From Ruminiclostridium josui JCM 17888 (lineage in GTDB: Bacteria > Bacillota > Clostridia > Acetivibrionales > DSM-1351): DNA of 64,000 nucleotides. Within the stretch, counting starts at the first letter, position 1; the number at the start of each line of letters is the position of its first letter. The position numbers and the translations under genes were made by a program. Below are positions 1 through 64,000 of this stretch, piece after piece. The notes beneath the pieces were generated by a model. The model had not been told where the DNA came from, searched no databases, and was given only the letters and a program-made list of their open reading frames with translations. Location of the stretch: NCBI RefSeq assembly GCF_000526495.1, contig NZ_JAGE01000002.1, positions 372,001-436,000 of the forward strand, read 5' to 3'.

Positions 1-3000
1 TTGTAGTTGCAAACATTGATATTTGTAGTTTAAAAGGAGAAATACTTCTTAATTTGAAGGGCTTTACCTTTAAGAAGGTAAGAAGTATGGAAGATTTCGG
101 AGGGCAAGGTGCTAATAGTACAGTCCTTTCAAATATACATGAGATACAGCAAGAAGATGTCAATATAGATACTAGCGGAGATTTCACTGTTTATGAAAGT
201 ACAAATATAGGTAAGAAAATTGAAAGCTATATAACAGATAAAGTCAAATCTCTCTTAGATGTCGAAGATCATTGTATAGAAAATGATTTAAACTTTATGG
301 ATATGGGGATAGATTCTACAAGCCTGATATCCATGGCCAATGATATTGAAAAGGAGTTAGACCTTGAGCTATATCCTACATTATTTTTTGAATACCAGAA
401 TATTAACGAGCTTGTAGGATACTTTCTAAATGAACACGGCGACAGAGTAAGGTCCTACTTTAATGTAAAAACAGAGAAACCGGTAAAACTCACTGAGAGT
501 AACAAAGGAGTAGAGGACTTAACTGCCAAGAAAAAGGCTGATATTGTAGGCCAAGTAAATAAAAAATCCGAGGAGTATAAAAGCCAGGAGGTCGCAGAAG
601 TTAATGACAATGCTGATGATATTGCTGTTATAGGTATGGCAGGTATTTTTGCCGATTCGCCGGATGTAGAAAGTTTTTGGGAAAATCTCAGAAGCGGAAA
701 GGATTTAATCAGAGAGATTCCTCTCGACCATTTTGATTGCCGGGACTGGTTTGACCCAAATCCCTTGGCAACTGACAAGATGTACTCAAAATGGGGGAGC
801 TTTATTGAGGATGTAGGGAATTTTGACTCTGGGTTCTTTAATATTTCGCCTAGAGAGGCTGCTATGATGGACCCTCAGCTACGAAAACTTCTGCAGGTCA
901 TATATTCTACAGCCGAGGACGCGGGATATGCATCCAGGATTAGCGGTACAAAAACAGGAATGTATGTTGGCGTATGCTTTCACGACTATAATTCGGAGAT
1001 ATCAAGGCATATGATTACTGTCGATCCTCATTCCGGTACTGGGAATGCTGCTACAATGTTGGCAAACAGACCATCATTTTATTTTAATTTGTATGGACCT
1101 AGTTTGGCTGTGGATACGGCATGCTCTTCATCGCTGGTGGCTTTACACCTTGCTTGTAAGGCACTAAAGCAGAATGAATGTGAAATGGCTTTCGCCGCAG
1201 GTACCAACTTACTGCTCAGTCCTTCTCACTACAGGTATTTTTGCAGCATTGGTTTATTATCGCCTACAGGACGCTGCCATACCTTTGACAATAGGGCTGA
1301 TGGTTATGTTCCCGGAGAAGCTGTTACTGCAGTGCTACTAAAACCTTTGAAAAAAGCATTGGAAGACAGAGATAATATTCATGCAATTATTAAGGGTTCT
1401 GCCATCAATCATGGGGGATATACCCCTTCAATTACTGCTCCTAGCGTAAAGCAGGAGGCTCAGGTTATTCAGGATGCCTGGAAGGATGCTGGTATAGACC
1501 CTAGAACGATAGGATATATTGAGGCACATGGTACAGGAACGAAACTGGGCGATCCTATTGAAATTAATGCGCTGCGCATGGTGTTTAAGGATTATCAGGA
1601 TGTTAAGCCTTTCTGTGCTGTGGGTTCGGCAAAGGCACATATAGGACATACCGAAGGAGCCGCTGGAATTACCGGTGTTATTAAGGCTATTATGTCATTA
1701 AAAAAAGGAGAAATACCAGCAATGCCTTATTTTGAAAACCTAAATCCGTATATCAAGCTTGAAGACTCGCCCATATATATAAACCGTAAGCTTGAGGAGT
1801 GGAAGCCTCTTAACGGCCAACCAAGGAGAGCGGGAATCAGCTCATTCGGATTTGGAGGTTCGTACGCACATGTGGTGGTTGAAGAATTCAATAATGGACA
1901 ATATTCTGAGATAACTGAAAATGCAATGCCCCAGATATTCGTCCTTTCTGCACGGAATAGGGAGAGATTGAGAAAGCATGCCGAAAACATAAAGACTTTT
2001 ATTCAAAATAATAAACCCGACACTTCACTTCTGGCTGATATTGCATACACCCTTCAGATTGGGCGTGAGTCAATGGAGGAAAGGCTTGCCGTAATTGCTA
2101 GGGATAAAGATGAACTTGTTTCAGGGCTGACAAAGTTTCTTGAAGGAAATATGAACGGAGATAGGATATATTCAGGTAGTTCAAATAAAGTCAATTTAGA
2201 AGCCCAAATCCTAATCAACGACGACGATGCTGAAGAAATGATTGAAAAATGGTTTAAAAAGGGCAAGCTGGATAAATTGGCACAATTGTGGGTAAATGGT
2301 ATGCAGTTAGATTGGGCCAGATTATCAGGAGGAAAAAGCAGAAGGATAGTATCTTTACCAACATACCCATTTGAAGGCAAACGTTACTGGTTTACAGACA
2401 TTGAGAAAGATGGATTGCAAAAAGCTATTACATCCTCCAAAGGCTCAGAATTTAGTGAGAATGAGAAAGCTTTAATTGATATAATTCAAAAAAATACACC
2501 TGTTGAAGCAGACAGTATAGATATTGATTTTAAATGGGATCAATGGGAAATGGATTCAATTACCTCAATGAAAACTGTTTTTGAGATTTTGAAATTGTCA
2601 GGTTTGCAAGAACGGGAAGGTGAGGGAGACCTTTTGCTTGAATATGTTTCCCGAAACAATCCCAGTATAAAGGAATTGGCAGATTACATAAATAAAAGAG
2701 GTGCGAAAATAGGACAGGAATCCATTGAAAAGTCTCCAATCAGTGACTCAAATAAGGAAGAGTCCGAGCTTCAAGATGATACTGACGAGACAGATACTGG
2801 ATTATGTGTATTACTTCAGAAAATTATTGCTGAAAATACCGGCCATAACATAGAAGATTTAAATCTTGATCAGCCCTTGGATGAATTGGGAACTGACTCT
2901 GTCATAAATGTGAAGATTGCAAGGGATATACTTAACGAGTTCAACTATTTAAATGAACTAACCGATGCTGGAAATGAACTTATAAGATATTTGGCTTCTG

Positions 3001-4055
3001 ATTTTTCAACTATCGGTGGACTTATGGATTTTATAAAAGAACGGAGATTCAGCGTAGAAAAGGAAAAAACACATTTTAGTCTGCATGAAATTAATTTATG
3101 TCAAAAAAATAACAAGCAAAACATTGTAATTGAAGCCATACAAGCAGATGAGAATAATCATGAGGTTTTTAACTGTAAGCTAATTATTGACGAAACACAT
3201 CCCTTCTTCTTTGACCATGAATTGGATCATGTATCGGGAATGCAACTACTGGAAGGAATGAGCCAGCTAACCAGAGCAGGTTTTCTATATAGTTCTGGAA
3301 CTTCGCCGTTAACTCCCTTGTTTATTCCTGAAATTAATGTTTCATATCATGGTTACTGTGTGAAGGAAGAAGAATCCTGGGCTAAAGCTACTCTGATTAA
3401 ATCAAATAATGCAGGATACCATTTTAGTGCAGAAATAATTCAGAATAATACTAAAACTGCTTCTGGTAAATTTACAATTCTGGAAAATAGATTTAAATAT
3501 GAACATACTGAGGACAGTGATTTAACTCCTGCTGGAGAATTCGCTCCTTGTAACCAGCTTATTGTAAATAAGCAAAATCCTTTAAATGTTCTTATTAGTG
3601 ATGTTATTAATGAAAATGGAGACATTGGGTGTTATTTTATTTTTCAACCTGATAACCCTTATTTTAACGACTTTAAGGGGGAATATATAGACAGTGTCGT
3701 ATTGGCTGAGGCGTGTCGCCAGAGCTTCAGAGCCTTTGGATACTACTTTAGCTCACAAAATCAACCTACAAGTAGTGAAAACCTGATACCTGTCCTTAAA
3801 TCCATAAAAATAAAAATTAAGCGCCCATTACATAAAAAAGAGAGGATATTCCTTAAAAAGAGTAAATATGACGTCATAAATGTTGGAAATAATAGTATAT
3901 TAGAGCTAAAAGGCATAATTACTTCCAACGACTTAAAACAGGGCTCTTTTGAAATACAGTCTTTGCTTTTAGAGGAGAGTTATATTTCTAACAATCTTAA
4001 AGATATAAAGATTCCTGCCAAGGGCTCAAGAAAACAAAAAGCAAATAAGCAATAA
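1..4055 (+). CDS. Trans-AT polyketide synthase, C-terminal part, ending in tandem AfsA-like hot-dog domains (partial, 5' end outside window)
   Basis: The reading frame is open from base 3 through the window edge. The first residues (GEILLNLKGFTFKKV) look like the end of a PKS dehydratase, so the TTG at 54 is probably internal. With residue 1 at base 54, the order is: carrier protein (Ser88 in MGIDS); ketosynthase about 188-625 with Cys357 (DTACSSS), His492 (EAHGTGT) and His532 (GHTEG); a KS-to-AT linker ending in PTYPFEGKRYWF with no acyltransferase, typical of trans-AT systems; and two more carrier-like domains (WEMDS, LGTDS). About residues 1040-1150 match the AfsA fold (FFFDHELDHVSGMQLLEG), and about 1165-1310 are a second, degenerate copy (EYIDSVVLAEACRQS). 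AfsA family enzymes join a beta-ketoacyl chain from a carrier protein to dihydroxyacetone phosphate. The genes downstream fit a release and tailoring role. Domain calls are firm; the AfsA chemistry is inferred. Confidence 0.9.
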   Translation, partial: VVANIDICSLKGEILLNLKGFTFKKVRSMEDFGGQGANSTVLSNIHEIQQEDVNIDTSGDFTVYESTNIGKKIESYITDKVKSLLDVEDHCIENDLNFMDMGIDSTSLISMANDIEKELDLELYPTLFFEYQNINELVGYFLNEHGDRVRSYFNVKTEKPVKLTESNKGVEDLTAKKKADIVGQVNKKSEEYKSQEVAEVNDNADDIAVIGMAGIFADSPDVESFWENLRSGKDLIREIPLDHFDCRDWFDPNPLATDKMYSKWGSFIEDVGNFDSGFFNISPREAAMMDPQLRKLLQVIYSTAEDAGYASRISGTKTGMYVGVCFHDYNSEISRHMITVDPHSGTGNAATMLANRPSFYFNLYGPSLAVDTACSSSLVALHLACKALKQNECEMAFAAGTNLLLSPSHYRYFCSIGLLSPTGRCHTFDNRADGYVPGEAVTAVLLKPLKKALEDRDNIHAIIKGSAINHGGYTPSITAPSVKQEAQVIQDAWKDAGIDPRTIGYIEAHGTGTKLGDPIEINALRMVFKDYQDVKPFCAVGSAKAHIGHTEGAAGITGVIKAIMSLKKGEIPAMPYFENLNPYIKLEDSPIYINRKLEEWKPLNGQPRRAGISSFGFGGSYAHVVVEEFNNGQYSEITENAMPQIFVLSARNRERLRKHAENIKTFIQNNKPDTSLLADIAYTLQIGRESMEERLAVIARDKDELVSGLTKFLEGNMNGDRIYSGSSNKVNLEAQILINDDDAEEMIEKWFKKGKLDKLAQLWVNGMQLDWARLSGGKSRRIVSLPTYPFEGKRYWFTDIEKDGLQKAITSSKGSEFSENEKALIDIIQKNTPVEADSIDIDFKWDQWEMDSITSMKTVFEILKLSGLQEREGEGDLLLEYVSRNNPSIKELADYINKRGAKIGQESIEKSPISDSNKEESELQDDTDETDTGLCVLLQKIIAENTGHNIEDLNLDQPLDELGTDSVINVKIARDILNEFNYLNELTDAGNELIRYLASDFSTIGGLMDFIKERRFSVEKEKTHFSLHEINLCQKNNKQNIVIEAIQADENNHEVFNCKLIIDETHPFFFDHELDHVSGMQLLEGMSQLTRAGFLYSSGTSPLTPLFIPEINVSYHGYCVKEEESWAKATLIKSNNAGYHFSAEIIQNNTKTASGKFTILENRFKYEHTEDSDLTPAGEFAPCNQLIVNKQNPLNVLISDVINENGDIGCYFIFQPDNPYFNDFKGEYIDSVVLAEACRQSFRAFGYYFSSQNQPTSSENLIPVLKSIKIKIKRPLHKKERIFLKKSKYDVINVGNNSILELKGIITSNDLKQGSFEIQSLLLEESYISNNLKDIKIPAKGSRKQKANKQ

Positions 4056-4096
4056 ATAAAACAAAAGTAAGACGCTGAAATAAGGAGGATTGTGAT

Positions 4097-5086
4097 ATGC
4101 AAAAAAGATACCTTGGAAATAACGGAGCTGAAGTCTCTGCCATAGGTTTAGGATGTATGGGTATGAGCGAATTTTATGGCAAGGCTGATCCTAAAGAGTC
4201 AAAGAAAACCATTCTTACAGCACTAGAGTCTGGAGTGACTTTTCTTGATACTGCGGATACATATGGAAACGGAGCTAATGAAGAATTGGTTGGTTCGGTA
4301 CTTAAGGAGTGGAAAGGAGATGCTTTTGTCGCTACCAAGTTCGGAATAGTAAGAGAGCCTGGAAGCTATGAACGGAAAATCAATGGACGGCCTGAATATG
4401 TAAGAAAAGCCGCAGAGGCCAGCTTGAGAAGAATGAACAGAGATGTCATAGATTTATACTATCTGCACAGAATTGATTCAAGCATACCTATTGAAGAAAC
4501 CATAGGGGCCATGTCTTTACTGGTCAAGGAAGGTAAGGTACGTTATATAGGAATTTCGGAAGCTTCTCCTGATACCATAAGGCGGGCCCACGCTATTCAC
4601 CCTTTAACAGCTGTTCAATCGGAGTACTCGCTTTTTACAAGAAATGTTGAAGCCCAAGTTTTACCTGTTTTAAAGGAATTAGGTATAGGGTTTGTAGCTT
4701 ATAGTCCATTGAGCAGGGGAATATTAACAGGGCGGCTGGATTCAAATTTGCTGACCCAAGAAGGCGATATGAGAAGATTTTTGCCGCGTATGCAGGGAGA
4801 AAACCTTGCACATAATCTGAAGTTTGTAGACAGGCTGGTGGAAATAGCACAGCAAAAAGGGGTTACTACTGCACAGCTGGTATTGGCCTGGATACTTTCT
4901 AAGGATGAAAATATTGTTCCTATACCGGGGACCAAAAAAGTACAGTATCTTATAGAAAATTTAGAAGCAGCAGAAATTCAGTTGAGCCCTGAAGAAATAA
5001 GTAAAATAGAACAGGCTGTTTCTTCAAAGGAGGTGCTGGGAGAGCGCTATCTTGAATCGGGAATGATAGGAATTGAGAAGTACTAG
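4097..5086 (+). CDS. Aldo/keto reductase
   Basis: A 329-residue NADPH-dependent aldo/keto reductase of the bacterial YhdN/AKR13-like type, with the complete (alpha/beta)8 length. Visible catalytic elements are Asp and Tyr in [13 protein letters not shown], Lys in VATKFG and His in YYLHRID, plus the C-terminal cofactor region VPIPGTKK. It starts 41 bases after the PKS with a good AAGGAGG site, and no terminator separates them, so it is probably co-transcribed. In A-factor-type pathways a reductase acts on the butenolide phosphate made by AfsA. This enzyme could do the equivalent step, or reduce another carbonyl of the polyketide. The family is certain; the substrate is inferred from position only. 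Confidence 0.88.
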
Positions 5087-5160
5087 TACTGTGTGGCAGT
5101 GCTGGGGAGTTTAATTCTAAATTTAAGGTAATTATTAGTTTGTGAGGAGATATAGATAAA

Positions 5161-5865
5161 ATGAAAAACATAAGATTAATAGCTTGTGACATTGATGGGG
5201 TGCTTTTGGAGGATACCTTCAGTCCAGTACTTAGAAATCTTGCCTTAAAATTCGGGCACGAGTATACAAGAGAATTGGAAAGGAATGTGTTTTCCCGCAA
5301 ACGAGCTGATGCTGGAAAATATATGATGGAAGTATTTAATATTGACGACGGAAAGTATTTGTACGATTCCTTTTTCGGGGAAAGGGAAAGGTATTTAAAA
5401 GAGCATGACAGCGGGCTCATTGAAGGTGTCCCCGAGTTTTTGGAGTTTCTATCCTCCCTTGATGTTCAGCTGGTTTGTTACGGAGGACTGTCGGAAGATC
5501 TTATACTGGATGATTTCAAGAAGTATCTAAACTACTTTGACCGTTATGTATGTACAAATGATTTTCGGCCTGGAATAAAAGAGATTACAAAGGATATATA
5601 TGGACTTGATTACAACCAAGTATTGTTTATAGATGATGTGAATACGTTTGCTGAAGCTGCCAAGGCTGATAATGTCCCATTTATAGGAATTCCGTCAAAA
5701 TTTCCTTGGGGTTTCCAAAGACAGGATATGATACGTACGGGATTGAAGTACATACTGAACTCTGTAAAAGAAATCGATTTGGACCTTCTACAGAGAATAG
5801 ACGAAGAAATATCAGATGGGACCTTGTGGAAGAGCCAAGGAGATTTAAAGGGGGAAAAGGGATGA
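5161..5865 (+). CDS. HAD-superfamily hydrolase (phosphatase-like)
   Basis: A 234-residue soluble HAD protein. Motif I is ACDIDGVL near residues 9-15, with both aspartates. A helical cap follows, and motif IV is VLFIDDVNTFAEAA near 157-170. A GAGGAGA site lies about 10 bases before the ATG. Its stop overlaps the ATG of the next HAD gene (ATGA), which implies translational coupling. Placement after a PKS with AfsA domains and a reductase suggests removal of a phosphate from a glycerol-derived phosphorylated intermediate, as in butyrolactone signal synthesis. That role is inference; HAD enzymes are broad in substrate. Confidence 0.82.
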   Translation: MKNIRLIACDIDGVLLEDTFSPVLRNLALKFGHEYTRELERNVFSRKRADAGKYMMEVFNIDDGKYLYDSFFGERERYLKEHDSGLIEGVPEFLEFLSSLDVQLVCYGGLSEDLILDDFKKYLNYFDRYVCTNDFRPGIKEITKDIYGLDYNQVLFIDDVNTFAEAAKADNVPFIGIPSKFPWGFQRQDMIRTGLKYILNSVKEIDLDLLQRIDEEISDGTLWKSQGDLKGEKG

Positions 5866-6533
5866 ATACCTTTCAAAAGCCTCAAACAGTCTTGATAGAT
5901 TTTGACGGTGTAATTTCAAAAAACTCTGTATTGCTGCTCTTTAATTGCCTTCATGGGTTTATTAACAGGTATACACCTTTTCCCAGGGAGGCACTTCTTG
6001 AGTTTTTCAAAAGCACAGTTTCTTTTCCGGTCAAGTCTTCCATGGAGCTTATATTAACATCCTTGGGTATTGAGGATAAAATTATGGAACTATACAGGGA
6101 AGTAAGTCAGATGCAGGATTACGGTGGAACTGGAATTAAAATAGAGGAGAATTTTTATTCTTTTATCGACTTTTGCAAGAAAAATTCAATTTCTTACAGA
6201 ATATTTTCTTCAGCCAGCAAGAATGTAAAAAGATTCTCGGAGTTGCTTGAGAGAGTAGATAATAGTTGCATATGTAACCTTAAAGGACGCTCAAAAGCAA
6301 GATATGCAACTTTTTCAGAGACTTCACAGGAATTGAATATAGATTTAAAAAAGTGTCTGTACATTGATGATTCCCCATCGGCCCTAATGACTGGAAAGCT
6401 ACACGGGATTACAACAGTTATGATGCTAAATGACATTTTCACCTTAAAGGATTACGGAATATTCAATGAATTTATAGATTACAAGGTAAATTCCTTCAAG
6501 GAAGTGGAAGCAATTATTGAAAATATTATGTAA
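5862..6533 (+). CDS. Second HAD-superfamily hydrolase
   Basis: A 223-residue HAD protein. The reading frame is open further upstream, but the ATG at 5862 is chosen because it overlaps the previous stop by four bases and lies behind a purine-rich GGGGGAAAAGGG site. Motif I is LIDFDGVIS, motif II Ser is in IFSSASKN, and motif IV is CLYIDDSPSALM. It differs in sequence from the HAD gene before it, so this is not a recent duplication. The tight coupling suggests the two form a complex or act in sequence. A role in dephosphorylating an intermediate of the polyketide pathway is plausible but unproven. Confidence 0.82.
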   Translation: MNTFQKPQTVLIDFDGVISKNSVLLLFNCLHGFINRYTPFPREALLEFFKSTVSFPVKSSMELILTSLGIEDKIMELYREVSQMQDYGGTGIKIEENFYSFIDFCKKNSISYRIFSSASKNVKRFSELLERVDNSCICNLKGRSKARYATFSETSQELNIDLKKCLYIDDSPSALMTGKLHGITTVMMLNDIFTLKDYGIFNEFIDYKVNSFKEVEAIIENIM

Positions 6534-6567
6534 CCTGAAATAATTTTGAAAGCGAGGATTAGATATA

Positions 6568-7959
6568 ATGGACAATACCAAATTATTCATTGAGGAAAAA
6601 GTGTGGGTTTTATTATTGAAGTTTTCACTGCCTGCAATAATTGGGACCCTAATTAATGCTCTTTATAACATTATTGACAGAATTTTTATAGGCAACAGCA
6701 CAGGTTCACTAGGTATTGCAGGTATAACAATCGGATTTCCAATTATGATGATAGTGTCTTCATTTGCTGCACTGGTTGGCTCAGGAGCGACAACCCTCGT
6801 TGCAATCAATTTGGGGCAGAAAAAAATAGATGAAGCCGAGAAGGTTATAGGCAATGCTTTTATGTTGCTAATAATAATTTCTTTATTAATAACCATACCA
6901 GGATTGATTTTTTTGAACCCAGTACTAAAAGCCTTTGGTGCCAGTGACAAAGTACTTCCCTTTGCAAGGGAATACATGATTATTATTATGCTGGGGACTA
7001 TTTTTCAACTCATAAGTTTAGGCATGAATAACTTTATCAGAGCTACAGGAAAGCCTAAAAAGGCTATGGCTACTTTGCTTATTGGTGCTGTTTTGAACAC
7101 CATTTTAGCTCCTATCTTTATTTTTGGCTTCAAATGGGGGATGAAAGGGGCCGCACTTGCAACAGTTGTTTCACAGTTGGTATCAGCTGCGTGGGTGCTT
7201 TCACATTTCCTTGGCAAAAATAGTACTCTAAAAATATATATAAAGAACTTCAATCTCCAATCAGATAAGGTTAAAAAGATATTTTCAATAGGCTCTGCAT
7301 CGTTTATTATGCAGGTAGCTGCATCCATATTCAATGTAATTATGAATACAAGTGTCAAAAAATACGGAGGAGATACTGCAATATCAGCAATGGGAGCAGC
7401 CAACAGTATTTTCATGCTTATCATTATGCCTCTTTTAGGGATTAACCTTGGCGCTCAACCAATAATAGGATATAATTTTGGAGCCAAAAGCTATAAAAGA
7501 GTGAAAGAAACTCTAAAATGTGCTATTATTGCTGCAACCGGTATAACAGTATTAGGATTTTTAGTTACCAGAATATTTCCAGGGCAGCTTATGTCGGCAT
7601 TTAACGGTAAAGATAAGGAATTCGTCGATTTTGGAAAGTACGCAATGAGTATTTTTATGTTGGGTTTACCAATTTTAGGATTCCAGTTTGTTGGCTCGGG
7701 ATATTTCCAGTCAATTGGAAAGTACAAACAGGCTATGTTTTTAACTTTGTCAAGACAGATTATTTTTTTAGTACCCCTTCTGTTTATTTTGCCTATTTTT
7801 TTCAAAATGAACGGAGTATTATTTGCTGTTCCAGTATCCGATCTGCTGTCATCTATAATAACAGGTTTATTGCTGTTTAAAGAAATAAAAGGCCTCAACA
7901 GAATACACAATGAGAGTACTGATGTCAACGGTAGTATATCAGGTGAAGTAAGTGGTTAA
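6568..7959 (+). CDS. MATE-family multidrug/natural-product efflux transporter
   Basis: A 463-residue polytopic membrane protein with about 12 hydrophobic segments and the duplicated six-helix halves of MATE proteins. The first half starts LLLKFSLPAIIGTLINALYN and the second repeats the pattern around residues 235-260 (IFSIGSASFIMQ). It resembles the MepA-like branch that exchanges Na+ or H+ for organic compounds. The start codon follows an AGCGAGGA-type site 34 bases after the HAD gene with no visible terminator. As the last gene of the locus it is the likely exporter of the polyketide product; the cargo is inferred from position. Confidence 0.88.
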   Translation: MDNTKLFIEEKVWVLLLKFSLPAIIGTLINALYNIIDRIFIGNSTGSLGIAGITIGFPIMMIVSSFAALVGSGATTLVAINLGQKKIDEAEKVIGNAFMLLIIISLLITIPGLIFLNPVLKAFGASDKVLPFAREYMIIIMLGTIFQLISLGMNNFIRATGKPKKAMATLLIGAVLNTILAPIFIFGFKWGMKGAALATVVSQLVSAAWVLSHFLGKNSTLKIYIKNFNLQSDKVKKIFSIGSASFIMQVAASIFNVIMNTSVKKYGGDTAISAMGAANSIFMLIIMPLLGINLGAQPIIGYNFGAKSYKRVKETLKCAIIAATGITVLGFLVTRIFPGQLMSAFNGKDKEFVDFGKYAMSIFMLGLPILGFQFVGSGYFQSIGKYKQAMFLTLSRQIIFLVPLLFILPIFFKMNGVLFAVPVSDLLSSIITGLLLFKEIKGLNRIHNESTDVNGSISGEVSG

Positions 7960-7978
7960 TTGATACAATTTGTTAGTA

Positions 7979-8007
7979 TTGACATTCTTTGTTATTAATA
8001 ATACAAT
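7979..8007 (+). promoter_or_regulatory. cysK promoter
   Basis: TTGACA at 7979-7984 and TACAAT at 8002-8007 are separated by 17 bases. This is an almost ideal vegetative promoter, placed about 60 bases before the cysK start. Confidence 0.75.
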
Positions 8008-8023
8008 TAGAATAGCAAACAAA

Positions 8024-8033
8024 ACATATCGGA
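8024..8033 (+). promoter_or_regulatory. Sulfur-gene motif ACATATCGGA (putative operator), copy 1
   Basis: ACATATCGGA lies about 16 bases after the -10 box of the cysK promoter, near the expected transcription start. Closely similar elements stand at 38251 (ACATATAGGA), 42298 (ACATATCGGA) and 61316 (ACATATAGGA), all beside promoters of sulfur-metabolism genes. The position suits a repressor, possibly a CymR-type Rrf2 regulator of cysteine metabolism. The protein that binds is not known from this window. Confidence 0.5.
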
Positions 8034-8065
8034 ATAATAGGAAAAAATATTATGGAGGCGATGTT

Positions 8066-9001
8066 ATGACAAAAATTGCAAAGAATTTAACTGATCTTAT
8101 AGGGAATACTCCTTTGTTGGAGCTGACGAACTATAATAAGGAAAATGGACTGGAAGCAAAAGTTATTGCTAAACTTGAATCATTCAATCCTGCCAGCAGT
8201 GTGAAAGACAGGATAGGTTATGCCATGATTAAGGACGCAGAGGAAAAAGGGCTTTTGAACAAGGATTCTGTTATTATTGAGCCTACAAGCGGCAATACAG
8301 GTATTGGATTAGCATTTGTTGCAGCTGCAAAGGGGTATAAATTAATAATAACATTGCCTGATACCTTCAGTATTGAAAGAAGGAATCTTTTAAAAGCATT
8401 AGGAGCTGAATTGATTTTAACTCCAGGAGCAGACGGAATGCCTGGAGCTATAAAGAAAGCCGAAGAGCTTGTAGCGCAAACACCTAATTCTTATATGCCC
8501 CAACAGTTTAAAAACCCTGCAAACCCAGAAATTCATAGAAAAACAACAGCTGAAGAAATATGGAGAGACACTGACGGACAAGTGGATGTATTCGTGGCAG
8601 GAGTAGGTACTGGTGGAACAATCACAGGTGTAGGCGAAGTTTTAAAACAGAGAAATCCCAATGTAAAAATTGTAGCAGTTGAGCCTTTTGGTTCTCCGGT
8701 ATTGTCAGGTGGAGTTAAAGGGCCAAACAAGATTCAAGGTATAGGGGCAGGTTTTATTCCAGATGTCTTAAATCTAAAGATAGTTGATGAGATATACAAG
8801 GTTAAGGATGAAGAAGCTTTTGAGACCTCAAGAAAGCTTGCAAGAACAGAGGGCCTATTAGTTGGTATCTCATCTGGTGCAGCAACATTTGCAGCAACTC
8901 AGATAGCAAAAAGACCTGAATTTAAAGGTAAGAATATCGTAGTAATATTGCCTGATACTGGAGAGAGATACTTATCAACGGTATTATTTCAAGACGTATA
9001 A
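8066..9001 (+). CDS. cysK: Cysteine synthase (O-acetylserine sulfhydrylase)
   Basis: A 311-residue PLP enzyme that makes cysteine from O-acetylserine and sulfide. The ATG at 8066 is chosen over upstream in-frame codons because GGAGG lies 8 bases before it and the protein then begins like the family ([10 protein letters not shown]). The PLP lysine is in NPASSVKDR, the substrate loop is [10 protein letters not shown], the phosphate-binding loop is [10 protein letters not shown], and GISSGAA is near the end. It has its own promoter and terminator, so it is a single-gene unit. The shared sulfur motif after its promoter ties its control to the sulfur island at 38-49 kb. Confidence 0.95.
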
Positions 9002-9040
9002 AGTTTTTCATATAAATGGCTATCTAAAATACTTGATAAT

Positions 9041-9073
9041 AATACCTCGTCGAAGTAGGCGGGGTATTTTATT
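9041..9073 (+). terminator. Terminator after cysK
   Basis: AATACCTC and GGGGTATT pair around a short loop, followed by TTTTATT. It lies about 40 bases after the cysK stop. Confidence 0.65.
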
Positions 9074-9133
9074 GTGCAACGAATACCTTATATTTTTATA
9101 TTCTATTATCGCATACAAATCATAGTATTCCTA

Positions 9134-9162
9134 TTGACATGGAAGGAAATAGCATTTATAAT
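9134..9162 (+). promoter_or_regulatory. Consensus promoter of the nitrogenase-like operon
   Basis: TTGACA at 9134-9139 and TATAAT at 9157-9162 are separated by 17 bases, which is a perfect match to the vegetative consensus. It is not a sigma-54 promoter, unlike many nitrogenase promoters. Confidence 0.8.
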
Positions 9163-9207
9163 AGATAAAACCAAACATTAAAATAAAATAAGAAAAAGTT
9201 GACTAAA

Positions 9208-9270
9208 AAAATTAGAGACTAATTTTAATTCTGCTTATGCAGGTATTGAAAATAGTCTTTTTTTATTTTT
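9208..9270 (+). promoter_or_regulatory. Probable transcription attenuator in the leader of the nitrogenase-like operon
   Basis: Two mutually exclusive hairpins can be drawn. The first pairs AAAATTAG (9208-9215) with CTAATTTT (9219-9226). The second is a terminator that pairs AGACT (9216-9220), and most of the A/T-rich bases after it, with AGTCT (9254-9258). It encloses a CTGC-TTAT-GCAG inner stem and ends in a run of T. The terminator stands between promoter and gene, so read-through must be controlled. A further perfect 6-bp hairpin (TGCACT/AGTGCA) sits at 9277-9294. The ligand or binding protein is unknown. Confidence 0.55.
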
Positions 9271-9326
9271 ATGTACTGCACTACTTTAAGTGCAATTAGT
9301 ATAAAAGTATTAATGGAGGAGTTAGC

Positions 9327-10850
9327 ATGGGTAAAATTAATTTAGCATCTACTACTGTTGTAAGTCGTGAACAGCGCCTTGGTACCATTATTAGCTGGGA
9401 AGGCGATGCTCTAAAACTGGTAGAGGAATCAGGATATTCTGTTCCCGGTTGCACCGGTAAAAAAGGCAACGGTTGTAAGCTTTGCGAAATAAATGGACCT
9501 TTTACACAAGGCTCTGTTTGCAGTGAACAAATGGTGGAATGCCAGGCTGGAAATGTGCGAGGTGCCGTACTGATTCAACATTCTCCTATTGGTTGTGCAG
9601 TGAGCCAAACAATCTATAACTCAATATATCGTAATGGTCTTGCTATGAGGGGACTTCCTGTTGAAAATCTTAAAATAGTTTCTACAAACTTGATAGAAGG
9701 TGATATGGTTTTCGGAGGTATTGGAAAGCTTGAACAGACACTGAACGATGTATGGGAAAGATACAAGCCAAATGCTATTTTTATTGGAACAGCCTGTGCT
9801 ACAGGAATTATCGGTGATGATATTGACAGCGTTGCATCGGAGTATAAAGAGAAGTTTGGAATTCCCGTAATTCCACTACATTGTGAGGGTTTCCGCTCAA
9901 AACATTGGAGCACAGGATTTGATGCTACTCAACACGGTATTTTAAGGGATATAGTACGGAAGAATCCCAAGAAGCAAGAAGATTTAGTGAATGTAATCAA
10001 TCTTTGGGGTTCTGATGTATTTACGCCAATGCTTAAAGAACTTAATTTACGGGTGAACTATGTTGTAGATTTGGCCACTGTTGAGGATTTGGCACAAATG
10101 TCTGAGGCTGCTTTGACAGTTGGCTTTTGCAACACCCTTTCCTCGTATTTGGCCCAGGGACTAGAACAGAATTTTGGTGTTCCGGAATTAAAAGCTCCTC
10201 AACCTTATGGATTTGCCGGAACTGATGCCTGGCTTAGGGGTATAGCAAAAATCACACATCGTGAGGAGCTTTGTGAGGCCTACATAAAAAAAGAACATGA
10301 ACGTGTAACACCAAAAATTGAAGAGTTAAAGAAAAAACTGAAGGGTGTAAAAGGATATGTTGCAACAGGTTCTGCATATTCTCATGGACTGATTTCAGTA
10401 TTGAGAGAGTTGGGGGTTGAAGTAAACGGTTCATTGGTTTTCCACCACGATCCTATCTATGACAGTGAAGATCCTATACAAGACTCTTTGGCTTTTCTTG
10501 TTAATAACTATGGGAATGTGGAAAATTTCAGTGTTAGTAATAGACAACCATATCAGCTATATGCCTTACTGAAAAAAGTTAAGCCTGACTTTTTATTAAT
10601 AAGACATAACGGGTTGGCACCTCTTGCATCACGTCTTGGTATTCCTGCTGCTCCCCTTGGAGACGAACATATTGCAGTAGGTTATGAAGGTATTGTAAAC
10701 TTGGGGGAAGCAATACTAGCTATTTTAAAAAGAAAGAAATTTCATGAAGATTTGTCACAGCATATTAAGCTACCTTATACAAAATGGTGGCTAAGTCAAG
10801 ATGATCCATATATCCTTGCTAAAAACCCGGAAATTATATATCAGGACTAA
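9327..10850 (+). CDS. Nitrogenase component-1-like protein, alpha/E type
   Basis: A 507-residue protein of the NifD/NifE/BchN superfamily. A Cys-rich N-terminal stretch (GCTGKKGNGCKLC, then SVCSEQMVEC) is followed by HSPIGCAV and TACATGIIGDDID, which align with the three P-cluster cysteine regions of NifD. FCNTLSSYL followed by FGVPEL matches the region of the NifD cofactor cysteine, and GDEHIAVGYEG matches that of the cofactor histidine. Metal-cluster binding is therefore likely. A GGAGGAG site precedes the ATG. The beta-type partner follows in the same operon; nifH and nifB are absent here. Candidates are a NifE-like scaffold or the catalytic subunit of a nitrogenase-like reductase such as methylthio-alkane reductase. 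The neighbouring sulfur genes favour the latter but do not prove it. Confidence 0.82.
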   Translation: MGKINLASTTVVSREQRLGTIISWEGDALKLVEESGYSVPGCTGKKGNGCKLCEINGPFTQGSVCSEQMVECQAGNVRGAVLIQHSPIGCAVSQTIYNSIYRNGLAMRGLPVENLKIVSTNLIEGDMVFGGIGKLEQTLNDVWERYKPNAIFIGTACATGIIGDDIDSVASEYKEKFGIPVIPLHCEGFRSKHWSTGFDATQHGILRDIVRKNPKKQEDLVNVINLWGSDVFTPMLKELNLRVNYVVDLATVEDLAQMSEAALTVGFCNTLSSYLAQGLEQNFGVPELKAPQPYGFAGTDAWLRGIAKITHREELCEAYIKKEHERVTPKIEELKKKLKGVKGYVATGSAYSHGLISVLRELGVEVNGSLVFHHDPIYDSEDPIQDSLAFLVNNYGNVENFSVSNRQPYQLYALLKKVKPDFLLIRHNGLAPLASRLGIPAAPLGDEHIAVGYEGIVNLGEAILAILKRKKFHEDLSQHIKLPYTKWWLSQDDPYILAKNPEIIYQD

Positions 10851-10865
10851 TTTGGGAGGTAGAAA

Positions 10866-12221
10866 ATGTCACATATTCAAAATTCTTACGAAAATCAGAA
10901 AACAAATTCTATAAGCCGACCACGTTATGGTTGTGCAATCGGTGCTATGTATACTGCAAGTGCAATTCCGGGAGTAGTTCCAATTACTCATTGCGGCCCG
11001 GGTTGTGCAGATAAGCAATATGTAAGTCTTGCTTTTTACAACGGGTTTCAGGGAGGCGGCTATGGTGGCGGAGCTGTTCCACCCAGTCTTAATGCTTCAG
11101 AAAATGAAGTGGTATTTGGAGGAAATGAAAGGCTTAAAGAGCTGATACAGGCTTCAATAAAAGTAATTGATGCAGATTTGTTTGTAGTACTTACAGGGTG
11201 TATACCTGACCTTGTTGGTGATGATGTACCGTCGGTTGTATCAAAATATCAAGAAAAAGGTGTTCCAATTGTTTACGCTGAAACAGGCGGTTTTAAAGGC
11301 AATAACTATACAGGTCATGAACTGGTTACAAAGGCAATTATTGACCAATATGTGGGTGAGTACAAAGGTGAAAAGAAAAAGAATGTAGTTAATGTTTGGA
11401 CGGAAATTCCATATCAAAATCCATTTTGGAGGGGGGATCTGGCTGAAATCAAACGTATTCTTGAAGGAATAGGCCTTGAAGTTAATATTTTATTTGGACA
11501 TGAATCAAAAGGTGTTAAAGAATGGAAAGAAATACCCAAGGCTCAGTTTAATCTTGTAGTATCAACTTGGCTGGGACTTAGTACAGCAGAGCACCTTGAG
11601 AAAAAATACGGTCAGCCGTTTTTACATATACCTGTAATACCAATTGGTGCCAAAGCAACATCTGAGTTCTTACGCAAAGTCTCGGATTTTGCTGGATTAA
11701 ATCAGGAAAAGACAGAACAATTCATACAAGAGGAAGAGAAACTTTATTATAAATATTTGGAAGATTTCTCAGACTTTTATGCAGAATATTGGTGGGGGGT
11801 TCCATCAAAATTTGCTGTTGTGGGTGAAAGCAGCTATAATCTGGCCATTTCAAAATTTCTTGTAAATCAGCTTGGGTTGATTCCGGTTAAGCAAATTATA
11901 ACTGAGAATCCTCCTGAAGAGCATAAGGATAATATTAGAAAAGAATTTGAAAACATTGCAGATGATGTCAGTGTATCACCTCTTTTTTTGGAGGATGGTT
12001 ATTTGATTGAGCAAGCACTTATTAATTCGGAAGAAAAGCCCGCTATTATTTTAGGAACAACCTGGGATAGAGATGCTGCTAAGCAGCTTGGAGGGAATAT
12101 TGTTGAAATTGGATTCCCGTCATCTTATGAGGTGATTTTGTCAAGAGCAAACGTCGGATATAGAGGTGCACTGTCCTTGATTGAAAAAATATTTACTATT
12201 GCCATCAGTGCAAGTGCTTAA
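10866..12221 (+). CDS. Nitrogenase component-1-like protein, beta/N type
   Basis: A 451-residue partner of the upstream protein, starting 15 bases after it behind TTGGGAGGTAG. It is shorter than NifK and lacks the long NifK N-terminus. Cysteines occur in RPRYGCAIGAM, ITHCGPGCADKQ and VLTGCIPDLVGDDV, matching the beta-side P-cluster region (the last is the NifK/NifN-like Cys before GDD). It probably forms a heterotetramer with the alpha-type protein. Without nifH in the window, the electron-donating Fe protein must come from elsewhere in the genome. The specific reaction cannot be read from sequence. Confidence 0.8.
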   Translation: MSHIQNSYENQKTNSISRPRYGCAIGAMYTASAIPGVVPITHCGPGCADKQYVSLAFYNGFQGGGYGGGAVPPSLNASENEVVFGGNERLKELIQASIKVIDADLFVVLTGCIPDLVGDDVPSVVSKYQEKGVPIVYAETGGFKGNNYTGHELVTKAIIDQYVGEYKGEKKKNVVNVWTEIPYQNPFWRGDLAEIKRILEGIGLEVNILFGHESKGVKEWKEIPKAQFNLVVSTWLGLSTAEHLEKKYGQPFLHIPVIPIGAKATSEFLRKVSDFAGLNQEKTEQFIQEEEKLYYKYLEDFSDFYAEYWWGVPSKFAVVGESSYNLAISKFLVNQLGLIPVKQIITENPPEEHKDNIRKEFENIADDVSVSPLFLEDGYLIEQALINSEEKPAIILGTTWDRDAAKQLGGNIVEIGFPSSYEVILSRANVGYRGALSLIEKIFTIAISASA

Positions 12222-12253
12222 TATTTTGATAAAAAGGCTTATGATAAATTAAA

Positions 12254-12313
12254 AAATTATTGCCAGATTTAATAAAAATAATGCATAAAACTATAATAAT
12301 CTGGCAATAATTT
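12254..12313. terminator. Long inverted repeat between convergent genes
   Basis: AAATTATTGCCAGATT (12254-12269) and AATCTGGCAATAATTT (12298-12313) are a perfect 16-bp inverted repeat with a 28-base A/T-rich spacer. It lies between the nitrogenase-like operon and the convergent flavodoxin gene, so a two-way terminator is the likely function. Confidence 0.5.
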
Positions 12314-12335
12314 GAAAATACATAGCCATTAGTAA

Positions 12336-12905
12336 TTAAAGCAATCTGGCTATTTTATTCAATTTGTTTATTGTATTTGGTGGTATCTTATTCAATGATT
12401 TTGTTCCTGGTAAAGCAACTACTCCGCCTATTTTTATACCGCCAGCTTTGAAAATTTCCTCTACTGATCTAACTAATCCACTGCTTTGCTTGAAAACAAC
12501 ATTCCATGGAAATGCGGTTGAACAAGTTGTTATAATAAATCCTTTTTTACCTTTCAGCCTACCGATAGGGTAGCCTCGTTTAGATTCTTCCATAAACAGG
12601 AAGACATTTCTGTCAAATAGTATTTTTAGATTTCCTGGCATATTTGCCCAATAAGTTGGTGATGCCACAATTATGTTATCTGCTTCTTTAATTTTTTCTC
12701 CTACAATATGTGCATCATCAGTTGGTAAAACACACTTGTCAAGACTTCTACATTTCATACAACCTACACATGGTTTCAAGGTGAGCTCATTTATATTAAC
12801 AATTTCGTAAGAAGATTTATCAGTTATATTATTTGCTATAATTGAGACCATATTAGAGATATTACCTTTAGTCCGAGGACTTGCATTTAAAATAATCGTT
12901 TTCAT
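12336..12905 (-). CDS. NAD(P)H-dependent FMN reductase / flavodoxin-family protein
   Basis: A 189-residue flavodoxin-fold protein. The N-terminus ILNASPRTKGNISNM is the FMN-phosphate loop, and ASPTYWANMPGNLKILFDR is the isoalloxazine-binding loop typical of iron-sulfur-flavoprotein-like reductases. A CVGCMKC...C cluster near residues 46-57 matches the cysteine motif of that group and may bind an iron-sulfur cluster. It begins with an AGGAGGGTAAC-type site on the minus strand. It converges on the nitrogenase-like operon and shares no transcript with it. The electron acceptor is unknown. Confidence 0.82.
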   Translation of the reverse strand: MKTIILNASPRTKGNISNMVSIIANNITDKSSYEIVNINELTLKPCVGCMKCRSLDKCVLPTDDAHIVGEKIKEADNIIVASPTYWANMPGNLKILFDRNVFLFMEESKRGYPIGRLKGKKGFIITTCSTAFPWNVVFKQSSGLVRSVEEIFKAGGIKIGGVVALPGTKSLNKIPPNTINKLNKIARLL

Positions 12906-12967
12906 GTTACCCTCCTATTTAACTTATACTTTTGACACATACTAATTATTACCAATACTGTAACTGA

Positions 12968-13702
12968 TTAACTTTTTCGCAAACTACTATTTGAATTCTT
13001 AAGAAAATTCTTAGCTAATCCCAAATACCATATTGGTCCTAGAATAGAACCTCCTATACCAGCAAAAATAGGCATTACAGACATTTCAAAGTCGGATATT
13101 CTAAGAACGGTTTCTGTAATTGAAAAAATCATTGTAAATATAAGAAAAGTGCCTGACAAGATGCCAATTATATTAATTCCTCGAGATAAAAGGCCTTTTC
13201 TTAGTGCAACTACCGAAACACCAATAACGTAGAATCCAAAGAAACCAAAACGCCATATGAAATTTTCGTCAGTATATTTCAGAACTTCATTCATGTTAAT
13301 CATTGCTTTGAGATTTTCCAATTGGTTCTCATTATAAAACTTTAAACAATTATTTATAAAAGAAATATCCCTAACCCAATCAATTGTATGAAGAATTGCG
13401 CTGATTAGTCCTATAGCAGTCAGAACCTTTACAAAAAGATAGTCTGAATCTTGGGATTTGGATATGTAATTACCATATGCTATAAAAATCATTATATTCA
13501 TTAAACCAGTTAATGAAAAGAGTATTCTCCATAAATATCCCAAAGAAGGATTTTTAAAAAGTTCAAGATAGTATTCTACTCCTGATTTTTGCTCTGATGG
13601 ATCAAAACCTATGCAAATTCCTATAACAATATAGAATACAGCGGCTATAATAGCTAATATTCCTGATACTCGGAAAAAGGTTTTTTGGTTAGTTGGAATC
13701 AT
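12968..13702 (-). CDS. Multi-pass membrane protein of unknown function (DUF4386-like)
   Basis: A 244-residue protein with about six hydrophobic helices, beginning FFRVSGILAIIAAVFYIVIGI. Topology and opening resemble the DUF4386 group of clostridial and bacillar membrane proteins. No catalytic motif is visible. It is transcribed away from the operator-rich region at 13904-13998 and reads toward the flavodoxin gene 62 bases downstream, so the two may share a message. A function cannot be assigned. Confidence 0.65.
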   Translation of the reverse strand: MIPTNQKTFFRVSGILAIIAAVFYIVIGICIGFDPSEQKSGVEYYLELFKNPSLGYLWRILFSLTGLMNIMIFIAYGNYISKSQDSDYLFVKVLTAIGLISAILHTIDWVRDISFINNCLKFYNENQLENLKAMINMNEVLKYTDENFIWRFGFFGFYVIGVSVVALRKGLLSRGINIIGILSGTFLIFTMIFSITETVLRISDFEMSVMPIFAGIGGSILGPIWYLGLAKNFLKNSNSSLRKS

Positions 13703-13903
13703 AAATAATTCTCCTATTCTAACTTTTTATTGTCAATATAGAAAAATAATACAAATACATGATAGCATTTAAATGGTTTCATGTAAATATTTATATTATT
13801 TTAATGTTTTATGGTATAAAAGCTAATGAAAGGTACAAAAAATGTAGGAATATACAAAAATATATAAAAATTGCAACATTGTTAAATAAAATTAATACAT
13901 ATA

Positions 13904-13932
13904 TTGACAATATTTGCAGTTATAATTACAAT
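13904..13932 (+). promoter_or_regulatory. Promoter of the PKS / oxoamine synthase operon
   Basis: TTGACA at 13904-13909 and TACAAT at 13927-13932 are separated by 17 bases. The -10 box lies inside the palindrome TTACAATTGTAA (13926-13937), so a bound regulator would block the promoter. Confidence 0.7.
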
Positions 13933-13998
13933 TGTAAATAATTATAGCAGTTACAATTACCGTTGTAAATAATCTTGTTTGCAATTATTTACAACTGC
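13916..13998 (+). repeat. Operator array: two 31-bp tandem repeats and one inverted copy
   Basis: Units at 13916-13946 and 13947-13977 both begin GCAGTTA, contain TTGTAAATAAT, and match along most of their 31 bases. A third, inverted copy (GCAATTATTTACAACTGC) fills 13981-13998. The first contains the perfect palindrome TTACAATTGTAA, and the second TTACAA-6-TTGTAA. The array runs from the -10 box to just before the ribosome site of the FAD oxidoreductase. This is the layout of a cooperative repressor, perhaps TetR- or MarR-like. No regulator gene lies next to it. Confidence 0.65.
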
Positions 13999-14014
13999 GA
14001 AAAGGGGTATTGTT

Positions 14015-15532
14015 ATGCCGAGTGATTATGATGTAATTATAATAGGGGCTGGGCTTGGTGGCTTGGTATGTGGGGCAAAATTATGTAAAGAAGGCAAAAA
14101 GGTCCTTATTTTAGAGCAACATGGATTACCAGGAGGGTATGCGACAACATTCAAGCGAAAAGACTTTACTTTTGAAGCGAGTTTACATGAAATGGATGGG
14201 CTCAATGATTCAGACACAAAAAAAGAAATTTTTGAGGATTTGGGCATTTATGAAAATGTTGAACTTATTAAAGTAAAAGAGTTATACAGGTTCTATAATA
14301 AAAGAGTTGATTTTGTTTTACCAGACAACAGAGAAGAAGCTATTAAAGTTTTATCGGATAAATTTCCGGATGAGCGAAATAGAATAACTAAATTCTTCAA
14401 AGTTCTTCAAAAAACTGCTGAAGAAATAAATGTATATTCAAGTATTCAGGCTCAGGGTGGAAGAATTAATTATCTTTTGTTTCCCATTAAGTTTCCATAT
14501 CTTATGAAATATGGGAATAAAACTTTAGGAAAAGTCCTTGATTCCATAATCAAAAATGAAGATTTGAAATTAATCTTATTGGGCAATATTCATTATTTCG
14601 CAGAAGATCCATATAGTATGGCTTTTAGCTATTATAGTATAGGTCAGGATCAATATTTTTGCGGTGCACATTACTTTAAAAACGGGAGTCAGTCTCTAGC
14701 GGACTATTTAGCTAAATTTATATCAAATCATGGTGGAGAAATCCTATATAATCATCTGGCTAAAAAAATTATTGTTGAAAATAAAAAGGCAGTTGGAGTT
14801 CAGGCTGTTAATCTAAGCCTAAATAATAAAAATCAAACCTTCAAAGGAAAGTACATTGTTGCAAATGCAGCATTGCCAAATGTTATTAATAACATGCTTG
14901 ATGTTGATGGAATAGAAACTTTCAGAAATAAGATTTCAAAGTTAAAACCTTCAATGTCTGCATTTTGTATTTATTTTGGATTTAACAAGGACTTGGCTGA
15001 ATTAGGCTGCAATAATTATACTACCATAATTTTAGATGAAAAGATTAAAAACCAAAAGCAAATATTAGTACCTTCTGATGATTATAATTCAAAAATGATA
15101 ATTTTTGTAAACTATAGTCATTTAAATACTAATTTAGCTCCAGAAGGAAAATCAGTTGGTTCAATGTTTGTTCCAGACTTTATTGACAACTGGCAGAATT
15201 TAAGCAATGAAGAGTATAAGCTTAAAAAGGAAGAATTAGTCCATTTATACCTTGATAAATTGGATAAAATGTACCCAGGAATCAAAGAAAGTGTTGAATA
15301 CTATGAAGCAAGTACTCCCAAAACATTTGAAAGATATACTTTAAATCCTGGTGGTAGTATTTACGGTTATGCCCAACTGCCTTCCCAAGCGGGTGATAAT
15401 CGATTAAATGCAAAACTAAGTATTCCTGTCGATAATCTTTATTTTTCTTCTGCTTGGGTATTACCTGGTGGTGGCTTTACAGGAACAATGATTAGCGGTT
15501 GGATATGTGCGTATGAGATTTTGGGTAATTAA
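14015..15532 (+). CDS. Phytoene-desaturase-like FAD oxidoreductase
   Basis: A 505-residue flavoprotein of the CrtI/RetSat-like amine oxidase superfamily. The N-terminal dinucleotide fold is DVIIIGAGLGGLVCGAKL with the following acidic residue in LILEQHGLPGGYATTF. The C-terminus has the family's FAD-contact sequence (SSAWVLPGGGFTGTMISG). The ATG at 14015 is chosen because AAAGGGG precedes it; the in-frame codons further upstream lie in the operator array. It is the first gene of the PKS operon. Enzymes of this group add, remove or move double bonds in polyenes, so it probably modifies the polyketide chain. It could act as desaturase, saturase or isomerase. Confidence 0.85.
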   Translation: MPSDYDVIIIGAGLGGLVCGAKLCKEGKKVLILEQHGLPGGYATTFKRKDFTFEASLHEMDGLNDSDTKKEIFEDLGIYENVELIKVKELYRFYNKRVDFVLPDNREEAIKVLSDKFPDERNRITKFFKVLQKTAEEINVYSSIQAQGGRINYLLFPIKFPYLMKYGNKTLGKVLDSIIKNEDLKLILLGNIHYFAEDPYSMAFSYYSIGQDQYFCGAHYFKNGSQSLADYLAKFISNHGGEILYNHLAKKIIVENKKAVGVQAVNLSLNNKNQTFKGKYIVANAALPNVINNMLDVDGIETFRNKISKLKPSMSAFCIYFGFNKDLAELGCNNYTTIILDEKIKNQKQILVPSDDYNSKMIIFVNYSHLNTNLAPEGKSVGSMFVPDFIDNWQNLSNEEYKLKKEELVHLYLDKLDKMYPGIKESVEYYEASTPKTFERYTLNPGGSIYGYAQLPSQAGDNRLNAKLSIPVDNLYFSSAWVLPGGGFTGTMISGWICAYEILGN

Positions 15533-15657
15533 AAAGTTAAAAATTCCAATATATTACATAGCGGTGCGGAATGTTATGCATAAAAATATACCTCAATTCA
15601 TTATTCCGTTTGCTTGAGTACATGAAAAATAAATACTTAGGGGGTAATAAGAATAGT

Positions 15658-18600
15658 ATGTCAAAGAATAGTCTAGAAAACGAAAAGATTGCTATTATTG
15701 GAATGGGCTGTAGATTGCCTGGGGGAATCAATAACCCTGATGATTTCTGGAATTTTATGATGGAGGGCAAAACAGCAATAGTAGATGTACCGAAAGACAG
15801 ATGGGATGTTAAAAAGTTCTATAGTGAAAACAAAGAAATGCCAGGAAAAATGTACGTAAAAAAAGGTGGATTTCTTGATGCCAAAATAGATCATTTTGAT
15901 CCGCTATTTTTTGGTATTTCTCCTAGAGAGGCAGTAAGTATGGATCCTCAACAAAGGGTATTGCTGGAGGTTGTCTGGGAAGCATTTGAAGATGCAGGAA
16001 TTGATGCAACCAGTATGATAGGTTCAAATACTGGCGTATTTGTCGGAGGATTTACTCTTGATGGTATGCTTAATCAGATGAGTGCACTGAACCGAGAAAT
16101 GGCGGGCCCTTTTACTGCTGCTAGTTCAACTATGACTATGATTTCAAACAGAATATCTCATTTATACGATTTTCGTGGACCTAGTGTTTCTATGGATACA
16201 GCCTGCTCATCGTCACTTGTGGCATTTCATTTTGGTTGTCGCTCTCTCCAAAATAAAGATTGTGATGTAGCAGTAGTAGGTGGAGTAAATATTATGCTTC
16301 GTCCTGAATACCCAATTGCAATGTGTAAAGCTGGGTTACTATCTCCTGACGGTTATTCAAAGAGTTTTGACGAACGTGCTAACGGATATGGACGTGGCGA
16401 AGGAGCCGGAATATTAATATTAAAGCCACTTTCAAAGGCTTTGGCTGATGGAAACTACATTTATGCTACAGTTAAGGAAACTGGTGTTAACCAGGATGGT
16501 CATACTACAACAGGAATATCTGTTCCAAATCCTGATGCTCAAGTTGAATTAATGAAAAAAGTATTAGAAAATGCAAAGCTTTCTCCAAAGCATATATCAT
16601 ATGTAGAAGCTCACGGAACAGGTACTGCTAAGGGAGACCCTATAGAAGTTAAATCCATAGGTACTGTTTATGGACAAGGCCGTTCAGATGATGAGAGATG
16701 TATTGTAGGTTCTGTAAAGGCAAATGTTGGACATACTGAAGGAGCTTCTGGAATTACGGCATTAATCAAGTTGGCACTTTGTATTAAAAATCGAAAGATT
16801 CCCCCTCAAGCTAATTTGATAAACATTAATCCTGAGCTACACTTAGATGAACTTGGGTTAAAACTTCCTCTTGAGGCGTGTGATTTGCCAGGGAAAAAAG
16901 GTGAGACATACGTTGCTGTAAATTCATTTGGATATGGGGGTACAAATGCCCACGCGATTCTTCAGGATTATGCTACTTGTAATGAGAATAATATATCGAA
17001 AACAGCCGATGAAGAGGAATTTTCAAACCCATATATGCTTTTCTTATCAGGTCGTGCTGAAGGTGCGTTAAAAGAAACTGCCCAAAGGTATGCGGAGTTT
17101 TTGAAGGCCAATAAGTCGAATTCTTTGAGAGACATCTGCTTCAGTTCATTACATCACAGAGCTCAACATAAATATAGAATAGCTTTAATAGGAGATAGTT
17201 GTGAAGAGCTGATTAGTCAATTAGAATCATTTAAAAATGGTGAAAAGGATGCTCAAATTATTAAGGGGAACTTTTCAGAAAAGAAAGAGCCTGTTTTCAT
17301 TTTCACTGGAATGGGACCTCAATGGTGGGCGATGGGTCGAGAATTACTACAAAAAGAGCCTGTCTTTTTAAAAACAGCAAAAGAGATAGATGAAATTTTC
17401 AAAAAGTATGCAGGATGGTCAATACTTGAGGAAATGATGGCAGACGAAGAGAATTCGAAGATGAGTGATACGATGGTTGCCCAGCCGGCAAACTTTTTAA
17501 TTCAGGCATGCCTGCTTCATTTATATGAATCATGGGGAATAAAGCCAGCAGCTGTTGTGGGACATAGTGTAGGAGAAGTATCATCTTCATATGCCGCAGG
17601 CGTGCTGACCATGGAGGAAGCTGTATTTGTAAGTTATCATAGGAGTAGAATTCAGAAAAAAGCTGCCGGAAAAGGTGGAATGCTTGCAGTAGGAATGAAT
17701 GAAGTAGAAGCAAATGCTATGATTGAAATGCTGGAAGAACCTGTTTCTATAGCAGCAATTAATAGTGATACATCAATTACTCTCTCTGGTGATATGGAAG
17801 GTCTGAAAAAGATTTCTGAAAAGCTTGAAGTAAAAGGTATCTTTAATAGGATGTTAAAGGTTGAAGTTCCATATCATAGTTCTTTTATGGAAGAATTTAA
17901 AGATGAAGTATTGGATGTTTTTTCAAAACTAAAACCTAAGACTCCTACTATACCTCTTTATTCAACTGTTACTGGTCTACAAGTTAATGATATTTCCTAT
18001 GACGCAGAATATTGGTTTGATAACATGAGAGGAAGTGTATTGTTTGCGAAAGCTATGAAAACAATGCTAAACGATGGATATTCTCTATTCCTTGAAGTTG
18101 GTCCTCATCCAGTATTATCAACATCAATTAGGGAAATTGTAACATCATTAGGGATAAAGGCAACTAATTTGATGTCTTTAAGACGTAGCCAACCAGAATA
18201 TGCTACTTTCTTGAGTTCAATATGTAATCTTTATGTGGCGGGATGTGACATTAATGCTACTAAGTATTTTGGCAATAGTGCCCAATATGTGAAACTGCCG
18301 CTTTATCCTTGGCAAAGAGAAAGTTATTGGATAGAATCAGAAGATTCTTTGGATGATCGTCTTGGAAATATAGAACACCCGCTTTTGGGAAGGAAGATAG
18401 CAGCACCACAGGATACATGGGAAAGTAGCATAACGGAGCAGTATTTGCCATTCCTACCTGACCATGTGGTAGAAGATCTAATTGTTCTTCCAGCTGCTTC
18501 ATATGTTGAGACTAGTCTAGCTGTAAGCAGTTACATATTAAAAGATGAAAGAAAAGGACATGTACTTGAAGATATTAATTTTAAGAAGGCATTGGTAATA

Positions 18601-21600
18601 AACAAAAATTTTGAGCCTAAAATTCAAGTTTCGTATAATAAAAACAATAATGAAATAAAGATTTTCAGTAGGTCTGAGAATGATAAATTTACATGGACAT
18701 GCCATGCAACAGCAAAAGTTTCTGACTCAAAAATATTGGAAGTAAGTCATTCTGATTTAGAAGCTTTAAAAATGAGATGTCCAGAAGAAGTTGACCCTGA
18801 AACACTATATAAAGAATTGAGTATGAGGGGATTGCAATACGGAAATATGTTTCAGGTAATTAAGAAACTTTACCGTGCAGACAATGAGGTTTTATCATAT
18901 ATTTATGGAGATGAATCTGTTTATGATAAGTCCATTGAGTATGCATTTCATCCTACATTGCTTGATGGGTGTTTCCAGTCGCTAATAGCTGCACTTCCAG
19001 TTGGGGAAAATAATACTACATATCTTCCAGTACATATAGACCAACTGATTGTTTATAAAACTCCTGAAAAAGGATTTTATAGCTATGGCAGACTTACTAG
19101 TACAACATCTGATTTCATCGAAGGAGATATCCTTATTATTGATGAAAATGGTGATGCTATCGCTCAAGTAAAAGGACTAGTTTGTCAGTCTATAAATGAG
19201 CGTAAAGATTCACTAAACGAAAAACTTTCACAAAAATTATATAACTATGTATGGGAGAAAACAGATATTTCTGCAGCAGAGGAAAAACCATGTAAATGGC
19301 TTGTTTTCCACAACAGTGATGTATTCTCAGAAAACATAGTTAGTAGACTTCAGAATAACAATCAAAATACTGTAATTTCTGTTGTTGCATCAGATTTCTT
19401 CACTAAAGAAAATGATACCTTCTACAGACTTGAGAAGGGTAAATACGACGATTTTGAAAAATTATTTAATGAAGTAGATATCAAATCCCTAGACGGTATT
19501 ATTTATTTATGGAATTATGATGAGTCTGAGGCAGGTGAACTTTCTGGAATTCAAGAAGTCAAAACTTGTTTCCATATGATAAGAGCATTTTTCAAAACTA
19601 ATATGTTTAATTTGAGAATCTATGTTGTTACAAAGGGTTTACAAGTTGTTACTCCAACAGATATTCCAAATATGAATCAAGCTGCACTTGTTGGTTTATC
19701 CAGAGTTTCATTTAATGAGTATCCTGACTGTATGACAACATTACTAGATGTTGACCCCGATGATTTGGACACATCCATTTCCCTCGTATACAACGAAATA
19801 ATGCTTGGCTCCAACGAGGATGATGTTGCATTTAGAAAAGGAGATAGGTATGTACATGTTTTGAATAGAGAAGATATTAATAATTTGACCAATAGCAATA
19901 AAAATATAGAGAAACTTGAGCCAGGTCAAGCAGAGGCTTTCTATATGACTTTATCGACTGATGAAGACAATGAGCAAGAGAAAATCAAGCTTATTAGCAA
20001 AAAACTGAGTTCTCCATGCTTTGGTGAAGTTGAAATAGAGTTAAAAGCTTTATCATTAAACAGTAATACTATTTCACATGTTCTAAGAAGTGATAAACCT
20101 TCATTGATGGAAATTTCTGGAACAGTTACTAATATAGGAGAAAATGTCTCTGATTATAAAGTAGGCGACAAGGTAATGGGATTTGTGAATAGTACTATTG
20201 AATCCCATATAACGACGTCTGTTGATTCATCTTCACTAATTGTAATGGATGATAGTATGGATTTCTATGAGGCGGCTTCTTCGAAAATTCCTCTTATTAC
20301 GGCACATTATATACTTAATTATTTACTAAGGATATTGGACGCAGAGAAGATATTTTTAACCAAGGCTCCAGATGAATTCTTAAAATCCATAGTGCAGTTT
20401 GCAAAGATTAGAAATTGTGAAGTTTACTGTATAGCTGGTAACGAAGAGGAATTTGAATATTTCAAAGAGCAGGGATATGAAAATATTGTTATTGCCTACT
20501 CAACAGATTTCCTTAGTGATATATCAAGTATAACAAAGGATAATGTTTCTAGTGCCTTTATTGATTTTACAGGAAGTAATAAGTTCAAGAATAATTCTAG
20601 ACTTCATTCTTTGCTAGAACGATTTGTTATTGTTAAATTGCCAAATTCTCAGAATAATGGTGATTTATTTGAAGTAAGTTGCAACAAGAACTTTACAATT
20701 TCAATTGTAGATATAGCAAAACTATTTGCAGTGGATAGAAATCTTGTAAAAAGACTTTTTGCTGAGGTAGTAGATAAGTTGCAAAAGAGAGAGATTTGTC
20801 TGCCGCAACAGAGTAAGAGCAGTTTAGCATCAATAATGGAAATGGACATTAAAGATGTTGATATGCAATTATCTGGTAATAATGTATTGTGCTTTGATGA
20901 CAAGAACGAGGTAAGCATATATAGCAAAAAGGAAAGCAATCAATTATTCCAATGCAATGCGACGTACCTTATAACAGGTGGTTTCGGAGGCTTTGGTAAA
21001 GAAATAGCTTTGTGGATGGCAAAAAGCGGAGTGAAGAATTTAGTAATAACTAGTAGACGAGGAGACTCTACTCCTGAGGCGAAAGCAATTGTTAAAGAAA
21101 TTCAAAACCTGGGTTGTAATGTAAAATCCTATGCACTTGACATAACTGATTATGATGCAGTTAGCAAAATGATATGTGATATAAAAGATAATCTTCCGGA
21201 TTTAAAAGGTGTAATTCATTCTGCTGCTGTACTTAATGACGGATTGATTGTTGATTTAAGTGATGAAGAATTTACAAAGGTTTTGAATCCAAAAATCCTT
21301 GGAGCACTAAATCTTCATAAGGCTACCTTAAGTGAAAATCTGGAGTTCTTTATCATGTTCTCATCTGTTTCACTATTAGTTGGAAACGCGAGACAGTCAA
21401 ATTATGTTGCTGCAAATGCATTCCTAGATTACTTTGCACAATACAGGGCATCACAAGGCTTACCAGCAACAAGTATTAGTTGGGGAGCACTTGGCTCAAA
21501 TGGTATGGCAGAAGATGAAAAAGTAAAAAATAATTTGCTCAATATGGGTATGAACATGATTTCCATAAGTGAATCACTTTATTCCCTTGAAAAAGTCATT

Positions 21601-22113
21601 AAGAGTAAACCAGTTCTGATTGGTATAGCAGATGTAGATTGGGGTAAATGGAGAGATTATGATCCTCAGGTAGCAGCTTCACCAAGGTTTGCTAACTTGG
21701 TGATTTCAAAGGATCAAGCAGAGTCCAGTGAAGTGAATACAATTATACAATTACTGAGCTCAGTTGGTAAGAATGAAAGAATTGATATGCTAAATATCAT
21801 ATTGAGTGAAATAATCGGAGAGTGTCTGCATATTTCTACAGATAGAATTGATATTAATGAATCAATAACTAATATAGGTATAGATTCTCTGCTATCTTAC
21901 GAATTAAAAGTGGCTATTTATTCAAAATTGGGAGTTGAGATTTCTACGTTGGAATTACTTAAAGGAATAAGTATAGTCCAGCTTTCATCATCTATAATTC
22001 AAAGACTCGGGTTAACAGATGATAAAGTAGATACTGAAACTAATAATGACGAAGTGCAAAATATTGATAACATGAGTGAAGAAGAGCTTGATAAACTTCT
22101 TACACTTATATAA
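15658..22113 (+). CDS. Iterative-type polyketide synthase, KS-AT-DH-(ER inactive)-KR-ACP
   Basis: A 2151-residue single-module PKS. The ATG at 15658 follows AGGGGG and gives the usual KS start (IAIIGMGCRLPGG). KS about 10-430 with Cys183 (DTACSSS). AT about 540-850 with Ser637 (GHSVGE) and VPYHSSF near the specificity loop. DH about 900-1190 with His936 (DHVVEDLIVLP; Asp replaces the usual Gly of HxxxGxxxxP) and Asp1103 in LDGCFQ. A medium-chain-reductase-like stretch about 1420-1680 lacks the glycine-rich NADPH loop and is probably inactive. KR about 1765-1960 with TGGFGGFG and Tyr1916. ACP Ser2077 (GIDSL). Active KR and DH with a dead ER predict a polyene if it works iteratively. The next gene is an oxoamine synthase, the likely chain-release enzyme. 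Confidence 0.92.
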   Translation: MSKNSLENEKIAIIGMGCRLPGGINNPDDFWNFMMEGKTAIVDVPKDRWDVKKFYSENKEMPGKMYVKKGGFLDAKIDHFDPLFFGISPREAVSMDPQQRVLLEVVWEAFEDAGIDATSMIGSNTGVFVGGFTLDGMLNQMSALNREMAGPFTAASSTMTMISNRISHLYDFRGPSVSMDTACSSSLVAFHFGCRSLQNKDCDVAVVGGVNIMLRPEYPIAMCKAGLLSPDGYSKSFDERANGYGRGEGAGILILKPLSKALADGNYIYATVKETGVNQDGHTTTGISVPNPDAQVELMKKVLENAKLSPKHISYVEAHGTGTAKGDPIEVKSIGTVYGQGRSDDERCIVGSVKANVGHTEGASGITALIKLALCIKNRKIPPQANLININPELHLDELGLKLPLEACDLPGKKGETYVAVNSFGYGGTNAHAILQDYATCNENNISKTADEEEFSNPYMLFLSGRAEGALKETAQRYAEFLKANKSNSLRDICFSSLHHRAQHKYRIALIGDSCEELISQLESFKNGEKDAQIIKGNFSEKKEPVFIFTGMGPQWWAMGRELLQKEPVFLKTAKEIDEIFKKYAGWSILEEMMADEENSKMSDTMVAQPANFLIQACLLHLYESWGIKPAAVVGHSVGEVSSSYAAGVLTMEEAVFVSYHRSRIQKKAAGKGGMLAVGMNEVEANAMIEMLEEPVSIAAINSDTSITLSGDMEGLKKISEKLEVKGIFNRMLKVEVPYHSSFMEEFKDEVLDVFSKLKPKTPTIPLYSTVTGLQVNDISYDAEYWFDNMRGSVLFAKAMKTMLNDGYSLFLEVGPHPVLSTSIREIVTSLGIKATNLMSLRRSQPEYATFLSSICNLYVAGCDINATKYFGNSAQYVKLPLYPWQRESYWIESEDSLDDRLGNIEHPLLGRKIAAPQDTWESSITEQYLPFLPDHVVEDLIVLPAASYVETSLAVSSYILKDERKGHVLEDINFKKALVINKNFEPKIQVSYNKNNNEIKIFSRSENDKFTWTCHATAKVSDSKILEVSHSDLEALKMRCPEEVDPETLYKELSMRGLQYGNMFQVIKKLYRADNEVLSYIYGDESVYDKSIEYAFHPTLLDGCFQSLIAALPVGENNTTYLPVHIDQLIVYKTPEKGFYSYGRLTSTTSDFIEGDILIIDENGDAIAQVKGLVCQSINERKDSLNEKLSQKLYNYVWEKTDISAAEEKPCKWLVFHNSDVFSENIVSRLQNNNQNTVISVVASDFFTKENDTFYRLEKGKYDDFEKLFNEVDIKSLDGIIYLWNYDESEAGELSGIQEVKTCFHMIRAFFKTNMFNLRIYVVTKGLQVVTPTDIPNMNQAALVGLSRVSFNEYPDCMTTLLDVDPDDLDTSISLVYNEIMLGSNEDDVAFRKGDRYVHVLNREDINNLTNSNKNIEKLEPGQAEAFYMTLSTDEDNEQEKIKLISKKLSSPCFGEVEIELKALSLNSNTISHVLRSDKPSLMEISGTVTNIGENVSDYKVGDKVMGFVNSTIESHITTSVDSSSLIVMDDSMDFYEAASSKIPLITAHYILNYLLRILDAEKIFLTKAPDEFLKSIVQFAKIRNCEVYCIAGNEEEFEYFKEQGYENIVIAYSTDFLSDISSITKDNVSSAFIDFTGSNKFKNNSRLHSLLERFVIVKLPNSQNNGDLFEVSCNKNFTISIVDIAKLFAVDRNLVKRLFAEVVDKLQKREICLPQQSKSSLASIMEMDIKDVDMQLSGNNVLCFDDKNEVSIYSKKESNQLFQCNATYLITGGFGGFGKEIALWMAKSGVKNLVITSRRGDSTPEAKAIVKEIQNLGCNVKSYALDITDYDAVSKMICDIKDNLPDLKGVIHSAAVLNDGLIVDLSDEEFTKVLNPKILGALNLHKATLSENLEFFIMFSSVSLLVGNARQSNYVAANAFLDYFAQYRASQGLPATSISWGALGSNGMAEDEKVKNNLLNMGMNMISISESLYSLEKVIKSKPVLIGIADVDWGKWRDYDPQVAASPRFANLVISKDQAESSEVNTIIQLLSSVGKNERIDMLNIILSEIIGECLHISTDRIDINESITNIGIDSLLSYELKVAIYSKLGVEISTLELLKGISIVQLSSSIIQRLGLTDDKVDTETNNDEVQNIDNMSEEELDKLLTLI

Positions 22114-22121
22114 TGAACTAA

Positions 22122-22150
22122 AGAGTTGAACTCTAATAGAGTTCAACTCT
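22122..22150 (+). other. Intercistronic hairpin between PKS and oxoamine synthase
   Basis: AGAGTTGAACTCT and AGAGTTCAACTCT form a perfect 13-bp stem with a 3-base loop, right after the PKS stop. There is no T run, so it is more likely an RNA-stability or processing element than a full terminator. Confidence 0.55.
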
Positions 22151-22196
22151 AAACCAATATTCCAGTAATAAAAATGTAGAAAGGAGTAGTATATAT

Positions 22197-23549
22197 ATGA
22201 GTACCCCAAATATTGCAGGTTTATCCCTTGAAGAAAAGAGAGAGTTAGCAAAGAAACTGCTTAATTCAAAGGGAAACTTAAAAAATAATACACAAACAGA
22301 AAAGAAAACAGATGAAAAAGTTATTTTAAGTGAGTACTATAACTTTGATGAATTCCCAGAATACAAGGAACTGTTTCAAAGAAACAAAAACATTGAGAGC
22401 TTGAATATTAGAAATCAATTTTTTGATACTCATAATGATGTTAATGATAATGTTATAGAAATAGATAATAAAGAGTACATAAATTATTCAGGATATAATT
22501 ATCTTGGCTTTTCTGGAGCCGCAGACATAAATGAATTTACTAAAAAAGCAATTGACAAGTACGGTACATCTGCCTCTGCTAGTAGAATTGTTTCCGGTGA
22601 TCTAGACCTTCATCGGGAACTTGAAAAAGAAATTGCCGATATCATAGGAACTGAGGAATGTGTAGTTTCTGTAAGTGGATATGGTACAAATTTGTCAACT
22701 ATTGGTTACTTAATTCGACCTAGCAAAGATGTTATTTTTTATGATGCTCTATGTCATAACAGTATTATGGCAGGAGCGGTTAAGTCAGGTGCTAGAAGAA
22801 TTCCTTTTGCTCATAATGATGTTTCCGATCTGGAACGTTTGTTGAATGAGAACCGTAATAGCTATGAACGCGCACTAATTATAGTAGAAGGTGTTTATAG
22901 TATGGATGGTGATATTGTTAAGCTTCCTGAAATACTAAATTTGAAAAATAAGTATAAGGCACTCCTGATGATAGATGAAGCCCACTCCATGGGAGTTATT
23001 GGTAAGAATGGATTTGGTGTAAGAGAGTACTTTGATATCAAAGGCAGTGATGTGGATATTTGGATGGGAACATTGAGTAAAAGCTTTGCTAGCTGTGGCG
23101 GGTATATTGCAGGCTCAAAATCATTAATTGAAATGTTAAAGAATTTTGCTCCTGGACTTATCATGTATAGTGCAGGACTTACTCCTACAAATGCCTCAGC
23201 TGCATTGGCAGCAATTAGAAAAATGAGAAAAGAACCAGAATGTGTTACTCGACTTATAGAAAACTCAAAATTATTTTTAAGATTGGCCAAAGAAAAGGGA
23301 CTAGAGACAGGGCTGTGCGAAAATACACCTATTGTACCTGTGCTTATTAAAAACTCCATACAGTGTATTATATTAGCTAATAATCTTTTTGAAAAAGGCA
23401 TAAACGTACATCCTATTATGTATCCAGCTGTACCTGAAGGAGATTCAAGACTTAGGTTCTTTATTACTGCAAAACACACAGAAGAACAAATCAGATATAC
23501 AGTTGACACAATAGCAGAGGAACTCAAAAAGATAAGAGATAAATTTTAA
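22197..23549 (+). CDS. Alpha-oxoamine synthase (AONS/KBL/serine palmitoyltransferase family)
   Basis: A 450-residue fold-type I PLP enzyme. These enzymes join an amino acid to an acyl thioester with loss of CO2. Visible features are INYSGYNYLGFSG, the YGTSASASRIVSGDLDLH substrate region, DEAHSMGVIGKNGFG with the PLP aspartate and histidine, and the PLP lysine Lys295 in GTLSKSFASCGGY. About 60 extra N-terminal residues begin with an amphipathic LSLEEKRELAKKLL helix, similar to short docking helices in PKS/NRPS proteins; docking to the ACP is an inference. Its place right after the PKS suggests that it takes the finished chain from the ACP and releases an alpha-amino ketone, as in fumonisin- or prodiginine-type pathways. 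Confidence 0.9.
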   Translation: MSTPNIAGLSLEEKRELAKKLLNSKGNLKNNTQTEKKTDEKVILSEYYNFDEFPEYKELFQRNKNIESLNIRNQFFDTHNDVNDNVIEIDNKEYINYSGYNYLGFSGAADINEFTKKAIDKYGTSASASRIVSGDLDLHRELEKEIADIIGTEECVVSVSGYGTNLSTIGYLIRPSKDVIFYDALCHNSIMAGAVKSGARRIPFAHNDVSDLERLLNENRNSYERALIIVEGVYSMDGDIVKLPEILNLKNKYKALLMIDEAHSMGVIGKNGFGVREYFDIKGSDVDIWMGTLSKSFASCGGYIAGSKSLIEMLKNFAPGLIMYSAGLTPTNASAALAAIRKMRKEPECVTRLIENSKLFLRLAKEKGLETGLCENTPIVPVLIKNSIQCIILANNLFEKGINVHPIMYPAVPEGDSRLRFFITAKHTEEQIRYTVDTIAEELKKIRDKF

Positions 23550-23602
23550 GAAATTGCTCTCTTATTCTTAAGTAGTACCACTTATGTCTTATAGTATTTT
23601 TA

Positions 23603-23630
23603 TTGACAAGATAAGTTTGAGTAATATAAT
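23603..23630 (+). promoter_or_regulatory. Internal promoter before the flavodoxin/ferredoxin gene
   Basis: TTGACA at 23603-23608 and TATAAT at 23625-23630 with 16 bases between. It gives the next gene its own transcription in addition to any read-through from the PKS operon. Confidence 0.65.
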
Positions 23631-23665
23631 GTATATAAAGTATATAAATGGTAAGGGAAATTAAG

Positions 23666-24457
23666 ATGAAAACAGTAATTATTTATGAATCAAGTTATAT
23701 GGGAAATACCAAGATGTTAGCTGAGGCAATGGCATCTTCATGTGGAGCTACACTGTTTACCGTTGATGAGGCAAAAAAGCATGATCTTTCCGAGTTTTTG
23801 TTGTTTGGCTTTGGTTCGGGCATTATGTTTGGAAAACACAGCAAAAAATTGTTAGACTTTGTTGATGAGTTGCCAAATATAAAGAAGAAAGCTTTCATTT
23901 TTTCATCTAAATGTCAGCCATACATTGGAAAGTATCATGATACACTTCGAGAGAAGTTAAAATCGAAGGGGTTTGAAGTGTTAGACAAAGAATTTGGTTG
24001 TAGAGGATTTGATTTTACAGGACCATTGATTGGATTTGGAGGCTTAAATAAATATCATCCTACCCCAAAAGATATATTTAATGCAAAAATTTTTGCAAGA
24101 AAAATTGTACATATGGCTTCACCTATCAGAGGATTTGAAGACAGATGTGAAATGACAGGTACACATAATGGACATAATGTCTGGAAACTTAAAAATTCTA
24201 ACTCTGAAATACATGGAACAAAAGTCGCAATTGATCATGAACATTGTATTTCTTGTGGGAATTGTGTTCAAAGCTGTCCTACTAATGTATTCGAGTGGAT
24301 GGAGATAAACAATTCTCAAAAAAAGCCAGACCCGGTCAGGGAGCTTTATTGTGTTCAGTGCTCCATATGTGAATTAGGATGTCCAAAAGGTGCTGTATAC
24401 GTAAATGCTACATGGTGGGATGGAATTAAAGTTGTTAGACGACTTGGTAAAAAATAG
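23666..24457 (+). CDS. EFR1-type flavodoxin / 2[4Fe-4S] ferredoxin fusion
   Basis: A 263-residue electron carrier. The first 150 residues are a flavodoxin fold (VIIYESSYMGNTKMLAEAM, the FMN loop). The C-terminus has two cysteine clusters, CISCGNCVQSC and CVQCSICELGC, each followed by Pro (CP), as in 2[4Fe-4S] ferredoxins. The ATG at 23666 is supported by the flavodoxin-type start and a TAAGGGAAA site; a longer frame begins at 23648. It probably supplies low-potential electrons to the CrtI-like FAD enzyme or to another step of this locus, since an anaerobe cannot use oxygen for such redox steps. That partnership is inferred from gene order. Confidence 0.85.
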   Translation: MKTVIIYESSYMGNTKMLAEAMASSCGATLFTVDEAKKHDLSEFLLFGFGSGIMFGKHSKKLLDFVDELPNIKKKAFIFSSKCQPYIGKYHDTLREKLKSKGFEVLDKEFGCRGFDFTGPLIGFGGLNKYHPTPKDIFNAKIFARKIVHMASPIRGFEDRCEMTGTHNGHNVWKLKNSNSEIHGTKVAIDHEHCISCGNCVQSCPTNVFEWMEINNSQKKPDPVRELYCVQCSICELGCPKGAVYVNATWWDGIKVVRRLGKK

Positions 24458-24550
24458 GTACTTGTCCTTTGCATACTGTAGTTTTTTTGTTTCAAAGAGA
24501 AAATGCTGAAATAGCAGTGTAGTGTGATAATTATGCAGTAAATATAATTT

Positions 24551-24590
24551 AGACATGAGAGGATAACTTTCATGTCTTTTATTTATTTTT
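24551..24590 (+). terminator. Terminator closing the second PKS locus
   Basis: AGACATGA and TCATGTCT pair around a 10-base loop, followed by TTTATTTATTTTT. Confidence 0.75.
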
Positions 24591-24717
24591 ATAGAAACTA
24601 AAAGTTCATGCAATGTTTGTACGTATTTTGGAATTAGACAGTAATCTTAAACCTATGGTCATAGCTTTGAGGCCAATGAAATTCTATTGACCAGGGAAAT
24701 AAGTGTTTTATTAAATG

Positions 24718-24745
24718 TTGACAAATATTGTAAATAAGTTATAAT
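24718..24745 (+). promoter_or_regulatory. Promoter upstream of the broken peptide-maturation gene
   Basis: TTGACA at 24718-24723 and TATAAT at 24740-24745 with 16 bases between. About 170 bases of A/T-rich leader follow, with no credible Cys-rich peptide ORF. Between the terminator at 24590 and this promoter nothing else is recognisable. Confidence 0.6.
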
Positions 24746-24914
24746 ACTGGTATAAAAAGTAAGTTAAAAAATGATATATAACAACGGTATTTCCATATGG
24801 ATTTTTTAATTACTAAACCATTATACTAAAAAATTAATATTGCTTTGTGCGTAATATTACTTTTTTCTGCTCATAAACGTAAATAATGGGCTAATATATA
24901 CTTAAAGAGATTTG

Positions 24915-25316
24915 ATGGACATTGAAATTTTATTTATAAAAATATCTTTATCTACTCGATATAAACTCGGCTTTGAAACAGATTTTTTTAACTTATCTAA
25001 CAATAGTTTTGACTATAATGGTTCTCAATTTTTAAAGTCTATGCAGTATCTTACTGTAGATTCTGAATTAGTCGATGAAAAAAATCAAAACTTCAAAAAA
25101 AATAATATACCTGTTACAAATATACTGAACAATGAGGCTAAGAATGATCATTTACTGGGTTCAAATATTAAACTTACTCCTAGAGACTTACTTTACATAT
25201 TTGTAGATATTGAAGAAGAATTTAAAATAACAATTCCTGAGAGTTATATAATTGAGGGGAAGTTTAACACATTTAATAATATATTACAAATTATTAAGGA
25301 TGAAATTACAGAGTGA
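24915..25316 (+). pseudogene. Remnant fusing the end of a peptide-maturation protein to its carrier-like partner
   Basis: The 133 residues fall in two parts. The first half (YKLGFETDFFNLSN...VTNILNNE) matches the last ~90 residues of the intact protein encoded at 28915-30030 (YKLGFKVDCFNLSN...VYNILDED). The second half (LTPRDLLYIFVDIEEEFKITIPE...GKFNTFNNILQII) matches the carrier-like protein at 30043-30300 (MPAKDLLYLFFDVEKEFSIKIPQ). So a second copy of this gene pair once stood here, and a deletion joined the two ends in one frame. Start codons (TTG 24912, ATG 24915) lack a good ribosome site. The IS110-family element begins just downstream. It is probably non-functional, though the fused carrier half could still fold. 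Confidence 0.75.
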
Positions 25317-25500
25317 TATAATATGTTAACTTACGGAAATCCTCCATATTGACTATGATTCTGAAAGTATAGTCCTATAAGCCAAAAGGTAATATTGGGT
25401 ATTGTTTCCCTACAAATAAAACCTCGAGGAAATATAGGGATTCAGTATAGATTGAATGTCAGAGTAGTCGCGAGCTTTGGTGTTCGGGGATCAAAATGTA

Positions 25501-25625
25501 AGACCAGCTAATTAAAGTCAAGAGTTTTTAAGAAAAAGCTTTATGAATTTTTGAAAACTCCTGACATAGAAAAAATGCATAACAACAAGACCACCTTTGC
25601 GAAGTAGACATAAAATAGCTGGTCT
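25501..25625. repeat. Nested inverted repeats in the 3' non-coding end of the IS110 element
   Basis: The outer arms AGACCAGCTA (25501-25510) and TAGCTGGTCT (25616-25625) are perfect. The inner arms GTCAAGAGTTTT (from 25517) and GAAAACTCCTGAC (ending 25565) pair with one wobble or mismatch. The structure could be a terminator, a recombination end or a structured RNA. Bases 25632-25673 up to the transposase stop show nothing else. Confidence 0.5.
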
Positions 25626-25673
25626 AAAATGAAATACTGATCCTTGAAAACTAAACATCAAGTGCAGGTACTG

Positions 25674-26966
25674 CTAAGCTGCTATATGCTTTGCTGCTAA
25701 TATCTGAGCATGTTCCTGAGGACTGCGTAACTGGTACGGTTTTCTGTCCCTTAGAACAGCAAAGATGTAAATGATGATCTTACGCATAACTGCTCCCAAA
25801 GCTACCTTCTTAGGTTTACTCTGGCATTTTTGCTTGTAGAATTCAAGTAATACAGGGTTGCAAGCCTCTTTATTCCGCTTAGTTCGGATATTGGCAAGAG
25901 CAGTTGTAAAAAGAACCCTGCGAAGTAGCCTGGAACCTCTCTTGGACATTTTATTCCGTGTGCCGGTAAATTCTCCGGATTGCATCACAGAGGGGTCAAT
26001 GCCAAAGTAAGCAACCAGTTTTCCCGGCTTAGAGAAAGCGGAAAAATCGCCGATTTCTGCTAGAATGGTGGCAGCAGTAAGAAGGCCAATACCTGGCAGG
26101 CTCTGAAAAAGTTCAAGAGTTAATGCTAGCATGGGCATATCCTTTGCCATATCTTCAGCGATCAATAGATGAATGGTTTTTAGGACCTTCGCCAAGTTAT
26201 CTTCCAGAGTTCTGATCATGGATATGTAGACACCCAGCATAGCAATGTTCGAGAAATTATGAACAGTCAAAGGCGCAAACTCTCTGGCTTTGGAGACCAA
26301 AAGATTATACTTTGCAGTTGACCACTTAAGGCTTCTGCGAGAATTCTTCTGGATCAGTGCAATCAACTTGTTCCTGTTCGCTTTAAGAATATGCGCAGGC
26401 GTAGGATATTTCTCCAATACTGCAAGAGCAGCCTTTGAAAAGATGTTGGGGAATACATCCTTGAAGTTTAACATGAGTTGGTCAACAATACCCGTAAGCC
26501 TGTTTTTGTAGGCAGTAAGTTCGTCAGAGAGCTTGTAGTACTGTCGGCAAAGACTTCGCAGGCATTCAATATCCTCATCGGGGATATTAGTAGTTTTAAG
26601 CTCCTGAAATCTGTATAGCAGGGCAATTTTCCGGGCATCAGCTTTATCATTTTTCACTTTTCTGATTCCAATATTTTTGATAGAATCAGTCTGGATGGGG
26701 TTTATGATGGAGACCTCCAATCCAGCTTTACAAAGTGAATGGAAAAGGATTTTGTGATAGTGCCCGGTGGATTCCATGACGACGAAAGGCCTAGAATCAA
26801 AGTCCTTTTCCGTTTTTTTCAGTAATTCAACGACTCTTTCAACGTCAGAACTGGAATCATGGTGGATCTTCATGCGGGCAATCACTTCATTGGATGGAGA
26901 AAGAATTGCCATCTCACTGAAGAATTTACCTACATCGATTCCTGCAATAGGTCTGAAATTCATCAA
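25674..26966 (-). CDS. IS110-family transposase (DEDD/RuvC-like plus serine C-terminal domain)
   Basis: A full-length 430-residue transposase. The N-terminal RuvC-like DEDD domain shows Asp in IAGIDVGKFFSEM, Glu in VVMESTGHY and the KNDKADARKIALL pair of aspartates. The C-terminal transposase-20 domain has the helix-hairpin-helix LPGIGLLTAATILAEIG and the SKPGKLVAYFGIDPS...KRGSRLLRRVLF region with the catalytic serine area. No frameshift or stop is seen, so the element may be active. Codon use is a little more GC-rich than the neighbours. The gene starts behind TTAAGGAGGCA on the minus strand. Confidence 0.92.
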   Translation of the reverse strand: MMNFRPIAGIDVGKFFSEMAILSPSNEVIARMKIHHDSSSDVERVVELLKKTEKDFDSRPFVVMESTGHYHKILFHSLCKAGLEVSIINPIQTDSIKNIGIRKVKNDKADARKIALLYRFQELKTTNIPDEDIECLRSLCRQYYKLSDELTAYKNRLTGIVDQLMLNFKDVFPNIFSKAALAVLEKYPTPAHILKANRNKLIALIQKNSRRSLKWSTAKYNLLVSKAREFAPLTVHNFSNIAMLGVYISMIRTLEDNLAKVLKTIHLLIAEDMAKDMPMLALTLELFQSLPGIGLLTAATILAEIGDFSAFSKPGKLVAYFGIDPSVMQSGEFTGTRNKMSKRGSRLLRRVLFTTALANIRTKRNKEACNPVLLEFYKQKCQSKPKKVALGAVMRKIIIYIFAVLRDRKPYQLRSPQEHAQILAAKHIAA

Positions 26967-27449
26967 AATGCCTCCTTAAAAAATTAATGGACTTAAAAGC
27001 CTCCATTCCTTCTCATGTAAGCAAACAACCTTGCATGTGACACGAGGAACCAGCTAAAAAGCTGGCCTCAACCAGCCAAATCATGTAGACTTACCGGAAT
27101 GGAAAAATACTCTTTCATACGGGTAATCGGCCCGCCAAGGTCCGTCCCAGGAGGTGAAACACACACCTTCCAAGTCCGGAAGATATTATACATGATTGTC
27201 AAAGTTCAGGCCAACAAACGCTGGCATAATGGCTAAGATGTGAAGCCGGATGATGTGCTTGATGTTTGGAAAAGAATAAAATTTGAAGTGTTATGTTAAC
27301 TATGACTTTTAATGGGTCGAACAGTGGCTTTGGTCACTGATTTAATACAAAATAATTGTACAAGGAGGTGTCAAGTCCGTGTAATTTCTATGAAAGAAAT
27401 GCATATGTCTTTGGCGTTCTTGTATAGGATTTGGGACATGGACATATTT

Positions 27450-28952
27450 ATGCTTGAATCGAAGCCGTTTATTTATCCCTTCTGTACAGCGGGAGGATGT
27501 TATTTTTATGATGTTAATAAAAATAGAATTATTGGTGTGAGTAAAGAAACCTATAAGTATCTGGACGGAAAAACAAATGAACTCAATCCCGACGTTGAAC
27601 AAGAAATTAATACACTGATAAAAAAAGGTTATTTATCTGATAAAAAGTTAAAATATATATTACATCCTGCAAGTAAGAGTCTAGAATATATACTTGACAG
27701 TGCTTTGGAGAAAATAACCTTACAGGTAACACAACAATGCAATCTACGGTGTGAGTACTGTATATACTCTGGAGACACCGGAAATTACCGAAACAGATCT
27801 CATCAAAATAAGAGTATGAGCTTTGATATGGCAAGAAAAGGTATTGATTTTTTGATTGAACATTCCCAAGATTCAAACAGATTAAATATAGGGTTCTATG
27901 GCGGAGAACCTCTTTTAGAGTTTGAACTTATAAAGAAATGTGTAAAATATGCAAAAGAGCAAGCGGAAGGAAAAGAAATATCCTTTTCAATTACTACAAA
28001 TGCAACACTGCTTAGTGAAGATATTATCAAGTATTTATCTGAAAATGATATTATGCTTACTATTAGTTTAGATGGACCGAAGGAAATACATAATAAAAAC
28101 AGAAAGTTTGCTGGAAGTGGTGTAGGCTCCTTTGACAAAATAATGGAGAACTTAGAGATTCTAAAGGAGAGATACCCAGAGTATTTTAATAATATATTAT
28201 TTAATGTAGTAATAGACCCGACAGTGGATTTTAAATGCATATCTGAGTTCTTTGTTAACTATGATACTGTAAAAGATACCATTCAAATGGCGACATTGCC
28301 TTCTACAAATTATTCAAATAAGAATGTGACTATGAGCGATAATTTCCGTGCGGATTATAACTATGAATTTTTCAAAATTTTTTTAAGCAAACTAGGGCGG
28401 CTTGAAAAAAAGTATATAAGTAATTTTAACCTATCATATTTTGAAAGGTTGAAAAACACTTATTATGAAAAAAAAGCACTGACAACAGGTCTTCTTGATT
28501 ACGGACACCCAGGTGGACCTTGCATACCCGGACAAATGAGACTGTTTATGAATGTAGACGGTGTGTTTTATCCTTGTGAGAGAGTGAGCGAGACATCTGA
28601 AGTAATGAAAATAGGAACTGTAGAGAAGGGGTTTGATATAGAGAAATGCTTGAAAATCCTTAATATAGGCAAAATTACAGAGCAAAGCTGTATAAACTGC
28701 TGGGCTTTCAGATATTGCTCTCAATGTGCCGCTCTTGCAGACGACACAAAAGAGTTGACTTCAGAAAAAAGGCTGAAGCAATGCGTAAGTGCAAAAAGAG
28801 ATGTAGAAGAGCAAATGAAGGAATACTGTACATTATTGGAACTGGGATATGACTTTGAAGGTGAGGATTATCCTTTTATTCAAATTTCAAAAAACCAATG
28901 GGAGGCAAAAGAAAATGATACAGAAACAAAGATTGCTGGTATATCCCTTTGA
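27450..28952 (+). CDS. Cys-rich-peptide radical SAM maturase (CcpM-like)
   Basis: About 500 residues. The reading frame is open from 27312, but family members begin close to PFIYPFCTAGGCYFYDVNKN, so the start is placed at the ATG at 27450 (27438 is possible); neither has a strong ribosome site. The radical SAM motif is CNLRCEYC, followed by GFYGGEPLLEF. The C-terminal SPASM-like cysteines lie in GGPCIPGQMRLF, YPCERV and CINCWAFRYCSQCA, and bind auxiliary clusters. This matches the clostridial maturase found with the two genes that follow. Such enzymes modify a ribosomal Cys-rich peptide, often by thioether bonds. No precursor gene is visible nearby. The 148 bases before it hold an orphan AAGGAGG (27362) and may be an insertion scar. 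Confidence 0.82.
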   Translation: MLESKPFIYPFCTAGGCYFYDVNKNRIIGVSKETYKYLDGKTNELNPDVEQEINTLIKKGYLSDKKLKYILHPASKSLEYILDSALEKITLQVTQQCNLRCEYCIYSGDTGNYRNRSHQNKSMSFDMARKGIDFLIEHSQDSNRLNIGFYGGEPLLEFELIKKCVKYAKEQAEGKEISFSITTNATLLSEDIIKYLSENDIMLTISLDGPKEIHNKNRKFAGSGVGSFDKIMENLEILKERYPEYFNNILFNVVIDPTVDFKCISEFFVNYDTVKDTIQMATLPSTNYSNKNVTMSDNFRADYNYEFFKIFLSKLGRLEKKYISNFNLSYFERLKNTYYEKKALTTGLLDYGHPGGPCIPGQMRLFMNVDGVFYPCERVSETSEVMKIGTVEKGFDIEKCLKILNIGKITEQSCINCWAFRYCSQCAALADDTKELTSEKRLKQCVSAKRDVEEQMKEYCTLLELGYDFEGEDYPFIQISKNQWEAKENDTETKIAGISL

Positions 28953-30030
28953 TAATGATTTTTTGGCTACAATAAAGCATAATGAGCTTATAAGTGAATA
29001 TGAGATATCAAAATTAGTTTCTCCTAATGGATGGGGTTTTGTAGGCAAAGATGCAGGAAGCACAGGTAAGTGTAAAGAAACTGGAATAAAAGTAGAGGGA
29101 AATTTTAAAGAAGCTTTGGGTGATTGCGATGCTGTACTCTTTATTGATTCTCATTTGAAGCTGGATTTTGAAAAAATAGTTTATCCCAAAATGCTTGAAA
29201 CCATAAAAGAAAAGAAGAATATCCTGTGTGAAATAAAAGTTGAAGATAAAATAAAAAAGGAACTGGCAGAACTTGCTTCAAACAATGGGGTAAGTTGCGA
29301 TTTTCTAGGTGATAATGAAGTGTGGTCATCCCCAGAAAAAAGTGAAATATATAACGTAAATACACCAGTTATTTTCGTATTGGGAGTGTCCGAGAGGACA
29401 AGCAAATTTGAAATACAATTGGCTCTTAGAAAAAGGTTGATAAAGGAAGGCTATAAAGTTAGCCAAGTTGGGACAAAAAAATATTGTGAGCTTTTAGGCT
29501 TTCACTCCATGCCGAGTTTTATGTTTGGCAATAACTTATCGGAGCCAGAAAAGATAACCTTGTTCAATCATTATATTAAGAAAATGGAAAAGGAAGAGAA
29601 ACCAGACGTTATAATTATAGGGCTGCCTGGAGGGACAATGAAATTCAATAATAAGTATACATGCAATTATGGAATTACGTCCTATGAAATATCTCAGGCC
29701 ATTATTCCTGATGCTGCAATTTGCAGTGTCTTGTATGCAGATTATAAGCTTACATATTTTGAAAATATATTCAAATCGTTACAGTATAAATTAGGGTTTA
29801 AAGTAGATTGTTTCAATTTATCAAATTACCAATTTGACTTGGTAAGAACAGAATCATTCGGCCAAATGTGCTATACGCTGCTGGATTCAACGGCTGTTAT
29901 ACAAAAAATTGAAAATTTATCTGGGTTGGAAACACCTGTCTATAATATTCTTGATGAAGATCATGCCGATAAAATGTATAATTTCATATTGGATAAATTA
30001 AGCAGCTATGCAGAAGTATCAGCTTTTTAA
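28915..30030 (+). CDS. Peptide maturation system protein (TIGR04066-like)
   Basis: 371 residues. The ATG at 28915 has GGAGG nine bases before it and overlaps the maturase end by 38 bases. It opens RLLVYPFDNDFLATIKHNELI and later has VIIIGLPGGTMKFNNKYTCNYGITSYEIS. I recognise it as the partner protein found with clostridial Cys-rich peptide maturases and a carrier-like protein. Its biochemical role is not established as far as I know. Its last ~90 residues are duplicated in the remnant at 24915-25316. A GRDH-like or lipobox sequence is not present, so it should be cytoplasmic. Confidence 0.7.
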   Translation: MIQKQRLLVYPFDNDFLATIKHNELISEYEISKLVSPNGWGFVGKDAGSTGKCKETGIKVEGNFKEALGDCDAVLFIDSHLKLDFEKIVYPKMLETIKEKKNILCEIKVEDKIKKELAELASNNGVSCDFLGDNEVWSSPEKSEIYNVNTPVIFVLGVSERTSKFEIQLALRKRLIKEGYKVSQVGTKKYCELLGFHSMPSFMFGNNLSEPEKITLFNHYIKKMEKEEKPDVIIIGLPGGTMKFNNKYTCNYGITSYEISQAIIPDAAICSVLYADYKLTYFENIFKSLQYKLGFKVDCFNLSNYQFDLVRTESFGQMCYTLLDSTAVIQKIENLSGLETPVYNILDEDHADKMYNFILDKLSSYAEVSAF

Positions 30031-30042
30031 GGAGGGTAAAAT

Positions 30043-30300
30043 ATGGAGTATATAGAGAAAAGGCTAGATGACATATTTAAGAGAAGATTTGGAATAGAGA
30101 TGGGTCCCAATAAAGACAAGTTTAGAGATAAAAAACTATTAGGACAAGAATTTGGCATGCCTGCAAAGGATTTATTATATCTATTTTTTGATGTTGAAAA
30201 AGAATTTTCAATAAAAATTCCACAAGAAGCTGTTGTTTCTGGTGAATTTAGTACCTATAATGGTATTTGTCAAATTATAGATAATGAAATGAAAAGGTAA
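30043..30300 (+). CDS. Acyl-carrier-related protein of the peptide maturation system
   Basis: An 85-residue protein 12 bases after the previous gene, with a strong AAGGAGGG site. It has the helical pattern and size of a carrier protein (AKDLLYLFFDVEKEFSIKIPQEAVVSGEFSTYNGICQII), but the usual DSL serine is missing, so classical phosphopantetheine loading is doubtful. It belongs to the carrier-related family that travels with the radical SAM maturase. Its second half is repeated in the fused remnant at 24915-25316. Substrate presentation to the maturase is a guess. Confidence 0.75.
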   Translation: MEYIEKRLDDIFKRRFGIEMGPNKDKFRDKKLLGQEFGMPAKDLLYLFFDVEKEFSIKIPQEAVVSGEFSTYNGICQIIDNEMKR

Positions 30301-30362
30301 AGATAGAATAGAAGTAAATAGCACTGAATCTGACCTCAAAGTACATAAGAGGAGAACATATA

Positions 30363-31190
30363 ATGTATAATAATATAGTAATCAGGCGAGAAATACCTGC
30401 TGATTTCAAATCGGTAGAACATCTGACAATGAGGGCATTTTGGAATATTCATGGTCCGGGATGCAGTGAACATCTTCTTGTTAGAAAGATTAGAGAGTCA
30501 CAAGATTACTTACAGAATATAAGTCGAGTTGCTGAATTAAATGGAAAAGTAGTAGGGGCAATTTATTATACAAAGGCTAAAGTTGTTGAAGGTAACGCAG
30601 AGCATAGTGTAATTACATTTGGACCATTAGCAGTAGAACCAACTTTGCAGAATTCTGGTATCGGAAGAGCTTTGCTTGAAGAGACCATTAATTTAGCAAA
30701 AGAAGCAGGATATTCAGGGATTGTAATCACTGGAGAGCCTGAATATTATCCAAAAAGAGGTTTTGTGACTTGTGATAAGTTTGGGATTACTGATGCTGAA
30801 GGAAAAAATTTTGATGCATTAATGTGCTTTCCTCTTAATATGGAATTGTTTAATTCAGTTCATGGCAAATTCATAGAAAGTCCAGTATTTAAAGATTGTG
30901 AAAATATTGAGGAAATCCAGAAACTTGAGGCAGAGTTTCCGAAATATCGCAAGGTAAAAATCAAAGATGGTTTTTTGATGATTTTAGAAAAACGTTTTGG
31001 AGTCATTGAATCTGTAAACGAGGATGTTTTTTCAGTTAAGTTTTGGGAGTTATCAATTCCAGCAAAGCTTAGTAAAGACTTTAATAATGATTCTGTGAGA
31101 CCAAAAGTGGGAGATGATGTTCTCTTTATTTGGAAACAGGACGGTAAATCAGAGATTACTTCTGTATGTAAGAATATGTTGAGAGAATGA
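30363..31190 (+). CDS. GNAT N-acetyltransferase with C-terminal extra domain
   Basis: 275 residues. The N-terminal ~150 are a GNAT fold with the acetyl-CoA loop LQNSGIGRALLEETINLA and a V/IxFGPLAVEP strand, followed by GEPEYYPKRGF, as in YhbS-type acetyltransferases. The last ~85 residues (FLMILEKRFGVIESVNEDVFSV...) form a small extra domain of unknown role. It follows the maturation genes by 62 bases with an AGAGGAGAA site. It could acetylate the product or confer resistance, but orthologues are common alone, so a link is uncertain. Confidence 0.8.
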   Translation: MYNNIVIRREIPADFKSVEHLTMRAFWNIHGPGCSEHLLVRKIRESQDYLQNISRVAELNGKVVGAIYYTKAKVVEGNAEHSVITFGPLAVEPTLQNSGIGRALLEETINLAKEAGYSGIVITGEPEYYPKRGFVTCDKFGITDAEGKNFDALMCFPLNMELFNSVHGKFIESPVFKDCENIEEIQKLEAEFPKYRKVKIKDGFLMILEKRFGVIESVNEDVFSVKFWELSIPAKLSKDFNNDSVRPKVGDDVLFIWKQDGKSEITSVCKNMLRE

Positions 31191-31251
31191 TGACAGGAAT
31201 ATATAATAATGAAAGTAGTTAAAATACTATACAGAAATGAGTTGGGATAAT

Positions 31252-31755
31252 ATGGACTTTAAACTTCGTAAATGGACTTTAGATGATATAGATGATTTTT
31301 TCATAAATGTAAATGATAAAGAAATTACAGACAATCTAAGCGACTTATATCCTTTTCCTTATAATTATCAAAATGCAAGCAATAGTGTTTCTTTATTTGC
31401 AAATGCAGATGAATCTCAAATGCTAGTAAGAGCTATAGATATTAATGGTAAAGCAGTAGGTTCAATTGGCGTAACTATAAATAGCGGCGTATATAGAAAA
31501 AGTGGAGATATTGGTTATTGGATTGGCAAAGAATATTGGTCTAAAGGGATAATGACAAAAGCTGTAAAGCAAATTTGTGAAACAGCTTTTAATACTTATG
31601 ATATTATTCGTATATCGGCAGAAGTATTATCACATAATACCGGTTCTATAAAAGTTCTAGAAAAAGCAGGATTTAAACAAGAAGGACTGAAAAAAAAGAA
31701 CTTTTATAAAAATGGGATATTATATGACTCTTACATGTATGCATTAATAAGATAA
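31252..31755 (+). CDS. GNAT N-acetyltransferase (RimJ/RimL type)
   Basis: About 167 residues. The ATG at 31252 fits the family start (FKLRKWTLDDIDDFF); an in-frame ATG at 31237 is possible. GDIGYWIGKEYWSKGIMTKAVKQI is the acetyl-CoA loop, and NTGSIKVLEKAGFKQEG is the usual C-terminal motif of RimJ/RimL-like enzymes that acetylate N-termini or small amines. It reads toward the interrupted MFS gene. Nothing in the sequence identifies the substrate. Confidence 0.82.
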   Translation: MDFKLRKWTLDDIDDFFINVNDKEITDNLSDLYPFPYNYQNASNSVSLFANADESQMLVRAIDINGKAVGSIGVTINSGVYRKSGDIGYWIGKEYWSKGIMTKAVKQICETAFNTYDIIRISAEVLSHNTGSIKVLEKAGFKQEGLKKKNFYKNGILYDSYMYALIR

Positions 31756-31762
31756 CTTTTTC

Positions 31763-31976
31763 TTAATGTTTCTGTTTTTCCACTACTCTTTTTCCCCAGA
31801 ACAACCAATAGATTGGCAGTGAAATAAGAGATATTAATGCCGCTACATAATATAAAACATGATAGTCTGATACTGTAGCTATTGCACCGAGTATTGCCGG
31901 AGCAATTCCTACACCAATATCAGATAATGCCCAATAAGTTGAAACCGCAAAGGGGCGTCTTTCATCTGTGGACTGG
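31763..31976 (-). pseudogene. 3' part of an MFS transporter gene, cut by the IS21 element
   Basis: On the minus strand this encodes the last ~69 residues of a major facilitator (TDERRPFAVSTYWALSDIGVGIAP ... KQKH, then TAA at 31763-31765). Joined at the duplicated GACTGG to the 5' part at 34394-35394, it restores one uninterrupted frame of 402 codons with NRQSTDERR across the junction. The piece has no start of its own. Confidence 0.9.
31971..31976 (+). repeat. Target-site duplication, left copy (GACTGG)
   Basis: The same six bases occur at 34394-34399 on the other side of the IS21-family element. Confidence 0.85.
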
Positions 31977-32041
31977 TGTTAATGTCAATCAAAATTTAGG
32001 CCACTTACCGGAGTAAAATCAGGCCACCATTTCATAAAAAA

Positions 32042-32800
32042 TCAGTCATTATTTGCCTGCTTGGAAAGAGCCTGCTTAAACCTGTAGCTTTCACCATTGA
32101 TGTTCAGTATGTGTGCATTATGGGTCAGGCGGTCAAGCAGGGCAGCTGTCATTTGTTCATCGCCTAACACCTCCGTCCATTTTGGAAATTCTAAGTTTGT
32201 AGTTATGATCAGGCTGCCTCTCTCATATCGGGAGGAGCAGAACTGGAACAATAATTCAGCTCCGACTTTATTGAAGGGCACATAGCCCAATTCGTCAAGG
32301 ATCACTAATTGCGGCGCCAGCCATTGCTTTTCGAACTTGTTAAGACGATATTCCTGCTGTGCTGCAAGCAATTCATTTATCAAACCAGCTGCCGTATAGA
32401 ATTTGACCTTCATACCCTGCCGACAAGCCTCGTAACCGAGCGCAGTTGCAATATGGGTTTTCCCTACTCCGGAGTTGCCTATCAAAATGACATTTTCTCT
32501 TCTTCGGATATATTCTCCCTGCATGAGTTTCAATACCCGTGGTTTGTTCAAAGAAGGTATGGCAAGGAAGTCAAAGCTTTCAATCGTTTTGATTACGGGG
32601 AAGCCCGCTTGTCGTATCCCTCTCTGAATCCGGTTGTTCTCCCGCTGGTGTACTTCCTGCTCCAGCACACACAGCAGATATTCTTCATAATCCAGATTGT
32701 TGTCTGCGGCTTCTCTTGCCAGGGATTCATAGGTTTTTGCCACCTGAGGCATTTTTAGCTTCTTCAAGTAAGTTTCAATAAGCATTTTATTGACCGGCAT
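32042..32800 (-). CDS. istB: IS21-family helper ATPase IstB
   Basis: A 252-residue AAA+ transposition helper. Walker A is IGNSGVGKTHIATALG and Walker B is LVILDELGYVPF, followed by ITTNLEFPKWTEVLGD with the arginine-finger region. Its ATG overlaps the istA stop by one base (TAATG) behind AGGAGGTG, which couples translation. IstB assembles on target DNA and stimulates the IstA transposase. The gene appears intact. Confidence 0.95.
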   Translation of the reverse strand: MPVNKMLIETYLKKLKMPQVAKTYESLAREAADNNLDYEEYLLCVLEQEVHQRENNRIQRGIRQAGFPVIKTIESFDFLAIPSLNKPRVLKLMQGEYIRRRENVILIGNSGVGKTHIATALGYEACRQGMKVKFYTAAGLINELLAAQQEYRLNKFEKQWLAPQLVILDELGYVPFNKVGAELLFQFCSSRYERGSLIITTNLEFPKWTEVLGDEQMTAALLDRLTHNAHILNINGESYRFKQALSKQANND

Positions 32801-34284
32801 TATTGCCCACCTCCTGACATGAGAGCGCTGTATTTGCTGAGATCAGGAGGTATTACAACAACCTCGGGGATGCCCTGAAGCTTGTCTTTGCTGACAGGAG
32901 CCGTCTTAGGATTGCCTGAGACCAGCAGCTGTCCTAATATGTTAAATAAACCGTCATAACTGTATACATTGTATGCCATAGCTATTTCAATAGCTTCTGT
33001 CACCAGTGCCGTAGGGTAATCCCTGTGCAGCATAAGTATCTTTACGAATTCCCTGTTGCCTCTCGGACTTCTTGCATTTAAGCTTCGACGATACTGCTCA
33101 TAAACGGGTGCCAGCATCTGAGGTTTATATACTTTTGTGTTGCCCAGGGCGCGTGATTTTTGCAGCAGCAGTTCCAGATAGTGATCAAGCTTTATCTGCT
33201 CCTGGTATCGTCCGTATATCCTTGGATGGCTTGCTATCATTGTCCCTTTGTATAGTATTTTTACTTCATCTGCTGTAGCTTTAACAGTGACTTTCTCTCC
33301 CACATATATCGTGGGAACAGAGTATCGGTTAGTTTCAAACTGTACCATAGAATAGCGGTTGACCTTTGCTTCTTTATACCTCGCGCCATCAAACCTTACT
33401 GTCGGTAATGGCCTCAAAGCAGCCCTTTCCGCCTCCCATTTCGGATTACTTTCCAAAATCTTTATGCATTCGTTGTGCAGATATTCATTCAACTCCTCAA
33501 AGGAATCAACCTCAGGGTAGGGTACGAAGAACCTTCGCACAGCCTCTTTGCCTGCATTCTCCACACCGCCTTTATCGCTTCCCTTTGCTGGCCGGCAGAA
33601 TGAAGATTCATAAAGGTAATGGGTACGTAAGGCGATAAATTGCTCCTGTTCTTCTCTGTTGCTGCCTTCGAGTATCTTCTTCACTGCCGTTTTTAGATTG
33701 TCATATGCTATCTTGTATGGTACACCGTTCATAAACTCAAAGCATTTGATATGCCCATCAAAAAATGCTTCCTGTTTCTCAAAAGGGTATGCTCTTACGT
33801 AGAATCCGCCTGATCCTCTCAACTTCATTACAAACAAATGTGCCTTGGTTTCTTTGCCTTTCAGATAAAAGTATGCTTCTGTCCAGTCCACTTCTGCATA
33901 GGCCCCCAGTTCGAACTCCAATGGCAGGAAAGCTTCCTTTTGCTTTCTGTATTCCTTCCTCAGGTAATCCATTACAGTATTGTATCCGCCCAAGAAGCCT
34001 TCTTTTTTAAGTGTCTCAAATATTTTAGTCCCTGTGTGACGCTGCTTACGATGCCTTGTTTTATCGTCTTCTATTATTTGCTTGATCATTGGTATGTATG
34101 GGCCTAATACCGGATGGCTACGTTCTTTTGTCAACTTATATTTCGGCGGTTTTGGTTCATCCATGGAAATATATTTTGAGATCGTATCCCTGTGCATTCC
34201 AGTTCTGCGGCTTATTTCCCTGATACTTAGGTCTTCCATGAAGTACATTTTTCTGATATCCTCTAATTGTGCCATCTTAATCAT
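32800..34284 (-). CDS. istA: IS21-family transposase IstA
   Basis: A 494-residue transposase. An N-terminal helix-turn-helix (LSIREISRRTGMHRDTISKYI) binds the ends. The DDE core starts at AEVDWTEAYFYLKG; a second Asp lies in IAYDNLKTAVKK and the Glu in the KGGVENAGKEAVRRFFVP region. The C-terminal beta-rich domain follows. It seems intact. A start at MAQLEDIRKMYF, a few codons downstream, is also possible. It is the first gene of the element and is transcribed toward istB. Confidence 0.94.
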   Translation of the reverse strand: MIKMAQLEDIRKMYFMEDLSIREISRRTGMHRDTISKYISMDEPKPPKYKLTKERSHPVLGPYIPMIKQIIEDDKTRHRKQRHTGTKIFETLKKEGFLGGYNTVMDYLRKEYRKQKEAFLPLEFELGAYAEVDWTEAYFYLKGKETKAHLFVMKLRGSGGFYVRAYPFEKQEAFFDGHIKCFEFMNGVPYKIAYDNLKTAVKKILEGSNREEQEQFIALRTHYLYESSFCRPAKGSDKGGVENAGKEAVRRFFVPYPEVDSFEELNEYLHNECIKILESNPKWEAERAALRPLPTVRFDGARYKEAKVNRYSMVQFETNRYSVPTIYVGEKVTVKATADEVKILYKGTMIASHPRIYGRYQEQIKLDHYLELLLQKSRALGNTKVYKPQMLAPVYEQYRRSLNARSPRGNREFVKILMLHRDYPTALVTEAIEIAMAYNVYSYDGLFNILGQLLVSGNPKTAPVSKDKLQGIPEVVVIPPDLSKYSALMSGGGQ

Positions 34285-34393
34285 ATCCTTTCCTCCTGTA
34301 CGATGATGCTGTCAACATAATCATACAGGAAATTTGATTAAGGTGGCCTAATTTTTTACCGGTATGTGGTACAATTTTAGAGTAGCACTAACA

Positions 34394-35394
34394 GACTGGC
34401 GATTAACAATAACGTTAAGGGTAGAATTAAGTGTACCATAGCCAAGTGCTCCGAATAATGCACATATTACAATGGTAATCATACAAGGCTTCCAGGCTAT
34501 CAATGTGATTCCAACCACCTGTGCCAGAATACAAGGATAGCAAACTGCATTATCACCTAGCTTATCCTGTAGTTTGCCTGCCACAGGTCTTGATACGATA
34601 AGCATTGCAGCGTAAATCAGGAAGAAATATTTGAACTCATTTGTCAGATTGGTATATTGCGCATAAAGCCTGTAAAAAGACATAAGTGCCGCATATCCAA
34701 AGCAAAGACAGAATATGCACAATGAAATTGGAATTGCTTTTATTTCAATGAATCTATCAATACTAAATCTCTTTATGGTATTTGAATTTTGGGCTTGATC
34801 GTCTGTAGTTTTGACTTTCTGATACCATGGATCAAGATTCTTTGTATCTACCATAGACATAGATATAACAATAAAAAATGAGAAAATCATGGCAGCAGCA
34901 AAGCAGCCGTTTCCTCCAAAATTATCGTAAATCAGTCCGCCTACAAATGGGCCTATGGCTACTCCGAGAGATGTTGACATCATAAAGTATCCTGTTGCTT
35001 CTCCATATCTGCTCTTTGGAAGCCCTGACATAGCTATAATCATTATTGCATTCATTGTTGCACCAAAGCCAATACCGTGAATAAATCTTATAATGAGGAG
35101 CAAAACAACATTATTGGCGAAAATGTACAGACAGCTTGCAGTAAAATGAATTATTCCGAATATTATAACAATTTTCTTCCAGCCGTACTTTTCCATTGCG
35201 TTGCCGGAATACATTCTCGAGAATAATCCACCTACAACATATATTCCCGAAACAAGTCCTGCAATTGCTGCCGTTGCACCAAAGGCTGTAACATATTCCG
35301 TAATGGTTGACATCAATGTGTACATTACAAGTGCCAATGAAAACTGTGCTATAAATGTACATACAAAGTTTTTTGTAACAATTTTTTCATTCAT
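34394..35394 (-). pseudogene. 5' part of an MFS transporter gene, cut by the IS21 element
   Basis: Encodes the first ~333 residues of a 402-residue major facilitator with about ten helices (FVCTFIAQFSLALVMYTLMSTI; RFIHGIGFGATMNAIMIIAMSGLPKSRYGEATGYF is the loop/TM4-5 region). After NRQSV the frame runs into the insertion sequence and stops at 34348. The rest lies at 31763-31976. A divergent MarR-type regulator starts 141 bases away, so the intact gene was probably a MarR-controlled drug or metabolite exporter. A truncated protein without the last two helices is unlikely to work. Confidence 0.9.
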
Positions 35395-35421
35395 AATAGT
35401 GTTCCTCTATAAAATATATAT

Positions 35422-35450
35422 TTGACAATTGCTGAATATCATTTTATTAT
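35422..35450 (+). promoter_or_regulatory. Promoter of the MarR-type gene
   Basis: TTGACA at 35422-35427 and TATTAT at 35445-35450 with 17 bases between, in the divergent region shared with the MFS gene. Confidence 0.6.
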
Positions 35451-35535
35451 ATTCATAGCAAGGGATACATCGCATACGATTTATTATAGAACAGCCTAAG
35501 ATTCATGTCAATAATTCAAAAAGCGAGGAATAAAA

Positions 35536-35985
35536 GTGTCAAAGGAGCAAGAATATATAACTGCAAGTTTACTTGTTAAGCTTGGAAATGCTATATCATG
35601 GTATAAAAATCAAAACATGAAATCAATTGAATTAACAGCTTCACAAAGTGAGGCTATTCAGTATATTTTAAGAAATAAGGATTATAAGCGGATTACTGCC
35701 GCTGATTTGATGAGAAATCTTGAATTAGCGCAATCGACCATTGCGGGAATCATCCGCAGACTGGAGCAGAAGAACCTGATAAAATGTACTACAGCGCCGG
35801 ATGACAAAAGGCAAACCATAATATCTGTTACGCCACAATCCCTTAAACTAGAAGAACAGCTGCGAAAAACAGCTGTTGAAACAGAACACATTTTGCTATC
35901 AGGTATGTCAGAAAATGAACAGAAAGAATTTAATCGTCTTCTTCAAATAGCTTTGGAAAACATGAACAATATTCGAAACAAATAG
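35536..35985 (+). CDS. MarR-family transcriptional regulator
   Basis: 149 residues with a GTG start behind GCGAGGA. The winged helix is visible as ITAADLMRNLELAQSTIAGIIRRLEQKNLIKCTTAPDDKRQTIISVTPQ, with the conserved DDKR wing. It is divergent from the interrupted MFS transporter and probably represses it and itself, releasing DNA when a small ligand binds. With the transporter broken, its main target is gone. It ends 6 bases from the convergent response regulator. Confidence 0.88.
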   Translation: MSKEQEYITASLLVKLGNAISWYKNQNMKSIELTASQSEAIQYILRNKDYKRITAADLMRNLELAQSTIAGIIRRLEQKNLIKCTTAPDDKRQTIISVTPQSLKLEEQLRKTAVETEHILLSGMSENEQKEFNRLLQIALENMNNIRNK

Positions 35986-35990
35986 GTATT

Positions 35991-37085
35991 TTATATCTGA
36001 TAATCACAATACTTTGTATTTCTATATTCCGACGGACTTTTACCAAAAACTTTTTTGAATTGCTTCATAAAATAATTTATGTCCCGATAACCTATTTGGT
36101 ATCCGACTTCATAGGTTTTTAGATTTGAATTCTTTAGCAGATATTCGGCACGTGACATTTTAATTAGTGTAATATAATCATTAAAATGAATCCCTGTTTT
36201 ATTTGCAAAAGAATTACTCAAATATGTATTGTTCATATAAAATTTTTCTGAAATAATTTTTAGCTTTAAATCAGCTTCAGGGTTATTAAGAATGTATTTA
36301 CAAATATCATTAATATTATTATCTGAAGTTTCAGGTTGAAGCTTTAGTATTGATTTAATCAGATAATTTAGTTTTCTTAAGTAAAATTCTATAAAGCTAT
36401 TGGCGTTACTATCATGAAAATAATCAACTTCCTCAAAATATTGCATGTCAATGAAATTGCTTAGCCACGGATATTCTTCATAGGTTGCAATAATAATATT
36501 ATGGTATAGCTTTTTAGCAATAATATCTGCGGATATTATATTATCAGATAAAGCAGTATATAGGTTTTCAAGAGTTACCTTAAATAACTTAATGGCTGAA
36601 ATATCTTTGCTTTTTATGTAGTTTATAATATTTTTTTCATCCACAGATGGATATGCCCATTCAAATTTTTTGTCAGAGGGCAGGTTAATTCTACTTGTAC
36701 TGTAATTTGCTTTTAAATATTCTTCTGACCTTAACAGAAGTTCTAGCAGACTTGCTTCTGTAACAGGTTTAACCAAATAATCAAATGCTCCTAAAACAAT
36801 TCCTTCTCTAGCATAGTTAAACTCGCTATGCTCACTTATAAGGACAACACATGGACAGAGATTTTCCTTTTTAATTATTCTTAATAGTTGCAATCCATCA
36901 ACTATAGGCATTCTAATGTCAGTAATAACTAAGTCATATCTGTTTTTCCTTAATAAATCAAGAGCTTGACTACCGTTATTTGCTTTATCTGCAACGGTAA
37001 AACCAGAGGTTTCACCCCATACATTTAATCTCTTTAGCTCAATAATGAAGATTTCTCTATCATCAACAATTAGCGTTTTATACAT
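35991..37085 (-). CDS. Response regulator with AraC-type DNA-binding domain
   Basis: About 364 residues; the ATG at 37085 is preferred because GAGGTG lies 9 bases upstream, although a GTG at 37097 is in frame. The receiver domain (1-120) shows IVDD, the phospho-acceptor aspartate in DLVITDIRMP and the lysine in YLVKPV. A long middle region of unknown fold follows. The last ~100 residues are an AraC HTH (FYMNNTYLSNSFANKTGIHFNDYITLIKMSRAEYLL and YEVGYQIGYRDINYFMKQFKKVFGKSPSEYR). Such YesN-type regulators control sugar or stress genes. The partner kinase just upstream is truncated. Confidence 0.88.
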   Translation of the reverse strand: MYKTLIVDDREIFIIELKRLNVWGETSGFTVADKANNGSQALDLLRKNRYDLVITDIRMPIVDGLQLLRIIKKENLCPCVVLISEHSEFNYAREGIVLGAFDYLVKPVTEASLLELLLRSEEYLKANYSTSRINLPSDKKFEWAYPSVDEKNIINYIKSKDISAIKLFKVTLENLYTALSDNIISADIIAKKLYHNIIIATYEEYPWLSNFIDMQYFEEVDYFHDSNANSFIEFYLRKLNYLIKSILKLQPETSDNNINDICKYILNNPEADLKLKIISEKFYMNNTYLSNSFANKTGIHFNDYITLIKMSRAEYLLKNSNLKTYEVGYQIGYRDINYFMKQFKKVFGKSPSEYRNTKYCDYQI

Positions 37086-37121
37086 AGTTTGTATCACCTC
37101 GGTTCTATAGCAACTTGCAAT

Positions 37122-37808
37122 TTATTTTAGTATGTTATCGTTTTTTAGTGTAAAGTAGACACACACTCCTTTTCCAACCTCACCAGTTATCCAGACTCTG
37201 CCTCCAAGCTTCATAATAATTTTTTTAACTAAAGCTAGACCAATACCACTGCCTTCAAACTCATCAACCGAATGCATTCGATGAAACATTTTGAAAAGGT
37301 TTTCCGAAAATTTCATATCAAACCCAACACCATTATCCTTAATATAAAATATGTTTTCATCGTTTTCGTAATAATAACCGGCAGTTATTTTTGCATCATC
37401 TTTATTACTTGTAAATTTTAAAGAATTTGATATTATATTTGTAATAACCTGCTTAATCATTACGCTGTCGGTCAAGAGGCAAGGAATGGGTTCTTCAATT
37501 TGAAGAGTTATTTTTTTGCTTGAGGGATAGCCGATAATTAACTCGTTAAATACCGTCTTAATCATTTCCTTTAAATCAATTGCTTCATTTATTAACTCCG
37601 AATCATCAAACTTTGCATATTCTAAAAGTTTGTTTATTAGTATAAATGTATCACTGCAGATATTTCTGATGTTTTGAATCAGCGCAAGACCTTCTTCACT
37701 GACACTTTGACCATAGTCCTCAATAAAGATTCTTGCATAGCCGTCTATTGCTCTGACAGGAGCTTTTATTTCATGAGATATTGTATAACTGAATTCTTTT
37801 ATATCCGA
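37122..37808 (-). pseudogene. Histidine kinase fragment (HisKA + HATPase), sensor part missing
   Basis: The frame is continuous from 37808 to the stop at 37122 (228 residues). It contains the H-box FSYTISHEIKAPVRAIDGYARI, the N-box ITNIISNSLKFTS, the G1 box IKDNGVGFD and the G2 box GSGIGLALVKKII. The first residue after the TGA of the JAMM gene is already at the H-box, and no start codon in the first ~80 codons is credible (the first ATG is at 37565, past the H-box). The sensor half has been lost by a deletion that joined this tail to the JAMM gene. It lies next to the response regulator that it presumably once phosphorylated. Confidence 0.82.
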
Positions 37809-38222
37809 TCACTCCAAAATTTTTATTTCCTCTCTGGATACTGTTTGATTTATTATTTTAAAACTATTAATTACAGGGTTTGAGCTGTCTTGTAAAGATA
37901 AAATAATATAACTTAGGTTTGGGTCAAAGGCTAGCCTTATGTCTTCATCAGATGGCCTTGAAGGTGACATGGGATGGCTATGAAAGTTCCCTAAAAGCTG
38001 CCATTTGTTCTTTCGTATATCTGCTATGGCTTTAAACTGTTCCTCTACATCCATTGAAAAATGCTCTGGACTTTCATCAATATTTCTTAGTAGGTAAACT
38101 TTCTGAACGATTTTATTGTCTCCCTCAATTGTTCCTGCTAAAAGACCACAGCTTTCATTGGGCAATGCTGCAATTGAATGTGCCAGAATTTCTTCATTCT
38201 GTTTGCTTTTTATAATTAGCAA
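37809..38222 (-). CDS. JAMM/MPN+ metalloprotease for a sulfur-carrier protein (HcyD/Mec-like)
   Basis: A 137-residue stand-alone JAMM protease. The zinc site is complete: Glu in PNESCGLLAG and GNFHSHP(x)6-SxxD (HSHPMSPSRPSDEDI). In bacteria such proteins trim or release ThiS/MoaD-like sulfur carriers. Here the sulfur carrier at 41921 ends in GGG plus two extra residues, CK, which must be removed before its terminal glycine can be activated, so this protease is its likely partner, as in the Wolinella HcyD/HcyS system. It is divergent from the sulfite reductase operon and has an AAAGGAGTG site. The downstream kinase fragment is a chance neighbour. Confidence 0.85.
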   Translation of the reverse strand: MLIIKSKQNEEILAHSIAALPNESCGLLAGTIEGDNKIVQKVYLLRNIDESPEHFSMDVEEQFKAIADIRKNKWQLLGNFHSHPMSPSRPSDEDIRLAFDPNLSYIILSLQDSSNPVINSFKIINQTVSREEIKILE

Positions 38223-38242
38223 AATAACACTCCTTTCTTAAT

Positions 38243-38272
38243 ATTATAAAACATATAGGAAAAGTATGTAAA
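38243..38272 (-). promoter_or_regulatory. Minus-strand promoter of the JAMM gene, with sulfur motif in the spacer
   Basis: Read on the minus strand, TTTACA (38272-38267) and TATAAT (38248-38243) are 18 bases apart. The sulfur-gene motif ACATATAGGA (38251-38260, plus strand) lies between them, a classic place for a repressor. Confidence 0.6.
38251..38260 (+). promoter_or_regulatory. Sulfur-gene motif ACATATAGGA, copy 2
   Basis: The extended match ATAAAACATATAGGA is identical over 15 bases to the copy at 61311-61325. Downstream, GGAAAAGTATG is shared with the copy at 42298. Confidence 0.55.
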
Positions 38273-38401
38273 TAGGATACAGCTTGAATTATCAGTTGTC
38301 AATATCTTCTAATATCTAGAAAATAAAAAAGTGTTTTCTGAATGTCAACGAAAAATTAAAGAATCAAAATAATAACCACTATATTCCTAAATTTTGTCTT
38401 G

Positions 38402-38430
38402 TTGTCAGAATAGTTAATGCAATTTATACT
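38402..38430 (+). promoter_or_regulatory. Promoter of the sulfite reductase operon
   Basis: TTGTCA at 38402-38407 and TATACT at 38425-38430, 17 bases apart, about 35 bases before the TTG start. Confidence 0.6.
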
Positions 38431-38462
38431 GAGGAAAGTATATTGATGGGGAGGAATGCCCT

Positions 38463-39332
38463 TTGGATGAGTTAGCGTATAAAGAACTTAAAAAAGGCGG
38501 CTTCATGAGGCAAGTTCAAAAGGAAAAATTTTCTTTGAGACTTAGGGTGGTGGGAGGTCAGATTAAAGCTGACCAGATTAGGAAAGTAAGCGAAATCGCA
38601 GATAAGTATGGACACGGTTATATTCATATGACATCAAGACAAGGAATTGAAATACCATTTATTGATTTGGCAGATGTAAATGCAGTAAAAGAAGAACTGG
38701 CTTCAGTAGGACTGCAGCCCGGTGCTTGCGGGCCTCGAGTGAGAACTGTTACTGCCTGCCAAGGTAATACTATTTGCGGCAGTGGGTTAATAGAAACCAG
38801 TGAATTGGCTAAAGAAATTGATGCTAAATACTTTGCCAAGGATTTGCCTCATAAATTTAAAATTGGAATAACAGGATGTAAAAATAACTGCCTCAAAGCA
38901 GAAGAAAATGACCTTGGAATTAAGGGTGGAGTTTTGCCGTTATGGGATAAAGCATCATGCAGCTTTTGTGGAGTTTGTGAAGCAGTATGTCCCCAAAAAG
39001 CTATAACTATTAACAAGGTTGATAATTTAGTTGAATTTGATAAAAACAAATGTATTTATTGTGGTAAATGTGTTAAAGGCTGTCCTATGGATTCTTGGCA
39101 AGGAAAAAGAGGATATATTATTTATTTTGGCGGAACTTTTGGAAATAATCTGGTGTTTGGAGAAGAACTTCTTCCCCTAATTACAGAAAAGTATAGGTTA
39201 TTAGCTATTGTGGATGCTGCAATAGAGTTCTTCAAGGAACATGGAAATACTGGGGAACGTTTCAGACTTACAATTGACAGAGTTGGTAAGGAAAAGCTAA
39301 AAGAAAAACTGAATGAGGCATTAAAAAATTAG
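38463..39332 (+). CDS. Siroheme sulfite reductase, small ferredoxin-fused type
   Basis: 289 residues, TTG start chosen because GGGGAGG lies 8 bases upstream and both nearby ATGs are out of frame. The N-terminal half is a nitrite/sulfite reductase repeat (RQGIEIPFI). The siroheme-[4Fe-4S] ligands are in ACQGNTICGSG and GCKNNC (C-x5-C ... C-x3-C). Two [4Fe-4S] ferredoxin clusters follow: CSFCGVCEAVC and CIYCGKCVKGC. This is the single-repeat anaerobic type (like AsrC or F420-group small reductases), which reduces sulfite to sulfide with ferredoxin-type electrons. It leads an operon that turns sulfide into homocysteine. Confidence 0.9.
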   Translation: MDELAYKELKKGGFMRQVQKEKFSLRLRVVGGQIKADQIRKVSEIADKYGHGYIHMTSRQGIEIPFIDLADVNAVKEELASVGLQPGACGPRVRTVTACQGNTICGSGLIETSELAKEIDAKYFAKDLPHKFKIGITGCKNNCLKAEENDLGIKGGVLPLWDKASCSFCGVCEAVCPQKAITINKVDNLVEFDKNKCIYCGKCVKGCPMDSWQGKRGYIIYFGGTFGNNLVFGEELLPLITEKYRLLAIVDAAIEFFKEHGNTGERFRLTIDRVGKEKLKEKLNEALKN

Positions 39333-39379
39333 AAAGGAGTTTATGATTTAGTTGCTGACTAAATTTGTATAGGATAATT

Positions 39380-39640
39380 ATGTGTGAAAACAAAGTAGAT
39401 GTAGATGCATTTGTTGATATAACAGATGTTGTATGTCCTGTGACTTTTGTAAAAGCAAAGGTTGCACTTGAGGAAATTGAAAACGGTCAAACTCTTGAAA
39501 TTAAGTTAAATGATGGTGAACCAATTCAAAATGTACCAAGAAGTTTAAAGAATGATAAGCACAAAGTAACAAGTGTAGAAAAAAATCAAGATGGTACTTA
39601 TACCATTAGAGTGACAAAGGGTGGTTTACTTGAAATTTAA
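39380..39640 (+). CDS. TusA/SirA-family sulfur-transfer protein
   Basis: About 86 residues. The ATG at 39380 is preferred (AGGA five bases before); a TTG at 39365 is in frame. It has the TusA fold start DITDVVCPVTFVKAKVALEEIENG, in which the CPxxxxK motif is CPVTFVK with the sulfur-carrying cysteine. TusA proteins carry persulfide sulfur between enzymes. Between sulfite reductase and metY it probably delivers sulfur to the carrier system. The 48 bases before it contain an AAAGGAG (39333-39341) with a two-codon mini-ORF. Confidence 0.85.
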   Translation: MCENKVDVDAFVDITDVVCPVTFVKAKVALEEIENGQTLEIKLNDGEPIQNVPRSLKNDKHKVTSVEKNQDGTYTIRVTKGGLLEI

Positions 39641-40709
39641 CACATCTCTTTTACATGGTGGCTATAGTCGCGATAACAATACGGGAGCAATACTGCCTCC
39701 TATATATCAGACAAGCGCATTTGGACATAAAACAGCCGAACAGCTGGAAAACACTTTTAACAATCATGAACCAGGCTTCTCATATTCAAGAATAAATAAC
39801 CCTACAATAGAATCATTTGAAAAAAGAATTGCATACCTTGAAGGAGGTATTGGTGCGGTAGCTTGTTCGTCAGGAATGGCTGCAATCTCTCTTGCAATTT
39901 TAAATATACTGCGAAGCGGAGACGAGATAGTTTCAAGTGCCAGTATTTTTGGCGGTACGATTGGCCTATTTAAAGATTTACAAGCATTTGGAATAACAAC
40001 CAATTACGTGTTGGATCAATCTCCTGAAAGTTATGAAGCAGTAATAAATAAGAAAACCAAGTTAATATTTACTGAAACTATAGGAAATCCAAAACTAGAT
40101 GTAGTTGATATAAGTGCTATTGCGAGGCTTGCACACTCTCATAAAATTCCGCTCATTGTGGACAATACTGCTGCAACTCCATTTTTGGTGAAACCTATAT
40201 CATTTGGAGCAGATGTTGTAGTTCATTCAGCTTCAAAATACATAAATGGTAGTGGTAATTCAATTAGCGGAGTAATCATAGACAGCGGAAGGTTTGACTG
40301 GGATACTGAAGAATATCCTAGCCTGCTAGAAACAAAGAGATTTGGACAATTTATATACCTTTCTAAGCTCAGGGGGTACTTATTCAGAAATTTTGGTTCG
40401 TGTCTTTCACCGTTTAATGCTTATTTAAACAGTATTGGCCTAGAGACTTTGGGTATAAGGATGGAAAGACTCTGTAATAATGCTTTGAAGCTTGCAGAAT
40501 ACATTCAAAGTAATTACAAAAACATAACTGTTAATTACCCGGGACTCAAAAGCAGTGAAGAAGAAAAAAAGAATGCAGGAATCTATGATGATTTAATACG
40601 GGTAAGTGTTGGGCTTGAAGATATTGAGGATTTAATAAATGATTTTGATGCAGCACTTGAAAAGATGCCTTATCAAGGGGGAATACAATGCAAAAAATCA
40701 ATGTGCTAA
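39630..40709 (+). CDS. O-acetylhomoserine sulfhydrylase-like PLP enzyme (MetY), short form
   Basis: About 359 residues; the TTG at 39630 fits the family start (KFNTSLLHGGY) behind GGGTGG, while a GTG at 39621 is also in frame. Cys/Met metabolism features are YSRINNPTIESFEKRIAYLEGG, the PLP aspartate region VDNTAATPF and the PLP lysine in HSASKYINGSG. Normal MetY proteins have about 425 residues. Here VNYPGLKSS is followed directly by EEEKKNAGIYDDLIRVSVGLED, so about 60 residues, including the hPASTTH substrate loop, are absent. The frame is intact. It should make homocysteine using carrier-bound sulfide, but loss of this loop could alter activity. Confidence 0.82.
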   Translation: MKFNTSLLHGGYSRDNNTGAILPPIYQTSAFGHKTAEQLENTFNNHEPGFSYSRINNPTIESFEKRIAYLEGGIGAVACSSGMAAISLAILNILRSGDEIVSSASIFGGTIGLFKDLQAFGITTNYVLDQSPESYEAVINKKTKLIFTETIGNPKLDVVDISAIARLAHSHKIPLIVDNTAATPFLVKPISFGADVVVHSASKYINGSGNSISGVIIDSGRFDWDTEEYPSLLETKRFGQFIYLSKLRGYLFRNFGSCLSPFNAYLNSIGLETLGIRMERLCNNALKLAEYIQSNYKNITVNYPGLKSSEEEKKNAGIYDDLIRVSVGLEDIEDLINDFDAALEKMPYQGGIQCKKSMC

Positions 40710-41056
40710 TAATAGAAGAATTTAAATATATTGCAGACTTGAATGTGCTTGAGCTGAAAAGAGGCGGTTTTGAAGTGAAAAGCAGGTACGTTTCAAGTGA
40801 AAAGGACATGCAGGAGGCATTGCGTCAGGAAAAATTTGATATTATTCTTTCGGATAATTCAACACCACATTTTAATGCGATACAAGCGCTTTTTACAAGA
40901 AATGAGATGGCTCCGGAAACTCCATTTATTATAGTTTCTGAGGATGTATCACCGGAAAACATTAAGTTTGCAATGAAAAATAGATGTTGTGCGTATCTTG
41001 TTAAGGAAAACCTGCATCAGCTTGCTATTCTTGTTAGAAATATTATTAACAGGTGA
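40688..41056 (+). CDS. Receiver-domain protein (single-domain response regulator)
   Basis: 122 residues, start overlapping the metY end by 22 bases, behind AAGGGGGAA. It is a CheY-like fold: VLIIEE (acidic pocket, with Glu-Glu in place of Asp-Asp), phospho-acceptor Asp in IILSDNSTPHFNA, the serine in IIVSED and the lysine in CAYLVKEN. There is no output domain. A receiver inside a sulfur-assimilation operon is unusual. It may modulate a neighbouring enzyme or regulator by binding; phosphorylation by an unlinked kinase is possible. Confidence 0.78.
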   Translation: MQKINVLIIEEFKYIADLNVLELKRGGFEVKSRYVSSEKDMQEALRQEKFDIILSDNSTPHFNAIQALFTRNEMAPETPFIIVSEDVSPENIKFAMKNRCCAYLVKENLHQLAILVRNIINR

Positions 41057-41089
41057 TTACCGGAAAAACATTATGGGAGTTGATATAAA

Positions 41090-41893
41090 ATGAGATTCAC
41101 AAACTCACAGCTTGAAAGATATTCAAGACACATTATTTTGGATGAAGTTAGTGTTAAAGGTCAGGAAAAAATGCTAGATGCAAAGGTATTGATAATCGGA
41201 ACAGGAGGACTTGGGGCACCGGCTGCAATGTATCTAGGCGCAGCGGGAATAGGAACCATTGGCTTAGTTGATGCAGATGTTGTAGATTTGTCAAATTTGC
41301 AGCGCCAGATTATTCATCAAACTAAGGATATTGGTAAGCCAAAGGTCATTTCTGGTAAAGAGAGTATTAATGAAATGAATCAGGATGTTAATGTAATTAC
41401 ATATCAGGAACGGGCTACTTCTGCAAATATTTTAGATATTATCAAGGATAAGGATTATGATTTTATTATTGATGGTACCGATAATTTTCCTGTTAAGTTT
41501 CTGATAAATGATGCATGTGTAATGCTAAAAAAACCGTTTTCACATGCAGGAATTATCAGATTTGATGGCCAGACAATGACATATCTTCCCGGAAAAGGCC
41601 CTTGCTATCGTTGCATTTTCGAAAATCCGCCTCCTCCAGACACTGTTCCTACTTGTCAGCAGGCAGGAGTACTTGGGGTTATGGGGGGAGTAATAGGTAC
41701 AATTCAGGCAACAGAGGCTATAAAATATGTCACCGGAATTGGGGAACTATTGAATGGGAAGCTTTTGACGTACAATGCTAAAACAATGGAATTCAGAAAA
41801 ATTAATATTCCTAGAAATACTCATTGTGCTATTTGCGGGGAAATACCAACAATTACCAAGCTTATAGATTATGAACTAAATGTATGCGGCTAA
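41090..41893 (+). CDS. ThiF/MoeB/HesA-family E1-like adenylyltransferase (HcyF-like)
   Basis: 267 residues. The ATP loop is IIGTGGLGAPAAMYL, DLSNLQRQIIHQ is the conserved E1 segment with the arginine, the DGTDNF pocket is present, and the catalytic cysteine region is TVPTCQQAGVLGV. Zinc cysteines are in CYRCIF and CAICGE. It adenylates the C-terminal glycine of a small beta-grasp carrier and helps exchange AMP for sulfide, giving a thiocarboxylate. The carrier gene follows 27 bases later. With metY, sulfite reductase and the JAMM protease this makes the thiocarboxylate-dependent homocysteine route most likely; thiamine or molybdopterin use is less likely here. Confidence 0.88.
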   Translation: MRFTNSQLERYSRHIILDEVSVKGQEKMLDAKVLIIGTGGLGAPAAMYLGAAGIGTIGLVDADVVDLSNLQRQIIHQTKDIGKPKVISGKESINEMNQDVNVITYQERATSANILDIIKDKDYDFIIDGTDNFPVKFLINDACVMLKKPFSHAGIIRFDGQTMTYLPGKGPCYRCIFENPPPPDTVPTCQQAGVLGVMGGVIGTIQATEAIKYVTGIGELLNGKLLTYNAKTMEFRKINIPRNTHCAICGEIPTITKLIDYELNVCG

Positions 41894-41920
41894 AAAATTA
41901 TTAAAGGAGATTTGATTATT

Positions 41921-42130
41921 ATGAAAATAACTCTAAATGGGAAAGAAAAAGAAATTGATAAGGAATTAACTATCTCTGAATTTTTACAGCAGAATTATGT
42001 AGAAACCCAAGAATATGTCACTGTTCAGCTAAATGACAGCATAATACCTAAAAGCGATTATGACAGTAATATAATCAAAGAGGGTGCTGTGATAGAATTA
42101 CTCTATTATATGGGTGGAGGATGCAAGTAG
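41921..42130 (+). CDS. ThiS/MoaD-like sulfur-carrier protein (HcyS-like)
   Basis: A 69-residue beta-grasp protein (KITLNGKEKEIDKELTISEFL...). The ATG at 41921 has AAAGGAG 11 bases before it. The C-terminus is YYMGGGCK: the diglycine that should carry the thiocarboxylate is capped by Cys-Lys. Ordinary ThiS and MoaD end in GG. A capped tail needs a protease, and the divergent JAMM gene at 37809-38222 supplies one. After trimming, the E1-like protein would activate the glycine and the sulfide would go to MetY. Confidence 0.88.
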   Translation: MKITLNGKEKEIDKELTISEFLQQNYVETQEYVTVQLNDSIIPKSDYDSNIIKEGAVIELLYYMGGGCK

Positions 42131-42180
42131 TTAAGGATTTGTGGCATGGATAGGATATTATTAATGACATATACTTTTTA

Positions 42181-42220
42181 AACTGTAAGGAATGAACATG
42201 TTCTTTACAGTTTTTTTGTT
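42181..42220 (+). terminator. Terminator of the sulfite reductase / carrier operon
   Basis: AACTGTAAGGAA pairs with TTCTTTACAGTT across an 8-base loop and is followed by TTTTTTTG. Confidence 0.85.
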
Positions 42221-42265
42221 ATAGAAAATGAAAATTTTAACCAGTATTAATCTAAACTTTTTCTA

Positions 42266-42295
42266 TTGTTAATCAAAAACGTAAGAAACTATAAT
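42266..42295 (+). promoter_or_regulatory. Promoter of the thioredoxin-metK unit
   Basis: TTGTTA at 42266-42271 and TATAAT at 42290-42295, 18 bases apart. Confidence 0.55.
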
Positions 42296-42297
42296 AT

Positions 42298-42307
42298 ACA
42301 TATCGGA
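42298..42307 (+). promoter_or_regulatory. Sulfur-gene motif ACATATCGGA, copy 3
   Basis: It stands two bases after the -10 box. The extended sequence ACATATCGGAAAAGTATG matches copy 2 (38251) at 17 of 18 positions. Confidence 0.55.
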
Positions 42308-42406
42308 AAAGTATGAATTATGATTCTCGAAAGAAGATATACAAAGAGCTCTTTGAAAAACAGAATTAAAAATTGAATACAGTGGATTTATGAAAGAGGT
42401 TTAAAA

Positions 42407-42736
42407 ATGGTAACAGTATTTACGGATGAGAATTTTGAGAAAGAAGTACTTGAATCATCAATTCCGGTTCTAGTTGATTTTTATTCAAACAAGTGTGCAC
42501 CTTGCAAGCTAATACTATCTGTTGTTGATGAGATTTCATGTGAATATGAAGGTGAACTTAAAGTTGGAAAAGTTAATGTTGAAGAGAACAGGGCTACTTG
42601 GGCAGTCTATGGTATAAAAGCCTTACCTACAGTACTCTTATTTAAAAAAGGTGAAGTTGCTGAAAAGGTAATTGGAGCAGTACAAAAAGATATATTTATT
42701 GAAAAAATTAATTTAGTACTTGAATCAGAAACTTAG
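42407..42736 (+). CDS. Thioredoxin-like protein
   Basis: 109 residues with the thioredoxin fold. The redox site is CAPC (NKCAPCKL) instead of the usual CGPC, which should shift the redox potential. The cis-proline is in IKALPTVLLFKKGE. It follows AAAGAGG. It stands between the carrier operon and metK and carries the sulfur motif in its promoter, so it may reduce disulfides or persulfides in sulfur assimilation, for example on TusA or the carrier. The specific partner is not shown by the sequence. Confidence 0.88.
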   Translation: MVTVFTDENFEKEVLESSIPVLVDFYSNKCAPCKLILSVVDEISCEYEGELKVGKVNVEENRATWAVYGIKALPTVLLFKKGEVAEKVIGAVQKDIFIEKINLVLESET

Positions 42737-42800
42737 AATATCACAGAAATATTATCAACATATAAAGAAAATTTTATGAATATAAAGGAGAGTTTTAATT

Positions 42801-43979
42801 ATGTCAAAATTATTTACATCAGAATCAGTAACAGAAGGTCATCCAGATAAAATTGCAGATCAAATATCAGATGCTATCTTAGATGCATTAATTGAACAGG
42901 ATCCATATTCCAGAGTAGCAGCAGAAACAACAGTTGCAACAGGATTAGCATTAGTAGTAGGTGAAATTACCACCAAAGCTTATGTTGACATTTCGAAGAT
43001 TGTAAGAAAAACAATTAGAGATATTGGATATACACAAACTGACGGAGGATTCAATGCGGACTCAATTGCAGTACTTACTTCAATAGATGAACAATCAGCA
43101 GATATTGCATTAGGTGTTGACAAAGCATATGAGTCGAAAGTCAGTAATTCAAATGAAGATTTTGGCACCGGCGCCGGAGACCAGGGAATGATGTTCGGTT
43201 ATGCAACCAATGAAACACCGGAATACCTACCAATCACTATTTCATTTGCTCACAGATTGACAAGGAGATTGGCAGAGGTTAGAAAAAATGGTACTCTCCC
43301 ATACTTGAGACCGGACGGTAAATCACAAGTAACTGTGGAATTTGATGACAATGGAAAGGCAAAGAGAGTAGATACCGTTGTAATTTCTACACAGCATAGC
43401 GAAGACGTATCTTTAGAAAAAATTAGCGAAGATATTATTAAATATGTAATTAAAGAGGTAATACCAGAAAATTTATTGGATGAGAAGACAAGATACTTTG
43501 TGAATCCAACAGGAAGGTTTGTAATAGGCGGGCCTCAGGGAGATGCAGGTCTCACAGGCAGAAAAATTATTGTTGATACATATGGCGGGACTGGAAGACA
43601 TGGCGGTGGAGCATTTTCAGGAAAAGACCCAACAAAAGTTGATAGATCAGCTGCCTATGCATCAAGGTGGGTTGCAAAAAACCTTGTAGCAGCAGGGGTG
43701 GCAGATAGACTTGAAATTGAAGTTGCATATGCAATAGGTGTAGCAAAACCAGTATCGATTTCAGTTGATACTTTTGGAACAGGTAAGATACCGGAAGCAA
43801 AGATTGTTGAAATAATTGAGAAAGAATTTGATTTAAGACCGGCAGCGATTATTGAAGCATTAAATTTGAGAAGGCCAATTTACAAACAGACAGCAGCATA
43901 TGGGCATTTTGGAAGAACAGATATTGAATTACCTTGGGAAAAGCTTGATAAGGTTGATGACATAAAGAAGTACTTATAA
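42801..43979 (+). CDS. metK: S-adenosylmethionine synthetase
   Basis: 392 residues, full length, joining methionine and ATP to SAM. Signature sequences are [11 protein letters not shown] at the start, [12 protein letters not shown] in the middle and [22 protein letters not shown]. An AAAGGAGAG site precedes the ATG. Thioredoxin ends 64 bases upstream with no terminator, so they may share the promoter at 42266. SAM feeds the radical SAM enzyme encoded soon after and the methyl cycle. No SAM riboswitch is visible in the 64-base gap. Confidence 0.97.
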
Positions 43980-44016
43980 AAATGTTTATTCAAGATTGAA
44001 ATGATGGAGAACAGCT

Positions 44017-45045
44017 ATGAAATATATAAAAAATAGAATAAGAGTAATTATAAGCGTAGCACTAACAACAATGTTAATATTGGGGGCCATGGGCTGCGGC
44101 AACAAAGATAATGCAAAAGATGCAGCTGCTTCTGATGATAAATCAAAGAAAGAAATTATATTAAATGTGGGAGATTTTCAATCATTCCCTACAACTGCAC
44201 ATACTGCTATTGCGGAAAACAACGGATATTTTGATGAGGAATTCAAAAAGGACAATATTACAGTGAAAGTATATCGGTTCATTAATGGACCTGCCATTAA
44301 TGAGGCGTTTGCATCCGGGGCAATTGACGTTGCGCCAGCAGGTGATCAGCCTACCATTACCGGAATTGCCAATAGCAAAGCATGCAAAATTATTGCTATA
44401 GGAGAGAGAGCTAAAGGAACCTCTGCTTTATTTGTACGCAGTGATTCCAAGTTTACAGATATTTCTCAAGTGAAAGGTAAGAAAGTAGCAGTTAGTGTTG
44501 GCACTTACTCACAAAAAATTCTGAATCAATGGTTAGAAAAAGCTGGACTACAGGAGTCAGATATCAATCTTGTGAATATTCAATCAGCTTCAGACGTGCT
44601 AAATGCTCTAGTGGCAGGGAATGTTGATTTCGCAGTAAATTCATTAATGGCTTTCTGGGATGCTTATAGCAGCGGGAAAATAAAAAAGATTATAGACAAT
44701 GAAGAAAATCCTGCTTATGTAACGTATGTAGCAAGAAATGAATATTTAAAGGAACACCCGGATATAGTGGTACGTTATCTCAAGGTGCTGGACCGAGCAT
44801 ACGAATGGCAAAAAACTCATATTAAAGAGACTGCAGCTATAAGCGAAAAAATCACAGGAATGAATGCAAAATCTTTAGAGGTATTGTTGCCAAAGGTAGA
44901 CTTAAATCTGGATATAAACGCTGAAGATATTGATGCACTGGGCAAAACCAATACCTTTATGATTAATCGTGATTTAGTAAGAGGGGATTTTAATATAAAA
45001 GACTATATTGATGATTCATTTATCAAAAAAGCCCTTGGAAAATAA
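44017..45045 (+). CDS. Sulfonate/taurine-type ABC transporter substrate-binding lipoprotein
   Basis: 342 residues. A signal peptide with a lipobox (LILGAMGCGN) anchors it outside the membrane. It has the SsuA/TauA/NMT1 fold (NVGDFQSFPTTAHTAIAENNGYFDEE...VKVYRFINGPAINEAFASGAIDVAPAGDQPTI). These proteins bind alkanesulfonates, taurine, or sulfur- or nitrogen-containing organics. It starts 37 bases after metK and could be on the same message. The permease and ATPase follow 2 kb later, with a radical SAM enzyme and a flavin protein between. The exact ligand is unknown. Confidence 0.85.
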   Translation: MKYIKNRIRVIISVALTTMLILGAMGCGNKDNAKDAAASDDKSKKEIILNVGDFQSFPTTAHTAIAENNGYFDEEFKKDNITVKVYRFINGPAINEAFASGAIDVAPAGDQPTITGIANSKACKIIAIGERAKGTSALFVRSDSKFTDISQVKGKKVAVSVGTYSQKILNQWLEKAGLQESDINLVNIQSASDVLNALVAGNVDFAVNSLMAFWDAYSSGKIKKIIDNEENPAYVTYVARNEYLKEHPDIVVRYLKVLDRAYEWQKTHIKETAAISEKITGMNAKSLEVLLPKVDLNLDINAEDIDALGKTNTFMINRDLVRGDFNIKDYIDDSFIKKALGK

Positions 45046-45082
45046 TTTGTTATTGTGAATATGTTCACGGGAAGGAAGTAAT

Positions 45083-46339
45083 ATGACAATTAAACTTGAA
45101 AATTGGAGAAAAGAAGAATTAGGTATCAATGATGTTATTAAAAAATACCCGGATGTTTCAAGATTTGTAATTCTGAAGACTGATGTACAACGCAGAGGCT
45201 ATGCTTTGTCAGATAAGGCGAGAGAATTGTTTGACCCTGATATCCATCAGTCAAAGGGAAGAACTGTATTTATTAATAGGGAGAACATAAATCCTTCAGG
45301 ATTAATTCTACGTGACGGAACATTAATCGTAGGAAGCTACACAGAAGAAGCTAATTTCGGAATACGGGATCCATATTTAGTGGATGTGGTGAATGGTAAA
45401 TTGGTTCTCACAGATCAGGGAGAAGTACTGGAGGAAGTAGAATATTGGAGAAAGCCCCACTTCTTTGATAAACTTACCAGCAAAGGTAATCCTATGTGGC
45501 AGATTGTTGGCTCCAGGCCTCAACGTTTTGATATTGCACTTAACAAACACTGCCATTTTTGGGATAAACCAGGAGGTGGCTGCAAGTATTGCACAATAGG
45601 CTCTTTAGCAAAAGAGAATAAAGATAAAAATATTTCAAATTTATTGGATATTGATGAGGTCTTTGAAGCAGTGCAAGAGGGACTAAAGCAAAAGGGGAGA
45701 TTTACCACTTTCTGCTTGACAATGGGCTCAATACTTACAGGAGAAGAGCTATTTGACCATGAAATTCAATTGTACGTTGATTTATTTTCAAAGTTGAAGA
45801 AATTGTTCAAAGAGAATAAGATTCATGCTCAAATTGTTGGTTCTGCATACTCCAAAAAGCAACTAGAAGTACTCCGAGATAAAACAGGTGTTATATCCTA
45901 TACTACTGACCTTGAAGTGTTGAACCCTAAGCTTTTTGAATGGATTTGCCCAGGGAAGGCAGAATTTGTTGGATATAATGAATGGAAGAAACGTCTTTAT
46001 GATGCTGTTGAGGTATTTGGAAAGGGTAATGTAAATACAGGTATTGTTGGCGGTGTGGATTTAGCACAGCCATATGGATATAAGACAGAAGCAGAAAGCT
46101 TGAAGGCAAATTTTGCTGAAGCAGAGGAGCTAGCTAAGCATGGTGTAAGCGTTATCAATTCAGTATGGCACGTATCACCTGGTACATATTTTCACAATCA
46201 GATTCCACCTTCACTTGAATATTACGTTCAATTGTCTAAAGGACTTAATGATATCAGAGAGGCTTACGGGATTGATGTGTATTTTGATGATTATCGCCGT
46301 TGCGGAAACCATCCTAGCAGTGATTTAGCAAGGATTTAA
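45083..46339 (+). CDS. Radical SAM enzyme with an unusual CX9CX2C cluster motif
   Basis: 418 residues. The likely [4Fe-4S]/SAM motif is CHFWDKPGGGCKYC (Cys-x9-Cys-x2-Cys) instead of CxxxCxxC, with ITGE/GSxx-like SAM contacts such as GSILTGEE further on and GGVDLAQPYGY near the C-terminus. No SPASM domain is visible. It sits between the substrate-binding and permease genes of an organosulfur-type ABC transporter and next to a flavin-binding protein. I do not recognise the exact family. A role in breaking a C-S bond of the imported compound without oxygen is attractive but is inference. It could also be a regulator or cofactor enzyme. Confidence 0.7.
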   Translation: MTIKLENWRKEELGINDVIKKYPDVSRFVILKTDVQRRGYALSDKARELFDPDIHQSKGRTVFINRENINPSGLILRDGTLIVGSYTEEANFGIRDPYLVDVVNGKLVLTDQGEVLEEVEYWRKPHFFDKLTSKGNPMWQIVGSRPQRFDIALNKHCHFWDKPGGGCKYCTIGSLAKENKDKNISNLLDIDEVFEAVQEGLKQKGRFTTFCLTMGSILTGEELFDHEIQLYVDLFSKLKKLFKENKIHAQIVGSAYSKKQLEVLRDKTGVISYTTDLEVLNPKLFEWICPGKAEFVGYNEWKKRLYDAVEVFGKGNVNTGIVGGVDLAQPYGYKTEAESLKANFAEAEELAKHGVSVINSVWHVSPGTYFHNQIPPSLEYYVQLSKGLNDIREAYGIDVYFDDYRRCGNHPSSDLARI

Positions 46340-46374
46340 TATTTGAATATTTTTTGAAAGGATGTGCTATTTCA

Positions 46375-46836
46375 ATGGCAATAACAATAAATAATGAAAT
46401 AAGAGAATTACTAAGGGATAAGCAAACCCTTAAAGTTTTAGCATCAGTTGATAAAACAGGTAAACCCCATGTAGCCTTTAAAGGTTCAATAGATGTGGAT
46501 GAGGATGGGAATTTATATTACCTAGAGGTTTTGGAAAGCTCACAGACCAATAAGAATTTAACCAACAGCATTTGGTTTGATAAATATGTGGCAATAAATA
46601 TTTTTGGTGCCAACAAAAAAAGTTATCAGATAAAAGGAATACCTGTAAAATTACATATCTCAGGGCCATTATTTGAAGAAAAATATAAACAGGCAGTTGA
46701 AAAGCATCCCGGAATCGGAATATCAGGCATTTGGGTTATCCGCCCAGAAGAAGTCAAAGAGGAAACCTTCTCTATAAGGGTACAGGAAGAAAGAGATAAT
46801 CATCCGATTCTAGGTCATCTGGATCAGTTGATTTAA
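46375..46836 (+). CDS. Pyridoxamine-5'-phosphate oxidase-like FMN-binding protein
   Basis: 153 residues with the split-barrel flavin fold (VLASVDKTGKPHVAFKGSIDVDEDGNLYYLEV). The ATG at 46375 is supported by AAAGGAT 12 bases upstream; an in-frame TTG lies at 46354. SSQTNKNLTNSIWFDKYVAINIFG is the typical second strand pair. It follows the radical SAM gene closely. It may bind FMN or F420-like cofactor and reduce a product of the radical SAM step; this is positional. A decayed copy is at 49570-49917. Confidence 0.75.
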   Translation: MAITINNEIRELLRDKQTLKVLASVDKTGKPHVAFKGSIDVDEDGNLYYLEVLESSQTNKNLTNSIWFDKYVAINIFGANKKSYQIKGIPVKLHISGPLFEEKYKQAVEKHPGIGISGIWVIRPEEVKEETFSIRVQEERDNHPILGHLDQLI

Positions 46837-46891
46837 AATGTGAATTTAAATTTGCTATGGACTTTATTGGGTTTTTGCAAAACACCAAAAG

Positions 46892-46940
46892 TGCTGTCTT
46901 TAAATAGAATTTTGAAAGTCTATTTTTAAGACAGCTTTGT
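46892..46940 (+). terminator. Terminator or attenuator between flavin gene and permease
   Basis: GCTGTCTTTAAA (from 46892) pairs with TTTTTAAGACAGC (ending 46935), followed by TTTGTTCT. Confidence 0.6.
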
Positions 46941-47017
46941 TCTATTGACTAAAAATAATCAAAAGTCATTTCGTATATTAATCCATCACATATAATTTTT
47001 TAGAAAGGAACATTAAT

Positions 47018-47899
47018 ATGGCAAATATTTCAGCAAAAAATGAAGTTTCATCAAATTATATTGAAGATTTTGATGATTTGAATATCAATCTGTTTGAGAA
47101 GGCAAACAAGGTAAATAAGAAGTTGGTAAAGTCAAATATTAAGAGTCAAATAAGGAATATTATATATCTACTTATTGCTCCTGTTTTTGTTTTGCTTATA
47201 TGGGAGCTAGGCTGCAAAAAAGGCTTCATAAATACCATGATTCTACCTTCGCCGTCTAGTTTATTGGATACAACAATACATCTTATTGAAAATGGTAAAC
47301 TTGGCGGACATCTGAAAATCAGTGGTATTAGAGTAGTTCAAGGATTTTTAATCGGAACAGTCAGCGGAGTTGTTGTTGGCTCGATTATGGGACTATCTCG
47401 AAGTATAAACAAGATATTAAGTGCTTTTGTAGGTATTTTACGGCCAATTCCAATGATAGCATGGATTCCTCTTCTTATTCTTTGGATGGGCATAGATGAA
47501 GAGTCAAAAATAGCTGTTATTGTAATTGGAAGTTTTTGGCCTGTCTTAATTAATACAATTCATGGTATACAGTCAGTAGATCTAAAATTATTGGAAGTAG
47601 CAAAGATATTAGAAAAGTCAACTTTTGAGATTCTAATCCGTGTCATATTTCCATCGGCTCTCCCTGCTATATTCACAGGTATAAGGTTAGGTATGGGTTC
47701 TGCATGGACCTGCGTAGTTGCAGCTGAAATGATTGCTGCTGCAAAAGGAATTGGCTATATGATAATGTACGCAAGAGAACTATCTCAGCCCGATGTTGTT
47801 TTTGTTGGAGTGATATCTATTGGAATTATCGGACTGCTTATTGATACCCTAATACTAAAACTACAAAATAAAGTATTAATCTGGAATATAATGGAATAA
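47018..47899 (+). CDS. ABC transporter permease (SsuC/TauC-like)
   Basis: 293 residues with a cytoplasmic N-terminal tail of ~45 residues and about six helices (IYLLIAPVFVLLIWELGCKKG is the first). The binding-protein-dependent permease loop is visible as AKILEKSTFEILIRVIFPSALPAIFTGIRLGMG (EAAxxxGxxxxxxFxxxxxPxxxP type). It pairs with the ATPase 18 bases downstream and the substrate-binding lipoprotein at 44017. The unusually long N-terminal tail differs from standard SsuC. Confidence 0.9.
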   Translation: MANISAKNEVSSNYIEDFDDLNINLFEKANKVNKKLVKSNIKSQIRNIIYLLIAPVFVLLIWELGCKKGFINTMILPSPSSLLDTTIHLIENGKLGGHLKISGIRVVQGFLIGTVSGVVVGSIMGLSRSINKILSAFVGILRPIPMIAWIPLLILWMGIDEESKIAVIVIGSFWPVLINTIHGIQSVDLKLLEVAKILEKSTFEILIRVIFPSALPAIFTGIRLGMGSAWTCVVAAEMIAAAKGIGYMIMYARELSQPDVVFVGVISIGIIGLLIDTLILKLQNKVLIWNIME

Positions 47900-47917
47900 T
47901 GGAAGGAGATGAGGAAA

Positions 47918-48709
47918 ATGAACTTTGATAAGGTTGAAACTCAAGGATTAAAGATTGAGAATATATCAAAAACTTTTGAGATAAATGGTGATGAGGTTGA
48001 GGCACTTGAGGATATTAACTTGGACGTGAAGGAAGGGGAATTTATCAGTATTGTAGGTGCCAGCGGATGCGGAAAGAGTACTTTGCTTAAATTAATAATG
48101 GGTTTGGAGAAAAGTACAAGTGGAAAGATTAAGGTCGGAGAGCGTTTTGTTGATAAACCTTCCATTGACCGCGGTATGATTTTTCAAGAAGCAAGATTAT
48201 ATCCTTGGTTAACTGTTGAAAAGAATATTGAATTTGGAATAACAAAGAAACTTAGTAAGAAAGAAAAGAAAAAAATTGTTGCAGAGCATATTGAATTGGT
48301 TGGACTAAATGGCTTTGAAAAAGCACTTCCAAAACAGTTATCGGGAGGAATGCAGCAAAGAGTAAGCATTGCCAGAGCACTTGTCAATAACCCGGATATA
48401 CTATTGTTAGATGAGCCTTTTGGAGCATTGGATGCACTTACGAGAATTAGTATGCAGAACGAAATTCTTAAGCTTTGGGAAGTAGAAAAAAAGACCATGA
48501 TTCTTGTTACACATGATATTGATGAAGCGATTTATCTTGGTGATAGAATAGTTATACTATCAAGCAGACCGGGGAAAATCAAAAAGATTGTTACTGTTAA
48601 TTTACCAAGACCAAGGGAACGCACAAATAGCGTTTTTCAGAGTATTAGGAAGGAAATCTATCAGCATTTCTTTGAAAATACAGAATATCCCATTGAATAC
48701 TATATTTAA
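47918..48709 (+). CDS. ABC transporter ATPase (SsuB/TauB-like)
   Basis: About 263 residues; the ATG at 47918 follows GGAAGGAG at a good distance (a second in-frame ATG at 47909 overlaps the ribosome site). Walker A is VGASGCGKSTLL, the Q-loop is FQEARLYPW, the signature is LSGGMQQRVSIARAL, Walker B is ILLLDEPFGALDA, and the switch histidine is in VTHDIDEA. It drives uptake through the adjacent permease. The operon continues with a nucleoside-phosphorylase-like gene. Confidence 0.95.
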   Translation: MNFDKVETQGLKIENISKTFEINGDEVEALEDINLDVKEGEFISIVGASGCGKSTLLKLIMGLEKSTSGKIKVGERFVDKPSIDRGMIFQEARLYPWLTVEKNIEFGITKKLSKKEKKKIVAEHIELVGLNGFEKALPKQLSGGMQQRVSIARALVNNPDILLLDEPFGALDALTRISMQNEILKLWEVEKKTMILVTHDIDEAIYLGDRIVILSSRPGKIKKIVTVNLPRPRERTNSVFQSIRKEIYQHFFENTEYPIEYYI

Positions 48710-48739
48710 AATAAAGTTAAAAAAAGGATGGTTATACAT

Positions 48740-49522
48740 ATGGAGCAAATATGCCCTTTACACGAGTATGACAATACAAGGGAGGCATACATTGAGCCTT
48801 CAATGGGGAGAAATATTTATCTTGAGGAGACGATACCCAGCAGTGCGGTTTTTACATTCTCAGGAAAACTCATTGAACAACTTTCTAAGCTTGAAAGTGT
48901 AAAAAAAATTGGATATATTGAAACCCAAATTGAAAAATCAGATATTTTCAAATCAGAGTATGCCGGTAAACCCTTTGCTTTTTCACAGATGCCAGTAGGT
49001 GCAGCAGCTGCGGCAATCAAGCTTGAAAGACTGATTGCTCTGGGTGTTAACAAAATAATTGTTTTTGGTTCGGCAGGTGTTTTAAATCATGAAATCAGTG
49101 CGGGAAACATTTTGATACCTGTATCTGCTGTGAGGGACGAGGGTACAAGTTACCACTATTTACCACCATCGAGGGAAATTGAAATGAATCAGGAAGTTGT
49201 TAATTCTATAGTAGAAATACTTGAAAAGCACCATATTCATTATAAAAAATGCAAGACCTGGACTACAGATGCAATTTTCAGAGAAACTGAAAAAAAGGTT
49301 GCAAAGCGAAAAAGTGAGGGGTGTTTGACTGTTGATATGGAATGTTCAGCACTCCTGGCTATATCTGAGTTTAGGAAAATTAAATATGGTCAGCTTCTAT
49401 ATGCACAAGACAGCTTAGGCAGTATTAAGTGGGATCCGAGAGATAACTGGGTTATGATGGAGAGCCATTTAGCAATTGAAAAGATGTTTTTCCTTGCTGC
49501 AGAAATTGCTACAAACCTATAA
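48740..49522 (+). CDS. Nucleoside phosphorylase-like protein (PNP/UDP family)
   Basis: About 260 residues; ATG 48740 preferred over 48728, which abuts the ribosome site. It has the PNP/UDP fold: QMPVGAAAAAIKLERLIALGVNKIIVFGSAGVL (base of the active site), VRDEGTSYHY (substrate phosphate loop) and TVDMECSALLAISEFR, with the Glu-Cys region that contacts ribose. It resembles uridine phosphorylase and methylthioadenosine/SAH nucleosidase relatives. As the last gene of an operon with a radical SAM enzyme and close to metK, it may clear a SAM-derived nucleoside such as 5'-deoxyadenosine or MTA. The substrate is unproven. Confidence 0.78.
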   Translation: MEQICPLHEYDNTREAYIEPSMGRNIYLEETIPSSAVFTFSGKLIEQLSKLESVKKIGYIETQIEKSDIFKSEYAGKPFAFSQMPVGAAAAAIKLERLIALGVNKIIVFGSAGVLNHEISAGNILIPVSAVRDEGTSYHYLPPSREIEMNQEVVNSIVEILEKHHIHYKKCKTWTTDAIFRETEKKVAKRKSEGCLTVDMECSALLAISEFRKIKYGQLLYAQDSLGSIKWDPRDNWVMMESHLAIEKMFFLAAEIATNL

Positions 49523-49569
49523 ACTGTAAAAGTCCAAATCTAGTCTTGTAATAATCAAAATATATTCTA

Positions 49570-49917
49570 TAGAGATGACGGAAAAATTAAATACTGGGAA
49601 TTGTTGAAGGTTCCCAGACTAATAAAAATGTAACTTATGCACTGTGGTTTAATAAAAAAGTAGCAATTAATATCATTACAAAGGACTGGAAAAGTTACCA
49701 GATAAAGGGGATTTCAGTAAAATCATTGGTTGCAGGACATGAGTATGAGGAGGCATATGCGGCAGCTCAACAGAGGAATCCGTCGAATGATTTTGCAGCA
49801 GTATATTATATTGAGCCAATTGAAGTAATTGAGGAAAGTTATTCAGTACGTCAAGCACAGGAAGCGAAAAAGCATCCACTCTACATTCATTTAGACAGGT
49901 TGGCTAAGGACGCATAA
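49570..49917 (+). pseudogene. Decayed copy of the FMN-binding split-barrel gene
   Basis: Bases 49613-49917 read VEGSQTNKNVTYALWFNKKVAI..., matching the intact gene at 46375 (ESSQTNKNLTNSIWFDKYVAI...) to its C-terminus (HPLYIHLDRLA versus HPILGHLDQLI). A short upstream stretch (DDGKIKYWE, about 49576-49602) is in a different frame, so a frameshift lies near 49605. The first ~50 residues are absent. It lies after the nucleoside phosphorylase gene, as if the flavin gene had been duplicated at both ends of the transporter block. Confidence 0.75.
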
Positions 49918-49950
49918 TGATGTACCGTAATACCAATAAATTATTCATTA

Positions 49951-49979
49951 TTGACATAATACATAACATGTTATATATT
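49951..49979 (+). promoter_or_regulatory. Promoter with palindromic operator
   Basis: TTGACA at 49951-49956 and TATATT at 49974-49979, 17 bases apart. The perfect palindrome ATAACATGTTAT (49963-49974) lies in the spacer. It probably serves the gene at 50210 with a long A/T-rich leader; nothing else is recognised in 49980-50200. Confidence 0.5.
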
Positions 49980-50209
49980 TAACACATTATACTAATGAAA
50001 AAAATGGAAATTAACAGGTATACGTGAAGTATGCAATTTATGGGACTTTATTTTCTTTATGTAATAGGATTCAAACAATTGGTGACAAAGAATTTACAGG
50101 TATTACACTGAAATAACAATACAAGTGTTAGTTACAAAGTATCTGTCCTTTGTCGCGTTAGGTGGATTTGCTTTGTTCTTTAGCATAAAAATGTACAAGG
50201 AGTTATCGA

Positions 50210-51079
50210 ATGAAAGTACATAGGAGAAATATGATTATGATTATTATCGGAGCTGTTTTTCTACTAATAGGAATTTTGTTGATTTATTGGGGTATACCAT
50301 ATTCTCCATTTGAAAGTTCCTTCGACAAGGATATGAAAAAGCGAATTTTAGAAATTGCGGAAAATAAAGAAATTTGCACTCATGATGAAGTGGAACGTTT
50401 ACCCGAAGCATTTAAAAAGCACTGCAAATATATTGGATTGGTTGGAAGTAAAAAAAATAATGCAGTAAATATAGTGTTTCACGACACAAGGTTTGTATTT
50501 GACAGTAATAAGGGCACTATACTTGATATGGAATATAATTTATGGTTACTCTGTGATAAACCTTTTAGGAGTGCTTTTTGTAAATCTAGCATGTTTGGGG
50601 TTCCATTTGATGGTATTGATTATTGTTCTGATGACAAGGTTGGCGGAATGAAGGGGATTCTTGGAAAAGCTATTGAATTATTTGATGTCCACAATCAACA
50701 AATGTACAAGGCTGGATTGATATCCTGGTTAGCAGAAGGTGCCTGTGTAAATCCCTGTATCTTACTATCGGATTTTATTACATATGAAGAAATTGATTCT
50801 ACCCATGTAAAGGCAAAAATCACCTATAATGGAGTGGAAGGGGTAGGGATATTTAACTTTGATGAGCAAGGGAGATTAATGAGCTTTGAAAGTGATGAAC
50901 GACAGGTAGAGAAGATAAATGGAATTATGACGCCGATAGGGTGGAAAGCTAAATACGATAATTACAAAGACAAAAATGGTATATTGATACCTGGTAGTAT
51001 GCAAGCTATAAAGATATATCCTGATAGAGAATTAGTTTACTTTGATTCAAATAATATTGAAATATACTACTACAAATAA
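50210..51079 (+). CDS. Membrane-anchored protein of unknown function (DUF6544-like)
   Basis: 289 residues with one N-terminal membrane helix (MIMIIIGAVFLLIGILLIYWGI) and a large external or cytoplasmic domain. Features such as FKKHCKYIGLVGSKK, a WLAEGACVNPCILLSDFITYE segment and IMTPIGWKAKYDNYKDKNGILIPG resemble the DUF6544/DUF6920 group. No catalytic residues can be assigned. AAGGAG precedes the ATG, and the gene ends in a strong terminator, so it is a single unit. Confidence 0.7.
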   Translation: MKVHRRNMIMIIIGAVFLLIGILLIYWGIPYSPFESSFDKDMKKRILEIAENKEICTHDEVERLPEAFKKHCKYIGLVGSKKNNAVNIVFHDTRFVFDSNKGTILDMEYNLWLLCDKPFRSAFCKSSMFGVPFDGIDYCSDDKVGGMKGILGKAIELFDVHNQQMYKAGLISWLAEGACVNPCILLSDFITYEEIDSTHVKAKITYNGVEGVGIFNFDEQGRLMSFESDERQVEKINGIMTPIGWKAKYDNYKDKNGILIPGSMQAIKIYPDRELVYFDSNNIEIYYYK

Positions 51080-51082
51080 GCA

Positions 51083-51114
51083 AAACCACAGTTCAAATAT
51101 CTGAACTGCGGTTT
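51083..51114. terminator. Bidirectional terminator between convergent genes
   Basis: AAACCACAGTTCA (51083-51095) pairs with TGAACTGCGGTTT (51102-51114) with one mismatch and a 6-base loop. Confidence 0.75.
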
Positions 51115-51137
51115 ACATAAAACATAATGCAACGAAA

Positions 51138-52118
51138 TTACTTCGCACTAAAATCCGAAAGGGGATGCTTATTTACAGCTTCTTTTAACTGCTGTTGATC
51201 CAAATGAGTATATATTTCAGTAGTAGAAATACTTTCGTGACCAAGAATCTCCTGCAAAGCTCTGATATCAACGTTACCATATTTGTACATCAGGGTTGCG
51301 GCAGTATGTCTCAGCTTGTGAGTTGAGTAACGCTGTGGGTCAAGACCGGCTTCTTTTATGTACCTTTTAACTATTTTTTGTACGGATTCTTTGCTGATTC
51401 TCTGGTTCCTACGGCTTATAAACAAAGCATTTTTATCTTTGAGACCGTTTACGGGACGTACCTTCATATAGTCTTCAATAGCCTGAAGGCAAGCTTTATT
51501 CAGTGGTATGCTGCGTTCTTTACCGCCTTTACCAAATACTGTAAGAGTATTATCCTTAATATTCTGAAGATTTATTCCGACTAGTTCAGAAAGACGTATT
51601 CCACAGTTTAAAAAAATTGTAATTATTGCATAGTCTCTCACGGAATATTCATGGTCCGCTTCGGTTACTGAGGTCAAGAGCTTTTTGCTTTCATCAAAAT
51701 TAAGATATCTGGGAAGCCTCTTTAAAATTTTGGGAGACTCCAATTCAATAGTAGGGTTTACATCCAGTAGCTTAGCCTTTGTCGAGAGGTAGTTAAAAAA
51801 TGATTTTAGACTTGCAACTTTTCTTGCACGTGTATGGGAGGTATTATCTCTTTTGTTGCTGACAAAGGACATATATGTATATAAATCACTGAGTGTAACA
51901 GTTTTTAAAAGAGATATATCAATATCCGTAATCTCTATGCTATCAAATTCAATATTTTTATCGACGATATTTCTATGCAACTTTAAAAAACGAAAGAATA
52001 TTCTGAGATCATAAAAATACACCTGTATGGTGTTTATGGATTTACCTTTTATAGTTTGCATGTAATTCAAGAAATCTCTTAAAACAACAGGCATTTCAAA
52101 ATCATATATATTTTTCAT
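51138..52118 (-). CDS. Tyrosine recombinase (XerC/XerD/phage-integrase family)
   Basis: 326 residues. The N-terminal SAM-like domain binds the arms (FLNYMQTIKGKSINTIQVYFYDLRIFFRFL). The catalytic set is complete: Arg in NCGIRLSELVG, Lys in VFGKGGKERSIP, HxxR in STHKLRHTAATL, His in ILGHESISTTEIYTH, and the nucleophile Tyr in that last motif. No phage genes or attachment sites are near, so it may be a chromosomal Xer-like or orphan enzyme. It converges with the DUF gene and reads away from the metallophosphoesterase. Confidence 0.92.
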   Translation of the reverse strand: MKNIYDFEMPVVLRDFLNYMQTIKGKSINTIQVYFYDLRIFFRFLKLHRNIVDKNIEFDSIEITDIDISLLKTVTLSDLYTYMSFVSNKRDNTSHTRARKVASLKSFFNYLSTKAKLLDVNPTIELESPKILKRLPRYLNFDESKKLLTSVTEADHEYSVRDYAIITIFLNCGIRLSELVGINLQNIKDNTLTVFGKGGKERSIPLNKACLQAIEDYMKVRPVNGLKDKNALFISRRNQRISKESVQKIVKRYIKEAGLDPQRYSTHKLRHTAATLMYKYGNVDIRALQEILGHESISTTEIYTHLDQQQLKEAVNKHPLSDFSAK

Positions 52119-52202
52119 ATGTAAAACCCCTATGTAATATTAATAGATGCATATGATAGATAATTCATATATCTATTAGTATATCACATAAGATATGGAT
52201 TT

Positions 52203-53156
52203 TCAGCAATCCTCCTTGTCAGATTTGAGATCTTTATTTACACAATCTTCATAGTCATGATTGCTGTTCATATCAAATTCTTCAATAGGTACAGGGCCTC
52301 TCATAACATATCTTTCAACTTGCAGAACACCGTTTTCGTCTGCACGGACTCTCCAATCAACCATTAATATTTTTCCTTCTAAAATTTCTATACCTGTTAT
52401 ACCTTTTGAATGAATGCAGCAGCCGGTGTTAAAGTAAGGAAGTTCTTTAGGCTTTGGGAATTTTTGTCTGTGAGTATGCCCGCAAATAAGCATTATTTTA
52501 TGTTTTTGAATCCACTTTTTATAATTCCTCTCAATTTTATGTCTTTTAAAATGGTTTCTGGCAGGGCTTGATGGATTGTGGAAGCCTACAACATGCATAT
52601 ATCGCCAGAAGTAACGTAAAAGGAGCATGGAAATAAACCAGAGCTGATCATTCATTAAATCACCCTGATGCCCGTGAACAACAAGTATTTCCTGACCGGT
52701 GCTTTTATTTTTTAATACAAGAGATTCTATTGGTGTCATTCCTTTAAGCAAATCATGAATATCCTGACTATAATCATCATAATAGCTGTAAAAATTCTTA
52801 CTTACATAGTCCTTGTTTTTAAGATAAATATTATGGTTACCATAAAGCATGATAAATCTATTATCTTCAAAGAATTTTTTAATAACTATAAAAACATCGC
52901 TGTGGGCTAATCTGATATGTCTGAACTTTGTATATTCCCATAACTCATCGCCGTCTCCGGCCTCAACGTATATATATCCGTTGTCAAAATAATAGTTTAG
53001 TGCATGACGGAAAATATTCTGATTTCTGGCAAACTCATCGGAAATGCTGTCATCTCCTCTATGTGAATCACTGAAAAATATATATTTAGAATTATTATCA
53101 AACAGTTGAAGCCTGGCATTTCTATAAGCTTTTAACAGTCTTTTTTCCGTGAACAT
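52203..53156 (-). CDS. Calcineurin-like metallophosphoesterase
   Basis: 317 residues with all five metal-binding blocks: FFSDSHRGDD (DxH), EAGDGDELW (GDxxD-like), LYGNHNIYL (GNH), VVHGHQGDLM and ICGHTHRQKF (GHxH). It probably hydrolyses a phosphodiester or phosphomonoester; UDP-diacylglucosamine and nucleotide hydrolases share this fold. No signal peptide is present, so it acts in the cytoplasm. It lies upstream of the recombinase on the same strand (84 bases apart) and may be co-transcribed. Confidence 0.88.
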   Translation of the reverse strand: MFTEKRLLKAYRNARLQLFDNNSKYIFFSDSHRGDDSISDEFARNQNIFRHALNYYFDNGYIYVEAGDGDELWEYTKFRHIRLAHSDVFIVIKKFFEDNRFIMLYGNHNIYLKNKDYVSKNFYSYYDDYSQDIHDLLKGMTPIESLVLKNKSTGQEILVVHGHQGDLMNDQLWFISMLLLRYFWRYMHVVGFHNPSSPARNHFKRHKIERNYKKWIQKHKIMLICGHTHRQKFPKPKELPYFNTGCCIHSKGITGIEILEGKILMVDWRVRADENGVLQVERYVMRGPVPIEEFDMNSNHDYEDCVNKDLKSDKEDC

Positions 53157-53324
53157 TCCATCATTCCTTATATTTAATGCTATTTAATAATATTATGCAG
53201 ATACATTGGGAGGTTATCCATGAAAAGTATTCCAGAAATGTTTTGAATAATTTTTGCTAAAACTCCATAAATTCTTCATGTTGGAATTGCCAACTATTTA
53301 GTAAAGCATTAAAAGGAGGATTAA

Positions 53325-53867
53325 ATGTTAGGCAAGTATAGAAAGCTTCTGATAGGCTGCACTTTGGTATTACAGCTTTTCTTTATTTCAACTAATGTAA
53401 TGGCCTCAAACAGTCAATCAGAAGCTGCAATAACCAATATTGATATAAGAAGTACATCGGTTTTAGATACAACTGATTACAACGGGTACATTGTAAAAAT
53501 GGTAGTTGACTATGCCAAGAAATTTATTGGTGTAAAATATGTTTATGGTGGGACAAGCCCAGATGGGTTTGATTGTTCCGGTTTCATTGGGTATGTATAT
53601 AAGAAATTCGGCGTCAAGCTAGCCAGAACTGCACAAAGTATGTATTCTAACGGTAAGAAAGTATCAAGAAATGCTTTGAAAGCAGGAGATATACTGTTTT
53701 TTGATGCTTCCTCCAGAAGCAAAGTAGGAGCAGTTAACCATGTAGGTATTTATTTAGGCGGTGATAAATTTATTCATGCATCCTCTTCAAAAGGCTCTGT
53801 TCGTATTCAAAAATTATCCCAATACAAAGGTTTATATATAGGTGCAAAAAGAGTTATAGACTACTAA
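53325..53867 (+). CDS. Secreted NlpC/P60 cell-wall peptidase
   Basis: 180 residues. A signal peptide (LLIGCTLVLQLFFISTNVMASN) exports it. The NlpC/P60 domain has the nucleophile Cys in PDGFDCSGFIGYVYKK, the histidine in VNHVGIYLGGDKFIHASS and the third polar residue after it. There are no SH3 or LysM repeats, so it is a minimal cell-wall endopeptidase cutting peptidoglycan stems. AAAGGAGGA precedes the ATG. Its stop lies inside a 26-bp palindrome. Confidence 0.92.
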   Translation: MLGKYRKLLIGCTLVLQLFFISTNVMASNSQSEAAITNIDIRSTSVLDTTDYNGYIVKMVVDYAKKFIGVKYVYGGTSPDGFDCSGFIGYVYKKFGVKLARTAQSMYSNGKKVSRNALKAGDILFFDASSRSKVGAVNHVGIYLGGDKFIHASSSKGSVRIQKLSQYKGLYIGAKRVIDY

Positions 53868-53888
53868 AACAATATATATTGTTTTAGT
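53863..53888 (+). terminator. 26-bp perfect palindrome overlapping the NlpC/P60 stop codon
   Basis: ACTAAAACAATAT and ATATTGTTTTAGT are exact reverse complements. The stop codon TAA (53865-53867) lies in the left arm, so translation termination and RNA folding overlap. Confidence 0.65.
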
Positions 53889-54018
53889 ACAGCCTAATAA
53901 TATATAATATAGGTGTAATTATGTAACTTATGGTTATAATGTGAAATTCAGGCGACAAATGTACTACGTATATGTAATTCTATTTAATTTAAATAATATT
54001 ATTGGGAGGATGTAAAAT

Positions 54019-54966
54019 ATGAGAAATTTTCCGCTGATTTTTAACAGTGAACTTAATTGCATTTCAAGTCCCATAATTTCATTTATGGCATGGAAAGGTT
54101 TGGAGTATAGGCTGGCTTTTTCATATATATGGGGTTTCAGCTTTAATGACGAAGATCAAGCTTATCCTGGAGCATTAGGACCAAGAATAGAAGAAGGTTT
54201 CAATAATATATTTGAATGTCTGTCTTATTTTTATAATGTAGAGATTAACAGACATTATGATATAGGGACAGAAGAAATATATCAACTGGTTAAAGAAGAA
54301 ACTTCAAAAGGTATGCCTGTAATTATTTTCACAGATATGTATAACTGTGTATGGACTAATTTGTTTAAAAAAGTACACCTTAATCATTCATGCACAGTAG
54401 TAGATTTAGATAAAGAGAGAAATCTATTTTGCATTGATTCGGCACCTCCCTGTGATGGAGCAATTATGAAAATTGAGGACTTTCATGAAAGTTGTACCGG
54501 GTGTCTCACTATAAATTTAGATAAATATAAGGATAGTGAAATTGATTGGCGAGTTATTCTACATAATGCTGTAAACCGTGCAAATAAAAATGAAGCTTTT
54601 TCTTCCTTGGACAGATTCGTAAATAGTTTTAAAAGCTCCTTTGATTTGGAAGCTGAATTGAAAACTGCCCACGGAAATGATCCGCATAATGCCCATATTA
54701 TATGGAGGCTTTTGAGAATATCCGGTGGTAGGACGCTTTTTAGTATTTTTTTAGAGTATTTAGGTGAAAAGTACAATAACATTGAATTACTCAATTTTTC
54801 TAAAGAATTTAAATCAATAAGTGACAAATGGAAAATTAATCACGCACTTGTTTTGAGATATATGAAAAATCCTGAAAACAAAGACATCCTTAATAGAATT
54901 TCAAATAACTTTTCAATTATTTCAGAATCAGAAGCTAAAATGGCAGATAAATTATTAAAACTATAA
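54019..54966 (+). CDS. BtrH N-terminal-domain-like protein
   Basis: 315 residues, no signal peptide. The first ~130 residues resemble the BtrH N-terminal domain, a papain-like fold in which the catalytic Cys (SELNCISSPI, near residue 14) and a later His (LNHSCTVVDLD) are conserved. BtrH-type enzymes transfer acyl groups from carrier proteins in natural-product pathways. The rest is helical. A GGGAGGA site precedes the ATG. It stands alone between NlpC/P60 and the cellulase genes, with no carrier protein next to it. Acyltransferase, transglutaminase-like or peptidase activity are all possible. Confidence 0.7.
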   Translation: MRNFPLIFNSELNCISSPIISFMAWKGLEYRLAFSYIWGFSFNDEDQAYPGALGPRIEEGFNNIFECLSYFYNVEINRHYDIGTEEIYQLVKEETSKGMPVIIFTDMYNCVWTNLFKKVHLNHSCTVVDLDKERNLFCIDSAPPCDGAIMKIEDFHESCTGCLTINLDKYKDSEIDWRVILHNAVNRANKNEAFSSLDRFVNSFKSSFDLEAELKTAHGNDPHNAHIIWRLLRISGGRTLFSIFLEYLGEKYNNIELLNFSKEFKSISDKWKINHALVLRYMKNPENKDILNRISNNFSIISESEAKMADKLLKL

Positions 54967-55054
54967 TATATAGTATTATTTATGAAAAAATAACAAAATG
55001 ATTGCATTTTTTTCGTACAACCTTTTACAAAATTATTTTATTAATGTATTAATT

Positions 55055-55063
55055 TGGTATAAT
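55055..55063 (+). promoter_or_regulatory. Extended -10 promoter for the first GH9 gene
   Basis: TGGTATAAT (TG-n-TATAAT) is a strong extended -10 box. No good -35 box is 17 bases upstream. The transcript would have a leader of about 85 bases ending in AGGGGGAG. Confidence 0.5.
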
Positions 55064-55154
55064 TGTTGTAAGGAGCTCTTTTTTACCATAATAAGGCTAA
55101 AGGAGTTCCGGTAAATTTAATACATATAAAATAATTTTTAGGGGGAGTTAAACA

Positions 55155-58031
55155 ATGTCAAGAGTACGAAAAGAAAGGAAAAAGAGGCTGTCGATTTTGC
55201 TGGTTCTTGCTCTTATTGCAGGACAAATTATGTCGATGGTTACGGTATCGGCGGAAGCACCGCCAACTTCTTTTACTCCGGCTGAAGGCTGGGAGGATTA
55301 TGATTATTTTAACTTTGCAGAAGCATTGCAGAAATCACTTTATTTTTACGATGCAGAGAAATGCGGCGAAGAAGCCGGTTGTGACAAAGGAGGCAGGCTT
55401 GAATGGAGGGGTTCCTGCCACGAAGGTGATGCAGCAATTCCACTAGAATACACATCACTATCAGATGAATTCTTAGCGAAGTACAGAGACATTATTGACC
55501 CAGACGGGGACGGAACTGTAGATGTACATGGAGGATTTCATGATGCTGGAGACCATGTTAGATTTGGTCTTCCTCAGAGCTATGCTGCGGCTACATTAGG
55601 ATGGGGCTTTAATGAATTCAGAGATGCATTTAAAGCAATTGGTGAAGAAGAGCATATGATAGAAATTTTAAGATATTTTACTGACACATTTTTACGTTGC
55701 TCTTACTTTGATAAAAACGGAGAATTAATTGCATTTTGTTATATGGTTGGTGAAGGTGACGTAGACCACTGTTATTGGGGACCACCAGAATTATATCCAG
55801 AAGAATATCAAAGGACCAGACCTGCTGATTTTGCAACTTATGATTCACCTGGTAGTGATGTTTGTGCTAGTACCGCTACAGCACTTGCTACATCATACAT
55901 GAACTTTAAGGATGAAGATCCGGAATATGCAGCTGAGTGTCTAAGAGTTGCAGAAGCAATGTATGATTTTGCCGTTAAGTACAGAGGAAAGCACCAAGGT
56001 GATGGCTACTATACATCCGATTATGATGAAGATGAATTAGCTTGGGCTGCTGCATGGTTATATGAATGTACTGGCAACATGGACTACATAGATGACATTA
56101 CTAGAGTTGATGAAACAGGAAACTATGTTGGATATATGAAGAGAATTATACCTGAAACATTTAAGCAGAATGTTTGGTACAATTCATGGGTACATTGCTG
56201 GGATGCAGTATGGGGAGGAACATTCCTGAAACTGAATCAATTATTCCCTGAAAATGAGCTGTTTGAATTTATTGCTAGATGGAATGTAGAATTTTTATCA
56301 GGTGGTAAGTGCCCACATGAAGATCCTACAGATAAAAACTACTATAAAACATCACCAGCAGGATATACAATGATAAACGGTTGGGGTTCTGCACGTTATA
56401 ATACTGCTGCTCAACTATCTGCACTTGTTTTCATGAAAAATAACCCTGACAGACCTGATTTTGGAGAATGGGCTAAGGGTGCGATGGAATACCTTATGGG
56501 AAGAAATCCTATGGGTTATTCATATATAGTAGGTTACGGCTATGAAAAGGGACTGCCTTTTGCTCGTCATCCACACCATAGAGCGGCTCATGGTTCAAAA
56601 ACAAATAGCATGAATGACCCTGAGGAACACAGACACATTTTATGGGGTGCATTGGCTGGTGGACCAGACTTAAATGACTACCATATAGATTCAACTACTG
56701 AGTACGCGTATAACGAAGTAACTGTTGATTATAATGCAGCATTTGTTGGAGCTCTTGCAGGATTATATCATTATTATGGACAGGGACAAGAGCCAATACC
56801 AAACTTCCCTCCAAAGGAACCAAGAACAGACGATTACTATTGCGAAGCAAAAGTGGCAAGAGAGACCGCAGACAGTACACAAGTAGTATTAAAGATTCAT
56901 AACGAGTCAAGCCAACCTCCTCATTATGAAACTGGAATGATGGCAAGATATTTCTTTAATATTGATGAGTTACTAAAAAATGAGCAAACAATTGATGATA
57001 TAATCTTCTCTGTTGAATACGATGAACAGATTTCAATGCAACAGGATCCTATAAAATTAACAGGGCCATTTAAATGGGATGATGCGGGAACATACTATTA
57101 TCAATTTGATTGGAGCGGCAGTAAAATCTATGGAGACAGAGAGCTTCAAATATCATTTAGAGTTAAACAGGATAAAAACTACTTGACTCATTGGGATTCA
57201 TCAAACGATTACAGTAAAGAAGGTCTTACTACTGAATATGCAGTAACAAAGAAAATCCCTGTATATTTGGATGGTAAATTAGTATATGGTGAAGAAGCTC
57301 CAAAACTTGACCCTAAAGATCCATCTGATGAAGATCCGGATACTACTCCGCCACAAATTCAGTTATTGTATAAGACTGGAGAAGTTGATTTAACAAAAAA
57401 TACAATAAGATCAACTATAAATATTAAGAATACTGGTACTGTTCCAGTTAAATTATCAGATATTAAAGTTCGTTATTGGTTCACAAATGACGGAAGTGCA
57501 CAAAATACATTTGTATGTGACTATGCTGTTTGCGGTGCAGAAAATGTACTAGGAAAATGCTATAGCATAGATAATCCGGTAACGGGCGCTGATACATATT
57601 GTGAAATTTCATTTACAGACAATGCTGGTATTCTCGGCGCAGGTGGAACTACGGGAGATATACCTTTCAGAATTGAAGGAGATTCAGAATATGATAAGTC
57701 AAATGACTATTCCTACAATTCAAAAATGGATACTCTTGGTGTAAACGACAAAATAACTGCCTATATCAAGGATGAGCTCAAATGTGGTATTGAACCAGTT
57801 AAAATAATAATTGATAATCCTATAAAAATTGGTGACTTAGATAATAGCGGAGATATTAATGCTTTAGACATTGCTATATTGAAAAAGTATCTACTTGGAA
57901 CTCTACAATTAGATGCAACTGCTTTGGTTGCAGCAGATGTAAACGGGGACGGCTCAGTTGATGCTATTGATTTTGCTTTATTCAAAAAGCATCTTCTTGG
58001 TACATTGCCTTCATTCCCTGTAGAAGACTAA
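55155..58031 (+). CDS. Cellulosomal endoglucanase, GH9-CBM3c-CBM3-dockerin
   Basis: 958 residues. Signal peptide about 1-33 (LSILLVLALIAGQIMSMVTVSAEA). GH9 catalytic domain about 40-545 with Asp130 and Asp133 (FHDAGDHVRFG), the HPHHRAAHGS histidine loop and the catalytic acid Glu521 (YNEVTVDYNAAF). The fused CBM3c about 565-715 begins TDDYYCEAKV and typically guides the chain in processive endoglucanases. A second CBM3 about 735-880 (VRYWFTNDGSAQNTF) follows, then a type I dockerin about 895-958 with two calcium loops (DLDNSGDINALDI and DVNGDGSVDAIDF). The dockerin anchors it to the scaffoldin cohesins outside the cell. It is a tandem paralogue of the next gene. Confidence 0.96.
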   Translation: MSRVRKERKKRLSILLVLALIAGQIMSMVTVSAEAPPTSFTPAEGWEDYDYFNFAEALQKSLYFYDAEKCGEEAGCDKGGRLEWRGSCHEGDAAIPLEYTSLSDEFLAKYRDIIDPDGDGTVDVHGGFHDAGDHVRFGLPQSYAAATLGWGFNEFRDAFKAIGEEEHMIEILRYFTDTFLRCSYFDKNGELIAFCYMVGEGDVDHCYWGPPELYPEEYQRTRPADFATYDSPGSDVCASTATALATSYMNFKDEDPEYAAECLRVAEAMYDFAVKYRGKHQGDGYYTSDYDEDELAWAAAWLYECTGNMDYIDDITRVDETGNYVGYMKRIIPETFKQNVWYNSWVHCWDAVWGGTFLKLNQLFPENELFEFIARWNVEFLSGGKCPHEDPTDKNYYKTSPAGYTMINGWGSARYNTAAQLSALVFMKNNPDRPDFGEWAKGAMEYLMGRNPMGYSYIVGYGYEKGLPFARHPHHRAAHGSKTNSMNDPEEHRHILWGALAGGPDLNDYHIDSTTEYAYNEVTVDYNAAFVGALAGLYHYYGQGQEPIPNFPPKEPRTDDYYCEAKVARETADSTQVVLKIHNESSQPPHYETGMMARYFFNIDELLKNEQTIDDIIFSVEYDEQISMQQDPIKLTGPFKWDDAGTYYYQFDWSGSKIYGDRELQISFRVKQDKNYLTHWDSSNDYSKEGLTTEYAVTKKIPVYLDGKLVYGEEAPKLDPKDPSDEDPDTTPPQIQLLYKTGEVDLTKNTIRSTINIKNTGTVPVKLSDIKVRYWFTNDGSAQNTFVCDYAVCGAENVLGKCYSIDNPVTGADTYCEISFTDNAGILGAGGTTGDIPFRIEGDSEYDKSNDYSYNSKMDTLGVNDKITAYIKDELKCGIEPVKIIIDNPIKIGDLDNSGDINALDIAILKKYLLGTLQLDATALVAADVNGDGSVDAIDFALFKKHLLGTLPSFPVED

Positions 58032-58116
58032 CATCTTTGATAACTGATTATATCTGAAATAGTATAAACTCAAAATTAATTCAATCACATTTATTATATT
58101 AACACTAAAATATTCT

Positions 58117-58177
58117 ACAAAAGACCGTACTCCTAATCTATTTGAACGTATGTAAACTAGAGAGTACGGTCTTTTGT
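58117..58177 (+). other. 16-bp perfect stem-loop between the two GH9 genes
   Basis: ACAAAAGACCGTACTC (58117-58132) and GAGTACGGTCTTTTGT (58162-58177) pair exactly across a 29-base loop, ending with TTTTGT. It could be a terminator, or an RNA-processing stem that sets different amounts of the two cellulases. Confidence 0.65.
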
Positions 58178-58232
58178 GGAAATCATTTTTTTAAGTTCTC
58201 TTATAAAAATTCCCAAGAGGGAGGTATTAAGC

Positions 58233-61118
58233 TTGAATAGATTTATAAAGAATAGAAAAGTTTTAAATCTAAAAAGTATTGTAGCAATGCTTTTAAGTGT
58301 TAGTATAATTGCTGGACAATTTCTATTATCAGCAAATATATTAGCAGCAGAAAATACTGGTTCAAATACAGATGCTACATCAACATCAAAATTTACTCCT
58401 AAAGAAGGATGGGAGGATTATAATTACTTTAACTTTGCAGAAGCATTGCAAAAATCAATTTATTTTTATGATGCTAATAAATGCGGACCGGGTATTACAG
58501 GAGGAAGGCTGGAATGGAGAGGTGATTGCCATGTGGGAGACTGCAATATTCCCCTTGAAAACACTTCACTTTCTCCTGAATTCATAGAAAAGTATAGAAA
58601 TATACTTGACCCCGATGGAGATGGAACAGTAGATGTTCACGGCGGATTTCATGATGCCGGAGACCATGTTAGGTTTGGACTTCCCCAGAGCTATACTGCC
58701 GGTACTCTCGGATGGAGTTTCTACGAATTTAGGGATGCCTTCAAGAAGTCAGGGCAAGAAGAACATATGATTGATATTTTAAAGACCTTTACTGATACAT
58801 TTTTACGTTGTTCTTTTCTTGATGAAAATGGAGATTTAATTGCTTTTTGTTATATGGTTGGTGAAGGAGATTTAGATCACTCATATTGGGGACCACCTGA
58901 ATTATATCCCGATAGTATACCAAGACCAGCAGATTTTGCTACGGTAGAATCTCCAGGTAGTGATGTTTGTGGTAGTACAGCTGCAGCACTTGCTACATCT
59001 TATTTGAATTTTAAGGATGATGAACCTGAATATGCAGAGAAGTGTTTGACTGTTGCAAAGGCTATGTACAAGTTTGCAAAGGAAAACAGAGGAATGTCAA
59101 AAGGTGATGGTTACTATACATCAGCATATGACGATGATGAAATGGCTTGGGCAGCAGTATGGCTGTACGCTTGTACTGGCAATATGGACTATATAGACGA
59201 TATTATGTCTGTGTCAGAAGACGGCAGATACTATACTGGATATTTGCAAAAAATCATACCTGATACATTCAACACAAATATGTGGTTCAACACATGGTGT
59301 CACTGTTGGGATGCTGTATGGGGCGGAGTGTTTATAGTTTTAAATACATTATTCCCGGAAAATGAGTTATATGACTATATTGCTCGTTGGAATATAGAAT
59401 ATTTGTCAGGTGGTATGGCAAAGCATAAGGAGCCAAACGACAATGGCTATACTTCAACTTCTCCAGCAGGATATACAATGATAAATGGATGGGGTTCTGC
59501 CCGTTATAACACAGCAGTTCAATTATGTGCACTTGTTTATATGCAGCATCACCCTGAAAGAACAGATATGGGTGCATGGGCAAAGAACCAGATGGAATAT
59601 CTAATGGGAAGAAATCCAATGGGGTATTCATATATAGTAGGTTATGGTTATGAGCAAGGTTTGCCTTTTGCAAAGCATCCACATCACAGAGCTGCTCATG
59701 GCTCTAAAACATTAAGTATGAATGATCCGCCGGAACACAGGCATATCTTGTGGGGAGCGCTGGTTGGTGGACCAGACAAAGATGACTACCATCAGGATGT
59801 AACAACCGATTTCGTTTATAATGAGGTTGCTGTTGACTATAATGCTGCATTTGTAGGTGCTTGTGCAGGGCTGTATAAGTTCTACGGTGAGGGGCAGGAG
59901 GTTATACCTAATTTCCCTCCAAAAGAACCTGAAACTGATGATTATTATTGTGAGGCGCGTGTAGAAAGAGAGATAAAAGAAAGCACGCAGGTAGTTATTA
60001 AATTGCACAATGAGTCAAGCCGTCCTCCCCATTATGAAACAGGAATGAAGGTAAGATATTTCTTTAACATTAGTGAACTGCTTGATTGCGGACAGACCAT
60101 TAATGATGTTGAAATGAGCATAGCATATGATGAACAGATTTCACTACAACAGGAGCCTATTACATATAAAGGCCCAATAAAGTGGGATGATGCCGGAACA
60201 TATTATTATGAATTTGATTGGAGCGGCAGAGAAATATATGGGGACAGAGAGTTGGCATTTACGTTAACAGCAAAGCAGGATTCAAATTATATGACTCACT
60301 GGGACCCAACTAATGACTTTAGCAGGAAGGGCCTTACAAGTGATTACGTACTAACTAAAAATATTCCTGTATACATGAATGGCGTTCTAACATTTGGAGA
60401 GGAGGCTCCAAAACTTACTCCGAAAGATCCTGATGACAATCCTGATACTACACCGCCTTCAATAAAGGTTCAGTATAAGTTTGGTGCAGCTCATAACCTA
60501 TCAAATACATTAAGGGCTACAGTTAATATAGTGAACGATGGAACTGTTCCTGTAAATTTATCAGACGTAAAATTGCGCTATTGGTTTACAAATGATGGTA
60601 GTGTGCAGAACACATTTACATGTGAATATGCACCATGTGGTACAGAAAATGTAATAGGTAATTGCTACAGTCTGGATAATGCTGTGGAGGGTGCGGATAC
60701 ATATTGTGAAATTTCATTTAAAGATGCTGTTGGCAAACTTGCACCAGGGGCAAGCACAGGAGATATACCATTTAGGATAGAAGGCTCATCTGATTATGAC
60801 CATAGAAATGATTATTCATGTAATCCTGAAATGGAAAGCAATTATGGAGACAATAGCAAAATTACAGCTTATATAAAAGGAGAGCTCAAGTATGGAGTTG
60901 AACCTGTTACAGTTATTGATATTAAGCTAGGAGATATAGATGGTAGTGGAACTGTAGATGCTATTGATTTTGCTTTAATGAAAAAATATCTCCTTGGTTC
61001 TTTACAATTGGATTCAGAGAGCAGTATCAGGGCAGATGTAAACAAAGATAATTCTGTTAATGCAATCGACCTTGCACTACTCAAAAAGTATCTGCTAGGT
61101 ACAATATCTGACTTTTAG
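58233..61118 (+). CDS. Cellulosomal endoglucanase, GH9-CBM3c-CBM3-dockerin (paralogue)
   Basis: 961 residues. The TTG at 58233 is chosen because GGGAGG lies 8 bases upstream and the protein then begins with a normal signal peptide (NLKSIVAMLLSVSIIAGQFLLSANILAAE); a longer frame from 58176 lacks a ribosome site. The order is the same as in the previous gene: GH9 with Asp141 and Asp144 (FHDAGDHVRFG) and Glu531 (YNEVAVDYNAAF), CBM3c (TDDYYCEARV), CBM3 (LRYWFTNDGSVQNTF) and a dockerin with DIDGSGTVDAIDF and DVNKDNSVNAIDL. The two proteins match along their whole length, so the pair arose by tandem duplication with some later divergence. Confidence 0.95.
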   Translation: MNRFIKNRKVLNLKSIVAMLLSVSIIAGQFLLSANILAAENTGSNTDATSTSKFTPKEGWEDYNYFNFAEALQKSIYFYDANKCGPGITGGRLEWRGDCHVGDCNIPLENTSLSPEFIEKYRNILDPDGDGTVDVHGGFHDAGDHVRFGLPQSYTAGTLGWSFYEFRDAFKKSGQEEHMIDILKTFTDTFLRCSFLDENGDLIAFCYMVGEGDLDHSYWGPPELYPDSIPRPADFATVESPGSDVCGSTAAALATSYLNFKDDEPEYAEKCLTVAKAMYKFAKENRGMSKGDGYYTSAYDDDEMAWAAVWLYACTGNMDYIDDIMSVSEDGRYYTGYLQKIIPDTFNTNMWFNTWCHCWDAVWGGVFIVLNTLFPENELYDYIARWNIEYLSGGMAKHKEPNDNGYTSTSPAGYTMINGWGSARYNTAVQLCALVYMQHHPERTDMGAWAKNQMEYLMGRNPMGYSYIVGYGYEQGLPFAKHPHHRAAHGSKTLSMNDPPEHRHILWGALVGGPDKDDYHQDVTTDFVYNEVAVDYNAAFVGACAGLYKFYGEGQEVIPNFPPKEPETDDYYCEARVEREIKESTQVVIKLHNESSRPPHYETGMKVRYFFNISELLDCGQTINDVEMSIAYDEQISLQQEPITYKGPIKWDDAGTYYYEFDWSGREIYGDRELAFTLTAKQDSNYMTHWDPTNDFSRKGLTSDYVLTKNIPVYMNGVLTFGEEAPKLTPKDPDDNPDTTPPSIKVQYKFGAAHNLSNTLRATVNIVNDGTVPVNLSDVKLRYWFTNDGSVQNTFTCEYAPCGTENVIGNCYSLDNAVEGADTYCEISFKDAVGKLAPGASTGDIPFRIEGSSDYDHRNDYSCNPEMESNYGDNSKITAYIKGELKYGVEPVTVIDIKLGDIDGSGTVDAIDFALMKKYLLGSLQLDSESSIRADVNKDNSVNAIDLALLKKYLLGTISDF

Positions 61119-61180
61119 AATATTTAATGAAAGCTCCTTTCTGATTTGAAGATTGGATAAGAGCGTGACAAGGGTTTAAG

Positions 61181-61232
61181 AACAGAGAAATGCTTAATTT
61201 ATTACATTTATGCGTTTCTCTGTTTATTTTTT
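61181..61232 (+). terminator. Terminator after the second GH9 gene
   Basis: AACAGAGAAATGC (61181-61193) pairs with GCGTTTCTCTGTT (61212-61224), followed by TATTTTTTAT. Confidence 0.8.
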
Positions 61233-61270
61233 ATGTAAAAATAAATATTGAAAGAATTATAAAAAAGTAA

Positions 61271-61299
61271 TTGACATACTTTTAACCACATGTTACCAT
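61271..61299 (+). promoter_or_regulatory. Promoter of the sulfate transporter operon
   Basis: TTGACA at 61271-61276 and TACCAT at 61294-61299, 17 bases apart. The leader before the start at 61447 is about 140 bases. Confidence 0.55.
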
Positions 61300-61315
61300 T
61301 TTCATAACTTATAAA

Positions 61316-61325
61316 ACATATAGGA
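61316..61325 (+). promoter_or_regulatory. Sulfur-gene motif ACATATAGGA, copy 4
   Basis: It lies 17 bases after the -10 box. ATAAAACATATAGGA is identical to the copy in front of the JAMM gene (38251). Confidence 0.55.
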
Positions 61326-61446
61326 TTACTTGGGTATGTTGTATCTTTTTTTGAGGCTAATCATTTAACCAATAACCAAAAATTTTTAGCTTAAATACAT
61401 ACTAAGTATATATGTAAGCTATTATTCAATGAAGGAGTGATATGTT

Positions 61447-62505
61447 TTGAAGAATAAAATTCTTAAATTTAGTGTGATTACCATGTGTATACTATTTTTA
61501 TTTTCAGCATTAGCCGGGTGTGGCAATGCCCAAAATTCAAATAATGCATCTGGTTCATCACAAAACAACTCTATAACACTGTTAAATGTTTCATATGATC
61601 CTACAAGGGAGCTATATCAAGAATATAATGAAGCATTTATAAAATACTGGAAGGATAAAACAGGACAAACTGTGACAGTTCAGCAATCACATGGTGGTTC
61701 AGGAAGTCAGGCAAGAACAGTAATTGATGGAAACGAGGCAGACGTAGTTACTTTGGCATTAGCCTATGATATCGATTCAATTAATAAAAATAAAGAGTTA
61801 ATTAACAAGGAGTGGCAAAAACGTTTACCTGATAATTCAACACCATATACATCAACCATAGTATTTCTTGTGAGAAAAGGCAATCCAAAGAATATAAAAG
61901 ATTGGGATGACCTTGTTAAACCAGGGATACAGGTAATAACTCCAAATCCCAAAACCTCTGGTGGTGCTCGCTGGAACTATCTTGCGGCGTGGGGGTATGC
62001 TCTGAAAAAAAATAACAATGATAGTGAGAAGGCTAAGGATTTTGTCAGACAACTTTTTGAAAATGTACCGGTTCTGGACTCAGGAGCCAGAGGTGCAACA
62101 ACTACCTTTGTTGAACGCGGTTTAGGCGATGTATTAATAGCGTGGGAAAATGAAGCCTTTCTTTCGATAAATGAGCTTGGAAAGGATAAATTTGAGATTG
62201 TAATACCGTCGGTGAGTATTTTGGCTGAACCTCCGGTTTCTGTAGTTGATTCCGTTGTTGATAAAAAAGGTACAAGAAAGATTGCAGAAGCATATCTTCA
62301 ATACCTCTATAGTGATGAAGGTCAGGAAATAGCAGCAAAAAACTACTACAGACCAAGAAATCAGAATATTGAAAAGAAATATGCAACACAGTTCCCAAAA
62401 ATCAATCTATTTACTATAGACGAAGTTTTTGGAGGCTGGAACAAAGCTCAACAGGAGCATTTCAGCGATGGAGGAGTCTTTGACCAAATTTACATAAAAA
62501 AATAA
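61447..62505 (+). CDS. Sulfate/thiosulfate-binding lipoprotein
   Basis: 352 residues, TTG start at 61447 behind GAAGGAGTGA. A lipobox ([11 protein letters not shown]) anchors it to the membrane. The SBP/CysP fold is clear: [18 protein letters not shown] at the start, [18 protein letters not shown] (sulfate-binding loop), [10 protein letters not shown], and [13 protein letters not shown] with [22 protein letters not shown] later. It binds sulfate or thiosulfate for the CysT/CysW permeases that follow. The gene is preceded by the shared sulfur motif, so uptake is probably switched with cysteine status. Confidence 0.93.
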
Positions 62506-62526
62506 TGAAGAATTGGAGGTGAAATT

Positions 62527-63372
62527 ATGAATCTTATAATAAAGCCGTCAAAAATCAAGCAGCCAAGTGTTATACCCGGCTTTGGAATTACCATGGGAAT
62601 TTCACTTCTGTATTTAGCACTTTTGGTGCTGATTCCAATATCAATGGTATTTGTCAATAGCTCAAGTTTGGGCCTAAAAAACTTTATGGATATTGCATTA
62701 AGCAGTAGGGTGATAGCATCGCTGAAAATTTCTTTTGGTACATCGTTTCTTGCAGCTACAATAAATGCAATATTTGGACTTCTTTTGGCTTGGGTTCTGC
62801 AGCGATATACCTTCCCATTCAAGAAGATTGTAGATGGCTTGATTGACTTACCATTTGCATTACCAACAGCAGTTGCCGGCATCTCCCTTACAACTCTTTA
62901 TGCACCAAATGGATGGATAGGAAGGCTTCTGGAGCCAATGGGCATAAAAGTATCCTATACGACTATTGGAATAACTGTGGCATTAATATTTATTAGTTTT
63001 CCATTTGTAGTCAGAACAGTTCAGCCGGTTCTGCAGAGTATAGACAGAGAAGTGGAGGAGGCAGCAGCCTGTCTTGGAGCAAGCAGATTTCAAACCTTTT
63101 GCAAAATTATAATCCCGGAACTTTTTCCTTCTATCATTACAGGGTTTGCACTATCCTTTGCAAGAGCCTTGGGTGAATATGGCTCTGTAGTGTTTATATC
63201 AGGAAACATGCCTATGAAAACAGAAATAACACCGCTTCTCATAAGATCAAAACTTGAACAATATGATTATGCTGGTGGAACAGCAGTTGCAGCAATTATG
63301 CTCATAATTTCTTTTTTAATGCTGTTAACCATAAATTTCTTTCAGTGGTGGGCAGTTAACAGGCATAAATAA
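62527..63372 (+). CDS. cysT: Sulfate ABC transporter permease CysT
   Basis: 281 residues, six membrane segments. LIDLPFALPTAVAGISLTTLY is the characteristic CysT segment, and EEAAACLGASRFQTFCKIIIPELFPSIITGF is the permease loop that contacts the ATPase. It forms a heterodimer with CysW encoded next. It starts 21 bases after the binding-protein gene behind TTGGAGGTG. Confidence 0.94.
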   Translation: MNLIIKPSKIKQPSVIPGFGITMGISLLYLALLVLIPISMVFVNSSSLGLKNFMDIALSSRVIASLKISFGTSFLAATINAIFGLLLAWVLQRYTFPFKKIVDGLIDLPFALPTAVAGISLTTLYAPNGWIGRLLEPMGIKVSYTTIGITVALIFISFPFVVRTVQPVLQSIDREVEEAAACLGASRFQTFCKIIIPELFPSIITGFALSFARALGEYGSVVFISGNMPMKTEITPLLIRSKLEQYDYAGGTAVAAIMLIISFLMLLTINFFQWWAVNRHK

Positions 63373-63401
63373 TTTTTCAATACTTTATAAAGGAGGACAA
63401 A

Positions 63402-64000
63402 ATGGCAGGAAGCTTACCATTGAACAATAAGGTTCTTAATACATATCAGAAAAGTACCCCAAAGAATTCCGGGGCAGTGCGAATAATACTTACTGTACTG
63501 GCGTTACTCTTTTTTATACTAATGCTCTTAGTTCCGCTTATATCAGTATTTGTTAAAGCTTTCCAACAGGGAGCTAAGGTTTATATGGCAGCTATTAGTG
63601 ATTCTATGGCACTTGAAGCTATTAAACTAACATTACTTACAATAATTATAGTGGTTCCTATAAACACCGTATTTGGGCTTGTAGCTGCATGGGCTGTATC
63701 CAAGTTCAGATTCAAGGGGAAAAACCTTATTATAACTATTATAGATTTGCCTTTTGCTATTTCTCCCGTAGTAGCAGGATTGATATTTGTTTTGCTTTTT
63801 AGTACAAGCCATGGAATACTGGCTCCGGTATTAAATGAATTTGGTCTCAAAGTAATTTTTGCCCCTCCAGGGATAATTCTTGCTACATTATTTGTAACTC
63901 TACCTTTTGTAGCCAGAGAACTTATTCCACTTATGGAAGCACAGGGAACTTCTGAAGAAGAAGCAGCTCTGACATTGGGAGCAAGCGGCTTTAAAACATT
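63402..64000 (+). CDS. cysW: Sulfate ABC transporter permease CysW (partial, 3' end outside window)
   Basis: The first 199 codons are present and the frame is open at the window end. It starts at the ATG at 63402 behind AAAGGAGGAC. The protein begins with a polar tail of ~25 residues, then IILTVLALLFFILMLLVPLISVFVKAF. DLPFAISPVVAGLIFVLLF and EEEAALTLGASGFKTF (ATPase-contact loop) are CysW features. The ATPase gene cysA should lie just beyond the window. Confidence 0.93.
   Translation, partial: MAGSLPLNNKVLNTYQKSTPKNSGAVRIILTVLALLFFILMLLVPLISVFVKAFQQGAKVYMAAISDSMALEAIKLTLLTIIIVVPINTVFGLVAAWAVSKFRFKGKNLIITIIDLPFAISPVVAGLIFVLLFSTSHGILAPVLNEFGLKVIFAPPGIILATLFVTLPFVARELIPLMEAQGTSEEEAALTLGASGFKT

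Follow-up and report, generated by a model that had tools for sequence, protein, structure and literature searches.

The stretch of Ruminiclostridium josui JCM 17888 DNA analysed here (64,000 nucleotides, referred to as the window) opens within the final subunit of the trans-AT NRPS-PKS line found upstream, and the question raised by this locus is how the finished chain leaves that line. Since the subunit ends in an AfsA-like domain and the adjoining HAD genes accompany AfsA elsewhere, release as a butenolide is probable; we think it likely that the cluster ends in an AfsA-type chain release, i.e. condensation with a C3 phosphate followed by HAD processing to a 4-hydroxy-3-methylbutenolide.

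The last module and the genes behind it

The following features were located in the window.

3..4055, + strand: last PKS subunit, C-terminal 1350 residues, ...ACP-KS-ACP-ACP-AfsA (hotdog 1 + hotdog 2); open frame, Pfam
615..2147, + strand: last ketosynthase and linker; Pfam, motifs
2541..2567, + strand: probable first carrier of the last module, QWEMDSITS; motif only, without a Pfam call
2814..2945, + strand: second carrier of the last module, PF00550; Pfam, serine motif ELGTDSV at 2883-2903
3105..3542, + strand: AfsA hotdog 1, C-type; PF03756 stretch 3105-3344
3543..4055, + strand: AfsA hotdog 2 and tail; PF03756 stretch 3564-3728
4097..5086, + strand: aldo/keto reductase; PF00248, 264 bits
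5161..5865, + strand: HAD1, SrrP-type HAD protein; motif I DIDGVLL at 5188-5208
5862..6533, + strand: HAD2, second HAD protein; DFDG, SSAS and IDDS motifs, start set at ATG 5862
6568..7959, + strand: MATE exporter, candidate for product export; Pfam, 34 bases 3' of HAD2
8066..9001, + strand: PF00291 gene, cysteine-synthase-like by eye, within the inserted region; ATG 8066 used as start, listed frame opens at 7970
9104, no strand: right edge of the inserted region; comparison with the closest relatives

The whole last-subunit gene encodes 1617 amino acids and starts at G000:C2:371202, 799 bases upstream of the window. It belongs to an inserted region of about 55.9 kb that is absent from both closest relatives and whose left edge (G000:C2 ~325116-325216) lies outside the window, 5' of it. 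A promoter-like site (7979-8007) is seen near the PF00291 gene, and a terminator-like hairpin at 9041-9068.

The motifs of the last ketosynthase are all present (active-site Cys DTACSS 1113-1130, EAHGTG 1521-1538, GHTEGAAG 1644-1667), and neither Pfam nor motif inspection revealed a ketoreductase or dehydratase between this domain and AfsA. The last module, being without a KR, should present a beta-ketothioester to AfsA, as far as can be predicted from its domains, and a trans-acting KR is possible. The AfsA-like domain stands directly 3' of the last carrier and Pfam finds no thioesterase at the C-terminal end, as in the gladiofungin-type PKS. The first-pass annotation had described an AfsA domain fused to a trans-AT PKS, followed by an aldo/keto reductase and two coupled HAD genes. 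The fusion is borne out by the position after the carriers, the KR-less module and the trans-AT line upstream, and the gene order is as described: the genes for the reductase, HAD1, HAD2 and the MATE protein follow the PKS gene in this order on the same strand, so that a single gene separates HAD1 from the PKS gene with the AfsA end, and the two HAD reading frames overlap by 4 bases.

Family and architecture of the terminal domain

PF03756 matches the whole protein with 68.7 bits and the C-terminal didomain alone with 74.4 bits (cut-off 24), and the search of the organism's own genome divides the match into two stretches, 46.4 bits (3105-3344) and 30.2 bits (3564-3728), both above the cut-off. 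The claim that the assembly-line protein ends in AfsA-like sequence therefore stands, and the motif on which it was based lies within 3198-3266. The same annotation had named a better score as dehydratase as the outcome that would speak against AfsA, and PS-DH and PKS_DH_N give no match to the didomain at E<=1. Genuine DH domains are readily recognized in this assembly line (46-114 bits; the one in the same last subunit scores 64.2 and 46.1 bits), which argues against an ordinary PKS dehydratase-type double hotdog; this reading is ruled out at the profile level, and we regard it as extremely improbable. What can be said for it is that a 5-sequence profile touches FabZ-type chains among the solved structures, as the shared hotdog fold predicts, but these matches are weak (best E = 0.046) and are accompanied by unrelated ones only. 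The single protein finds no solved AfsA relative at E<=1.

Within the AfsA family the domain is a distant member. Its identity with AfsA proteins is only 24-36% among the 40 matches listed, and the ScbA/BarX model NF041195, a gamma-butyrolactone synthase equivalog, gives the didomain 45.7 bits against a cut-off of 200, over model positions 196-287 only. The A-factor/ScbA gamma-butyrolactone synthases thus have PF03756 with two stretches in common with the window domain, but the latter is far below the equivalog cut-off and has different neighbours. A match in Mycetohabitans is a megaplasmid-borne, stand-alone ORF of 186 aa; no AfsA relatives were confirmed in viral contigs.

The two stretches had been described as one complete and one degenerate AfsA copy. 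Their number is correct, but SrrX-, ScbA- and MmfL-like proteins also carry two PF03756 stretches each, and since AfsA proteins usually have two hotdogs in tandem we read the C-terminal pair as one enzyme; at the profile level, the tandem double hotdog appears to be present here. Hotdog 1 aligns with the C-terminal half of ScbA (profile 196-287 of 290), therefore the order of the hotdogs differs from that in Streptomyces. The ExxRQ motif, which is seen in both hotdogs of the Streptomyces AfsA rows, is intact in hotdog 2 (NPYFNDFKGEYIDSVVLAEACRQ at 3654-3722), but in hotdog 1 (HPFFFDHELDHVSGMQLLEGMSQ at 3198-3266) its Arg is replaced by Ser; the motif of hotdog 1 is also lost in an Aliiroseovarius protein.

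The low identity, the low NF041195 score, the Arg-to-Ser replacement and the swapped hotdog order are points against the main reading. One might argue from the lost Arg and the low equivalog score that the double hotdog no longer condenses, and that the chain is freed as an acid or lactone by the alpha/beta hydrolase encoded near the cluster start (G000:C2:328016-328825), which could be a thioesterase. We consider this quite unlikely, as seven residues are invariant in the 5-sequence set A2, among them the Glu and the two His of the FDH/DH motif, the PKS end has no thioesterase match, and AfsA-linked HAD genes are retained beside AfsA; moreover, the role of the hydrolase could be editing.

HAD proteins and reductases beside AfsA

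Pfam HAD scores of HAD1 are narrowly below the cut-offs (23.2 of 26.4 and 21.4 of 23.8 bits), that of HAD2 is narrowly above one of them (27.0 of 23.8 bits), and NCBIfam has nothing above its cut-offs for either. HAD1 is 41.8% identical, over query residues 2-218, to a HAD protein encoded between the ScbR-type and P450 genes of pSGRIFU1; srrP of the SRB cluster is likewise located between ScbR-type and P450 genes, beside the butenolide synthase gene srrX. Judged by its sequence, HAD1 is a member of the SrrP family. MmfP was rejected as a relative, the MmfP-like row (a PF12710 protein) having no blastp match at E<=10. Both window proteins have the nucleophilic Asp of motif I (HAD1 DIDG, HAD2 DFDG). 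Asn stands in its place in 14 of the 18 SrrP-type HADs compared, HAD1 retaining Asp; the family may therefore not be plain phosphatases.

AfsA is rare around this organism. At E<=0.001, PF03756 was found in 1 of the 391 genomes sampled in the class, the window's own, in 2 of 398 in the phylum and in none of 14 control genomes, which makes a chance match improbable; AfsA, HAD1 and HAD2 occur together in the same two of the 398. Another 368 phylum genomes, drawn around the Lactococcus genome, added only the two stand-alone occurrences already known. All five genomes found through HAD1 have a PF03756 match, which is less than 1 kb from HAD1 in four of them. HAD1 adjoins an AfsA-like gene in a Bacillota MAG (JAAYEK010000058.1), Lactococcus hircilactis, a Leptospiraceae MAG (JAGOHK010000018.1) and Streptomyces, together with HAD2 in both MAGs; beside the stand-alone AfsA of the Bacillota MAG, HAD1 (61% identical) and HAD2 (55%) are found in the same gene order. 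The window shares its HAD1 lineage with the two MAGs and L. hircilactis (support 100/99 for the four non-Streptomyces rows). The AfsA proteins of these three are not fused to a PKS, and the L. hircilactis set instead includes a ketosynthase and an MFS transporter of its own. In the HAD1 loci outside Streptomyces, the AfsA-like partners show a single PF03756 stretch each (29.2-69.5 bits); they are themselves divergent and can lend little support to AfsA chemistry. On plasmids, relatives of HAD1 are at most 3.5 kb from AfsA in 18 of 19 records (13 loci opened, 6 judged from coordinates), and HAD2 has one weak Rhizobium match only. No AfsA was found in the 20.3 kb surrounding HAD1 of S. fructofermentans; a frame with two PF03756 stretches lies elsewhere in that genome.

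The first-pass annotation saw an A-factor-like set of reductase and phosphatase in these genes. The part concerning HAD1 holds, in as much as it is SrrP-type and found near AfsA elsewhere, but an aldo/keto reductase is near AfsA in only one of the five named genome loci, and we reject it as a fixed member of the cassette. Its nearest solved relatives are perakine reductase and IolS. An A-factor-type gamma-butyrolactone would require that, after AfsA condensation, the adjoining aldo/keto reductase reduces the ring double bond and dephosphorylation follows. The reductase and phosphatase-like genes directly 3' on the same strand suit this scheme, and in Streptomyces sp. NRRL F-5126 a related aldo/keto reductase (43%) is encoded some 2.6 kb away from AfsA. 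On the other hand, the AfsA-HAD1-HAD2 cassettes of the Bacillota and Leptospiraceae MAGs have no aldo/keto reductase match in the stretch searched, of the 13 Streptomyces plasmid loci opened, 11 carry a reductase with the annotation SDR or glucose 1-dehydrogenase, and the products of the SRB system, to whose HAD type HAD1 belongs, retain the ring double bond. As the reductase is outside the conserved cassette, we favour a butenolide over a butyrolactone, whose ring would have to be reduced, and we hold the latter to be unlikely. Of the two products previously suggested, we thus expect the butenolide, with a 4-hydroxy-3-methyl ring.

Proposed release and comparison with known systems

The sequence itself shows which domain families are present, that the last module is KR-less, how the genes are ordered and that AfsA and HAD genes occur together; what we infer for butenolide release are the condensation, its C3 donor, the action of the HADs and the product. 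The KS-ACP-ACP final module would build a beta-ketoacyl thioester, and the AfsA double hotdog would join this chain to a C3 phosphate. By analogy with the gladiostatin domain, the latter is most likely dihydroxyacetone phosphate, and the reaction would free a phosphorylated 2-acylbutenolide. HAD1, which is of the SrrP type, and HAD2 would then dephosphorylate this intermediate and bring its ring into the 4-hydroxy-3-methylbutenolide form. A ketone elsewhere may be the target of the aldo/keto reductase, and the MATE protein would export the product.

The closest parallel is the gladiofungin/gladiostatin PKS of Burkholderia gladioli, in which GlaE/GdsF has a C-terminal AfsA-like domain, also called the 'phosphorylated butenolide synthase' domain. 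AfsA-ended trans-AT PKSs are thus known, and the ACP-AfsA didomain of GdsF condenses 3-ketothioesters with dihydroxyacetone phosphate in vitro (PMC7756379). Deletion of 65% of the GlaE AfsA domain abolished gladiofungin, and the metabolite profile was unchanged in GlaE E10080A, a Glu-to-Ala exchange serving as editing control (PMC7756420); this last result counts against the main reading. Orphan AfsA-ended clusters have been named in Ruminiclostridium, Paenibacillus and Gloeobacter (PMC7756420), so the novelty implied earlier is not supported. In contrast to the gladiofungin/gladiostatin system, the window line is NRPS in part, where adenylation, nitroreductase and condensation domains occur (one of the last is heterocyclisation-type, judged by its motif), and it also includes an HMG-synthase-like gene.

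A second comparison is offered by the SRB (srrX-srrO-srrP-srrG) and SAB (sabA-sabP-sabD) systems of Streptomyces. In SRB the AfsA homologue adjoins an SrrP-type HAD gene, as in the window, and expression of sabA-sabP-sabD in other hosts gave butenolides. These systems have a stand-alone AfsA with the N-type hotdog before the C-type and Asn at the HAD nucleophile position, whereas the window AfsA is PKS-fused with the C-type hotdog first, the HAD Asp is retained and HAD2 is present.

We speculate, with a modest chance of being right, that AfsA and HAD1, in some lineages with HAD2, are an old butenolide cassette, found also beyond the Actinobacteria, that was joined to a PKS here, and that HAD1/SrrP enzymes are more than simple phosphatases. 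Having Asn at the nucleophile position in most members compared, they would use Mg to bind the phosphate and promote its elimination from a phosphorylated 3-(hydroxymethyl)butenolide, and water would add at C-4 to give the 4-hydroxy-3-methyl ring directly. The step from the phosphorylated butenolide to the 4-hydroxy-3-methylbutenolide was called unsolved in the gladiostatin paper (PMC7756379), and elimination by HAD1/SrrP, if true, would answer this question. In any case HAD1 and HAD2, with the catalytic Asp in both, are concrete enzymes with which to address it.

AfsA is very rare in this lineage, and the locus provides a further scaffold among the few assembly lines for which a butenolide end made by AfsA is assumed. 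The comparison also points to one HAD family as the companion of AfsA in organisms as far apart as Streptomyces, Bacillota and a spirochaete. The AfsA-HAD sets of Lactococcus and of the Bacillota and Leptospiraceae MAGs suggest that butenolide-type small molecules may be made beyond the Actinobacteria.

The release end of the assembly line

The window opens within the final gene of a large assembly line, the last subunit of which has the domain order DH-ACP-KS-ACP-ACP-AfsA-AfsA, the first ACP of the final pair being recognised by its DSI motif alone. A profile search of the organism's own genome placed two PF03756 (AfsA) stretches above the cut-off, and no further ones at E<=0.001.

G000:C2 371202-376055 (the window's own contig, of which the window covers 372001-436000): last PKS gene, AfsA-ended, 1617 aa
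Window 3105-3344: PF03756 stretch 1 (hotdog 1), 46.4 bits
Window 3564-3728: PF03756 stretch 2 (hotdog 2), 30.2 bits

Against a cut-off of 24, PF03756 gave the window protein 68.7 bits and the didomain by itself 74.4 bits. Dehydratase models gave no match to the didomain at E<=1 while the genuine DH domains of the same assembly line reached 46-114 bits, so the result that would have refuted the first-pass annotation, a better score as a dehydratase-type hotdog than as AfsA, did not occur. Two PF03756 stretches are also present in SrrX-like (locus L034, plasmid pSGRIFU1), ScbA-like (L016) and MmfL-like (L017) proteins, hence AfsA proteins normally consist of a tandem hotdog, and judged by sequence the two stretches of the window are one enzyme with its halves in a different order. 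Separate HMMs for the N- and C-terminal halves, built from 12 Streptomyces proteins, gave hotdog 1 a score of 46.9 bits as C-type vs -0.4 bits as N-type, and left hotdog 2 ambiguous (8.1 and 3.4 bits, respectively). The model NF041195 agrees in aligning hotdog 1 to its positions 196-287 of 290, with 45.7 bits that are far below the cut-off of 200. By both methods the C-type half also comes first in a stand-alone Aliiroseovarius protein, 26.5% identical to the window didomain across 79% of the latter. In the parts of the literature covered, this order is apparently unreported. A five-sequence alignment shows H48, H52, V53, E60, Q64, G114 and Q123 of the didomain to be invariant; ExxRQ keeps its Arg in hotdog 2 and has Ser in its place in hotdog 1.

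In the last KS the Cys and the two His motifs are intact, and the stretch from there to AfsA yielded neither a KR nor a DH, so that the module should present AfsA with a beta-ketothioester, which is a known AfsA substrate (PMC7756379). AfsA would then move the beta-ketoacyl chain onto DHAP and close a phosphorylated butenolide, by analogy with the didomain of GdsF, the AfsA-ended subunit of gladiostatin synthesis in Burkholderia gladioli, for which the same condensation was demonstrated in vitro with short chain mimics (PMC7756379). Downstream lie an aldo/keto reductase, HAD1, HAD2 and a MATE exporter, with successive gaps of 41, 74, -4 and 34 bases; HAD1 is slightly below and HAD2 slightly above the Pfam HAD cut-offs. 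Together the two HAD proteins would convert the phosphorylated butenolide into the 4-hydroxy-3-methylbutenolide found in gladiostatin/gladiofungin and in the SRB compounds (PMC7756379, PMC7756420, PMC7564063). There is a precedent: introduced together into heterologous hosts, sabA, sabP and sabD led to SAB butenolides (PMC6930871). The gladiofungin cluster, too, encodes a HAD-family phosphatase, glaP (PMC10574677). The cluster may be one of the orphan AfsA-ended clusters named in the gladiofungin paper (PMC7756420); among the papers listed from the open literature, mostly at the level of titles and the first lines of abstracts, we recognised no description of the product of a clostridial AfsA-ended cluster.

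Upstream, the assembly line comprises a trans AT-ER protein, an alpha/beta hydrolase, a methyltransferase, HMG-CoA-synthase-like and enoyl-CoA-hydratase-like genes, two more PKS subunits, and PKS/NRPS megasynthases of 3515 and 4235 aa with condensation, adenylation, tandem PCP and nitroreductase domains.

G000:C2:340209-341870 (L011:209-1870): adenylation domain (alignment with NRPS domains of known structure)

This domain is presumably Ser-type, with the code DVWHFSLVDK read by eye at positions that we take to be the specificity code. Along with the DxxxxDxxS cyclisation motif and the nitroreductase domain, it suggests an oxazole in the product.

HAD1 and its AfsA neighbours

HAD1 relatives occur in 19 records of a plasmid collection, Streptomyces throughout, with 39-45% identity. 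A gene annotated as ScbA/BarX lies within 3.5 kb of the HAD in 12 of the 13 records inspected, the exception being KMM 9044, in which a ScbR-type regulator adjoins the HAD and the nearest AfsA match seen is about 57 kb off. In the remaining six, match coordinates put AfsA within about 2 kb, i.e. AfsA is near the HAD1 relative in 18/19 records, several of them from near-identical strains. The pSGRIFU1 order (AfsA, P450, HAD, ScbR-type regulator, SDR) fits that of S. rochei, namely srrX (orf85), srrO (orf84), srrP (orf83), srrA (orf82) and srrG (orf81) (PMC7564063), and the HAD at the srrP position is 41.8% identical to HAD1. An MmfP-like identity for HAD1 was rejected by blastp and family comparison, the MmfP-like type being PF12710. 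In a tree of 19 HAD1 rows, the window protein groups with those of a Bacillota MAG, Lactococcus and a Leptospiraceae MAG (support 100/99), separate from the Streptomyces rows, so it does not look like a recent Streptomyces copy.

The Bacillota MAG carries, directly after a stand-alone AfsA, a HAD 61% identical to HAD1, and the next gene matches HAD2 (55%). Scanned with both HAD1 sequences, the genome contigs yielded 76 pattern matches and five loci, all in genomes with a PF03756 match above the cut-off. The match is within 1 kb of HAD1 in four (Bacillota MAG, Lactococcus hircilactis, Leptospiraceae MAG and Streptomyces sp. NRRL F-5126); at the S. fructofermentans locus no AfsA was found within the 20.3 kb examined. 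The genes AfsA-HAD1-HAD2 overlap head to tail in the Leptospiraceae MAG (L021:8883-11361), and L. hircilactis has a compact ketosynthase-AfsA-HAD1-MFS set (L020:8078-12005). The AfsA-like proteins of the Bacillota and Leptospiraceae MAGs and of Lactococcus are divergent, with a single PF03756 stretch each (56.2, 69.5 and 29.2 bits, respectively). When 398 genomes of the phylum were searched for AfsA, for HAD1 and for HAD2, each turned up in two, and these were always the window's own genome and the Bacillota MAG; as the former was chosen for its AfsA, what is left as independent evidence of co-occurrence is a single genome among 397 that has all three. The cassette outside Actinobacteria is apparently unreported in the literature sections covered.

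Two side observations concern these loci. The set in L. hircilactis, a lactic acid bacterium, may be a butenolide pathway that stands alone, and the Leptospiraceae AfsA has a weak C-terminal PilZ-like match (18.6 bits, below the cut-off of 22.5).

The nucleophile of HAD1

The nucleophilic Asp of motif I is present in only 4/18 HAD1-family sequences (window, Lactococcus, Leptospiraceae and Streptomyces AMCC400023), the other 14, including the Bacillota MAG and the SrrP-position protein (L034:3495-4235), having Asn (NIDG vs DIDG). The count covers sequences with a complete motif I and thus excludes L033, whose annotated start falls after the motif, the MmfP row and six of the 19 plasmid records. 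All three aligned HAD2 members have Asp. SrrP is termed a phosphatase (PMC7564063, PMC12301235), and the absence of the nucleophile from most SrrP-type proteins compared is apparently unreported in what was covered of the literature. Read from sequence, the Asn speaks against these proteins being simple phosphatases. HAD1 may serve another purpose, with HAD2 as the phosphatase of this cluster; alternatively, and as a candidate idea of our own, members of the family may remove phosphate with no aspartyl intermediate. Next to its AfsA-HAD1 pair, Streptomyces sp. NRRL F-5126 encodes another HAD (L023:7466-8281), of the PF12710 type that also occurs in the mmfRLHP-like locus L024; it could be the phosphatase where HAD1 is without the nucleophile.

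An inserted cluster

In the close relative G006, 460 bases separate the genes that flank the cluster (91 and 95% identical); in the relative G007 the distance is 2.9 kb. Alignment shows that about 325216-381103 of G000:C2 (55.9 kb) is absent from both; in its place are about 85 bases in G006, and in G007 an insert whose two genes look unrelated, by eye a sigma-factor gene and its partner (L053, G007:C1:2292000-2299000). The inserted stretch includes the aldo/keto reductase, HAD1, HAD2, MATE and a cysteine-synthase-like gene (PF00291, window 8066-9001), the last with a promoter-like site of its own. Just beyond it are two nitrogenase-component-type genes (PF00148, window 9327-12221), the first of which has relatives in 9/11 genomes of the genus, the own genome included with three matches. 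The G+C content is 0.396 in the cluster vs 0.35 in the flanks, and AfsA is rare, in 1/11 genomes of the genus, 1/391 sampled in the class and 2/398 in the phylum. The PKS cluster is a movable one; since G007 carries another insert where it lies, DNA may have inserted at this chromosomal spot more than once.
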